Assembly (NCBI RefSeq): GCF_032854445.1
Contig: NC_088304.1
Location: 24,723,513 to 24,787,512, forward strand
Origin: Liolophura sinensis
Lineage: Eukaryota > Mollusca > Polyplacophora > Chitonida > Chitonidae
Length of the DNA: 64,000 bases
Reading direction: 5' to 3'
Shown here in pieces: positions 1-64,000 of the stretch (position 1 is the stretch's first letter; each line of letters begins with the position of its first letter). The notes below the pieces were generated by a model. It was not told the DNA's origin. It made no database searches and worked only from the letters and a program-made list of their open reading frames with translations. The position numbers and the translations under genes were made by a program.

Positions 1-265
1 TACATTTTATCGCTTTTTCCCCCTTTTAGTGCCACAAGCGTGTTCTCTAAGCAGACATCACTGGTAAGTTGCGTAAGTAAGCAAAAAGCTCTGTATGCAA
101 CCTTACTGAAAAATAAAATATGTTTATAAAACAGTTATATCAAAACATACAGGCGACGTGATAACAGGCACACCTCCCGCTCCAAACGAGGTGCGCCAGC
201 GTGGTCATACTGCAGCGACCCTCTCTAACAGGTGCTTCACGCTCTCTTGTGTCAAAGCACACAAG

Positions 266-3200
266 ATGGCTTGGCGACTGCTGACGTGTACTTTACTTCT
301 TGTCGCGGTTTTCGCGAACGATTCCGAGGATGTCGTAACTGACAAAGATGTTGTGAAGGCTCGAGTCGAGGTGAGCATATACCCGTGTTTTGTAAATCAG
401 TTTGATATGATTTGCAAAAGATGGGTTGGTTTGTTATTCTCCAATTGAATGATGAGGCTCAACACGGTCGATAATGTTTACATTGACAGGATATGATTGA
501 CACATTGCTTCGGAGAATTTTTCTGTACACTTTATATCTCAGAATAATGGGTTATGCATAAGTGAAATTCAAAGAAAGGAGAGTGGTTAAATGGTAAACC
601 TACACTGTCAGGCACAGCTCAGTTAACTGGTTAGGACGTCAAGCAGGCGGCATGTGATTGAAGGCTTGTCATAACATTTGCTGTAACTTTATCGGTCTAG
701 TTAGAAAATTCGGACCAGTTACCAGTGTGCAATACTGAAGCTTTGATATATCCTAACTCCAATGAGTTTTCTGAAAACATTCTACTTGACATCTTCTGAG
801 TTCTTCATTTTCAGTCCACTAGATTTGGAGAGTGAGAAATGTTAACTTAAGTATCATCGTGATCAGAGTTAGAAACTTTATTCCTGTCCTGATGAAATGT
901 TATTCTGTGTTAATTGTTTATTTACATGTATTTGATTGGTGACTTTGGGGTGTGTAAACGCTCGTCAGGAATATTTCACTTTTAGTATGACGGTCACTTT
1001 GACATTATTGATGAAGGAAACATGGGTGCCGAGTGAAACCACAAACAGTTTGTGGCCAACTGAACATGCAGTTCATGGAGTCTTCCTAAAACATTTGGAT
1101 GCACATCGTAGATGTCACTGACAGTTGTAACGACAGGGTGGATGCCTTCATTGGTCGTTGACTTTCTTTTACCACATGACCGCAACCTCAGCCTAACAAA
1201 TCCCAAACCTACACGTCGTTGACAGGTATTCGTAGTATTACAGCAATGTTGAGCATTTTGGGTGAGGTGTAGCTGACAATCATGACACTGCTTTGTTAAC
1301 AAAGGAGTCATGTTATGGTTTGCAAATCAGAGGCTTCAAATGATTGAAATAACTTTGATGAAGTGCATTTTTGTGCTGTGTGTGTGTGTGAGAGCCTAAA
1401 ATCTTGTTTTAGGAATGGTGATCATTCCTTGGAAGGAATTTCCCTTGGAATTGCATGTTGCCCTTTTGACCTCAGTTTTATTTGAATGAAGTTTTCATCA
1501 AGGAATTATAGTAATGCAAGACTTTGTTAGAAAATGACAGAATGAAAGATACAGCCATACAAGTGTGCTGTATGTATATTTCACCTGAAGCTTGGTATAT
1601 ACCAATGCGTTTTGGGAAGCACATACAGGTCCTTCATATGATACTTAAGTTTTTCTGATAAGAAATGTCACAAAAAGCTTTTTATGTCGCCTTATAAGGT
1701 GAGTGAATCATCTGAAATTAAGCAGTATGTTTCACTGGAAAAATGCTAAACTTTAGGTAAAATACATAGTATTAGTGAAATGTTTGTAATCTCCTCACCT
1801 ACAGAGTAGATAGTGATTCTTATTGTACACTTGGGAGGAAATATAGAGAAAAAGAGAAGCCCATAGAAATAGCCTGAAAAGAAATCTTGGGCCGGGCCCT
1901 AGCCGTGTGATATCAGTAGCCAGTGAATGCCTTTTCATGGTGCAGGCACAATACACTTTAGTCTGGCATGCGTGCATACATACATATATACATATGTCAT
2001 AAATGAAAGTTCAGAGTGAATTATTTAGGGCTAAATAAATTATAAGAACCCCAAATCCACTGTCATTGAAGAATTGCCACAGCAGTGAAGAGCCATATAT
2101 CATGAAAAGGGTTCTGAGAATGTAAGATGTCAGGAGCCACTTTACCTTCCGACGATAACATGTGCACATGACCATTGGCACAAGACTAGTTTACATGTAT
2201 ACCTTGTCAATAAATATCATTGGAAGACAATCAGACACTAAATTGGTCTGGGTAATACTAGTATGCAGATAATGTTATGAGTGATTTATATACCACTATT
2301 TATTTATTTATTTATTTGATTGATGCTTTACGCCGTACTCCAGAATATTTCACCCTGCAGAATGCAACCTGCATTATGGTGGGAGGAAACGGGGCAGAGT
2401 CCGGGGGAAACCCACAACCATCCGCAGGTTGCTGGAAGACCTTTCTACTTACTGCCATAGAGGAAGCCAGCATGAGCTGGATTATACCATTATAAACTAG
2501 TCTGTTATAAGTGTACAGTATAATTTCTGTCTTATCCACCGGGAATTCGTGATAAGTTGTAGCATTGATGTTGTCAGTAACGTGGCGATGATATGAATTA
2601 TTTGCTGAAAAAGTGAATGTGTCGGTGTATATGTATGCTTACATCAATCTACAGCCGTTTTTGTCTTCATGGCTCCATTGTCCAGGTAACACTGGCAAAT
2701 TAGACCATGTGATTGTCATTACGCTCTTATATGTTTATGCATCTGCATATAATAGTGTTCATCTGACATCGTGAGACGAGAACTGATGATGGTAATAAGA
2801 TAATATGATTTGCATATAGACTGATTGCTCTGTGCGACTGTATAGTTGATCATTGCTGAATTAGATCTAATTAAGATGTCATGCTCATGTTGTTAATTAT
2901 GAATCTATCCATGTACATGTCCAAGCATGAGAACATGCTTCATGAGGTTAAATAGAGGTTTGGCATCGTTTTTCTGTTGTGTTATCGCCAACAAAGACGT
3001 TTTTAATGGTGCCCTGAATTGGCAGCATATAGATTATGTATCAAGCATGCGTTTGTGGCCACACCCGTCTTCCATATTTCCAAGCACGAGAACATGCTTC
3101 TGCAGGTTAAATAGAGGTTTGGCATTGTTTTTCTGTTGTGTTATCGCCAACAAAGACGTTTTTAATGGTGGCCTGAAATGGCGTCATGTAGATCATGCAT

Positions 3201-6200
3201 CAAGCATGCCTTTGTGGCCACACCCGTCTTCCATATTTCCAAGTACGAGAACATGCTTCTGCAGGTTAAATAGAGGTTTGGCATTGTTTTTCTGTTGTGT
3301 TATCGCCAACAAAGACGTTTAATGGTGGCCTGAAATGGCATCATGTAGATTATGCATAAAGAATGCCTTTGTGGCCACACCCGTCTTCCATATTTCCAAG
3401 CACGAGAACACGCTTCTGCAGGTTAAATAGAGGTTTGGCATTGTTTTTCTGTTGTGTTATCGCCAACAAAGACATTTTTAATGGTGGCCTGAAATGGGAT
3501 CATGTAGATTATGCATCAGGCATGTGTTTGTGGCCACACCCGTCTTCCATATTTCCAAGCACTAGAATATGCTTCATGAGGTTATATAGAGGATTGACAT
3601 TGTTGTCTGTTGTGGTGAATTGAGCCCAACAATAAAAGCATGTTTGTTACAGGTAATGTGACAAACTCTCCACAAAATGGCCTGACTTTTTATTGGGTTT
3701 TTCTGGAATTTGTCAATGTTGTCAAAGTTTACATCTTTAAAATCCCTACTGGTATTGTTTTCATTAGCCAGAAGAAAAATTCTTCACAGACCAAACCTAT
3801 TCTTTAGGTTACCCGCACAAAGAAGTTTTCAATGATGGCCTGAAATGACAGCATGTAGATTATGTCTTAAGCACGCATCTGTAGCTATCCTGTTACCTGT
3901 GTGAATCACAAACAGGTGTTCATTTGATGGATAGGTTGTATCTCGACATGTGCATAACTCTTACATGTACATTACCATACTTCTTCTAAAAATTGTAATC
4001 CTTACATATTACCTATGACAGCTCAAACTCTATGAATTTGATATAGATGTGAGAGTGATATTTATTTTATTTAATTTTTGTGAAGTGCTTGGTATTAAAA
4101 CTTGATGATAATTGGCAAATAAATAGAGGATACTGCACAATGAAGGTTGAATACCATCGATGTTTTGCGAGTGATGTGATATTTAACTGGGTAAAATATC
4201 AAATTATGTGTAACGGAAGACTGACGTTTGACCTTCATACAAATAATGAATCGTATCATTGGTTGAAAGTATTTTAGGCTTAATAGGTACAGAACTGGGG
4301 GGAAAAGTATATAATTTACGGTAATTATGTAGTGGTGTGTGACATACTGTGTGTAGTTTTGAATATTCACTTCTGTCTAACCATTGATTGTGGAATTAGA
4401 CTCATTGATGCTGTTGTTGCTCAACATATGTGACAAGAAATATTGACCACTTTCACAGGACGTTCGAAAGATACATGTGCATTACAAAACCCTTATGCAT
4501 TTTAAGAGGTAACTTCGCCTGTCGTCAGATGTTGCCTTGATACATTAAAGTTGAAAAGTGGCTAATGGCTACCCTAAGCCCTCATCTTTTTGCATATGGA
4601 AGAAAAACTTTCACTGCAATTGATGCTCCTTTTTAATTTGATTTTGGAGACAAAACTGTGTTACTTGGATTGGTCAGTTGCAGGGCCCAAAAAGCATAAT
4701 TTTATCAGCCTACGCAGAATAATGCTGTCAGGATATGCTTGTATAAACAGCTTGCAAGCATGCGACCATCTTGAAGAATTAAGGTATTAGTTTACAATGT
4801 ACCTTTTCTAGATTGAAGTTACAAGTTGAACTTGTAACTTCTAATTAAATTTCTGTACTGGGTCAAAGTTTCCATTTGGAACCAGAAGAGGTGGTCAGAT
4901 CTCAGTGTAACCAGAAAGCAGTTATGTTACCGTTACTTTTGGTTTAAGTCATTAGAATATCCCAAGTAATGGGTTACATGAACAACAGTAGACTGCCGCC
5001 CGCTACACGACCATCTGCAGGTTGATGACAGACCTTCCCACTTACGGCCGGAGAGGAAGCCATCATGAGCTGGACTTGAACTCACAGCGACCGCATTGGT
5101 GGGAGAATCCAGGGTCATTACGCTGCGCTAGTGCGCTAACCAACTGAGCCACGGAGGCCCCCCGCTACTTGTACAAGCGCCTTGTGATCACCCTGGGTAA
5201 ATAGAAGCGGGATGATGGACTTCAGACTACAGAATACACAGCACGGTGTGGTGTACATGTACACATTAGTACACATGTAGGTTATGTATGGAGAATAATG
5301 GTCTTGCGGATGTAATAAAAATCTGTATATTCTTTTTGTTTTTTCTCCCAACAGAGCTGCACTGGATGAAAATTAAACCGGCTCCCGTTGGTGAAGAAAT
5401 TCATCAATCAGGATATCCCGCTTTTGTATCCTTTGTACTGTGTGACAGAAGCAAGCTGAGTTGTCACAGAAGCAGTCTGAGTTGAATACTTGATCAGGTG
5501 TATTTGTGTAAGCCATTGTTTGCTGATACAGTACGTGAGTAACATACATGATCTATTCGGCCTCATTCCTCACTGATGCCATTTCATCTTTCACCTCCTC
5601 AGCCATTCAACCTTGTCCTCCCTTTGAAGCCCTCTTTGTCGTCAGTGATTTCCCCTCCTCCTCAGTGTTTCTGTCTTCCTCCCTTTAATGCCCCTTCATC
5701 CTCAGTGATTCCCCATCCCTGTAAAGCCTCTTCTCCTCAATAATTCCTCCTCCTTCCCCCTTTAAATCCCCCCTCCTCAGCGATTCAGTTCCTCCTCCCT
5801 TTAAAGCCGCTCCTCCTTAGCAATTTCCTTCTTCCTCACATTATAGCCCATTTCATCCTCGGTGATTCCCCCTCCTCCCTATAAAGCCCATCCTCCTCAG
5901 TGATTCCCTCCTTCCCCCTTTAAATCCCCCCTCCTCAGCGATTCAGTTCCTCCTCCCTTTAAAGCTGCTTCTCCTCAGCAATTTCCTTCCTCATCACATT
6001 ATAGCCCACTTCATCCTCAGTGATTCCCCCTCCTCCCTATAAAGCCCATCCTCCTCAGTGATTCCCTCCTTCCCCCTTTAAATCCCCCCTCCTCAGTGAT
6101 TCAGTTCCTCCTCCCTTTAAAGCTGCTCCTCCTTAGCAATTTCCTTCCTCCTCACATTATAGCCCACTTCATTATCAGTGATTCCCCCTCCTCCCTATAA

Positions 6201-8431
6201 AGCCTATCCTCCTCAGTGATTCCCTCCTTCCCCCTTTAAATCCCCCCTCCTCAGCGATTCAGTTCCTCCTCCCTTTAAAGCTGCTCCTCCTTAGCAATTT
6301 CCTTCCTAATCACATTATAGCCCACTTCATCCTCAGTGATTCCCCCTCCTCCCTATAAAGCCCATCCTCCTCAGTGATTCCCTCCTTCCCCCTTTAAATC
6401 CCCCCTCCTCAGTGATTCAGTTCCTCCTCCCTTTAAAGCTGCTCTTCCTTAGCAATTTCCTTCCCCCTGACATTAAAGCCCACTTCATCCTCAGTGATTC
6501 CCTCTCCTCCCTATAAAGCCCACTTCATCCTCAGTGATTCCCCCTCCTCCCTATAAAGCCCATCCTCCTCAGTGATTCCCCCTCTTCCCTATAAAGCCCA
6601 TCCTCCTCAGTGATTCCCCCTCTTCCCTATAAAGCCCATCCTCCTCAGTGATTCCCCCTCCTCCCTATAAAGCCCATCCTCCTCAGTGATTCCCCCTCCT
6701 CCCTATAAAGCCCATCCTCCTCAGTGATTCCCCCTCTTCCCTATAAAGCCCATCCTTCTCAGTGATTCCCTTCTTCCTCCCTTTAAAGCTGCACTCATCA
6801 TATCATTGATCAGTCAATCAGTCAACCATTAATCCTTAACATGGTACCTCAGTCACAATGTGGAGTTTAAGGGTGTTCCAGGTGCCAACCCTGATCTCCT
6901 CCTGTTGAACAAGGATGGACAAATCGTAGAGGTGAGGCCATAATGAAAAATATGTTTGTTAGGCATAACCAGACTGACCCTCCAAAAAAGTGCTCTACTA
7001 TGAAATTTTTTATATGGATTTTTTTTATATTTATATTTTTTTTTTATATTTTTCTCTCAATGCCAGAATGGACCCTCTTTTCCTTTCCATATGGTCGGGT
7101 TACACCTCAAAAAGAATTTAGGCCTGGCTCCTGGCTCTGGCATTTATGTACATTACTCACAAGAATTGATTGCAAAAATGCTTCCACACATCGCTCCCTA
7201 AGAGCATAACAAACAGTCTCTGGCTCAGTCGTCCCTATTTTGCTGGAGATAGATGGAGGTTTATTTATTTGGTTCTTGTATGGAGAACTTCATTGAGACG
7301 ATATCGTATCTACAGGAGACCACACCTAATATCATCACAATGATTTTTTTTTCAGGTTGGATATTCATGAATTTCTACCTGAGCTGTTCTGATTTATTGA
7401 CACGCAGTGCATGAACCCTTTTTACTTTTATGTTAAGTAAATAAGAAAGCTTCACACATCAGTGATTCCTAATATCGGTGAAATAGATCCATGCATTGCA
7501 ACACTACAGCAAAAAGAGTAAAACCAGATCAGTGAAGACATAGGATAGTTTGGTAAATGGTCAAGTGTAGTAGGTGAATCCAGGCCTCTTGTCAGTTCAC
7601 CTGCAGTTAAGCTTTTATTCCAACTCTTCATGTAAACATGAAGGTATATGGTCTGGATAGACCATTGTAATCGCCATTATCAAAGACAACCCCAAAGTCA
7701 GAAATGAAAAATTTATATCTCTACGTGGACTTCAGAGATTTGAAGCGGTTATTTAAAAATATTTTTTTTTATGTTGGGTATTTAGGACCACCTCTTGGTA
7801 TACACATGTACTGTCTTTTTGTAATGATGTTATAAATGAAGAGCAACCTGTGGATGGTTGTGGGTTTCCCCCAGGCTCAGCCCGGTTTCCTCCCACCATA
7901 ATGCTGGACACCGTCATATAAGTGAAATATTCTTGAGTATGGCATAATACACCAATCAAATAAATAAAATAAATAAAATAAGAAAATATAAATGAAGATG
8001 TAACTCATGTTTAATAAATATATTCGAATTTGGTCTTACCAACTAACAAATGTGTTTAACCTGGATTTTGATCATATTTATATCTTTAATACATTCATTT
8101 ATATCATAATTCGTATTGAATACTTCAATACATGTATTGAATATTCTGCCTGGGGTGGTGGACCAGAATTGTTTCCTACCTGATTACGACTTTAAAATGA
8201 AGAATGTCAGCCTTGAATTTATTCATTTAGTTACATATTATTTTTTACGCTTATTTATTTATTTATTTTTTTTCTTTTTTGGCATTTCAGCGAATTGATC
8301 TGTCTAAGCGTAACAGGGAAGAGTGCAATGAGCTTCTATTAAAAAAAGGATTTTTCAAGAAAGAGGATGTGAGCGAGGAAGTTCCTGCTGAGTATTTACA
8401 TGGGCCATACAAAGAAAAAGAAGAGTTATAG
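266..8431 (+). CDS. SELENOM: Selenoprotein M, four coding exons, with in-frame UGA
   Basis: Coding exons 266-370, 5355-5425, 6853-6931 and 8291-8431, all with GT-AG introns and matching phases, give 131 residues. The protein begins with a signal peptide (MAWRLLTCTLLLVAVFA), then ARVE-SCTGU-KLNRL, where U is TGA at 5367-5369 (residue 40). It continues with PLFHNVEFKGVPGANPDLLL and ends VPAEYLHGPYKEKEEL. This follows vertebrate SELENOM (CGGU redox motif, QLNRL, FYHNL, PGADPELVLL, PPEYVWAP). SELENOM is an ER-lumen thioredoxin-fold oxidoreductase; the motif here is C-T-G-U. The last four residues, KEEL, resemble a KDEL retrieval signal. The start at 266 is the only in-frame ATG before the signal peptide; the open frame reaches further upstream but has no ATG there. 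The SECIS at 9723-9812 supports UGA decoding. The TGA breaks any conventional gene model here, so automated annotation would probably lose exon 2. Confidence 0.93.
2300..2488 (-). repeat. tRNA-derived SINE A copy, truncated (SELENOM intron 1)
   Basis: Reverse orientation. It starts with the TATTTATTTA tail complement and continues through the ACGCCGTACTCCAGAATATT, CATTATGGTGGGAGGAAAC and GGAAACCCACAACC landmarks to GAAGCCAGCATGAGCTGG. The tRNA-like head is missing. It matches the fuller copies at 10052 and 57512. Confidence 0.85.
2921..3620. repeat. Tandem repeat, 159-bp unit, about 4.4 copies (SELENOM intron 1)
   Basis: The landmark GAGAACATGCTTC and its variants recurs at 2929, 3088, 3247, 3404 and 3563, a period of 157-159 bases. 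Each unit contains CTGTTGTGTTATCGCCAACA and CCACACCCGTCTTCCATATT. A diverged outlying copy is visible around 3816-3890. Because 159 is divisible by 3, long open frames appear; they show no other sign of coding. Confidence 0.95.
5008..5163 (-). repeat. SINE A copy with intact tRNA-like head
   Basis: Reverse orientation. It includes the complement of the head: an A-box-like TGGCTCAGTTGG appears as CCAACTGAGCCA, and a B-box-like segment as GGACTTGAACTCACAG. The 3' half of the element is absent. Confidence 0.85.
5355..5425 (+). CDS. SELENOM: SELENOM exon 2 carrying the selenocysteine codon
   Basis: This 71-base exon has an acceptor after CCCAACAG and a donor GTATCC. In frame with exon 1 it reads S-C-T-G-U-K-L-N-R-L-P-L-V-K-K-F-I-N-Q-D, then I-P-L and two bases completed by exon 3. 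The TGA at 5367-5369 sits exactly where the family has selenocysteine. Reading the exon in another frame gives an apparently open but unrelated peptide, which hides the gene. Confidence 0.93.
5570..6795. repeat. CT-rich tandem array, 158-bp higher-order unit made of about 38-bp monomers (SELENOM intron 2)
   Basis: GATTCAGTTCCTCCTCCC recurs at 5782, 5940, 6098, 6256 and 6414, exactly 158 bases apart. After about 6500 a single 38-bp monomer (CAGTGATTCCCCC...CTATAAAGCCCATCCTCCT) repeats at 6570, 6608, 6646, 6684 and 6722. The strand is strongly pyrimidine-rich and nearly fills the intron between exons 2 and 3. Confidence 0.95.
7841..7975 (+). repeat. SINE A copy, 3' half (SELENOM intron 3)
   Basis: Runs from CAACCTGTGGATGGTTGTGG through CCTCCCACCATAATGCTGG and AAATATTCTTGAGTATGGC to an ATCAAATAAATAAAATAAAT tail. 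The head is missing. Confidence 0.85.
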
Positions 8432-9722
8432 GGAATTTACACATTAGCATTGTCCAGTTTTTATTTCCGAATTCAGTGTTTTAGAAAAAGAAGCGTTTGC
8501 ATTTACCTGATATTTAGATATTCAAGTAGGAATTTTCTTTCTCGTGTCTTTTGCTGGTTGGTCATCAGTGGACCATTTAAAAACAGTGGCCAATCATGGA
8601 ATTAAAAGTTTTCTTGATTTTAGAAGAAAGAATGGAAGGAAACTCAGTTTTTACTTGTATCTACCTGTATCAATAGCTCAACTACAAATGTTAGTATTAT
8701 CAGAAGTCCATGAATTGGAAGTGCGCAGCTCTCAGTTATATCTGCTACATGGTATTGGAGTCAGACATCAGTGACGTCACATGTCAGCGAGGCCTGTTTT
8801 TTGTGCAATGCTGGGTCATCATATATTTACCGTAATGGCCAGCTCTAGTCAAGTACTGTATTTCACCTGTAGTTTAGCATTTTTCAAATGACACATTTTA
8901 CTTGATTGCAGCAGATTGCCTCACCTTTTACATTTAAGCTTAAGGGAGTTTTTTGTAAAGTATGATCATAAAAACCTAAGTCTTGGCATCGAAAATATCA
9001 TTTTTATGCATTTCTGTGCTTCTGAAAGTGCATTTTTTTTAGAGATGAAACTTGAAAAACCTGCAGTATTTTCATGAACGAAGGCTTCCTTTCTATGATA
9101 TATAATGTGTAATGTGTGGACAATTAGAGCAGGGAACTTGAGCATAGAACCAGGCTATTTCCCATCATGCTTCAGTGATTTTTGTAGTTGTGTGTTTTGT
9201 TTAGTGTTTAATGAAAGCTTCCATACACTAAGGCTTTGTAGCTGGCCAAATTGAAAGTTAAACATTTCCATTTCGTGGACTTCTGCTAGTATGCACAGGT
9301 GTACATGGATAAGCAACTACTTCGGCATATTTTCGAAAATATATAACTTTGAATTTTTTACTGTGTTAGCAGTATCCATCTTACACAGCTGACTGAGATT
9401 ATTTGTTGGACAAAAACTGTAGGTCTGGTCTATGAAAGAGAAAAGAGGCAAAAGAAAATATTAGTTTGAAAATGAATTCTCTACATGTTCATGTACTTAA
9501 TATTCGTTTTTTGTACATGCCCTATGTTTACATGGATTACTGTTTTGTGCCCCCTCATTGTTAGTGTAAAATGTGATTTTACGACATTGTCTACAATTGT
9601 CTCTGGTAAATGTTCTATTGGGTTACATGTGAAAGGTTGGCACCTGGTCAGAATTGTGAATTTTGATTTTCATATGCTCAATTCCAATTGGACACAGCTT
9701 TGTACGAACTTTGTACTTGATT

Positions 9723-9812
9723 GGACATCATGCAGAGCTCGAATGAAGCCATTGGCACGAAACCTTTTTCAGGGTAACCAATGGTGGATAAATATGCTGT
9801 GGTATGTTGTCC
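9723..9812 (+). promoter_or_regulatory. SECIS element (selenocysteine insertion hairpin) in the SELENOM 3' UTR
   Basis: The lower helix pairs GGACATCATGC (9723-9733) with GTATGTTGTCC (9802-9812), with one mismatch and one G.U pair. After an internal loop comes the non-Watson-Crick quartet: ATGA at 9743-9746 opposite GGAT at 9786-9789. The next helix pairs GCCATTGG (9748-9755) with CCAATGGT (9778-9785), followed by a small internal loop and two more pairs. The conserved unpaired adenines are AAA at 9760-9762, 13 bases after the quartet. A 3-bp apical stem CCT/AGG closes a 5-base loop. An apical mini-stem above the adenines is the type II SECIS form. I derived the structure by eye without an energy calculation. 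Confidence 0.87.
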
Positions 9813-9862
9813 AGTCAAAAAGCGGGTTGACAAAGTTGACAAGTTGTCTCATTAGTCTCGTC

Positions 9863-9868
9863 AATAAA
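9863..9868 (+). terminator. Polyadenylation signal AATAAA, probable SELENOM 3' end
   Basis: AATAAA lies about 50 bases after the SECIS and is followed by a T-rich stretch. This would give a 3' UTR of about 1.45 kb. Position and element order fit a selenoprotein transcript; the cleavage site itself is not shown. Confidence 0.55.
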
Positions 9869-10051
9869 GTCTTTTTTTTTTCTTTTTTATAATTACGCTT
9901 TCTCTTTCTTTATATTATTTATTTATATTATTTATATTTATTGAACACAAGCGCCATAGGAAGTTTGCAGTGATACCATAGCATTCAGGTTTATGAGGGG
10001 ATTAAACCAAATTAAACTACTGACCTTTGGCAAGTTACTAACAAACTAACC

Positions 10052-10310
10052 GGGGACCTCTGTGGCTCAGTTGGTTAGTGCACTAGCGCAGCGTGATGAC
10101 CCAGGAGTCTTACCAATGCGGTTGCTGTGAGTTCAGCTCATGCTGGCTTCCTCTCTGCACGCATGTGGAATGGTCTGCCAGTAACGTGCAGATGGTCGTG
10201 GGTTTCAGTCAGGCTCTGCCCAGTTTCCTCCCACCATAATGTTGGCCACCGTTGTATAGGTGAAACATCCTCGAGTACGGCATAAAACATCAATCAAATA
10301 AATAAGTGAA
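10052..10310 (+). repeat. Full-length tRNA-derived SINE A
   Basis: The head starts at GGGGACCTCTGTGGCTCAGT, with A-box-like TGGCTCAGTTGG and B-box-like GAGTTCAGCTC (degenerate). The body has GGTCGTGGGTTTCAGTCAGG and TTTCCTCCCACCATAATG. The tail is CATCAATCAAATAAATAAG. This is the most complete forward copy and a reference for the others. Confidence 0.9.
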
Positions 10311-10764
10311 ACAAACAAACCCATATGTTTCATGCAGACTTACATGTGGTCTTCAACAAATGTAAAATTGCTCAAGCTGGCCAATGAGCACTGTCAACTG
10401 CCTAGTTATATCTGGCCCCTCTAACCGTGAAAACAGAGAAATCTACAAATTCCACGTCAAAGGTCAGGATTGAACCCACACCCATTGAGATGTACACGTC
10501 CTTCTCTCCAAGTACTGCAAATTGCAGGGGTTAAGCGGGAGATGCTTGTTCACATTTGTTCAAAAGTGTATTTGCTAGTACTGGGATAAAGTTATGCACA
10601 TATTTAAAAACTTAGCAAAACTGGGCAGCCAGTCCAGTAATATAAAGGCTAAGTATAACAGCAGCAGATTTAGTATATACTTAATATACTGTGAAACCAC
10701 TAATTGTAGACTAAGTACAAACTTGAAGACTTGGCTTTAAATTAAATCTTGTACTAAGTCTAAA

Positions 10765-10905
10765 GTCAAGGGTCCATATTTATCAAACGTCTAAAAGACT
10801 AAAGTCAAAAATTCAAACACAGCTAATATTAAAATGTTCTGCTCTGGGCATCTAAAATTTATACACTGATTCTTTACTGTGTAACAATGTACCAACCATA
10901 ATTTG
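10765..10905 (+). repeat. Dispersed repeat family C, copy 1
   Basis: The segment from GGGTCCATATTTATCAAACG to about 10905 resembles 60024-60150. Both share the CCATATTTATC start, ATTAAAATGTT and a TACACTG.TTCTTT segment. The family is not identified; it may be a non-autonomous element. Confidence 0.5.
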
Positions 10906-11462
10906 TGTTTTTTTCCTGTTGAGTGTGGCTTTTTAGTCTTCGCTGCCTAATATATAGGAGGTCAGAGGCCAATCCAATCACAGGTCATAGCTTTAGCAAG
11001 ACGTAGGTCAACTTGTGATTGTAAGCTGCTGGGTCAAATTAAATCAAGTCAATCTACACATAAGTTCGTCAAAAACTTTTTATGAAACCTATCGATCGTA
11101 AGCAGTTGTCACCAAGTGGGCGCAAACGTGCATAGATTGACACGACTGGATTCATGTGGATTCCTCGGGTCACACAAAAGTTGAACATGTTTCAACTCCG
11201 CGAAACCGCTGAGTCAGCAGGTGTAGCGGTGATCACAAGCCTGCGTAGATTGACTACAACCTGTCTCCTTTCAGATGATCCCAGCTGCTTGGAGAACTTT
11301 TCAGTTGCCAAAGCATCCAGTTGTTCCTAGTTGCTAGTTTGATCTGCACCTGGTTTTAGATTTGAACTATTTCACCTTGGTAGCGCGTTTCTTGGTGCTT
11401 GATCACAATAAGGCAATGACCAGTATAAGGCAATGATCAGTATAAGGCAATGGGCAAAAAAC

Positions 11463-11520
11463 TGGTTGGCCTTTCAGTATTGGCTTACTGTGACTGAGTG
11501 GGATGTCAGCAATGTTCTTG
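11463..11520 (+). repeat. SINE B fragment
   Basis: ACTGGTTGGCCTTTCAGTAT followed by TGTGACTGAGTGGGATGTCA matches the core of SINE B at 47280 and 62112, in a shorter and more diverged form. Confidence 0.5.
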
Positions 11521-11809
11521 ACAATCAAAAGCAATTTTAATAGTGAGGCAATGAAATCAAACCTTGTAACCAGTGGGAAATGAGGCGTGAAGCATAGTCT
11601 TTTTGGAGTAATTTTTTTTTGTTTTATATGGAAAAACTTGACATAGAAATGTCATGGATTCATCTTACAAGTGCTAAACGTGACAAAACTAGGAGCTACA
11701 TAAGATAGTTCCCTGCTGTTTTCAGTGCTTCTGTGTCTCTATCACTACTATAAAATACTAGACATGGTTTAGGCTGTCTGTAGTGGCCTGAAAACCCAAT
11801 ATATGCTTT

Positions 11810-14800
11810 CATTAGAACCAGACTGATGGGTGCCATCAGAAGCTTCCATTAGAACCAGACTGGTGGGTGCCATCAGAAGTTTTCATTTGAAACAGACTGA
11901 TGGGTGCCATCAGAGGCTTCCATTAGAACCAGACTGATGGGTGCCATCAGTAGCTTCCATCAGGACCAGACTGATGGGTGCCATCAGTAGCTTCCATTAG
12001 AACCAGACTGATGGGTGCCATCAGTACCTTCCATTAGAACCAGACTGATGGGTGCCATCAGAAGCTTCCATTAGAACCATACTGATGGGTGCCATCAGAA
12101 GCTTCCATTAGGACCAGACTGATGGGTGCTATCAGTAGCTTCCATTAGAACCAGACTGATGGGTGCTATCAGAGGCTTCCATTAGAACCAGACTGATGGG
12201 TGCCATCAGAGGCTTCCATTAGAACCAGACTGGTGGGTGCCATCAGAGGCTTCCATTAGAACCAGACTGATGGGTGCCATCAGAAGCTTCCATCAGACCA
12301 GACTGATGGGTGCCATCAGAAGCTTCCATCAGACCAGACTGATGGGTGCCATCAGAAGCTTCCATCAGACCAGACTGATGGGTGCCATCAGAGGCTTCCA
12401 TTAGAACCAGACTGATGGGTGCCATCAGAGGCTTCCATTAGAACCAGACTGGTGGGTGCCATCAGTAGCTTCCCTCAGAACCAGACTGATGGGTGCCATC
12501 AGAGGCTTCCATTAGAACCAGACTGATGGGTGCCATCAGAAGCTTCCATCAGAACCAGACTGATGGGTGCCATCAGAAGTTTCCATTAGAACCAGACTGA
12601 TGGGTGCCATCAGAAGTTTCCATTAGAACCAGACTGATGGGTGCCATCAGAGGCTTCCATTAGGACCAGACTGGTGGGTGCCATCAGAAGCTTCCATCAG
12701 AACCAGACTGATGGGTGCCATCAGAAGTTTCCATTAGAACCAGACTGGTGGGTGCCATCAGAAGCTTCCATCAGAACCAGACTGATGGGTGCCATCAGAA
12801 GCTTCCATTAGAACCAGACTGATGGGTGCCATCAGAGGCTTCCATTAGAACCAGACTGATGGGTGCCATCAGAGGCTTCCATTAGAACCAGACTGGTGGG
12901 TGCCATCAGTAGCTTCCCTCAGAACCAGACTGATGGGTGCCATCAAGGCTTCCATTAGAACCAGACTGATGGGTGCCATCAGAAGCTTCCATCAGAACCA
13001 GACTGATGGGTGCCATCAGAAGTTTCCATTAGAACCAGGCTGATGGGTGCCGTCAGAAGTTTCCATTAGAACCAGACTGATGGGTGCCATCAGAGGCTTC
13101 CATTAGAACCAGACTGATGAATGCCATCAGAAGCTTCCATTAGAACCAGACTGATGGGTGCCATCAGAAGTTTCCATTAGAACCAGGCTGATGGGTGCCG
13201 TCAGAAGTTTCCATTAGAACCAGACTGATGGGTGCCATCAGAGGCTTCCATTAGAAACCAGACTGATGAATGCCATCAGAAGCTTCCATTAGAACCAGAC
13301 TGGTGGGTGCCATCAGAGGCTTCCATTGGAACCAGACTGATGGGTGCCATCAGAGGCTTCCATTAGAACCAGACTGGTGGGTGCCATCAGAAGCTTCCAT
13401 CAGAACCAGACTGATGGGTGCCATCAGAAGCTTCCATTAGAACCAGACTGATGGGTGCTATCAGTAGCTTCCATTAGAACCAGACTGGTGGGTGCCATCA
13501 GTAGCTTCCCTCAGAACCAGACTGATGGGTGCCATCAGAGGCTTCCATTAGAACCAGACTGGTGGGTGCCATCAGTAGCTTCCCTCAGAACCAGACTGAT
13601 GGGTGCCATCAGAGGCTTCCATTAGAACCAGACTGATGGTGCCATCAGAAGCCCCCATCAGAACCAGACTGATGGGTGCCATCAGAAGTTTCCATTAGAA
13701 CCAGACTGGTGGGTGCCATCAGAAGCTTCCATCAGACCAGACTGATGGGTGCCATCAGAGGCTTCCATTAGAACAGACTGATGGGTGCCATCAGAGGCTT
13801 CCATTAGAACCAGACTGGTGGGTGCCATCAGAAGCTTCCATTAGAACCAGACTGATGGGTGCCATCAGAGGCTTCCATTAGAACCAGACTGATGGGTGCC
13901 ATCAGAGGCTTCCATTAGAACCAGACTGATGGGTGCCATCAGAGGCTTCCATTAGAACCAGACTGATGGGTGCCATCAGAAGCTTCCATCAGACCAGACT
14001 GATGGGTGCCATCAGAAGCCCCCATCAGAACCAGACTGATGGGTGCCATCAGAAGTTTCCATCAGAACCAGACTGGTGGGTGCCATCAGAAGCTTCCATC
14101 AGAACCAGACTGATGGGTGCCATCAGAAGCTTCCTTTAGAACCAGACTGGTGGGTGCCATCAGAGGCTTCCATTAGAACCAGACTGGTGGGGTGCCATCA
14201 GAGGCTTCCATCAGAACCAGACTGGTGGGTGCCATCAGAAGCTTCCATCAGAACCAGACTGATGGGTGCCATCAGAAGCTTCCATTAGAACCAGACTGGT
14301 GGGTGCCATCAGAGGCTTCCATTAGAACCAGACTGGTGGGTGCCATCAGAGGCTTCCATTAGAACCAGACTGGTGGGTGCCATCAGAGGCTTCCATTAGA
14401 ACCAGACTGATGGGTGCCATCAGAAGCTTCCCTCAGAACCAGACTGATGGGTGCCCATCAGAGGCTTCCATTAGAACAGACTGATGGGTGCCATCAGAAG
14501 CTTCCATTAGAACCAGACTGATGAATGCCATCAGAAGCTTCCATTAGAACCAGACTGGTGGGTGCCATCAGAAGCTTCCATTAGAACCAGACTGGTGGGT
14601 GCCATCAGAAGCTTCCATTAGAACCAGACTGATGGGTGACCAGACTGATGGGTGCCATCAGAAGCTTCCATCAGACCAGACTGATGGGTGCCATCAGAGG
14701 CTTCCATTAGAACCAGACTGGTGGGTGCCATCAGTAGCTTCCCTCAGAACCAGACTGATGGGTGCCATCAGAGGCTTCCATTAGAACCAGACTGATGGGT

Positions 14801-14888
14801 GCCATCAGTAGCTTCCCTCAGAGCCAGACTGATGGGTGCCATCAGAAGCCTCCATTAGGAACCAGACTGGTGGGTGCCATCAGAAGTA
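11810..14888. repeat. 37-bp minisatellite, about 83 copies, with an inverted repeat in most units
   Basis: The unit is 37 bases: TTCCATTAGAACCAGA followed by CTGATGGGTGCCATCAG and AAGC. CTGATGG and CCATCAG form a perfect 7-bp inverted repeat around GTG; the first is at 11823-11839. GAAGCTTC at the unit junction is a second palindrome. The commonest variant has CTGGTGG in place of CTGATGG. Because 37 is not divisible by 3, every frame cycles through the unit, so the open frames here are artefacts. Confidence 0.97.
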
Positions 14889-15140
14889 CATAGGGAGAAA
14901 TGGAGTCTTCTTTGTAGGATTCCTCATCTAGCTAAATTCTTCTCATTTTTCGAACAAATATTAGTAGTGCTGGAAGCAAAGAATTACATTTCTGTGTCAT
15001 TTTTGTTTTGAAAAGTGAAGATATGAATATGTTATTCACTGGATTGACTCACCAGGTGAAGAAAAGCTAAGTATTCCTGCTACAGTTACATGTATACTGA
15101 CTAAAACGAGTAGACCAGGTGTCCCAAATTTAGAAGAATT

Positions 15141-15280
15141 ATGGTAAATGACCTAAAACATCACCCAAGACATAAGTTGCAAACTTTACCAGATTCTGAA
15201 AGTTCTGTAGATCTTAGAAGGAGGTTTGTTTGGTAGGTATGATGATATTGTCCTGAGAGATCATTCTGTGCTAGCATGCC
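15141..15280 (+). repeat. Dispersed repeat family D fragment
   Basis: GGTAAATGACCTAAAACATC followed by a TTAGAAGGAGGTTTG region resembles segments at 25813, 33966 and 34667. The family is diverged and unnamed. Confidence 0.4.
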
Positions 15281-15459
15281 ACCCACCAGGCCATGAAAAT
15301 CCCTACAGCAAGTTAAGTACGTAGGCCTACACAATAATTGTGGAAAATATACATGCAGGCAGCTTGTTCTTCAGGAGGAAGATTTAGCTGTAAGATGAGT
15401 AAGGTACAAGACTCGACCTTGTAACCAAGAGGCAAACATTATGTGGGTTCAAGCCCTGG

Positions 15460-17180
15460 ACATTCCCCTGCTCTCATTGTGTGAAGGGACCATGGTGCCA
15501 CCAAGCGGTCCATGATGGTACATTCCCTTGCTCTTATTGTCCATGATTGCACGTTCCCCTGCTCTCATTGTGTGAAGGGACCATGGTGCCACCAAGCAAT
15601 CCATGATTGCACATTCCCTTGCTCTCATTGTGTGAAGGGACCATGGTGACACCAAGCGGTCCATGATGGTACATTCCCTTGCTCTCATTGTGTGAAGGGA
15701 CCATGGTGCCACCAAGCGGTCCATGATTGTACATTCCCCTGCTCTCATTGTGTGAAGGGACCATGGTGCCACCAAGCGGTCCATGATTGTACATTCCCCT
15801 GCTCTCATTGTGTGAAGGGACCATGGTGACACCGAGCGGTCCATGATGGTACATTCCCTTGCTCTTATTGTCCATGACTGCACGTTCCCCTGCTCTCATT
15901 GTGTGAAGGGACCATGGTGACACCAAGCGGTCCATGATTGTACATTCCCCTGCTCTCATTGTGTGAAGGGACCATGGTGACACCAAGCGGTCCATGATTG
16001 TACATTCCCCTGCTCTCGTTGTGTGAAGGGACCATGGTGACACCAAGCGGTCCATGATTGTACATTCCCCTGCTCTCATTGTGTGAAGGGACCATGGTGA
16101 CACCAGCGGTCCATGATTGTACCTTCCCCTGCTCTTATTGTCCATGATTGCACGTTCCCCTACTCTCATTATGTGAAGGGACCATGGTGCCACCAAGCGG
16201 TCCATGATTGTACATTCCCCTGCTCTCATTGTGCGATGTGACCATGGTGACACCAAACCGTCCATGATTGTACATTCCCCTACTTTCATTGTGCGATGTG
16301 ACCATGGTAACACCAAGCAGTCCAACGATTGTACATTGCCCTGCTCTCATTATGTGAAGGACCATGGTGACACCAAGCGGTCCATGATTGTACATTCCCC
16401 TGCTCTTATTGTCCATGATTGTACATTCCCCAGCTCTCATTGTGTGAAGGGGCCATGGTGCCACCATGCAGTCCATGATTGTATATTGCCCTGCTCTCAC
16501 TATGCAATGTGACTGTGGTGACACCAAGCGGTCCATGATTGTACATTCCCCCTGCTCTTATTGTCACTGATTGTACGTTCCCCTGCTCCCATTGTGTGAA
16601 GGGACCATGGTGACACCAAGCGGTCCATGATTGTACATTCCCCTGCTCTCATTGTGTGAAGGGACCATGGGGACACCATGCAGTCCATGATTGTACGTTC
16701 CCCTGCTCCCATTGTGTGAAGGGACCATGGTGCCACCAAGCGGTCCATGATTGTACATTCCCCTGCTCTCATTGTGTAAAGGGATCGTGGTGACACCAAG
16801 CGGTCCGTGATTGTACATTCCCCTGCTCTCATTGTGTGAAGGGACCATGGTGCCACTAAGCGGTCCATGATTGCACGTTCCCCTGCTGTCATTGTGTGAA
16901 GGGACCATGGTGACATCGAGCAGTCCATTTATTGTACATTCCCCTGCTCTTACTGTCCATGATTGTACATTCCCCTGCTGTCATTGTGTGAAGGGACCAT
17001 GGTGACATCGAGCAGTCCATTTATTGTACATTCCCCTGCTCTTATTGTCCATGATTGTACATTCCCCTGCTCCATTGTGTGAAGGGACCATGGTGACATC
17101 GAGCAGTCCATTTATTGTACATTCCCCTGCTCTCATTGTGTGAAGGGACTGTGGTGACAACGAGCGGTCCATGATAACGC
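15460..17180. repeat. 60-bp minisatellite, about 28 copies, with shortened units
   Basis: The unit is 60 bases: CCATGATTGTACATTCCCCT, GCTCTCATTGTGTGAAGGGA, CCATGGTGACACCAAGCGGT. Some units break off after GCTCTTATTGT and restart at CCATGATTG, giving units of about 31 bases. As 60 is divisible by 3, several frames stay open, including 263 codons on the minus strand with a 20-residue repeat. No splice signals or non-repeat coding sequence flank it. Confidence 0.96.
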
Positions 17181-17349
17181 CTACTTATTTTTGCAGTAAG
17201 TCATATTGTAGATTCCCCTGCTCTTATGGTACGTAGAGATCCTTATGTGACAGCAAGCGTTCACTGATGTGCCCTACTTGTTTGTGCAGTAAGTCGTACA
17301 TTTGAAGAACACCTGTCTTATATTATTATATAATATATTATATTGTATT

Positions 17350-17530
17350 ATACCAATGTGACTGCTGTGAGTTCAAGTCCAGCCCATGCTGGCTTCCTCT
17401 CTGGCTGTACATGGGAAGGTCTGCTAGCCTGAGATGGTTATGGGTTTTTCTCCACCATGATGCTGGCCACCGTCTTGAAAGTGAAATATTCTTTCGTACG
17501 GCGTTAAGGACCAAACAAAAAAAAAATTGC
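17350..17530 (+). repeat. SINE A copy lacking the A-box end
   Basis: Contains the B-box-like GTGAGTTCAAGTCCAGCCCA, GCTGGCTTCCTCTCTGGC, CCACCATGATGCTGGCCACC and GTACGGCGTTAAGGACCAAA, then an A-run. Confidence 0.8.
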
Positions 17531-17575
17531 AGTAAAGTACATTCACTGTAAGCTCGTTTTATTCCTCCTAACAAA

Positions 17576-17632
17576 GCTTCCTCTCCTATCATACGTGGGA
17601 AGGTCTGTCAGCAACCAGTGAATGGTCATGCT
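17576..17632 (+). repeat. SINE A fragment
   Basis: A short piece resembling the SINE A middle: GCTTCCTCTCC, ACGTGGGAAGGTCTGTCAGC and a TGGTCATG end. Confidence 0.6.
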
Positions 17633-19529
17633 AATTCTGTATTTTGAATAGAACTGTCATTTTATTAGGATAATGGTCACAAAAGATTACTTTAGTTATA
17701 AGTTGACAGTTTTTCATTTTTCTGTTTTTCAGTAGGATATATCATCCTGCCTTTCAAACAAACCCCAAAATGGATCACTGGATCTCTCAGAATCCGGCAA
17801 AAGGAGTTGGGATACTTCCACAAGATTTCGTACTTAAACTCCAATGTTCAAAACGCTTCTAGCTCTCAAACTGTGTTGCCTCAGGGTTTTTAATACTGAG
17901 ATTTCCCCCAAAATTATAAGAAATGGGTTTCAGTAAAATGCACGTAACTAGCTGATAAATTAAGTCACAGAGGACTATTCCTGAACTCAAGCAACACTGA
18001 AAACCCCAAATTCAAGGAAAGCTGAAGTTTTATTACAAATGTCGCATCATGGCGAATACAGCTGAACAATGAAAACAAAAAGGAAATTAAAAACTTAAAA
18101 AACGTGTATCACATAGTTTACTGATGGACTCTTTGGCAACTTTAACTTAATAAGTGCCGTGCTAAGGGAGATAACTTTCGTGTCTAGTATAATGCCACAG
18201 TTGGCAGGGATGCACTCTGGTGAAGATTGCTGTTACAAATTATACCTTGTTGCAATGCAGATAAATGTAACAAAACAAACAGTTGTACATAGGGTTTCCG
18301 CTAAGTCTGCAAGCATATGGCTAGTATGCGAGCATGCAGGAACAACAGCATACTAATGTAAACTACATCTTATTAATTTGATAAAACTTGCCGTCCAAGA
18401 TTCCTGAAAGCTGCACCTGGTCCTGAAACTGGATATGCATCAAAAAATAGGCATTAATGCAGGTTAGACCAGCAGCGTATTCCTGCTCAATTTGCACCCA
18501 GATATGTAAGTTTTATTTTGTGGGAGTGAAAAATTTCATTTTTCTCTCATTTTTTTTTTTTTTTTTCCAACAAAGATTTTTGACACGATGTGATCACGCT
18601 GTATGTTAAACGAGGCCGAACACATAACGATATAAATAAAATCTAACTTGAAACAATATTTCAAAATCTACAAACACAATGCTCTGGTAAACCTACATCA
18701 TTTTTGTGATTAAAAAAAAAAAAAGAAAAAAAAAAGGGAGTTCCAAATAAATAATACAACAACATATACAATATATTTAGATTCACACTATTATTATTCT
18801 ATAAGAATGTAATATTCAGTCAATTAATTAATAATATGCAGAGAGAAGGGATGACTATATAACCCTTTATCTAGCCACTGCTTCATTCACACACATGTAT
18901 GTCTGGTGACTGAATTCATTTCAACACAGCTTTATTGTACATATATATATATAAAGTATCCTTTTTCATTCAAGATTTAAAAAATTCTACCACACAACCC
19001 TCTTTTTTGTATCGTATATAGACAGATGACAGATAAAAAGACAATCTATCCCTTAATGACAACCTCGCATATTCTCACATTTCTCATCTATCATATATTA
19101 CACTTTTTGTACATCAAAAATAGTCTTGCAAACAAAACACAGCAGAATTTATTGGGAGGAGAGATGAAAAGACAAACGCAATTAATGCAAATATTTTCTC
19201 ACATTATCCTCGTGCATACAAGCATGTGAACAATTTTCTTTTGTTTTTTTTTTGGTTTTTTTTTCACAATGTATGAAATGTGCACAAATACACAAAGGTA
19301 TACAGATAATGTACAGGTAAGCAGAAACCTGTGACCATTAGGGCTTACTTGTAACAAAAATACACACAACATAAGGTTCATAACAGTTAACAGGGTTTAT
19401 GCTTTAGGAGTTATGTTCTTACGCGTTTGCACAATGCATGGATGTATTTGACAACTGTCACACCATTGCCTTGTGTCTGCACCTCACCTACTCTGGCTTG
19501 GAGAACCTATTCCAACTAAAAACCCATAC

Positions 19530-19866
19530 TCATAGTCCAGCCAAAGACCAACATTTAGAGTTCAAAGAAAGCCCAATATTCAGATAAAAACCTCAACATT
19601 CAAATTTCAAAGTCCAATATAGAGATTTCAAGCAAAGCCTAACATTCAGATTTCAAGCAAAACCCAACATTTAGTTTTCAAGCAAAACCTAACATTCAGT
19701 TTTCAAGCAAAGCCCAACATTTAGTTTTCAATCAAAACCTAACATTCAGTTTTCAAGCGAAGCCCAACATTTAGTTTTCAAGCAAAACCTAACATTCAGG
19801 TTTCAAGCAAAGCCCAACATTCAGTTTTCAAGCAAAGCCCAACATTTAGTTTTCAAGCAAAGATGA
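19530..19866. repeat. 25-bp tandem repeat, about 12 diverged copies
   Basis: CATTTAGTTTTCAAGCAAAA and CATTCAGTTTTCAAGCAAAG alternate at 25-base spacing, with more diverged copies at the left edge. Confidence 0.9.
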
Positions 19867-22377
19867 ATATTCAAATTCAAAGGTTAGTATTCTTCACCTC
19901 AGCACAAATTTCTCTTCCAGGAAATGCTTACACTCCAAACAGATATTCTACGGAGACATTAATGAATTTTTCAAACACCAAAGTTTTATCTTGTGAAGAA
20001 AATACCCTAAAAAAAAAAAAGAAGTGTCTCTGTCATGCAGACATCACTTTTTACTCAAGTTCGCACCCATAAATACTGTGTTCATATATACGGAGCCTTC
20101 ATTGTTGAGGTTTCAAATCAATTTTCATTAAAATCTCACACTGAAATGTAAACCTACACTTTTTTTAAACGAGTTCCTTCATTATCGCCCAGTGAGTTAT
20201 GCTACAGAAAACAAAAGGGGGGGGGGGGGGGGGGCAGTTATCAGCAACAAGAAAACACATTTAATTTTTCCACACTAACATTTACATACATATACATATA
20301 AAGGCACTAGAGAGAGCAGGAACTTCATAAAGTCTGCACAAAATCTTTCTCCTTCCTACACCAACTAAATTTTTTTATGCAGCATACTTTAGTTCAGCAG
20401 AACAAATAAAGCAACATAAAAGGTGCATACAACTGTCATTCAATCACCAAGGGTTCAAATATCAACTTGAATTTTGTCATTTTGGTCATGAACGCATCCC
20501 TAATCCACTGTGCATCAACATTTATATTTCTGAAAAATCCAGTTTTACTCCTCCACTCCAACAATAAATTTGTAGTTAAATGACAAGTACATGTATGAAG
20601 TCAATTCTCCCACTGAACATTCCATTCCCAGGCAAGAGACAAACCATACCACATATTTAAAACATCCCCAATAAAATTTTGGTTTGGAATAAAATGCACA
20701 TTTCCTGTACAGGCACCCTGTGTCATTTTGCTGGGTGCAGGTCCTCCCTTCATACATCAATGGGGATACATATGGATCACAGCATGGTGCAAGGAATCAT
20801 GGGATACATTTATGTCAACCCTGAATTTCTGTGACTTGTGTTTCAAGCTAAAAATTTTCAGTCAAGCCAAAAAGCTTTCATACAAACCCTAACCCACTTG
20901 GTCCCCTCACCACTGAAGAAACAACACTGTTCATTAATTTACTTGATTAGCATTTTAACCGCACCTAGAGGCTTACTCGTAAATTTTTCACAAAAAGAAA
21001 ACCAGGGAGACTTATGAAAGCAGACACCTGTAAGGTATCTGAGAGAAGAGAGCCGAATGTAAACTGTCAACCATTGTCAGGTACTCGACAACCTCTCTCT
21101 GTACACGTGTAATTACCCCACAGGAGAAGTAGCAAACAGCTGGGCTTGGATCTACAGCCAACCAAGACCTAACAGGAGTTAATCAATGTAAGGACCCACT
21201 CACTCCTAAAGCTTACAAATGTAAGGCTAATAAACAAGTTATTTTATCTATAGATCAGATAAAACCGACTGCTCCTTTCTCATCTAAGCTCACTGGTCAT
21301 CAAAGCATGTGGACAAATTCACAGCACATTTGTTAAAATATTCAAGTAGGTGGTGCCACAGTTGTAGTTGTGAGGGATTGTTCACAAATGCAAAAAATGC
21401 CATCCTACTCCAAGTGATCACTGTTATGCTCCAAGTCAGAACGGCATCAGCGTTTTACAAAATGAAAAACTGATTACAAAATGACATAAATTAAAACATG
21501 AAATCACGGTGATGGTTAAATGAAACATAGAAGACGAGATCAATACAGTCATTATAAATATTAAAGAAATGAGAACAACAAAAATGATTAACAATACAAC
21601 TGAGCCAAAACAAATACAACATGTGACCTATATGACAATGTGTGTAGTGCCTGGTCTAACATGGGTACTAGCAAGGGGCATAACTCTGAACAATGTCTCT
21701 GTTTCATTTCAAAAAGACCATGCAAAGAAAACTGGTGCATATGAGACACAAAATCCTGTATCATGTGACTGATGCAATTGGTGGGCTTTTCAAACATCTC
21801 AATACATATACACTTTAGAGTTCTTCTCACAAATGTTTCATTTGAAATGAAAAAAAAAAGAAAAAAGTATATTATGCTTTCTCAATGACACAAAGGCTGT
21901 TGGGTTTAATAATTTAAACTGCAGGCTGGGAGTAAAGCATTTCCCACTATTCCAAACATAACGTTTCACAGTATGGATGATGTGTAAATGATAAGTAGAT
22001 AACATATATGAAAAACTGGTTAGACACTTTATCACCATTCATGCAGCATTACGTTCATGAAATATTATTTTTGTCGTATAAGGAATAGAAAATATTCAAC
22101 AAATTAATCTGCCTGTATCGAAAGTTTTCGTTCATAAAATAAATGTGATGGTTACAATGCCAAACAAATGAATGTCAGAAGTAAAATAAATGTGATTAAA
22201 TTCCCGTTCTTCTTTGAGGAGGAGCCATTGTTTGGGAATCTTACAGCACTCAGAATGGTCCTTGGTAAATAAAATATGTTGGGCCCTCACAGTCAAATGA
22301 GCAGACAGACAATGCGAGGCATCATACAGACTGAAAATCTGGGAAATCCAAAAATTTAATTGTTATACGTCTGCAAA

Positions 22378-22452
22378 AATGTCCGATCAAGATGCAAATC
22401 TGATCAAGATGCAAGTCCGATCAAGATGCAAGTCTGATCAAGATGCAAGTAG
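22378..22452. repeat. 17-bp tandem repeat, 4-5 copies
   Basis: TCCGATCAAGATGCAAG and TCTGATCAAGATGCAAG alternate. Confidence 0.9.
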
Positions 22453-22633
22453 ATGAAATTGCAGTACACATAGACATTTGGATAAGGCAAGGCCTTCACA
22501 TCAGCATGACAGACAAAATAATGATTTAAAAGAGAACATGCTTTTCTGTGGGAAATCTGAAATGTGGATGCTGTTTATCACATAAAAAAGTGTTAGCTTT
22601 GATTGATTTCACAACACTTGAGATCACGAAGTT

Positions 22634-22788
22634 AATTTAATTGATTTGATTTGATTTGATTGGTGTTTTATGCCGTACTCAAGAATATTTCACTTATGCG
22701 ACGACAGCTAGCATTATGGTGGGTGGAAAGCATGCAGAGCCCAAAGGGAAACCCATGACCATCCACAGGTTGCTGACAGACCTCACTA
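22634..22788 (-). repeat. SINE A copy, 3' half
   Basis: Reverse orientation with a simple (TTGAT)n tail complement, TTTTATGCCGTACTCAAGAA, GCATTATGGTGGGTGGAAAG and CCATCCACAGGTTGCTGACA. Confidence 0.85.
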
Positions 22789-24461
22789 AGTTGACACTCA
22801 GTAAACATAATAATGCCAGTAGATTATTAATTATGGTAGTTTCTTGTGAAGTTTGATTGTATGTATTCTGCAGCTGGTTTCTGCAATTCGTCACAGACTA
22901 TCTAGTTGGGATTTACGTCGGGAATTTGTGGCTGTGACCTTGTTTGACAAACACAGCACCAGAGAAATTTAGAGAATCTTTAGTTTTTCCAGTATTCCAT
23001 TTGATTTTTGAAAACATGTTTATTTGATTTTAAATTGGTGTTGTTTTCCTACATGATGTGAGACTTTATTTTGAGCACTCATTCCCACTCATAGAAGAAA
23101 ATGTTTTCCAAAGAATTTAAAGGGCCTATAATATCCTTTGTTTTCCAGCACTCTCAAGGACCATACAAAGTTTAAATACAAACTTTCATCTAGATGCTAT
23201 TTTGATAGCTTAGTTAGCCGTCCATTTTAATGCTACATGCTATTTAACATTGAAAAAACAATTACTTTAATCTAACATTTCAAGGACATATCTCACAACA
23301 AACACACTTTCAAGGCCTTGAAAGCCAGAGTCACCTACCGAGAGTCTATTTCTGTTCAGGCTGCCAACAGTTTATCAGTTTATTTGGCCAACACAATCAC
23401 TTAAGTTTGAAGCCTAATATCAAATTATGAACATAATTGCCAAAACTGCATCTAGATACATCTGACTGAAGAACAAGTGTAACACCTATAATGACCAGGA
23501 TTTTCTCTTTTCAAGGCCTGTGAAAGAAAACCACACATGAGTTACCATAGGTGTTACATTGTGGCATAGATATACAAATCAAGCACCTGATGACTATCAG
23601 AACAACATTCAGCTATGCCTCATACTCCTGGATAGCAGATTAGTTTGCAAATTACCAGTACCCAGGTTTTAATTTTGAAATTCTGTAGCTGAAAACCTGT
23701 TTTGTACCTAATGACCAGTGTGGCACAGGAATGTTCTCATATCTGAACTGCGTAGATGCAAAATGAACCTGTTGATGACCTCTGATGAAACCCGCGGATT
23801 TTTGAACACAAGTGATATAATGGAGACCCCACAACAAAAGCATGACGATGAAACTTCTTTCCCTAATTCACAACTGACAAACCCACAGGCCTTAATTACA
23901 AAGAGTGAATTTAAACAACATCTCGTACAAGTGCCCAATGTATTTAGTTCTAAGCAAATCATGGAATACTAAAATTACTATTGAGCAATATTCACGTCCC
24001 AATACTTCAGTATATCTACATACATAATAAATCTTAAAATATGAAAATCTGATAGACAAAAAAAAAAAATAATAATGATAAATAAATAAACAGGAATGGG
24101 ATTTTAGGAATGCAATGTTGTCTTGACAAGATCCAATAAACAAAATCTTCTCAACTGTAAGATTTTCAGAATGGAATGTAGGCGTAACTGTTGTGTTGAT
24201 GAGTTTTTCCCATCAGCACCATCTCATCAGCCTTCGTAACTACGCCGATAGAGGGGAATAACTGTGCTCACAACAATAAACTAACTCTGATATGTGCTGT
24301 ACAAAAATGACTCTCATATTGTAGACAGGTGCATGTATTTTCCATGCCTTATACATAAAACATAAAACTGGGGCCTAGTCGCCCTATTTCTACACATAAG
24401 GTGAAAAGGTGTCAATCGTACAATAGAGTTATTCCCCTTCAAACAGTAAGCAGTATGACTT

Positions 24462-24552
24462 TGATTTATTTATTGATTTATTTGATTGGTCTTTTTTATG
24501 CCGTACTCAAGACTTATATGGCGGCAGTCAGCATTAAGGTGGGAGGAAGTAT
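24462..24552 (-). repeat. SINE A fragment, tail end only
   Basis: TTTATTTATTGATTTATTTG, TATGCCGTACTCAAGAC and CAGCATTAAGGTGGGAGGAA, in reverse orientation. Confidence 0.75.
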
Positions 24553-25022
24553 GTTGTGATCATTTTAAATGACGTTATATAGAAAATACAAGAGACAGAG
24601 TGTTATCATTAAAGTCTGTCTCTACTGATGAAAATAACCAGTAATACATCCGGCTGAATTAAAGCCAGTTCTAACACCATCCAGTTTAAGACTGGATAGT
24701 CCTTTCTAGCCATTTAAAAGTACATTAAATCTTCAAAGATGGTCGAAACTGATGCTAACCATGTTATATTAAATCATCGTATCTTTACACTGGCCACAAG
24801 GACATTCAAGACAAACTCCTGTGTTAAGGTACAACAGTTCTGTATAAGGGGGAATAACTCTGCCTAAGGTGATTCAGACTTCAGTTGGCGTACAAAAATC
24901 TTTCCTACCATTCAGCCAAAATATACACAGGTAAATTTTCACAAATAATTCTTTTAATCAATAAATAAATAATGATTCTAGGCACTGAGTCCTTTTTGGA
25001 TTCTGTGAGGAGCGGGCCATCA

Positions 25023-28000
25023 TTATGTCCCACCATTGTAAGCGTAGTCTGCTTTGTTATGCATTATGAGTTGATCTTCAACAAAATAAAAACTGTCGGA
25101 ACGTGTCTCGTAGGGGTGGTCAATCATCTCTTGAGCTGAAATTCCAAAAATAAGAAAGCATTTAAATTTACGTTCAGGTTCTGGTTTTAATACTACCATA
25201 TCTCAGCTGAAACCCTCGTACTGGTGGAGGCACTGAAATGGCCAAAATTTACTCCAGTAACCGCAACACAGAAAGCCATGTGCTGTATTCCACTTGAATC
25301 ACACTTTTTACCCCAATTCCTCAACCTTTTCACTTATGAAAGAGTAAGTTTCAGTGTGATTTATGCAGTTTTTTGCTTTGATTTTGGAGACAAAACTTCT
25401 CTGGTTGGGTATGCCTGTTTCAGGGGTTCACAAAAGGCATAGTTTTATCACTCTACACAACAAAATGTCCTCAGAGTACGGATGAATAATCATCGTGCAA
25501 GAATTTGAAAAGGTTGAAGAATTTACATGAATAAATCTTAAAAGATGTGGCCACCAAAGCAGCCACCAGAAGTTGTGTCTACCCTATCATTCGGAGCTAT
25601 CTACACCCATACATTCACGCACAAAGTCCCAAGTTTTATACTAACAGCAGTATATATCAGCGAGCTGGTTTATGGGCATGGGAAACCATGCCAAGCCTAA
25701 GGGACACCACCAGCACCTTTCCAGGTACCTGACAAACGCAAATTGTACAAAAAAAAAATCACAACAGAAAACAATGTTTTCATAGGTTTGTGTAATGTAG
25801 ATCTATACAAATGGCAAATGACCTAAAATTTCGACAATGACTAAACTGCACATTCCGAGAGGTTTATTGATTTTAGAAGGATGTATCTTTAAAATAATAA
25901 TATAATAATTTATGACATTTATCTGCCTTTATAAATGCAATATTTGGGTCAAAATTTTATGTCATTAACCATATGTCCAGGTGACCAAATATGACCATAC
26001 TAAACCATACCGTTCACAATTTACTTATTCAAGTCACATCAGAGTCATCTGATGAGGAACTTGTGCTTTTGAAGTTTACAACGCATAGATTTTCACCTGA
26101 CGAAAACAAGACAGTGAACATACGCCATGCAGAATCTGAATTCTACTTACTCATACCTTCATCTTCTGACAGCAATGGGAATTCGTATATATGTTCACAG
26201 GTATTCTTGCTGTTGGGGATACAGAAGCCGAATTCAAAGTCAAAACTCTTGAGGAGCCTTTCTCGGAAATAATGCCGCTCGACCATTCGGAACTTGTTCA
26301 CCGGTTTGTCACCAACAATGAATTCCACACTGAGGGAGGAGAGATTTGGAAAAGAATATTATAATAAAGCTTATCATACTTCATTACAGGTACAAGTAAA
26401 ACTAGGTTAGTAAATAACATAGTAACATAACATAGTAAATATTTCTACTGTGTATAAGTTTTATCCAGACCATGATATCACATGTAAATCACATTACACA
26501 CTGCATTTACCCCATTCTGGATTCACGATAAGCTTCTATTACGTGTTACATTTATGTGTAAATGATAAGCTTCTATTACGTGTTACATTTATGTGTAAAT
26601 GATAAGCTTCTATTACGTGTTACATTTATGTGTAAATGATAAGCTTCTATTACGTGTTACATTTATGTGTAAATGATAAGCTTCTATTACGTGTTACAGT
26701 TATGTGTAAATGATAAGCTTCTATTACGTGTTACATTTATGTGTAAATGATAAACTTCTATCACATGTTATGATATTACACATCATATTACATTATGATC
26801 TACACTGTTCCTTTGTACAGTGGACCACATCGGACATCTGTTTTGGATTAGTATGCATCAGGCTTAACCACTTAACCATCTCTTACACGTAATTTATTCT
26901 GCACTTATAAGCTGACTTTTTTATGGGTGGAGAAAGCAGGGCAACCACACTACCTACGAGGTATAAATGTACCTGATGAACATGCAGACAAAAGCTGCAG
27001 TGGAGGTCAAGGGCCAGTAAAATTCAGCTGAGTACATTAGCTCACTTAGCCAACAGGAACCCTGACTGTTCTACAGTACTCATAAAACATGACATTACTG
27101 AATATGGAAGTTTAGAGTTAGAATGTTATGACATGGTACCGTGGTGATGTGACATGACAGAGGGGTAATCATAAAGCTCTGTATTCTCGGTATACAGGTA
27201 TATGTAGTGTTTTAAGCACAGACTAGTGGAGCAATCACTGCACTACTCATCCACCTGTCCACTTCATCCACCTGATGGTGTGACTTACAACTTCACCATA
27301 CAAGAGAGAAAACCAAAGCCCTGAACTATCTCAGTCCAGGTGTTTAGTTAACAGAAAAATACTGTAGAATTTATAAATGTGATGATATCTGGGTCAGACT
27401 TACGTAGCACCAACTGTTTTCAGGCGGAGGAATTGTGGTGTAAACTGGTAGCGCACAAAACGTCCCGCGTTCGGATCCACCTCCTCTGAGTCTATATCAA
27501 CATCTTCCTCATCTTCTGGAATACATCATACACAGGTAAGAAAGGGCACCATTCACAGGTATGAAAGGGCACCATACACAAGTAAGGAATGACATCATAC
27601 AAAGGTAAGAAAAGGCACCATATACAGGTAAAAAAAGACACCATAAACAAGTAAGAAAAGACAGCATATATATTTCTATAAGATGGCTAACATCACTTGA
27701 TCTCACAGGTCAAAAGTAATATTTTATGACATTTATTGACCCTAAAAATGCACTTCTTTGAGCACACTTTTAGGTCATTTACTGGCTTCAGGGTGTCAGG
27801 TAAACAAGACAATGGAATCTCACCTGTGGGTGGAGGCTTAGCCACCTCAAATAACACAGCCCCAGACTCCATGTCCCGTAACTTGAAGCGAGTGAAGTCT
27901 ATACCAAATACATTGGCCTCCGGTGGGCATAAGTATTCTGAAACACACAACATTATCAGGAGATTAATATGGGCAAACCTAATGAAATAAATCACATTTG

Positions 28001-31000
28001 TATCCACATGTACATCAACATGTTAATGTGAGGCCAGAATTTACAAAATATATTATGTTACACCTTACTGAAGAATTATTCATATGTAGCAAGACGAAGA
28101 CAAGTTTTCATTAACAAACTTAAGACTATGCAAACGGCCACATGAGCGCCAGTAATCGTTCATTCTCATCATCATCCCACAAACAATGAAATCACAGGAA
28201 TCTACAAATGAACTTGTACCGAATAAGAAGAGATGGAAATCAAATAATACATTCAGGCTGATGGCACACTAGCAATATATTGGACATTGGACACTGGAAA
28301 TGTCATACTCTAAGAGAAAAGAAGAAATGTGTGGTCTGGTTTGTTAATATGCCATGCAAGTCCATGTATTGCAATCAAACTTTGCAAGCACAATCAAAAT
28401 TTGTAAGTACAATCAAACTTTGCAAGTACAATCACAATTTGCATCTTTTCAACATCTTAAATTCAGCCTGCCCAATCCTCAGTAGATGTACATGCATGTC
28501 TTTACACCATTTCACCACCAAACACAGCTTTTTAGTTTGGGCATCATTTAGGACGCTAATTTAGGGTAAAATATTTTCAGATAGACGGAAACCAGAAAAT
28601 AATGTCTTACATACCATATTATAGTGTCAAAATTACTTACAAATCTTTGCACAGTGATTACGTATAAATATACAGAATTGCTTAAAACACTAAAGCTAAA
28701 TCAGGCCAGATTCCCAATAAATTGTTTTTTTTTTTTTTTTTTAGGGAAACATGTAATTTGGGCATCTGTGCTAGGTATCAGAATGTCCTTGTATTTGGTC
28801 ATGCATTTGCAAAATTAATGTTCAGTTTGCAACTTTGTATAGGTGTACACATTTATAAACCATCAAATGCCTATTCGTTTAAAGACCGTGCTACAAAAGT
28901 TCTACAAACTACATGTAAATACCGCACCCATATAAATGAACTCCAATTATCATCTTAAACACCTTTGATTGCATGTAATTCTTCACCGCCAAATCTTTCT
29001 GAATGATAGTGTTGTTTATACTTTGCATCAAAATGTACCACGCACAGAGCTTTAAATTTATTTCACTTATTCCACAGCGGCCAGCATTATGGTGGGAGGA
29101 AACCTACGACCACTCATCCGCAACTGACAGATCTTCCCACATACCAGGGCTTTAAATTGTACTGAATTAAACATTACCTCCTTTACTGGATAAATGTATT
29201 TGCATGTAACAATTTCAGATCCTTTTCAATCTTACTCAGTGAATAACATTTAATATTGATAAATTTATTGATGAGTTGTAAAAATAGAATACGTATATTT
29301 TAAGGCTGTGCTTTCATATACGACCATAAGTACATCCCCAACTATATGGGAGTATTTGCACTAGCTATTCCAACATTACTACAAAAATTTCTCAGTAAAA
29401 TAATTGCTTCAGAAATCATTCAAAACTCCTTTTATGTCAGACTTCAATTCAATTTAGTTCAGAAAAAATATAAAGAAAAAAGCAGAAATATTTTAGAATA
29501 ATAATAAATTTAATCAATTAATAATCAAAAAGAAATGTACTTACATGTGAGACATGTGCATGTTAACAGATTTAATAGCAATGTTGGAAAATAGGCATTG
29601 TCAATTCTACCTGATATAGGAAGTGCTAAATAATGACGTACATTGTACACGCGATCAGTAATCACCCCTAAATCTGTGTTTAGTCTGCCAAGCATAATCC
29701 ATACTTAAAGTCCACATGGCTGATTGCTGGGTTACATTCCTGTTACTAATGAAGCTTCAGGATGAGTGGCTTTGCCTGACATTAGAACAGAAAGGGCCGC
29801 TTCTGGGTTGAACCCTGTACAATGTGTGTCGGGAAGGAGGGTGGGGGGATCAATAACACTGAAGCCAGACTCTGGCAGAATGATCGGATCATCGCAGAGG
29901 AATCACGCAATGCTGAACTTACTTCACTCTGACTTAAAATACAGAATGAGAAACGTATAAAGCAGACACATCATGTCTTACAAGGGTAACCATAGTACTG
30001 TACTGGCCTTATCAACAGCTCATTCTCAGCCTGAATTAGGCTTAAGAGAACAGCTTGTTGTGAAATAGACCTGAATTAAAATTTCACGAATGAAATGAAG
30101 TCTCATATATACATGTATCTGGTCCAGCCTCAGCATCATAAAACAGACTTTTTTGTACTCTCAAATAAAATAGGACTGTTTGATTTGCTACCAAAGTTTT
30201 AGAAAAGATAAACCAGAATCAGTTGTCAGGACCAGATAGTACTGACTAGAACAAGTTAACCTAAACACATGTATAAATCCCAATACACGTGTGCTTACAT
30301 ATATACCGTGTTCGTTACTTAGAGATCACCTTTAGTTGTTATGTTCTTATCATACCTAGGAAATATTACACACATACCTGAATCTGAAAACAAAAAGTTT
30401 TACAGGTGCAAGTTTGAAAATAAGCTTTAGGACAAGGACAATGTCCTGCACGAAACAGCATTATCACCAGGGACTCTGGTCTACAAACTATTAGTGACAT
30501 CAAATAAACACTCTGGACCATTGTTTTGAAAGTTGTACTTCTGTTTTTTAACTGTACATTTTACTCACCAGAGTAACGTCTGGAAACAGTATATGCATTA
30601 GTACGTGTGGATTGTATGACAGAGGGTTACCATAGCTAATACCAACATGGACTAAACATGATTGAACTAAGTGACAAACAGGTGACAACATACCAAGGAA
30701 AGCACTAAAATACTGACTAAAAGGATAACACTGATATGACATATATGTGGCTAATTATAGTCCTATCACCAACATAACACAAGCACAGGTTAACTACATG
30801 TGTAATGATACATAACAAATTGCATTTTGTTATAGTGTAGTATTTTGACCCCGGCCAACTGTTACAAAATTTACAGCCCCTGCTTGGTTTAGAGCTGTCA
30901 TTTTCTGGTTGGCATCTTGTACTGCTTACTAGATGATTGACCCTTAACAGTAGTGCTTAGAGAAGAAAAGATCACTTGACTTGTACCCTATACTATAATC

Positions 31001-34000
31001 CTTACAGTGATATATGAGTGTGTATATGTGTATACATACAATAACACTGCCATAAGCCTCTTACTTTCTCCTTAGCAGACCTACCTGTATATATGGGTCA
31101 AATTTCACCACCCTGTTTTTATTTATGGCCATCTTTCATGAAAGCCTACTTACATGTACCCACCAAAAACAGCTCCACTGAAATGTTTTTACTGAGCTTT
31201 TCCAGCCGAATTTGTGTTTAAACGCAAACATTTTATTGCAAATGTTCCAAAATAAATCCAAACCAACCTACATCATCAACAAGTTTGAATACCGTGTTTG
31301 CACGAAAATGTGTGAGAAGAACTTTGATGTTTTTTCATGCTACCAATGGGGAACTACAAAAACTACAAAATGGTCCAAAGCTGGGAATGCTTTTGTGGTT
31401 TCCTTTATTATGTCACAATTATCAATGTACAAGATGTGTTCAAAAAGTGCCAACGTACATGTAGTCCACAAGCAAAGCAATGTCACAGAAGAAAACGGTG
31501 TGTTCTTGTGCAACTTGGAGCTCATCCTAGAGTCCCAGATTTGTAAGCTGTATTCCCCTTTGGCTATGGATATGCAGTACACTTGTTCCTGTGACCTGAA
31601 GGGTCAGATTTCACCACAACTCCCAGACAGGGAGTTCAGCTGTGGTCTGAAGAGGGATAGAGTGATGTTAACAAGCACTCAGATTAGCTGGTAACCCCAA
31701 ATCATCAACCTTCTCCTATGCACAATAGACATCTATGGAGCACCTCACATGACCTATTCACTTACATAATATTATTCTAAAGATATAGTTATTTATTTAC
31801 TTGGTTTTTACTTATTTCTTTACTTGATTGGTGTTTTATGCTGCACTCAAGAATATTTCACTTTTACAATAACGGCAAGCATTATGATGGGAGGGAACCG
31901 GGCTCTGGGAAACCCACAACTATCTGTGATTGCTGGCAGACTTACAGGTCAATTAATGCAAAACTTCAGCTCAATACATAAAGAACTAAAATCATGAATT
32001 TGGTAATTTACGGTAATTAATGTGCACACAGAGCACCAGAGATGGCGTGAGTGAGTGCTTGGGGTTTAACACTGTACTCAACAATCATCAGAGATGGAAC
32101 ATCCCTCTTGTGCCACTGAGCCTTATATGTAAACCTTCAAGTCAATACATGCTGTACTTTTTGCGAAATACCACCCCTAACATTTTGTTTAACACTGATA
32201 TTAATACACACTACAATAAGTCAGGAATTCAGTAATTTACAGAATTTAAACATGTACACACAGAATCAACCATGGAATATCCCCCTTATACTTCTGTGTT
32301 CCACATGTGTGTAGACCCTGAGTGAGCTCAATGCATGTAGTACTTTTTGAGATATCACCCCTAACACTTTGTTGGACATTGATTCTTATAAACAATACAG
32401 GAACTTAGTCAGGAATTCAGTAATTTACAGTATTTAATATGTGCACATGGAATCAACGATGGAATATCCTATTTGTACTATTCTGCTCTGCATGTGTGCA
32501 AATCCCGAGTTCAATTCACGCAGTACTTCAGAAGATACCATCTCACCTAACATTTTGTTCAACCTATATTTTATTACACACATTACTGTACACTAAGTAC
32601 ACGAAGGAATTCAGTAATTTATGGTACTTACTTTGTACACCCCTCAAATTATTCCCCTCTACATGTGTGCAAACCCTAATCCCAATACTGGTAGTACTTC
32701 AGAAGATACCATGTCACCTAACATTTGGTTTAACACTGTTTTCCATGTTATTGGATGCCGACTTCGATGCTCAGGGTACAACACAGGTTACATATCTATC
32801 AGACGCAGAAGAGATCTCGTACTCTCAGTTTTACCCATTAGCTATCGAAATGAATATTATAATAAAATACGAGTTCAACTCTTCACTTTGTCCATGTAAA
32901 AAAAAAAGTTTTATTAGGGACCTAGTCAATTTCCCTGGGACCCACTCATTTGCCCGGATGCGAGTCCCGGAGACTCATTTCATTGAAAATTGATCAGCAT
33001 CATACCTTGGCAACAATGTACCACTGCACTGATGTCGTACAACGCAAACACACTATGTGTACAGCGCACACACTATGAGTACAGCACACACTATACATAC
33101 AGTGCACACAATACGCGTACAGCGCACACACTATGAGTATGGCACACACACTATGCGTACAGCACACACACTATGCGTACAGCGCGCACACTATGAATAC
33201 AGCACACATACTATGAGTACAGCACACACACTATGCGTACAGCACACACACTATGAATACAGCACACACACTATGAGTACAGCACACACACCATGCGTGC
33301 AGCGCACACACTATGCGTTCAGCGCACACACTATGAATACAGCACTAACATTATGAATACAGCACACACACTGAGTACAGCACACACTATGCGTACAGCG
33401 CACACTATATGTACAGCACACACACTATGCGTACAGTTCACACTATGCGTACAGCTCACACTAAACGTACAGCGCACACACTAAACGTACAACGCACACT
33501 ATGTGTACAGCTCACACTATGCGTACAGCTCACACTATGCGTACAGTGCACACACTATGCGTACAGCGCACACTATACATACAGCACACACACTATGCGT
33601 AAAGTACATACACTATCTGTACATGTTTGCTCCCACCATAATCAGGGGAGGCATAACAATCATCATCCCAATGATAACAGCACAAAACACAGAGCATTAA
33701 TAGTTCACAGCTCTGAATCAAAATGAGTAACTTAAAAGCCTTGGTCATATAAGGCTCTACCCCGACCATATCTGTCATTGGCCGAGTTTATGTTGCACAT
33801 GTATACAACCAATTAACTGTTATCAATTATTAACAGTCTAGCAGTATCTCTAATACCACCAAAACCAAGGTGCACGTATGTGTACTGTACATGTACCTAG
33901 TACAACCAAACTCTGGTATTTGCTGATGCATTTATGTAAAGCATCAGACCACAAGTACTAATCGTAAATGACCTGAAACTTTGTCTATGGTTCCATGGTC

Positions 34001-36944
34001 TATTGGTTTAAGAAGTGTTTTGTGAGGTGTTTGGAAGGTAAGATGATATCCTCCTGGGAAAATGTAAATTTTAGCATCAGAAGTAATATCTCATGACATT
34101 TATTTGCACCCGAAAATGCTCTTTTGTGGTCAAATTTTTAGGTCATTTAAGGCATGTCATTATTTAAAACTTAGTCACAAAGCTTATCTTTGTTTTTTTT
34201 TTTTGTTTTTTTTTTTGAGTGATGTTTTACACCATATCCTAGAACATATTCTCAGTCACAATGGTGGCCAGCATTATGATGGTAGGAATCCTGGCAGAGC
34301 CTGGGGGAAACCCACAACAATCTGCAGGTTACCGACGGACATTCCCATGAGCCACTGAATACAAAGCCAGCCTGAGCTGGACTGGTACTCTTAGTAAGTA
34401 CACTGGTGAAAGGCTCATGAGTTAATGTGCTGTGCTAACATGCTAACCACTTGACTACAGCTTATTTTGGGGCTCTGGTAGTTGAAAATTTTGCAGCATT
34501 TGTCTTAATTAAGACAACCTATAAGTGGGGTCAACATTTCTAAGGCTCTAAAATGAGCTCTAAAATTGTACTTCAAATTTTGACTTACGTCAGAAAATGG
34601 CATTGGAGAATTACATCCAGACCCTCAATCATGGTTGCATATTCAATTATAGCTCTCACTGGTACAGTAAATAACTTAAAATTTCACCCAGGAAAAAGCT
34701 GCACAATTTATATGAATATTAGACTTCTACTGATCATAGAAGGGTGTTTTGAGGTTTGTCTGACAGATAGGGTGATACATCCTACTGGGAAAATGTAAGT
34801 TTCAGCACCAAAAGTAATATTTGAAGACATTTACTCGTATTTTTTGAGCAGCATTTTAAGTCATTTGCCAAAGATTAGGGACATCTACAGTTTGTTCCAT
34901 GTCCATATCAGTCTGATCAATTTCATCCACCCACAAAATTTCTCTTCAGATATGTGTATTGCAATTACATGTAATAACTATTTATGTCTGGTCATTTTAC
35001 TCATTTTTATTTATTTATTTCATTGGTGTTTTACACCGTATTTCACTTATAAGATGGCGACCAGCATTATGGTGGGAGTAAACTGAACACAGCTCACGGA
35101 AACCCCATGATCATCTGCAGGTTGCTGGCAGACTCTTCCACATCTGGTACCCACTGTTTGTGGTCAACTCGCATCTCACATGCTCATAAAGAAAAGAACA
35201 TTCTTCAGTGATCTTCAGCTTTTACAACACCCCATAAATCCTAACATGGAAAGGATGCATGTACATTTATTACAGTCCAGCGTGTCAGATTTGAAAAATA
35301 ACTGTCTCCTAATTCAGGATAAAAGAAAAGTTCAGTACATCTGTGCATGATGTTTGTTTGTTTGTTTGTATAGTGATCAACCCTTAAGTTATCTCCTCTG
35401 GCATGCAGAAACAGGTCATGATTCTGACTGATATAACCTACATGTAGTTAGAGTAACTTTAAACACACCAGAACATACAATTATGTTAAATAATGAACAT
35501 ATGTTGTCAACGCAATTGCTTGTGTTCAAGTATAGTAAACGTTTGACATTGACCTCTTTCGTTATCCCCTATTTCTCTCTGTCCCACTTTCAACAAATGC
35601 AACATGACCTTCTATAGTTCTTACAATGCAATTTTCAAAAAAAAAAAATCCAGAGCTAGGGGTATCATCAACTTTACTGGTGAACACCACTTGTTAACCT
35701 TGTTTGTGCCGTCATCTTCAAGTTTGATAACTTATGTATGTATGTATACATGCTTGGGGTTGTATATCAAACTTAACAATGTTTTAGTCAAATGACAAGG
35801 GGATCAAGTCATTAGGTATGCGTACATATACTGTGTCTTCTTGTGGCAGGGCGAGTCCATGCCGTCAAAGTGCTGTGAAGTACCAACCCAAGACACCAGA
35901 CATGACACCCCACCCAGCCACAATATACAGACACTGGACCAGCCTGTCCTGTTTCTTTGCTGTAACCTCTCAGAGCTGTGCACCAAGCAAGGCAGCAACA
36001 AGTACCATTTCTTAAGTTTTTGGCATGACCAGGCCCGGGTTTGGTCCCACTGCCCTGTTCTACGAAGCAGTGACAACCTATGCATGGTTAACATCCATGA
36101 TAACATACAGCGAAGCGATACAACAACATGGTAAATGAATCTGACACAGCATTCCGACAGCTTTGTAGAATGGGACCATGGTCTCCTATCTTCGAGGCGC
36201 ACGCTCGAACCATAACATCACCGAAGTGATCCACTATTTTTTGAGATGAGCTGAATTCATTATTTATTAATGTATAACTCAATTACTTATTTCTGAAAAA
36301 TAAATTTTTTAAAAATAATTATCTGGATCAAGGCTTGTTGATCACTGGCACAGTAATAAAGATAAGACATGTTTAGATGTCCAGAGGAAATTTTCGATCT
36401 GAGTTGACAACTATGTTCATTTCCTGCCTCTTTTTGTCAAACTATCATGTGGGTGCTGTAGAACCACCAAAGTTAATGACATATACTAAGTTTAACCTGA
36501 TGCAAAAAGTATATGCTCTGGTCATTATGAGTAGATATACAATGATCTTTAACTTCCTTTCAAACCATGAGGTTGTGTGAACCTTCACAATGCTATACTG
36601 GAAATGTCAATAGACACCTGTGTACATAGGCCTACAAAGATTTATGTAAACAATACCTTATTATCGATTGTCTAAACAAAACTAAAGAGACAAAATACAT
36701 GCAATAAAAGCCACAATTAATACCAGAGTTTGAATACTTCAATCTTTGACAAAAATTCTTGCTCACTCTCTGTTATCTTGTTCAGCCGCAACACATCCTC
36801 GGCCGTAATTGTGTCTTTCTGTAAAAGTTCCTCTTCTGTCATTGTGCTTCGCTTGGCGTCATTTGACTTTGCCTTGGCTTGTCTCGCCAAAAATCCTCCG
36901 CCTTTTTTCTTCCCTGAACCAGAATTTCTCGTATCCGAGCTCAT
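25023..36944 (-). CDS. UNC119: UNC119 lipid-binding chaperone, five coding exons
   Basis: Minus-strand exons in order are 36767-36944, 27824-27937, 27404-27515, 26157-26329 and 25023-25135. All introns are GT-AG and phases agree, giving 229 residues. Landmarks are [80 protein letters not shown] and an end [20 protein letters not shown] followed by NGGT. These match vertebrate UNC119 and UNC119B almost block for block; human UNC119 is 240 aa. The family is a beta-sandwich chaperone that takes up myristoylated proteins and releases them through ARL2/ARL3-GTP, chiefly for cilia. The N-terminal 50 or so residues are basic and poorly conserved, with a [19 protein letters not shown] block closest to UNC119B. 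The start is the first in-frame ATG, with A at -3. Intron 1 (8.8 kb) is full of repeats. Confidence 0.96.
25807..25960 (+). repeat. Dispersed repeat family D fragment
   Basis: GGCAAATGACCTAAAATTTC, then TTTTAGAAGGATGTATC and TTTATGACATTTATCTGCC, resembling 33961-34150. It lies within the stretch between UNC119 exons 4 and 5 (intron 4). Confidence 0.4.
26527..26770. repeat. 37-bp tandem repeat, about 6.5 copies (UNC119 intron 3)
   Basis: GATAAGCTTCTATTACGTGT followed by TACATTTATGTGTAAAT repeats with near identity at 37-base spacing (26527, 26564 and on). It shares only its period with the 11.8-14.9 kb array; the sequences are unrelated. Confidence 0.95.
27525..27672. repeat. Short diverged tandem repeat (UNC119 intron 2)
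   Basis: About six copies of a unit of roughly 23-26 bases resembling ACACAGGTAAGAAAGGGCAC. The CAGGTAAG in it looks like a splice donor, but on the strand opposite to UNC119 transcription. Confidence 0.8.
27714..27782 (+). repeat. Dispersed repeat family D fragment (UNC119 intron 2)
   Basis: AAGTAATATTTTATGACATT, CCCTAAAAATGCACTTCTTT and TTTTAGGTCATTTACTGG resemble 34081-34150. Confidence 0.45.
29068..29152 (-). repeat. SINE A fragment (UNC119 intron 1)
   Basis: GCGGCCAGCATTATGGTGGG, AGGAAACCTACGACCACTC and CTTCCCACATACCAG, in reverse orientation. Confidence 0.75.
31800..31945 (-). repeat. SINE A copy, 3' half (UNC119 intron 1)
   Basis: ACTTGATTGGTGTTTTATGC, CTCAAGAATATTTCACTTTT and GCATTATGATGGGAGGGAAC, in reverse orientation. 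Confidence 0.8.
31985..32760. repeat. Diverged long tandem repeat, about 4 copies near 190 bp (UNC119 intron 1)
   Basis: GGAATTCAGTAATTTACAG and its variants recurs near 31995, 32224, 32411 and 32605. Each is followed by a TGTGCACA-type segment, ATGGAATATCC and an ACATTTTGTT(T/C)AACA segment. Copies are clearly diverged and spacing varies. Confidence 0.7.
33040..33615. repeat. 20-bp minisatellite, about 28 copies (UNC119 intron 1)
   Basis: The unit is CACACACTATGCGTACAGCG with ATGAGT and ATACATAC variants. It is almost wholly alternating pyrimidine and purine, with two phase breaks per unit. Its open frames are repeat artefacts. Confidence 0.95.
33961..34150 (+). repeat. Dispersed repeat family D, fullest copy (UNC119 intron 1)
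   Basis: CGTAAATGACCTGAAACTTT, GGTAAGATGATATCCTCCTG, GTAATATCTCATGACATTTA and TTTTTAGGTCATTTAAGGC match, in the same order, a second copy at 34660-34870. Confidence 0.6.
34216..34460 (-). repeat. Near full-length SINE A (UNC119 intron 1)
   Basis: Reverse orientation. GATGTTTTACACCATATCCT, CCAGCATTATGATGGTAGGA, GGGGGAAACCCACAACAATC and CAGCCTGAGCTGGACTGG are followed by a degenerate head complement ending near CTAACCACTTGACTACAG. Confidence 0.85.
34660..34870 (+). repeat. Dispersed repeat family D, second copy (UNC119 intron 1)
   Basis: TACTGGGAAAATGTAAGTTT, AAAAGTAATATTTGAAGACA and CATTTTAAGTCATTTGCC parallel 33961-34150, about 700 bases away. A SINE A lies between the two copies. Confidence 0.55.
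34999..35142 (-). repeat. SINE A copy, 3' half (UNC119 intron 1)
   Basis: TTTATTTATTTATTTCATTG, ACACCGTATTTCACTTATAA, GCATTATGGTGGGAGTAAAC and ATCATCTGCAGGTTGCTGGC. Confidence 0.8.
35738..36230 (-). repeat. SINE B, near full-length (UNC119 intron 1)
   Basis: Reverse orientation. Landmarks are the tail complement GTATGTATGTATACATGCTT GGGG, the box ACTGTGTCTTCTTGTGGCAG, then CATGACACCCCACCCAGCCA and GGCAGCAACAAGTACCATTT. The tRNA-like head complement holds GAGGCGCACGCTCGAACC at 36195-36212. It shares core and tail with the copies at 47110 and 62112. An open frame of 132 codons on the minus strand is just this element. Confidence 0.75.
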
Positions 36945-37088
36945 TTTCGCAACAATGTTATTTATCAACTGACAACAAAAGCAAGTCTCTTTGTCTTCGA
37001 TTACGGAGCCGTCGAATATCCAGCTGTACCTCGCTCTTTGTGTATAAGCGCTTGATTTACCACCTTTCAGTTTATCACAATATTCAAG
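36945..37088. promoter_or_regulatory. UNC119 5' flank and likely promoter region
   Basis: The sequence just upstream of the UNC119 start is richer in CG than its surroundings. At 37085-37095 there is CAAGATGGCGG on the plus strand, a YY1-type motif common near animal transcription starts. No TATA box is evident at a fixed spacing. The start site is an inference. Confidence 0.4.
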
Positions 37089-37202
37089 ATGGCGGCTGTG
37101 GCAACGGGAATTATGGGATATATTGTACCGGAAGCGTTACCTGGATTGACCAAACGGCGGGCACTTAAGATTTTGGGTTGCCCAGAAGGAAATGGCTGCT
37201 AA
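37089..37202 (+). CDS. Short open frame divergent from UNC119, function unknown
   Basis: ATGGCGGCTGTGGCAACGGG opens 37 codons (MAAVATGIMGYIVPEALPGL, then TKRRALKILGCPEGNGC) and ends TAA. I recognise no family. It begins inside a YY1-like motif about 145 bases from the UNC119 start on the opposite strand, so it could be a small divergent transcript, a first exon, or chance. No clear donor site was found inside it. Confidence 0.2.
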   Translation: MAAVATGIMGYIVPEALPGLTKRRALKILGCPEGNGC

Positions 37203-39733
37203 AACCACCTATGTAGTTGCAAATATCAGCCGCTTACCTAAAACATTAAAAGGAAAGTTTTGCGGTGGTAGCTTGGATGTTGATTTGTTTTGTCAACATA
37301 TCTTGGCAACGGTTTCATTCACTGCTTTCACATGAAAGATCAATCTGTGTGTTTACTTTGTTCCGCTAAACAGAAGTGCTTACGAAAGAATGACGTCCTT
37401 TATTTCTGATCTACCAGTGGCAAATAGGCGTAAAAAAATGCTGTTTCCTGGTGCCGTTGCCGGGTATAATATACAGGTTCAGAAGTTTAGCTGATTATGT
37501 ACACAAAAGCTCCTCTCCCCCCCCTCCTTGAAATAAAAGTGGGAGAAATAAGCCCCCCCCCCCAATGAAATAACGTAGTGGTATTGTAGTGTCTATATAT
37601 CAGTGGCTTTCAAATTCACATTTTAAAACACACACCCCCCCCACTGATAACAAGAAAATTTCAGTTCGCATATGCCTTTAGAATATAGATTTTAAAATTT
37701 ATTTTAAATGTAGTAGTCATGCGTCATCATTACACAACAGCAAAGTATTACCGTAAAATAAATGATATATCCACTTAGGAAAGCAATATATGCTACTGTT
37801 TCTCAATTCTGTTTGTCTGTGTTCTTGTTTGTTTGTCTTGCTTTGTTTTTGTTGTTGTTTTTTTTTTAAATACATTTTATGACTGTCTAAAAATAAAACT
37901 GACATCTAGATTTTCATGAAGTTTGGCTGACACCTTGATAATATATAAATATGTAACGTGTGGACAACAATGCAATACTGAAAACAAAGGGGGATAACTC
38001 ATACTTTGTGGCCGTATGCTGACTGTACATCTTTTACCTCATACTGAGCTCTTCATAGCTGCTTGTTTAAATTTGAAAGACCTGAAATGTTATATCTCTG
38101 GTTCTAACAAGAGATTTCATAAACCTTTCAACTTCATAATATAATGCTTAAATTGTTACCGTATTAACCTTGTAGAATAAATGGAGTTTACAACACTAAA
38201 ATGGCAGTTTATAACCAACAAGTTAATTAAGATGTCTTTCTGAAGAAAAAAAACGACGAGAAAATGTATTTTCGCAGTCATGCATTTTGTGAAAGTGGCT
38301 ACGAGTTGTTCTTAACAAATACAGTGCACAGCCACTTTGTAGGCTACGGCGCAAAAGTGCATGGAAATCCCCACGTTCTACTTATATGTAGAAATTGTTT
38401 CAATATATACATGATATATGTAATTTTATGAGTAAGTCGAAGTAAGATATAATGCATTCTCCTCACTCCAAGCGCACAATCGAGCCATTTCCAAGTCTCG
38501 CTATATCTTTTGAGATTCGCCCTTCTCTAAGGGTGCACCTGTAAAATTCTTAATTGTTATACTTAAAATTTTAGAGGTCAGCATGCACTACCCTCATCAT
38601 ATTTCCTCATGTCTTAATTTTTACTGGAGTTGGCCAATAGACACATTCTAATCCTATACCAGTAAGTTGATCTACCATAAGTTGATCCATGTTTGTATTG
38701 TAAGTTGCTCAGTGAAACTCAGGGAAATCAATTATTTTTGTTTTTCTATCATTTGTTTTTCATTCATAAAGTTGTGCATGTGTGTATGGTTTTATATCGG
38801 TATGTGTAATCAAAAACTGGTAGCTTAGAGACTTTTGAACAATCAAGTGTCATGACAACCATGTGTGATAACATCTCCAGGTTTTACACAACAGACCAAC
38901 AGACAGGCAAACTAGCAGACAGCCGATAAGAGACCGCAAAAAAAAAAACGTGTCAAGTTGCTCTGATGCCTATTCGGTCTATTAACTTGATCAAGTTAGG
39001 CATTCGTCACAAATTTAATTGATTCATTGAAGAATAAATGTAAACAAGTTGTGATTATTATAATTCAGACTGAAAGGTCGGTATCCAATGACAATGTTTC
39101 GGACAGTTGTTGGATCAACTGGCGGATAATGCAGTGGCTCGCATGCGGTTTGCGACAAGTTGGTTATAAAGGTAAAAGCCACGGCATGGAAAGGAAAACT
39201 GTGCGAGCATTTTCTTGCAAAAGACATAATTTTCCCTAACTGCTGTGTGATAAACCAAAGAGCAAATAGAACATTTTGTTGTTTCTCTCTCTCTCTCCCT
39301 CCCTCTCATTTTTTAACTAGGCTCACTTCTGATCCCATAAAACCGCCACTCCAAATGGCAAGTTTGTCCGCATGTGCGACAGGCAGGTGCCCGGATAAAC
39401 GCATGCGCACTGATGCGTCCGACATTTTGCGCCAAGTTTTGGGGTTTTGAGAATAAGAAAGATTATATTTGGACCGATATTTTGAAGAAATGTTGTAATT
39501 ACAACCCCATGAGCTAAGTGACGAAAGGACTGTGCATCTGCTTTTGTCAGTACAGGTTTGATTCTCCCTAGAGTCCGTTTTCTCGGATTTTCAGCGTCTT
39601 AAAAGTTACTAACAACGGGGATCTGGCTTTTCCAAGAGCAAACAAGATGGATAGATTGTCATTTCGACTGACGGGCTAGAGTTCTCCCATTTTCTTTAGA
39701 CCCACAAGTGCTTAAAGAAGAGAAAGATCGAGA
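37203..39733. other. Divergent intergenic region between UNC119 and PHF12
   Basis: I see no gene in this stretch. It contains C-rich runs near 37517 and 37551, AT-rich sequence, and towards 39340-39733 a moderately CG-richer zone that probably holds the PHF12 promoter and 5' UTR. Confidence 0.5.
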
Positions 39734-42700
39734 ATGGCGACGGTTGAATATGATTTGGACACGTCGGGCGGGCTGATGGAGGTATAGTTTAGTGTTGATG
39801 TCTGCATTAGCCTTGTTTGTTGCACGTGTTTTTGTACTAAGAAAAGCCTTCGTCTGTTTTTGCCACAGCGAAGAGCAAACAGAAATATTGTTACACTAAA
39901 TTCTAACTACCAACTCTTTGTTTTGGCAGTGCCCTCGCTTTACAACAATGATAAAAGCATGCGAATGATTGTCAACGATGAGTTTGAATGTTGCAGGAAA
40001 TCCAGAAGCTGGTTGCGCCACCGTCCAGTGATGAGTTTTCAAGACGTCCTCGTCGTAGAGTTCGGGAATATAGACGTCAGGGACGAGCTGTGAACCACGA
40101 TTGCTGCGACAGTTGTAAGGAAGGAGGAGACCTTCTGTGTTGTGATAGATGCCCAGCTGCATTTCACTTACAGTGCCAGTGAGTTTTTTACATCACAAAT
40201 AGAAATGCACATCAGTCAGTGTTTGCATTAGTTGAATTAAAATAAACGTTGAGTTGTGTTTTCAACAATTTCTGATATTTACCTGCCTCATTATTGTTAA
40301 ATTTTAAAAACACGGGAAGTCCAATCTACCTCCCCATGCCTTCATCACCATCACTCATACACCTGAATGGTCATGGGTTTTCCCTAGGCTCTGACCGGTT
40401 CCCTCCCACCATCTTCTTATAAATGAAATGTCCAATAATCAAATAAATTACTTTATAAACATACACCTAAAAGCACTTGTCTACACTACCAAGTTTTGTT
40501 CTGTGCAGAAATATGAAAGCAGGGTTAAATCAGTAGTATTTGTGACATCACTGCCTTCAATACAGCCACCTGCTTTTGAACTTTGACCTCTAATTCTAAA
40601 TGAAAACCCAGTGAAAGGCCAGTTGAAGCATGCCATTTATTTTATTTATGAAGTATATTATTGCATTCATCTGTTGTGGAAAATACATGAATCTGTCGTC
40701 TGACACAGTGCCCCATGACCCCTTCCCCTCTCAACAGATGCTTCTGTTTCTGTGTAATAGGTAATTTTAGTTTATCTAAACTACCTTATTTCCTATTGTA
40801 AAAATATATTTTCTGAAAGTTTCTTTTGAATATGAAGATCTATTTCTGAATAGTGAACACAGCTATCTACAAATAGTTGTTTAAACACACGTCATATAAT
40901 TCAAATTTTTCTTTTAAACATGAATTAGTTACTGATATTGTCTTTTACAGAAATAGTTCATTGGAATTTATGCAACTTGTGGTGTTGGATTTTAGGTAGA
41001 GCAATCCAGATTAAAGTGATTAGCACTTCTTGAAACATTGTTTTGTTATATATATTGTTTTGTCTTTTATTATTTTGTCTGAGTGAATACTGCAGAATGA
41101 ATGTACAAGAAACTAGTTGGACTGTTGTCAACCCTCAGTATTACAGTGTTTCTTTATGTCTTCTCTCACCCTTACAGTGATCCGCCCCTTGAAGAGGATG
41201 AGTTGCCCTCAGGGGAGTGGATCTGTCATCGTTGTCGAGTGACCCCGCCCCAACCAGAGGTAAGGTGTTCCACTATCACCTCAGGTGTGACTTCTCCAGT
41301 CATTATTGAATCATCTCACAAATTTATAACAGAACATTTTCACATTTTTTGCTGAGGAATTTTTTTTTTCAGTCCCCCTCAGTGAAGTTAGGCGGGGTAT
41401 ACTGGAACCACCCTGTCTGTCTGCAGGCACATTTTTGTCGATACATCTCCCAAACTACTGCGCGGATGTTGTTGAAACTTGCATACATCTTGCCAATCGT
41501 CTGCACTTGTGCGCACTTCAGTTTAATGGCATTTAGAACTTTACATAATACTTCGTTTCCATTCAGATTTTGTTCATGCAACACTTTCTAAAGCACTGAA
41601 CCCATTTCCTTGAAACTTTGCTTACAGCTTCCCTATCATCTAAACTTGTGCATGCATAAGTTTAATTACAGTGGGGGAATTATTTTCATAATTACTCCTG
41701 TCCTGGTACTTAGAGCAATAATGGATTTGCCCGTACACTGTATTCTCTACTGATTGCTACACATTTCCATCAAACTGGATGTACCAGTAGTGCTTTCAGT
41801 GAACACCAGTTATGGACAATAAAACAATTTATGTGAAGCCAAGCTAAGCAACTTTATGTCCTGTTATTTGTTTTGAGGCTTTCTTAGTTTTCTTTTTATT
41901 TTCGGAAATTTTGGGGGATGGAAGGGGGGTATTTCATACATCTGAGTTCTAATTTTTTTTGTTTAGTAATTTATGGAAATGTGTTTCTTTGTCATGAATG
42001 TCCATGTTTGTGACCCAGGGATAAGAAAAAGACCAGAAAACAAACAAGAATGAAAAATGTTCTCCGTGAGCAGCTAAACAGCTTACCACCTTTAATCTCT
42101 ATACCGATTCCTGAGTGATAGCCTCAAGTTTATGAATTGGTGTGGAACAGCCTAATCCCCAAGATATCAGTTTAGCATAAGCTTGAATAGACATGGTGAA
42201 TAATTTACTGTAAACATTCAACTTTTTCAACTACATAAGTACCAATCAAATAAATATGTATGCGTTTACAGGTGACAGAAGACAACAATACACCTGCTCC
42301 ACCACCAGCCCCTGCCCCTAAACCCAGCACATCACGCTCCCGCGGCAGGAGGCGAAGTCAGGAGGAGCCAATGGAAATACAAGATGCGGATGAAGATATG
42401 TCACACCCGCTGAAGATGCTGGCCAAAGCTGCCCGCCTGATGAACCCGGTGCAGTTTGATCTGCCTAAAGATGTGGCCTGTACAACATCCTTACCAGGTA
42501 TGCTATTGGATGATTGATCAGTATAACTGGGCTTTGGAAAAAGATAGGATGCCATCTGTAAATAAAGTTTGAAGTTGCCGAGAGAAATTCAGAATTTACG
42601 AGTGGTTTACCTAAATATAAAAATGAGTTGCAATTGACTCCTAACTAAATGCCTTCGGCCTATATTTTCGTAAAAATCTCAAAAGAATAAGAGTGAGAAA

Positions 42701-45700
42701 TCCATCACTGGTCTAACGTACAAATGAGACGGCACAGAGATTGCCACAATGCAGTGTTCGCTCATGGAAACTATTACAGATTGAAAGTGAATGTTAAATC
42801 TAGTAAGCCAAATACAACCTTCCTTTCTGTCAGTAATGTACCTTATTTCTGTGTTATTGTGGACATGTGGTCTGCTCATTTTAGCCAATGTACAAGTAAT
42901 TGTAGCAAGAATATTTTGTATCTTTTTTTTTCTCGCATGGTTAGTCCATCTGATGAACAACATAGTCATATCTTTACTTTTCCAGTAAGCTGGAAAAGAA
43001 ATATAATATTCTGCTTTCAGCACTACTAAAATCTGTACAAAAAATTAGAAGAATTAGGGTATTGTAAAGTATTTGTAATTTCCAGTTCTGCACAGCAGAA
43101 CTGGAACGAAAGTTAAATGGTAGGCTGCATAATTACAAAACAATATTGTGTCTATATTTGAAGTTCAGTGAACATCTCCCATCATCTACACTACAACAGG
43201 AGGTAACCCAGTCAAAAAAGTCTGTCCTTGGCCATGTTTGTAAATATGTTGAGTGAGTTGGTCAAAGGGAATTCCACATAAAACTGAAAAAATTTTTTGC
43301 CATTTGCAATATACCTCTTTAAGTAAGGCTTAGCTAAGCTCATATCTTTCCAACATACATTGTCATGTTAGTTAAGTTATTTAACTTAATGTGCTTCACG
43401 AAACCTGGGTCTGAAGGTTAACTTCAGCAGTTGTAAGCAAGCGAGATTTGGTAATGGAAGCGAGATTTGGTAATGGCCTTCGGTATATGATGAATGTCAT
43501 CTACAACATTCCTCATGTACTCTTCTTTATAAGGGAAGAGAAGAATGTTCAGCTGTTCTCAAAAACCTTTCACTAAACAGCAGAGGTGGATAATTTATAA
43601 TCTGATGTGTCGGACTTCTCTGCTACAGAAAATCTTTTGATACCCAATTTGAAGTTCTTGGGTGTGTAGAGTTAAAAATTGCAGCTATATTATTGCTCAA
43701 AAAAAAATTGTTGCTGATTGCAAATATGCTCTTGCAGAGTTGTTCGCCTTGCTAGAATGCCTATTGAAACTGATTCCTGCCAAATGTATTCTTACAGAGT
43801 GGTTATATGTTGCTTAAAATGTGGTGAAAGGTGATCATGTACATGGATTCATAGAAGGCAAAGTTTTGCAGACCTGAATTGATAAATTGAGTTTTTCGGC
43901 AGGGGCTAAATTAAGTTTAACAAATTTTTTCAGACCTGAAAAATGTGAATAGAGTTACAATTTTTTTTTACAAACTGAGGCAAATTTTATTTTGTGTTGT
44001 ATAATTATCTATATATTTCTGTAAATATTCACTTCATAGTTTTACTTGTTAACTGATTTTGACAGGAACAGAAATATGACTGATAAAAACTTACTGCATG
44101 CAAACTGCACTTAGAAAAAAAAAGAACTTCAAAGTAAACTTTTAGTTCTAAAAATTCTAACAGCATACATTACATTTACAGGTGGTTTTCATTGAATAAC
44201 CTTCCTGTAGTTATTTCTCTATTTATTTAAATATGCCCTCCATTAACTTTCAGTAAAACCACATGTAGGTTACCTCCCCTGTTGAACCACTTACATGTTG
44301 AACATTAAAATTCTTTCATCAGCAACTGCTGCTGAGTCGTAAAGATGCCCTAGCAAATATTTAATTAACTTCTGTGTCTACTTAACCCTAGTCAACCATG
44401 AACAGTGTGCCTTGTCTTTTGAAGATTCCATTTTTGGCAACCAAATTCAATAGTTATATTTCTGTTGTGGAAAATGAGTTCATTATTGAATTCTGTAAAT
44501 GTACAGAAAGGTAGTTTAATTTGAGTCTTGAACTCAATTTTACTCAACGGAATATCAGTTCTTAAATACAAAGTGTATGAATCCCTGGTTGAATACGTCA
44601 AATTCGACTAGTGTGCTAATAATTCGCATTTGATACAATCAAGAATCTCGGGAGTGTGAATTTAGGGAGTGAAAATCACGCTTATAGTCTGCTGCAAGGA
44701 GTTTGATGGTAACACACCTGCTCAAAAACAGAAATGTAGGCCTGCGTAAGAAGTCGTGTCCTCAAACTTGACGAGTAGATACGACTGATCTCAGGCCGTG
44801 AATGTGTACTGAGAAGCCTCGTCAACAGATGATCATAAGTCTGTAATGCTTTTATGCAGCACAGCCAGATTTGTATTTATATGTGCATTTGATTGGTTGT
44901 TTTATGCCGTACTCAAGAATATTTCAGTTATACAACGACGCCAAGACTTTTGGTGGGAGGATAATGGGCACAGCTCGGGAGAAAACCAAAACCATGCGCA
45001 GGCTGCTGACAGCTGGAGAGGAAGCCAGATTTGTAAATTTGTTGGCTGTAAAGAGAATGTATCTGTTAGATTTCCATTTCAAGGGCAATGATCCTTGTGA
45101 AATGTTGCACTTTGTCAAAGGTAATAAAACTCCAAAGACCTCGATTATAAAATTAGGGCCACATGGATTATAAAATTAGGGCCACATGCACATCTTCTCA
45201 TTCGCCAGGAGTTAGTAGAAATATTCACAGGCTGAGTTACGGCCCTTAGTTTGTCTGACATGCAAAAACATGTTCTTCTCTAGATTAGTTTGACGTTGCA
45301 AAACACCTGTCTCTGGATTCTCTTAGGTCAGACAGTTACAAAAACAAATTTAGCTGATGGCGAAAAGTATGCCAAGCCTGTGGAATAGTTCACTGGGTTG
45401 CACAATACTCTTGAGAATGAATAAGGATCTAGCTGTATTATCTCTGTTGACTTTGGCAGGTTCTAGTAAGAGACGCTGGACCAAAGAAGCTACACGTGGT
45501 CCCCCAAAGAAACTGGCACATGAGCTTGACAGTGGCATTGTCCCTCTTCCGGCCAAATTGTGTTTTGTCTGCAACAAGTGAGTCGATTTCGATGTCAGAT
45601 TTTCTCCTTCTTGGAGAATGTGCTTTTTTTTGTAGACAAAAAGTTTTAGAAAGAAGGTTTCATTTAAGGATTGACTAGCTTTTTTTCAGTTCATTGTAAA

Positions 45701-48700
45701 GCGGTTTATACAAAAGTTTGCACGGTGGTTTTTTTTTCATACCTCAGTGAACTGAAAAAAGTTAGTCAACCCTTATAATTAGATTAAATCAAAAATACAA
45801 AATACCTGATCTGGTACATGATGTACAAGCTACTCTATCTGCCGTAAGGGTGCGTTTTTTTCGTCCATAGTAGGTACAAGAATACAATTTTATAAATGAA
45901 ACGCACGAATAAATGGAACGCTGCAGTGCTCTTTCATGACTCCACGAGCACAGTCTGTCACCAGCTGAAAGTTTTATCGGCAACATGGTGAAGTTTGAAC
46001 CACTGATTGAGTTTTGGAGAAGATTGAAACGTACAGACGGTGAAAGATGAGTCGATGATGCAGAACTAGTGGAATTGACTTGCTGTGCAGTTATCCTGAT
46101 AGTGGAGAGGCATGATTGTTGTGTTTTGAACAGAAGACAGCAACAGGTTTGGAGTGATGCGAGGAGCGAAGACGACATGACGGGGAAGGCTGGCCATGGC
46201 TTGTGAATGCATGCAGTGCTTGTGGCTTCGCTGGCAGATGTCAAGGGGTGTGATTCTCACGAGGCTGAGCAATAAATAGGTTGAAGATCTCCTGTTTTCT
46301 GGAAAATTTCCTAATGTATAACTTCGCATAGAACTTCCATATGTGTGGCCCCTTATAAGCATTCGTTGTCACAACTGTAAACCTGTGAAAGTCCCTGTTT
46401 GAATGTATGGAGCGGGGCAGACAGCACGTAGGCTGTGCGTAGGTTTTAGTGCACTACATGAGATGTATGGATCATGGAATACCAAGACTAGATGTGAAAA
46501 CAAAGAAAATCTATGCCTGGCCCTGTGAGGGACAAAACATTCAAAATGGACAGAGAGGTCATAGCAAACCTTAAATCTTTGAAGCACATTATCTATATTG
46601 CTTGGAGCCCGGTAGGAACTGATATTTACAAAATCACAATGTTGAATAATTTCCTTGTGATTGTAACACAAACCAACTCTGACATCAAATTTTAATTTTC
46701 AGGTCTGTGATGTCTCATTAGGGCTGACCTGACTTTTTTTAGCAATGGTTATGATGTCAGTACTCAAATGTCTGTTCAACATTTATGACAGTGGATGTTT
46801 TATCAGGATGTTTTGATTGAGCGTTGTTGTGAAATGAAGTGGTGGAACTGTTTGTAATCTAAGTCTTTCCCTTCTAGCATGGCGCTCCATTGTAAATTTA
46901 AAAAATGAAGAAAATCTGATTCGATATAAGTGTTTGTTTCAATATCTTGGATATTCCAAGTGTTTTTCACTTATGGTCATCAGTTTATTTGTGCATTATT
47001 GAAAGTGATACCAGAAATTCTGCTTTAACATGATAAAGTGGTACAATGTTTGTAGATTTCAAGATATACCTGTAATGGCACATGTTTTTTGGAAATTGCC
47101 CTGGAGTCTTATTATGTTTACTAGACCACATCGGTGGCCTAATGTAAAGATCGTCCCACTTAAAGCCAGGAAGCCCGGGATCAACCCTGGGGCAAGTCAA
47201 ACCAAAGACTTCAAAATGGTACTTGTTGCTGCCTAGCTTGGGGCTCAACACTGAGAGGTCAGAGCAAGGAACAGGGCTGGTTGGCCTGGTGTCAGTATAA
47301 TGTGACTGGGTGGGGTGTCATGTCCCGTGTCTTCAGCATAATGCTACAGTGGCAGAAGCACTTTGGCGGCTTGAACTTGCTCTAACACAAGAAAACACAC
47401 ACCTAATGACTCCTCCTCTTCATATGACTGAAAAGTTGTACGTTTTTCATACATTTTTTTATACATGTTGTGTGCACAGGAGCTGTAAGAAGGCCCCCCT
47501 GATACAGTGTGATTATTGCCCACTGCTGTTCCACATGGATTGTCTGAACCCCCCACTGACCAGCCTTCCATCGGGACGCTGGATGTGCCCAAACCATGCA
47601 GAACACTGCCTTGTGAGTCTCAGAATGCTGTAATGTGTAGATATAGCCTTCCTCATGTATGAAGACTTAATTTCTCAGAATTTGGGGAACTCTTTGTTAG
47701 TGCTGGTGTAATTATTGAAGTAGTCTGGTACATGTATAATTTGTTTTGTTTGCTGTATATTCAACCTTCTTTCGTCTGTAATTTTAGACTATTACCCTTG
47801 CGGATTTTCTAGTGCCCGAACTGTGTTGAATGCTGTCAAGTTCATGTATTAGAAATGGTTGACAGTATATACTTTTTAACTCAGAAATCATTAGTGTGAT
47901 CTTGTCTGTTTTGCCAGGATGAAGGCTTGCTGAAGTCGGTCAGTTTGACAGAACGAGTAAAGTTGTGGGATCATTACACATCTAGTCCAGTCAACCAGCA
48001 CACTGCCAAGATTTGCTTCCTAAAGAAAATACACAGACATAGCCCTCCATTCAGGATAAAGGTCAAGCATGCTAAGAGGAAATCTGTACAGGTAAGTACT
48101 GCATCTCACTGTTTGATGAAAGAAATTGGGTCATTGACCAGTATGTCAAGTCATTTGAATTTCATTTTGCGTTAATTTACTTCAGTATTGGCACGAACCT
48201 TGTGCCTTCAGAAGAGTTGTTTACAGCTATAAAAGACTTGCATACCTGTACATTACATTACTAAAACAAAGTCTTCTTGATTGGAGTGAAGTTGGCTGCG
48301 GCTTGAAGTCAAGGAGGTTTGTCAGGTACCTGGCTAAGGCCGATGGTTTACTCCACTCGCTCTGTTTTCTCCACCCATGGACCTGACTGCTGTCTTGTAA
48401 GTGATAAATTCCTGAGTATGGCTTTACCAACCAACCAATCAATCTATCAGTCTATCATTACTGGATGCGGAGATAGGCCAACTATTGGTCTACCCCGTGG
48501 GCGTGACTTACATATCTCAAGCCTGGTGTCTTTTGCACAAGCAACCAGAGGATCAAGTCCTACTGGTGTGATCTAACTTCCTGTTATTGTATACTTTCAG
48601 GTTCCTCAAAGCATTAAAGAACATTATTCCCATCCACCTGCACTTTTACCAAAACCATTTAGTCATGTGACCCCATCAAGAGTAGACAACTGGCATGGGA

Positions 48701-51700
48701 CGCCAACAAATGCACCAACATTGGAAGAACAAGATGAGGTATGTCTTCCTACTTCCTCCCTTCATGAAAGAAGTACATATATGTCCCTCTCCACAGAGAA
48801 TAATATTGTCAAGTCTCACGACCAACTTTGCTGTCAGATGTTTACATGAGATAATCGCTTGTTAAATATTAATGAAAGAAAACACTTACTTGTTAAGCAT
48901 ACTCATATCACATATGTTTTGTACAATGTTGATTTATGATAATTGATTGTAATTTCCTCTGTTTCAGTGGCTTACCTCAGTTGTCTCATTGCAAACCAGT
49001 ATAGCCAAATACCTGGCTCAGAAACAGGTAAATAAATCTCCCTCAGCTTCTGGATCTGTGTGTGCAGGTCTCTCTAGTTCGGACTTGTTAAAAAGTGTGG
49101 AAATTACAAAGCCAATGGCATCTGTGTCTCCAGTGGTACAGAAAGACAGTTCAATACAAGACTCATCACAGGCAGCGAGTATAGCGGCATCTTGTTCTAG
49201 TAACACCCCCCTGGGGGTCAGGCAAAGAGCCACAGGCAGATAGTGATAAGACAATAGTGAACGGGACCGTTGGTGTCAGCGGCAGGATGTGATTCTCCGG
49301 ACTCCATGCCCTTCTCAAATGGTCCCGTGCTGGCTGAAGTTGGTGTAAAATCAGGAGCGGTGTCATTACTCAATCATGCGCCCAATGGAGAGATTGGTCG
49401 GACTCCCCCCGACGGCACTGGTGTCGTGAAAACGCGCAGCAATAGCTTGGACTCTGCCCCAGTGAACGTTGTTAAGGTGTCATGGCCGTCAGGAGAGAAG
49501 ACGTGCCACAGCCATGGCGGCGTCGACGAGTCCTAGCATTACATCGAAGGGTAAAAACATTGTAATTAGTGCTATCAATAAGGCTAACAACACAGTCATT
49601 ACCAAAGTTGTCTCCAGCCCAGGCTCCCAAGGCGGGAAGCCTTTCTCTAACAGTGCTACGGTGAAGTCAGTCAGCAGCAGTGCAAGCCCTACCTCCATCC
49701 TTAGTCCACGTCACCCGCAATCCATCGTCAAGACACCTGGGTAGCTTGGCAGCCAGTGTCAACTCCGTGTCATCAGCCACCTCATCAGGTGCCAGCAAAA
49801 TCATCACTGTAACAACAACCCCTCAGGGTAAGTGTGTTGCCTTGTCTGTGTTAGACTTATTATAAGACAAGGTTTAGAAGTTTTATGTTACAATCAGAAA
49901 GTTCGTGAGAGTAACTAATAAACAAAATATGCATGACTCTCTGTTATTCATTTCATTGTGGTTGGGGTGTGACGATTTCAGAATGCATGGAATATGCATG
50001 CAGTGAATGTTGTCATAAAAAGACAACCCAGATCTTTGAAAGATGTCTTTTGTACAGACTTATACGAAAATTCAAATCAGTTCATAAAGTACGTTTTTAA
50101 TTTGACCTTTCATGCAACAGTTATAAATATATGTATATATGAAACACAAGGGATATAATCCAGGTTTGTTCTTCGTTTTCCAGGTGTGAAATCAGGGGCA
50201 TGCATCTCTTCCAGCAGCAGCATGACAAAGGTCACAACAGTGAACAGCCTCAGTAACTCGCCAACCATCTCTAGCCTGAACAGCACATTACAGGCTTATA
50301 TAGAGGGAAATGGAGGTATGATGGACCAGTCCAGCCTAGTATGCTGGGTCGTTAGATTCCAAAGGTGTTAAGGGAAAAGTCGTTTTCTCCACATATATAC
50401 AGAGAACCATTGTGTGCGTTTTTTTTTCAACAATGTTTGAAAATTTGATGGTGAATGTGCAAATCTGGAGTAAGCTTTACAGTGTTGCATAAAGCCAGCA
50501 CAAATTCTAAATAGCCAATTTTTGAAAAGAAAGAACAATAAACATTAAATGTCTCAGAAAAAGTAAAAATAATCACACAGTTTGATGGGGAAGGCTGATA
50601 TTAGGTGTTTGATATTCATTTATGTGTACCACATCTATAATTGTATTAAATAGGAAAGATGACCGTTAGCGCAGTCTTTGTTGTGATTGTCTTGAAATTT
50701 TCAAATTGTACAACTGTCTAACTGGGATATACATGTATTTTGTCTTCCACAGAAACTGAACTAAGCAAATTAGATGATCGTTTGGTGCAAATTCTAGCTT
50801 GGCAGAGATTACAACAACTTCTTCCATCAAAACCGCCATCAGCAACCTCCCTCCAATACCTCTCATGCCAAAAAAAGGGCTGCTGAATGGGTTGCTATCA
50901 CATCAAGGTGAGGGTTTGCATTCTAAAGTGTATAAAATATAAACTTGCATTTTCTACTTGTTACGTAAGGAACATTATACTCTTTATAAAGATCTTTGCA
51001 CATCAAGTCTTTGGCATCACATGCACACCATACATGCCTAGTATGATTGTTGTAGAAGCAAGGTCAGGTTTTCTTGATTGAAACATGAAGAAGCAGGCAG
51101 TATTTTCTCAGATTTTGTTTTTTGCACCCCGTGTGTAGACTCTGGAACTTTTACAAAGCTGTTAGGGCCAGCTAAAATGTTTGTGCAGTATTTCAGCTTC
51201 TAGGAATCAAGGACAGATAGATCGAATTTCAGAGATCAGTGAAAGATATTTTTATGGGTCTGTTGGTGAGAATGACCAGAGGCCCATTATAGATGCATGA
51301 AACAGAAGTAAAGAAATTTAAAGGTTTCACCCAAGTATGACGTGTCAGTGCACTTAATGAAATAAAGAGGTGTGTTATTGTAAAATATTAGCTTCCTTTC
51401 GTGATCGTGATGTTCCCTTTATTGTTTTGTTGGGATTTATGATATGATTATGCATGAATAAAAATGTTAAGTATGTTTTTAGTTGTGCTTTCATTTAGTA
51501 TTCCTTTAGTTTCGTATCATGAAAGGTTATTAGATGCGCTATTTTGAGGATCGTGACAGTAGCTATCACATACCTTGATTGCCTGTGACAGCCTATTGAG
51601 CGAAAAGAATTACACCATGTAAGGTAGCCTATGTTCGTGTATTTAACAGCTCTTAATAATACTTAGGCCTACCTAATGGCAATCAAAGCGCTTTGTTAGT

Positions 51701-54700
51701 CACCAAAATTTTCAAAATAAAGAATGTGGAAGCTATCAGACAGTGGGTTTGAACTTGACCCCATTGCTACAGATAAGGGGCGTTCAGGCATAAATGCACG
51801 TAAAAATTAGATGATACGCTTCTAAAATTAATTCAGATTGTTCTGAATACGCACAAAGATTTGTGTGTATGCCTTAATTCCTGAAAGCTGTAGTGTACAT
51901 GCGATATTTAAGGAAACAGTCCTGTCAAAGTAGATCTCTAAAGCAGTTTATGTGCGTGGCGCTCTCCACGACGTGTTGGTTTTCAGCAACGGAAGGTTAC
52001 AGCAAAGGCCCATGTACCACTACCCCCTGTCGTGGAGAATGACTACTGTGATATTTGTATTTGTGACAGTCTCCAGTGTTTGCCATGAAGATGTAGCAAG
52101 GGTTTAAAAAATGGTCATTTGGGTTACTAAACAGCAAGTTCTGCTACTGTACTGCATTAAGTCTTCCTAATGCCGCTCCCAATGTATGGTTTTAATTCTA
52201 CACCGATCGTCAGCTTTTTGTGCTATGTTGAAGTGTCATCGAGGGTTCAGTTTCCAACATGTACAAGTATCGGTGATTTTTTGAGGAGAGAAGCTAATGT
52301 AATGAAATACAACGATCATGCGAACAGCTAGTGTCCAGAAACACATAAAGATTTTAGCTATATACTGTCAATAAATAAAGCACAAACAATGAATTTTTGT
52401 CTTCTAATGTAGGCCTACATTTGGATGTAGCGTATGATGATTTTAAGCCAAAACGGCAGATGCTCGTGTTTTCAGAAATGTTTCGACAGGTAAAAATTAA
52501 TAACCAGTTGCATAAGACAAGTTACCATAAAATGAAATAGTACTGCAACCCCTGTAATCAAAACAAAATGAAAAGGTAAAGTATTGGAATAAACCCAGTA
52601 GTCCTTCAGGTTGAGGTGTAATAAATAAATGTAGGCCTATGAGCATTATTCAGATTCATTCCTTGTAAGGAAGAGCTGAAATAATTAATTTATTCTAGAA
52701 TGTTATGACAAGTCATAATTCTGGGCAATCGACATGTACATACATATACATGTAGTCCTATATGTAACTACGAGAATCTCTGTACCAGTAGGTCTGTGTA
52801 GGCCTGTATGTAACTACAAGGATCTCTGTACCAGTAGGTCTGTGTAGGCCTGTATGTAACTACAAGGATCTCTGTACCAGTAGGTCTGTGTAGGCCTGTA
52901 CATGTATGCACATTGACTACCACGCTACCTCTGAAAATTATCTTTAGTACTGCTTGACCCCTAGGGTTACTGCCCAATAGTTGATCTTCGTAATTAAGTT
53001 ATCGGTTAAATTGTGGAAGGAGATGTTAATTACGTTGGCTATATGTGATGAGTATTTGGATATAATCCTAAAAAGATCAAAAGAAAGGTTGACAGATTGT
53101 ACATGTATTTTATGTGTCCTTGCCATATTTGTGCTGTTGAGATACAACTATACAGTGTAGGGACCGAAACATGCATTGTGTTATGATACATTAGCTTGAT
53201 CTGTTGCCACATCTGGCAGTGGTACAAAAAATGGAGATTTTCATGCTTACACTAACCAAACAAATAGGAATCGTAACAATTTATTTGCCAAAAAATTCGG
53301 GAAAATGTCTACAATTTTACCATATATCATACTATGACGTTCTGTTGCAATGCATTCTCTTCAAAGTCATGTCATAATGAGATGGGGCTGGGTCCTCCAT
53401 TACAGACAGAAAAAACTGATAGGCCCTTTGTGTGTGGAGAAAAGCAACGAATTGTACTAGGAGACAACTGGTCATTGGTTACAATAGAATAGAAGAGCAA
53501 TAGACCCATTGGGCACAGTCCTTGGGCTCTAGTTTCTATGTGCTATGATATGATTATATCAAAGAAGAAGAGAAATTTTTTTGTTATAGAACCCAATCTT
53601 GAAATTAAGAATAAAATTTGTTGCACAAGAATTTAAAAACATACTTTTTATTTTGTAAGGTTCAGCAGAAGTTCAGGCACGGGCGTTGGTGTGTCCACTG
53701 ACAGGGAAGGGTCAGCCAGTGTGCATGCCCTACAGGACTCTTAGCATAGGCACAGGTGAGCAGCTTGTCACGGGTGGGGCAGGGCAGGGTGGCTAAGAGG
53801 TAATACAACCTCCACAGTATTCATAGGCTTAAATACATTCCCTTGTTTTTTTTTTGTTTTTTGTTTTTTTTATCCATGTTTGAAAACCTCAACCGTGTTA
53901 CTCTTGTGTGTGTTTCAGGAGCTGATATGGACGTGTGCCTTAATAACTTTGGTACATGTCAGTATGTATCTGCCAAACATGCAGTGGTCTTCTATGATGA
54001 GGTGAGATGTATTTTTGCTTACAGAAGCATTTTGTCTGGGTGTTGAAGGATTTTTGACACTGAAAATAAAATGAATTTTTGCTTCAGAGCGTTTTGACTT
54101 TCTACAATCAAATGATGCAACAATGAGATTTGTATCATTAGTAAAATTAAGACGTTAGTTTTTATGAAATTAAAACCGGACATAAAGTTTTGCAGTTCTG
54201 GCATATATATTGGCTGAATTGGCTTGTTCAAGTCACATTTGATTTCTGAAGCTAAAGATAAATATTTTATGGCTTGCAGCTTTTACATTATAGCCCAGGC
54301 CTCTTGTTTGAACCAGCTTAAGACAAAAACTGCCAATTTTTGAAAAAGTCAAACTCAGAAAGAACTCAAATTGTGCTTGGTGCTTTGTTCTTCAGTAAAG
54401 TATCAGTGTACAAATTTTCAACTTCTAAGAATACAATATTTTAGTTACAGTTTGTATGTTTGACTTTGTCTTAAGATGTTTGATACTTATGGATACGTAT
54501 CTGTCATCATTGATATGGTGACAGTAACATTGGAAAAGTGTGCGGTTTCTGTCCTTATTGAAATGTGATCAACAATCCCAGCTAATTCTACTGCTTGTCT
54601 ATGATTTGCTCAGACGAGTAAACATTTTGAACTGCTGAACTACAGCGAGCACGGCACCACGGTGGATAATGTCCTGTACTCCTGTGATTTCTCGGAGAAG

Positions 54701-55776
54701 GCTACTACAGCAGTCCAGCCTAGCTCGATCGTAGCAGCAGTCAGGGGCGTCCTGAAAAAGGGGCGTAAGAAGAAAGTAGAAAAGGAAGAAAAGCCTTTGG
54801 AGAAAGAAAGGTTGACTATGAGCGGAAAAGCATATGAGGTATGCTCCTCCAATACCCTTGTACGTGCTACACTTTCTTAGTTTTGAAACGTAAAGTGACA
54901 TCAGTTTTACTTTGTGTTTTACAAGCAAGCCGACACAAAAAAGTTTAGTACATATGGCAGTCCCAAGTTAGCGCAGTGGCTATTACAGAAGGCATTATAT
55001 ACAGATAGTGTTGAACTCATATGGCATCATCCTCGTAGTAGAGGGCGAATTCAGTCCTTTCTCTCAATGTATATCAGGCTTACCTAAATAACCTATCCTG
55101 ATACTACAACCCTTGGATTTGCAATTGTTCAAGTGTTGTTGTTGTTTCTGTTGTTGTAACCTTTGCTATATCTCTCAGAGTTCAGAAAGAGTTAAGACAG
55201 CGGTCTACATTGGGTATTCTGACCATTTACCGGCTTAACCAAATTCAGCCGCCGTCTTTTGTGCTCTGACCACCTCTTATTCTAAATGAAAACCTTATGT
55301 ACTAGAAGTGGGTAAGAGAAACAGAATTTTCATCAATTCAGCCAAATGCCATCAAGGTGACAACAGTTATAAAGCTTGTGTTTGATTATTAATCACTGTA
55401 AGTGTTACAAACGTTGTTATGCCCAGAAACTGATCTTCACGAAAGCAGAAGCTAAGACTCCCTGCAAGCTGTGAAACGGCAGGCACCTACAGTTGTTATG
55501 TGTCCGTTTAGTTTTTGCTTAATTTTTTTTTTTCCTTTGTAGGAGGTGAAAACCTGTAGCTGTAAAGGCAGCACTTCCTGTTTGATAGGAGGAAGTGGTG
55601 CTGGCTGGGAAGGCACAGCACTGCTGCATCATGGGAGTTACATCAAAGTTGGCTGTCTACAGTTTGTCTTTAGCATTGTGGAACAAGCTCCATTAGAACC
55701 AAAGCCATTGGACCGGCGACGTGAATCGATCTCCCTACTTAAGCCTCCAGTTCGCTCGCAAAAAACTGACTCTTAA
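39734..55776 (+). CDS. PHF12: PHF12 (Pf1) homologue, two PHD fingers and FHA region, 15 exons, frame interrupted
   Basis: Exons: 39734-39781, 39997-40178, 41178-41259, 42272-42497, 45460-45577, 47480-47612, 47918-48091, 48601-48738, 48968-49827, 50184-50315, 50753-50907, 53660-53755, 53919-54001, 54614-54838, 55543-55776, about 960 residues (human 1004). It starts [19 protein letters not shown]1 is about residues 50-96 ([20 protein letters not shown]). [20 protein letters not shown] fits the SIN3-binding helix. PHD2 is about 214-262 ([17 protein letters not shown]). The FHA region spans exons 12-15 ([53 protein letters not shown]). Family role: nuclear SIN3-HDAC corepressor subunit that also binds MRG15. 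Exons 1-8, 10 and 12-15 are clean; exon 9 changes frame about four times and exon 11 once. Otherwise the gene looks constrained, so I favour base-level assembly errors over decay. Confidence 0.93.
40350..40450 (+). repeat. SINE A fragment (PHF12 intron 2)
   Basis: GAATGGTCATGGGTTTTCCC, GGTTCCCTCCCACCATC and AATAATCAAATAAATTA. Confidence 0.75.
44884..45022 (-). repeat. SINE A copy, 3' half (PHF12 intron 4)
   Basis: GCATTTGATTGGTTGTTTTA, GCCGTACTCAAGAATATTTC, TTGGTGGGAGGATAATGGG and AGCTGGAGAGGAAGCC. Confidence 0.85.
45666..45774. repeat. 109-bp inverted repeat with 30-base arms (PHF12 intron 5)
   Basis: The left arm at 45666-45696 (AAGGATTGACTAGCTTTTTT, then TCAGTTCATTG) pairs with the right arm at 45745-45774 (CAGTGAACTGAAAAAAGTTA, then GTCAACCCTT), with about three mismatches or slips. 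A loop of about 48 bases separates them. TA dinucleotides sit just inside and outside both ends, so a tiny Tc1/mariner-type MITE is possible. A hairpin RNA is the other option. Confidence 0.75.
47110..47445 (+). repeat. SINE B copy ending 35 bp before PHF12 exon 6
   Basis: CCCGGGATCAACCCTGGGGC (B-box-like), AAATGGTACTTGTTGCTGCC, CTGGTTGGCCTGGTGTCAGT, GTGACTGGGTGGGGTGTCAT and CATATGACTGAAAAGTTGTA. It lies in intron 5, with the exon 6 acceptor at 47479. Confidence 0.75.
48296..48450 (+). repeat. SINE-like dispersed repeat (PHF12 intron 7)
   Basis: AAGGCCGATGGTTTACTCCA, TCTGTTTTCTCCACCCATGG, GTAAGTGATAAATTCCTGAG and TATGGCTTTACCAACCAACC, ending in AATCAATCTATC. The end resembles the SINE A tail (TGAGTACGGCGTAAAACACC) but the body differs, so this is probably a related family. 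Confidence 0.55.
48968..49827 (+). CDS. PHF12: PHF12 exon 9, with several apparent frameshifts
   Basis: The acceptor GTTTCAG|TGG opens [20 protein letters not shown], equivalent to human [20 protein letters not shown]. The frame is open to the TAG at 49241. From about 49205 the protein-like reading moves to [20 protein letters not shown], then near 49265 to [20 protein letters not shown], near 49490 to [20 protein letters not shown] and near 49735 to [20 protein letters not shown], before the donor CAGG|GTAAGT. Several switches sit in or near C/G runs (CACCCCCCTGGGGG at 49204). Composition is Ser/Thr/Ala-rich, as in human PHF12's low-complexity centre. Confidence 0.75.
50753..50907 (+). CDS. 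PHF12: PHF12 exon 11, one apparent frameshift
   Basis: It begins [26 protein letters not shown], matching human [20 protein letters not shown]. Its 155 bases are one short of what the flanking phases need. The last third reads [20 protein letters not shown] in the frame that joins exon 12, so one base is missing or two are extra, near 50825-50840. In the first frame a TGA follows at 50883. Confidence 0.75.
50908..53659. other. PHF12 intron 11
   Basis: I see no exon or recognisable element in this 2.75-kb intron except the short tandem repeat at 52753-52900. Confidence 0.55.
52753..52900. repeat. 46-bp tandem repeat, about 3 copies (PHF12 intron 11)
   Basis: GTAGGCCTGTATGTAACTAC, AAGGATCTCTGTACCAGTAG and GTCTGT repeat at 46-base spacing with few changes. 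Confidence 0.9.
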
Positions 55777-56225
55777 GATGTGTACTTTTAAAAACCCTGG
55801 GTGTTCTAAACTTAGACTAAAGCGTTCCTCTTAATACATCAGGTTTAAGATTTGCCTTTTGTTTTGTTTTTTTTTTGTTTTTTTTTTATTTTCCTTTTGC
55901 TGAGGTATTCTGTGCTTTATCCATTGATTTCATTGTTAGAAATACAGACTTTTCTAGGTGCCTTGTTAAGTCCCCCTCATAATGTTGCTGCTCTTTTGAC
56001 AGTCAAGGTACCTGTAGTGAGTTTCCCAATTATGTCGGTCAGGTATGTTTTCAGAACCTTGCGCACAAAGGGAGGTTACTTTAAAAACTTCAGTATTACT
56101 AGCAGATCTTGCATTCCTGCTACACTTCATCTTACTATGCGCGCCCAAATTTACTGTCAGCAGCAAGTCTCTTACGACTATTCCTGTGAGGGTGCTGCTT
56201 CACAAATTATCCGTGTATCGACATG
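55777..56225 (+). other. Probable start of the PHF12 3' UTR
   Basis: Non-coding, T-rich sequence directly after the PHF12 stop. I see no AATAAA here; the first clear downstream AATAAA is near 58173, beyond a minisatellite and a SINE. The transcript end is therefore unknown. Confidence 0.4.
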
Positions 56226-57015
56226 ATACGTGTACCACACCAGCAAGTACTGTAGGTATGGTGTTGTTACAGTTGTGACATGTACCAATACTTAATGCTA
56301 TGCACATCAGACCAGCACGTTTGCAATACATCGTAACAGTAGTTACACCATATGTAGTTCTTATAGATGTAATGGCCATGATGGCCAGTACTGTAGGTAT
56401 TATGTTACTACCGTAGTGGTACAGTACTACTATGGGTATTATGTTACAACTGTAGTTACACCAGTTGTGGTACAATACTACTGTAGGTATTATGTTACAA
56501 CTGTAGTTACGCCAGTAGTGGTACAGTATCACTGTAGGTATTGTGTTGCAGAGTAGTTACACCAGTAGTGAGATAGTACTACTATAGGTATTCTGTTACA
56601 TCAGTAGTGGTATAGTACTATTATAGGTATTATCTTACAACTGTACTTACACCAGTAGTGGTACAGTACCACTATAGGTATTATGTTAGAATTGTCAGGG
56701 TACAGTACTGCTATAGGTTTTATGTTACAACTGTATTTACACCAGTAGTGCTACAATACTACTGTGGGTACTATGTTACAACTGTAGTTACACCAGTAGT
56801 GGTACAGTACCACTGTAGGTATTGTTACAGTTGTCGTGGTACAGTACTACTATAGGTATTATGTTACAACTGTAGTTACACCAGTAGGGTACAGAACTAC
56901 TAAAGGTATTATGTTACAGCTGTAGTTACACCAGTAGTGGTACAGTACCACTATAGGTAGTATGTTACAACTCTAGTTACACCAGTAGTTGTACAGTACC
57001 ACTATAGGTAGTATG
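56226..57015. repeat. 51-bp minisatellite, about 15 copies, 3' of PHF12
   Basis: GGTATTATGTTACAACTGTA, GTTACACCAGTAGTGGTACA and GTACTACTATA form a 51-base unit with many deletions and substitutions. Confidence 0.93.
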
Positions 57016-57511
57016 TTTCATGTGAATAACATGTAATTCGGTAAAGTTTGTAAAACAGTAACTTGAAATGTTAGAAATTGATAGGTTAGCGAAATTGGGG
57101 TGATAAACGATTGTCATTAGTATGGGTATCTCGTGTCATGGTTGTCCACAGACCATCTTTATATTTTGTTCTGTTTATCCCAGATTGCACTGCATACTGA
57201 TATCAACAGTAAACTACTGCCACAAGGACTGTAAGATTCCACATGCCTCCATCACTCTGTCGTCGCTGATCTGGTTTTTCTCTCTGTGCTGTACATCTTA
57301 ATTATGTAGATTATATGGGATATCACCTTGGTTGATAGGCTCTAGAAAGATGTTGACTAGGAACTTGACCCTGTCTGGTAAATTGAAATAACCTGTACAA
57401 GCAAATTTCTAGTCAAAGGAAGATGAGTATGTGGACAAGCCCGATGACAGGGTGGATCAGTTAGTAGATAGGAGTGCCACTGGCACAGCTATACATGTAC
57501 TAAAGGTGGAT

Positions 57512-57770
57512 TCATTCATTTATTTATTTATTTGATTGGTGTTTTACGCAGTACTCAAGAATATTTCACTTATACGATGGCGTCCAGCATTATGGTAGGG
57601 CAGAGCCCAGGGGAAACCCACGACCATCTGCAGGTTGCTGACAGACCTTCCCATATACAGCCAGAGAGGAAGCCAGCATGATCTGGACTTGAACACACAG
57701 CGACTGCAATGGTGAGAGGCTCCTGGGTCATTATGCTGCGCTAAACGACTGACCCGCTGAGGCCCCAAGG
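57512..57770 (-). repeat. Full-length SINE A, minus strand
   Basis: TTTATTTATTTATTTGATTG, GTGTTTTACGCAGTACTCAA, CCAGCATTATGGTAGGGCAG, GGGGAAACCCACGACCATCT and CCAGAGAGGAAGCCAGCATG, then the head complement ACTTGAACACACAGCGACTG and TGACCCGCTGAGGCCCC. Confidence 0.9.
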
Positions 57771-60700
57771 TGGATTCAAGCGGAGAATAGTCCACAGTAA
57801 GGAAACAAGTGGAAAAGTTGGAGGCTGTATTTCTTGAATTTCAGAGACATTGTGTGTGGAGTCGGTCAAAATGCGTCTCTTACCTTTACTGCTTACTATA
57901 TATATTTACTATATACAGTATGTATGTACTGTACTGGTACATGACGTGTACTATTATAGGGTTTACGGACTGGATTCATGCAGTAGCAGTTCACGTAGGA
58001 TTTGAGTTTGATATAGATCGATGTGTGCATTCAACAACTGACCATTTAAGCAACCACTGTCATATGCTTTACCACCCAGCACATAACTAGGCTTAGGTGG
58101 TATGTGAGTGGCCCTATATTGTTCAGAGATAAAAGTTTCAGGCTTCATGTGGAGTTCAGAATATGTTTTCTTAATAAATAAAAATCTGGTTTCCTGTGAA
58201 ATTTCAGAATATTAGCTAAAATTTGCATCTGATTGGACCATTTCTGGTTTTTAAGAGTGCTTTACTTTCATCTCTGATCCTAAGTTTTAATTAAGCACCA
58301 GAGTTCTGACCTACTACTTAGCTACTACAAAAGTATTACATTGTCTGGTCTGAATTTCTCTGTCCTATGCTTAAAAAAAGCATTCTTTAAACAGAGAGAG
58401 ATAAGTTTTTTAAGATTAGATAAGAGAAGAGCATTTTAAATTGAAATTGTATTTAGATACCGTACATATATGTATGTCAAATTGTACAGTACAGCTGCGC
58501 CAAAATAAGGTCATGAAGTAAAGCTTCCCAAGTGTGAAACTTTTTTCTTTTTTTAATGTTTTGGGAAAATTGACTCCCTGAATCTAATAGTGAGAACACC
58601 CAGGTCAGGTTTTTTTTATATATGTGTATATGTAAATGCTATGTATGTAATTGTTTGATAAACCTTGTTCTACTAAATGGCAGATATATTTAGATCAGGG
58701 TTTTCTTAATGGTTTCTGTACAAACAACATGTAAATTTCCTTGTATATACCACAGCCCAGGTAGCATATTTAAGGCTTGTAAACCAGTAATGGCTTCAAG
58801 TCCTCTGGCGTCATTTTTTTTTTATTATTATTTTTCGGTTTGTAAAAAGCTTGTACATTGAATGTTTTTACCACATTACCTACTGTATTAATTGTAGTTC
58901 TGATTAATAGCATCATTAAGAATTCTGCGTTGTTGTTGTAGAGATTTTTACCATAACTTGTATTCAAAGCAGGACAGATTACCAAGATTTGCTAGTTCAT
59001 GAGTATTCATTTTATTAATGAATATGTATGATAAGGTCGTGTGTCCTGCACTTTTTACTTGACAGAAAATTCCACTTTTATGCATTTTTTTTACATAATG
59101 GATGTAAATTTATCACTGATGATGAAGATTTCATTGGTTGAAATCAAACAGGCCTGTACAGATCAATTCTATGTGCAGCATTTAACTGCAAATCATGAAT
59201 TCCACAAGTAGAGCCATCCTTCAGAAATATTGCAAACTATGCTGTCTGGCAGGAAACGTCTAGACTCAATGACTGAAATTTGCAGACAGCATTCAACAAT
59301 ATACAATATACTGTTCAAAAGCAAAACAAAACCATGTATGTTGGCAAATTTCTAACACCCGAGATGAATTGTTACAAAGTTTACAGATACAATTCTCAAT
59401 CTGCTTCAGTGACGTGATAAAGTTTGCTGTTGTTTTTTTTTTAATCTTTTTTTTTTTATTTTCACATGAGTTATTTTTATTAATCATGCAACATGTATCT
59501 GTTTGTTTCCATAGTAATAATTTGCATATCTGTTGACCTTAATGCCGATATCGTGTCCCATGAGCCTCTAGCCATTATTCAACCTTCCCAATTGTAATAA
59601 CATGGACATCAATCATTACCATGAATAAACTATCCAATGTCTCTTCAAACTCAATATGTTGTTTGTTAAAACCAAGACAGTGTCATGCTGAAGACTTAAA
59701 TAGAGGCAATAGGGGAGTTCTTGAGGTCGAACTCTTTTATCAATAAAGTTACTGATTACTGAAATAACGTGTGCAAAATTTCACAACGATTGGGCAGATA
59801 TCTTGGTAAATGTCAAACATTGTTTTTTTTGGGGGGGGGGGGGATGGACTTACTTCTGATACACTGTTTAGATATAAATGGCTTAGATATGAAGTGATGC
59901 GTGAGGATGGTTATTATAGTACATGGCTGCTTACATTACATTGGTTTGATCCCACTACAATTTACCAAAAGCTGAAGCCTTTGGTTCAGTCACATGTTGC
60001 ATCATACCAAGTACTTGCTCGCCAGGGCCCATATTTATCGATCACCGTGAAGACTTCAAATCTTCAAACAGTCACGAATACCATTAAAATGTTTTGTTTG
60101 TGGACGTATAAACTTTGTACACTGGTTCTTTGCTGCAGAACAATTTGAGCCCTTTTCTATTCTTTAGTTTGACTTTTTTTTAAGGACTTGAAATTTGGTG
60201 GATAGGCACAATACCCATATATTATGAATGGATAGGCCCAATGCCCAGAGTGGATCAATCCTGGCCTTGGAAAGGGATTTTTGTAGGTGTTGCAGTTTGC
60301 AAAAGCATTGGTGACAGTAGACAGTCAACAATGGTTGTATTTTGTACGACCAGTAAAGTAGTCTCGTAGTTGCTGCTCTTGTCTTACACCAATATGGTGT
60401 GCAAGTTTGTAAGTCAGTAACTTGCAAAAATGTGTAGTTTACCTCGAGCATTCCATTTTCCTTCAATAAATCAATCCAATGCAGAGGACAGAGATGAAAC
60501 GACAGAAAGAAACAACATTGACTCTCGAGTAACCAAGTACATTTAGCTGCTTAGACAACAGATTGCTTATCAGAGAACGCTTGGTTTGAAACTTAGTACC
60601 TAGCAATGCATACAAAAATGTACTTCAAAATGGTAAATTACTTCTGTTGGGCGGGATAGGCTTCATTTTTGATCGTCAGAAAAGACTCCTTTAAGTTCAA

Positions 60701-60983
60701 TACGCAATGCAGTGTTTGACGTCTAAAATGCTTGAAGTAATCTAAAATAATTTCCCCGAAGATTTAGAAAATGGTTGTTATAGCTGTACGGGCAGTTGTC
60801 ATCTACATCCACGTGCTCCTGTCAAGAGATATCAACACAAGTGCGACAAGACCGATGACGAGTCAAAATACGACCAAAGTGATGACGTAGTACGTAATGA
60901 TGTGGTAGGTCCATGTGGTTCGTGTAACGCATGGATTATTGTTGTAAATTGTGAATTTGTGAGAGAAAGTTCAGGAAAACACC
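57771..60983. other. Intergenic region between PHF12 and the FTSJ3 homologue
   Basis: Apart from repeat family C at 60024 and homopolymers (a T run then a G run at 59821-59843), I see no gene. The last 200 bases contain TGATGACGTAGTACG near 60880, a CRE-like motif that could belong to the FTSJ3 promoter. Confidence 0.5.
60024..60150 (+). repeat. Dispersed repeat family C, copy 2
   Basis: GGGCCCATATTTATCGATCA, CCATTAAAATGTTTTGTTTG and TTTGTACACTGGTTCTTTGC match the order of segments at 10765-10905. Confidence 0.5.
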
Positions 60984-61050
60984 ATGGGGAAGAAGACTAA
61001 GATTGGAAAGGCGCGAAAGGACAAGTTTTATCAGTTAGCCAAAGAAACAG
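60984..61050 (+). CDS. FTSJ3: FTSJ3/SPB1 rRNA methyltransferase homologue, first coding exon only
   Basis: ATGGGGAAGAAGACTAAGAT starts MGKKTKIGKARKDKFYQLAK, then ET and one base of a Gly codon before GTTTGT. This is the very conserved start of FTSJ3 (MGKKSKVGKSRRDKFYHLAK ETGYRSRSAFKL in human) and of yeast Spb1, a nucleolar FtsJ-type 2'-O-methyltransferase in ribosome biogenesis. The YRSRSAFKL exon and everything after it are not in the window; at least 2.95 kb of intron 1 follows. Identification rests on 22 residues, but the family start is distinctive. Confidence 0.85.
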
Positions 61051-61794
61051 GTTTGTTACTTTTTACACTCAATGTGACATCAGTAGTGTACATGTCGACC
61101 TCGATAATTGGACACCGTATAAATCGTTGCCGCCTTCAGTGCCGACATCTTCATTTAAGGCACCATTATCAAATCACAGGAGATTGTGGCAGTTGCGAAG
61201 ATTAGGTTTGTCATTTTGTTGGAGAGTGAGCCCTTCACAAATGTTCATTGTTTAACAGCCGGTTCTTGTATGAATAAGCCGAGGAGTCATGCAGATATGG
61301 ACGGGACAGAGTTTGGGCTCCCGCAAACTATCTGTAACACAGATAAAAGTCGTGATTTTATGATACTTGCTATTCTGAATACACATCTCGCATAGGCGGG
61401 CCTGTCAGCCCAAAGGCGCCATCTGCAGCTGCCGTAGAATCATGCCTTTTAGCAGCGTTGGGTCGCAAGAGTCCACACTCATCTTGCCTTAACCTGCGTG
61501 AACTCATAAGATTCTTGAAATGCTGACTCAGCTTATTGACACCACTCTACCACGTCCACCTGACAGTGACCTCAACTGTAAAATGCCTGAGCTTTTATCT
61601 AACCGCAGTCCAATGAAGGGCAGTGGTAAAGACTTAAGTTTGTCATTTTGTTGGTCAATGAACACATTCTTAGATGCTATTCCTGAAAAGCTGGTTCCTC
61701 AGTGATGTCACTTAACCACGTTACAGCAACGTCAACTTTCATATTCCCCTCTTCATCTTTTCCCATTCAAGTTCATTTCCTCAATTGCTAATCC

Positions 61795-61910
61795 AGTCGT
61801 CTGAATTTCTGTTGTCCTTGCCCTGCCACAAGAAGACACAGTATATGTGCACACAGGACTGAAAAATTGTTCAGTATGATGTAAAACCCCAAACATACAT
61901 ACATCAGTGT
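61795..61910 (+). repeat. SINE B 3' end fragment
   Basis: CCCTGCCACAAGAAGACACA, GTATATGTGCACACAGG and TGATGTAAAACCCCAAACAT ACATACAT, the same 3' end as the reversed copy at 35738. Confidence 0.7.
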
Positions 61911-62111
61911 GAATCAAATGAAAAGAGTTTGCCCTATTTTCATTCAACGCATGACCTGGTTTAAGACATTCATTGTCTTCATTGCAGGTCTCTTAGATTG
62001 CATATCATCAGACCAAGAATAATTCTGATGAAAATGTCAAAGACAGTCCAGTAAATAGCAATTAAGAGTCAGCCAATACTCCGCAGCAGGATTCTGATAA
62101 TGTTTAAAGTC

Positions 62112-62262
62112 TTAAGGACTGGTTGGCCCAGTATCAATATAATGTGCCTGGGTGGGGTGTCATGTCTGGTGTCTTCGGCATGATACTTCAGTGATGGTCA
62201 CACTCTGGCAGCCTTGACTCACCCTGCCACAAGAAGACACTGTATATGTAGACACACCTACA
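62112..62262 (+). repeat. SINE B core copy
   Basis: GGACTGGTTGGCCCAGTATC, GGGTGGGGTGTCATGTCTGG and CCCTGCCACAAGAAGACACT, in the same order as at 47280-47400. Confidence 0.75.
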
Positions 62263-63149
62263 TGTAAGAACTCTTTGTTAAAGGATTAGTGTCCAGATTT
62301 AGCATCTTGTCCTAATTATACAGATTATAACCTGTTTAAACAGTAGGTTTTTATGGGAGGGCCTCTGATTTAAGTAAATTATGACTTTAAATACAACCAA
62401 AAATTTAGATTTAGTACCCTAGCCGATGTCAAGCCTGCCGCCCTGTAAAGCTCACCGGGTGTTGTCAAAGATGGCCAACCCAAGTTTATCTAGCCTAAAT
62501 AATGTGGGAATTGGTATCAAAACGATGCCATTTCTGAGATGGATTCTAGCTACACAGAAACAAATATCCAGCCGTGTCAATTTGAACCCGTAGTGGACGA
62601 CTTTGTCGCAGTTCTGATTTATCGCACTGATACTCTGGTCAGAGTGTCAGTCCGACTATTCAGACGTTCAATTTGATCTTTGTCCAAGCATTTCCAACCA
62701 CACTGGCACAACAGACTGGTAAGCTATAGCTTTACACAGCAGGCCTACATTTCGTGTGCATATCAAATTTAATATCTACAATTCTTGCCTTCTGTCCGCT
62801 TCAAATAAATATCATTCTATTCACCTAGTGGTCCTAAATTCATATATTTATACAATGACAACTACAGGTACATGTTATTGTCGGCTTTTGGAGTAACCTA
62901 TGCATATTAAGGGTCTATAGTCATGTGCAATATGAATATGTGCGATGTGGACGTCGGCATTAGGGTACAGTGATTTGCAATCTATCCGTTTTCAGTTCAG
63001 TTTAGTACACTGTAATAGAATTTTATCACCACTGTGTGCAGGTGTCGTTGTAGACATTGCATAAGAAATGTGGACAGAATTGGAAAGTCTGTTGTGGTGT
63101 AGAAGTCAGCGAGGTTGCGAGGAAAGCCTTCGAGAGGACCAATTATCGT

Positions 63150-63440
63150 GCATATGTCATTATGGGGGTGGTTTCGGGCAAATTGTCTTGGGTTCTGGGT
63201 TGTGCCTGTCACCGTGGTGACTGCCGTGGGTATAAATCTTTCGAGTTCATTAGTATTCCTCTCGTAACTACCTGCTGGAAAATGGTGAGAGTAGATATGC
63301 AGCTGTGATTCGTGGGCATAAAGCCTTTCTGTCTTGTGTAGTGAATCAACGCTTTTTTTGAGGGCCAAATCGTCGGGGGAAACTTGAAAAAAAATCTGTT
63401 TACAAATTTTTTACAACCGTATGCAAAACAGCAAACCATT
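63150..63440 (-). pseudogene. THAP-type zinc-finger relic
   Basis: On the minus strand, MVCCFAYGCKKFVNRFFFKF P resembles a THAP domain start (Met, Cys-x4-Cys, then F-x-KFP). In another frame follows ERLYAHESQLHIYSHHFPAG SYERNTNELERFIPTAVTTV. This resembles the THAP second half, but has Tyr where the family has the third Cys (CSxHF), and ends like the family's L...VPT. The two halves are in different frames, so the copy is broken near a run of A at 63354. THAP domains occur in host regulators and in P-element-like DNA transposons; I cannot say which this was. Confidence 0.45.
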
Positions 63441-63914
63441 TCATGGATCAAGAAATTTGATATGCTTACCGTTACTTTTGTGGCCGAAGTAAATGGCGAA
63501 GCTCTGACAGGTCGTAAAGATTGGACTTGTATGACGTCATTCGCCGAAGACTACCGAGTGTGGGCAGAAAAAGTGCATAGACCCAGCCGGATTATCTAGT
63601 GACTTTAATGCCATATTACTCAGATTAATGTATCTTTTTTTACAATATTTTTGTTTACTCTCAATTTTACAATGTATACAGGGGTAACTAGTTATGAATA
63701 AATAACCAATCTGGGCACTAATCCTTTACTTGGAACATTATAACCCAAGTTTACAGGCATACTTCTTTTTCCACTCGGAGCAAAGGCAGAGGAAATTATA
63801 CTATTTAGAATTATTAAGCAGAGCTTTGTATTAACTCACCGTAGTTTCTGCACAAGCAAAACTTAACATCTTAAACAGCAAATGTCTGGATGTCTGCGTT
63901 CTCAAATTGAATAC

Positions 63915-64000
63915 ATCATCAATAACTTAAGAATATTTTACTTATATAGCAGAGGACAGAGGTGGAAGGAAACCACCTGGGGAAACTTATGACCATATTG
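63915..64000 (-). repeat. SINE A fragment cut by the window edge
   Basis: AACTTAAGAATATTTTACTT, GGTGGAAGGAAACCACC and GGGGAAACTTATGACCATA, in reverse orientation. Confidence 0.65.

Follow-up and report, generated by a model that had tools for sequence, protein, structure and literature searches.

A chiton selenoprotein M gene with an in-frame UGA and a candidate SECIS hairpin in its 3' flank

The window analysed here, 64 kb in its whole length, corresponds to C10:24723513-24787512 in a Liolophura sinensis assembly of 609,464,459 bases and 632 contigs. Liolophura is a chiton, a marine mollusc of the Polyplacophora. The published genome paper, which uses the name L. japonica, gives 632 scaffolds with 609,495,693 bases, a longest scaffold of 96,433,062 and an N50 of 37,343,639 (PMC11068029), and the species has been the subject of a correction (PMC12441733). 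At the start of the window we found a gene for selenoprotein M (SELENOM), whose four exons of 105, 71, 79 and 141 nt join into a single frame of 131 residues (396 nt including the TAG stop; Table 1). All three introns are of the GT..AG type. The joined frame contains a single in-frame TGA, at residue 40, and its product reads ...KARVE-SCTGUKLNRLPLVKKFINQDIPLF-HNVEFKGVPGANPDLLLLNKDGQIVE-RIDLS...KEKEEL, with a signal-like N-terminus and a C-terminal KEEL recognized by eye. An earlier note on this DNA had read S-C-T-G-TGA-K-L-N-R-L in exon 2 in the phase of exons 1, 3 and 4, which the 396-nt joined frame bears out, and it had placed the TGA exactly. A genome-wide search for SELENOM loci returned four matches, all of which are the window's own exons; SELENOM is apparently a single-copy gene in the chiton.

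Table 1. Features of the SELENOM locus; positions are those of the window.
Feature	Position	Strand	Basis or remark
SELENOM exon 1	266..370	+	Start codon, signal-peptide-like N-terminus, to ...KARVE; GT donor; homology from residue 29
SELENOM exon 2	5355..5425	+	71 nt, C-T-G-U motif; genome exon match with one TGA inside
C-T-G-TGA motif	5358-5369	+	C-x-x-U in which U is the in-frame TGA
In-frame TGA, residue 40	5367..5369	+	Aligned under Cys of 2a2p; very probably read as selenocysteine
SELENOM exon 3	6853..6931	+	Joined frame, genome exon match
SELENOM exon 4	8291..8431	+	TAG stop; C-terminus ...KEKEEL (KDEL-like tail)
Candidate SECIS with basal stem	9718..9817	+	19 pairs, 9718-9738/9796-9817; Rfam SECIS_1 match 9733-9801
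SECIS core, 5' side, ATGA	9743..9746	+	Pattern, fold, Rfam
SECIS apical AAA	9760..9762	+	13 bases after ATGA
SECIS core, 3' side, GGAT	9786..9789	+	Pattern, fold, Rfam
AATAAA, likely polyadenylation signal	9863..9868	+	Motif only

Large minisatellite arrays lie inside intron 1 (2920-3614, period 159) and intron 2 (5690-6730, period 158), and further large arrays occupy 11805-14886 (period 37) and 15449-17172 (period ~60). A dispersed repeat is present in four copies in and after SELENOM, in both orientations (2303-2479, 5006-5170, 7842-7977 and 10044-10315); it starts with a tRNA-like stretch and looks SINE-like by eye. The window also holds exons of other genes: one at 47301-47633 on the plus strand encodes a PHD finger (33.9 bits), and one at 27693-28022 on the minus strand encodes part of a GMP-PDE delta domain (29.2 bits).

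Residues 32-106 of the protein match the Pfam family Sep15_SelM (PF08806) with 84.8 bits, compared to a cut-off of 26. Two solved structures were matched, selenoprotein M (2a2p, E 1.6e-26), which has a Cys at the position of the chiton TGA, and Sep15 (2a4h, E 1.3e-5). The earlier note's identification as a SELENOM with a CxxU motif is in line with these matches. The protein shares with the SELENOM family (PF08806, 2a2p) the domain, the Sec position, the length class, the signal-like N-terminus and the KDEL-like tail. Its motif is C-T-G-U, whereas a review describes CGGU for the family (PMC10668967). SELENOF/Sep15 (2a4h) has the Pfam domain in common with it, but the match is much weaker, and in the SELENOF motif, given as CGU in the same review, a single residue separates C from U (PMC10668967). 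By the E-values of these two structures, the protein is nearer to SELENOM than to SELENOF. Searches of PHROGs and NCBIfam with SELENOM gave no match. A 2012 survey reported SELENOM in four of six invertebrates (sponge, sea anemone, annelid and amphioxus) and does not list it for Trichoplax or for the limpet Lottia gigantea, the survey's mollusc (PMC3473315).

We then aligned 14 homologous proteins, found by a search that would miss protein models far shorter or longer than the query. At the TGA position, three of the 14 have W, the firefly protein has Cys and the isopod protein has an unrelated stretch. The other nine start past the motif, six of them from the second residue after it and three later (one of these being that of Solemya velum). 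The W residues and late starts look like typical gene-caller output at a TGA, and the W residues would then stand for TGA. None of these 14 relatives appears to be the chiton protein itself, as none is encoded on a contig as long as C10 and the four with a species name come from elsewhere, even though TUFM of the same assembly is in the database; chiton SELENOM is apparently unannotated. This fits the expectation, voiced in the earlier note, that standard gene callers would end or skip exon 2.

Could the TGA be avoided by splicing? If exon 2 were skipped, or an alternative acceptor removed the TGA, a protein without Sec would be made, and frame 2 of exon 2 is indeed open. However, exon 2 is 71 nt long, and joining exon 1 directly to exon 3 breaks the frame, which stops after ESQCGV; moreover, the conserved C-x-x-x-K-L-N-R-L of exon 2 is in the same frame as the TGA. 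Reading exon 1 on into intron 1 ends 25 residues further. In the present gene model the conserved parts are joined only by reading through the TGA, and we consider a Sec-free product of altered splicing extremely improbable.

The genomic sequence between the SELENOM stop and the AATAAA contains a hairpin with the anatomy of a SECIS element. The earlier note had described it as an ATGA/GGAT quartet, an unpaired AAA 13 bases on and a base helix, about 4.4 kb downstream of the TGA. Quartet, AAA and helix are all present (Table 1), and the distance holds for the genomic sequence; in the spliced message UGA and SECIS would be ~1.59 kb apart. The unpaired state of the AAA holds in part: all three residues are unpaired in the centroid fold, but the third A is paired in the minimum-energy fold, where it closes a small apical helix. 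Helix II (GCCATTGG/CCAATGGT, 9748-9755/9778-9785) has 8 pairs, with pair probabilities of at least 0.99 in all four stretches that were folded (69, 96, 141 and 301 nt). A eukaryotic SECIS is expected to have an AUGA/nGAn core at the foot of helix II and, 11-13 nt further on, an apical AA; here the core is ATGA/GGAT, and AAA follows after 13 bases. The 141-nt fold has an energy of -45.6 kcal/mol (z -3.64) and none of 200 shuffles was equally stable; for the 69-nt SECIS core alone z is -1.63, and 14 of 200 shuffles were equally stable. The hairpin lies 74 bases before the AATAAA, and an ATTAAA at 8601 precedes the hairpin. Drawing on what is known of the family and the pathway, transcription would be expected to run through ~9863.

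The hairpin has the ATGA core, helix II, apical AAA, mini-helix and basal stem of eukaryotic form 2 SECIS elements (Rfam RF00031), and it is assigned to form 2 because of the apical mini-helix. Where the mammalian SELENOM SECIS has CC at the apical position, that of the chiton has AAA. Form 1 elements had not been identified in invertebrates according to one paper (PMC3328465). In the 2012 survey almost all invertebrate SECIS elements carry AUGA_AA, apart from the GUGA ones that are common in sponges, and the chiton element shares AUGA_AA with this majority (PMC3473315).

How specific is the hairpin? In 8432-9900, Rfam SECIS_1 is the top of six matches and the only SECIS match among the six listed; it scores 26 bits over model positions 1-64, with an E of 0.02 when 4227 families are counted. 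At 26 bits the hairpin falls below the 35-bit gathering score of RF00031, and for this reason it is missing from a gathering-level Rfam scan of the window, which returned nothing. A genome-wide Rfam SECIS search, in which 150 of 13032 candidates were scored, gave two matches, and the window hairpin is not one of them. A strict core-plus-helix pattern, composed with the match already known, hits once on the plus strand and never on the minus strand of the 64 kb, the one hit being the SELENOM hairpin; it was not found in any of 1000 dinucleotide shuffles of 8432-9900, nor in 20 shuffles of the whole window (plus strand only). A somewhat laxer pattern also finds the SELENOM hairpin alone in 64 kb on both strands. 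With a very lax pattern there are 54 hits on the plus and 33 on the minus strand, and the SELENOM hairpin is tied second on the plus strand. The sub-threshold Rfam score and the many look-alikes under this very lax rule would suit a real SELENOM in which 9718-9817 folds into a hairpin by chance and another part of the 3' UTR holds the true SECIS. Yet the strict and the laxer pattern single the hairpin out on both strands, the shuffles of 8432-9900 yield no counterpart, no other SECIS is listed for this stretch, and the hairpin stands shortly before the AATAAA, so that we regard a chance fold as very unlikely. Its anatomy, its place and its top Rfam rank suggest that the hairpin works as a SECIS.

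A third reading of the locus is that of a SELENOM copy which has decayed or was mis-sequenced, the TGA being a nonsense change, and the interruption of the frame by the TGA is what such a copy would show. Against this, the gene has no further lesion, its splice sites are intact and it is the sole SELENOM-like locus matched in the genome. Moreover, the TGA falls precisely on the Sec position of the family, with a SECIS in the 3' flank. We therefore give a pseudogene or sequencing error next to no weight.

The earlier note had proposed to look for tRNA-Sec, SBP2 and eEFSec in the same genome, and all three are there, SBP2 and eEFSec as exon pieces. Five tRNA-Sec loci exceed the Rfam cut-off. ARAGORN calls two of them tRNA-SeC with anticodon TCA (C6:47908678, 80.4 bits, and C5:1088976, 79.1 bits). 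A third locus, at C6:47907698-47907784 (59.3 bits), lies 1 kb from C6:47908678, is without an ARAGORN call and may be a degenerate copy. The two remaining loci (47.2 bits) proved to be tRNA-Ser, and in the window itself ARAGORN found no tRNA. SEPSECS is represented by seven exon matches within ~8.5 kb on C6, none of which singly exceeds the whole-protein cut-off; when 14 control genomes were searched, SEPSECS was matched in Methanocaldococcus only. Three exon matches at C13:17073998-17077226 correspond to eEFSec; two of these were checked, and among solved structures both match best to 5izk, the selenocysteine-specific elongation factor. A stronger selB match on C8 is not eEFSec but TUFM, being 100% identical over 90% aligned to Liolophura sinensis TUFM. 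For SBP2 (C2:16053821-16054852) the best solved match is SBP2 itself with 7e-36, the next reaching 1.5e-5. SEPSECS, eEFSec, SBP2 and selenophosphate synthetase were seen as exon pieces rather than as whole gene models. Since tRNA-Sec, SEPSECS, eEFSec, SBP2 and a TGA-carrying selenophosphate synthetase are all encoded, the chiton very likely decodes Sec.

With a probability of about 97%, we therefore have a chiton SELENOM gene whose UGA at residue 40 is read as selenocysteine by means of a SECIS in the 3' UTR. Homology, frame continuity, SECIS anatomy and the Sec-decoding genes support the same claim of the earlier note for this organism. Counting against it are the sub-threshold Rfam score, the absence of the hairpin from the genome-wide SECIS matches (150 of 13032 candidates scored), the unremarkable stability of the 69-nt core, the look-alikes under the very lax pattern and the ATTAAA ahead of the SECIS. 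By analogy with the known pathway, SBP2 bound to the 3' UTR SECIS would recruit eEFSec with Sec-tRNA(Sec), and the ribosome would insert selenocysteine at the UGA of residue 40. This would yield a short protein of the thioredoxin fold, presumably of redox function as in its family and with C-T-G-U as its redox motif, which may be sent to the ER and retained there by its KDEL-like tail.

Sec decoding by a SECIS is well known in animals, and for this reason the chiton case, while correct, is ordinary. It adds a well-supported SELENOM for a chiton to a family that is already well known; each step is established animal biology and the view of selenocysteine decoding is unchanged. Among the 8 listed of 324 papers matched by a literature search for chiton and selenoprotein, two contain the word selenoprotein, and neither title points to chiton selenoproteins.

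The best match of the genome-wide Rfam SECIS search, among the 150 of 13032 candidates that were scored, lies at C12:2217677-2217744 (34.9 bits), ~4.2 kb downstream of exons that we take to be SELENOT-like. One SELENOT-like piece matches Pfam Rdx with 22.4 bits, compared to a cut-off of 22.6, and the other piece is without a match. No TGA exon for this gene turned up in the 9.9 kb examined.

Finally, two selenophosphate synthetase genes are arranged head to head at C7:52012856-52038000. The one on the minus strand has a TGA in its active site (NFAGLKG-TGA-GCKLPQ, codon at 52030787), and the one on the plus strand has a Cys (TGT at 52032567, KFTDLKGCGCKVPQ). Within ~12.9 kb past the stop of the TGA-carrying gene, Rfam gave no SECIS and the patterns gave weak candidates only, the nearest of which does not fold as a SECIS. 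It is conceivable, though improbable, that the long 19-pair basal stem tunes how SBP2 binds or how Sec is inserted, in a manner atypical for SELENOM, and that selenium use in this lineage is unusual, as the head-to-head pairing of a Cys-carrying with a TGA-carrying synthetase might hint. Among the best 120 of 7899 matches of the Cys copy, the site is occupied by R in 63, by L and T in 6 each, by C in 3 and by W in 2, and 40 lack the motif. The listed relatives with Cys include Panonychus citri and Halotydeus destructor, which we take to be mites. Among metazoans, a 2015 study gives SPS-Cys for nematodes only (PMC4561486); the Cys copy of the chiton and the Cys in listed relatives therefore indicate that SPS with Cys is not confined to nematodes.
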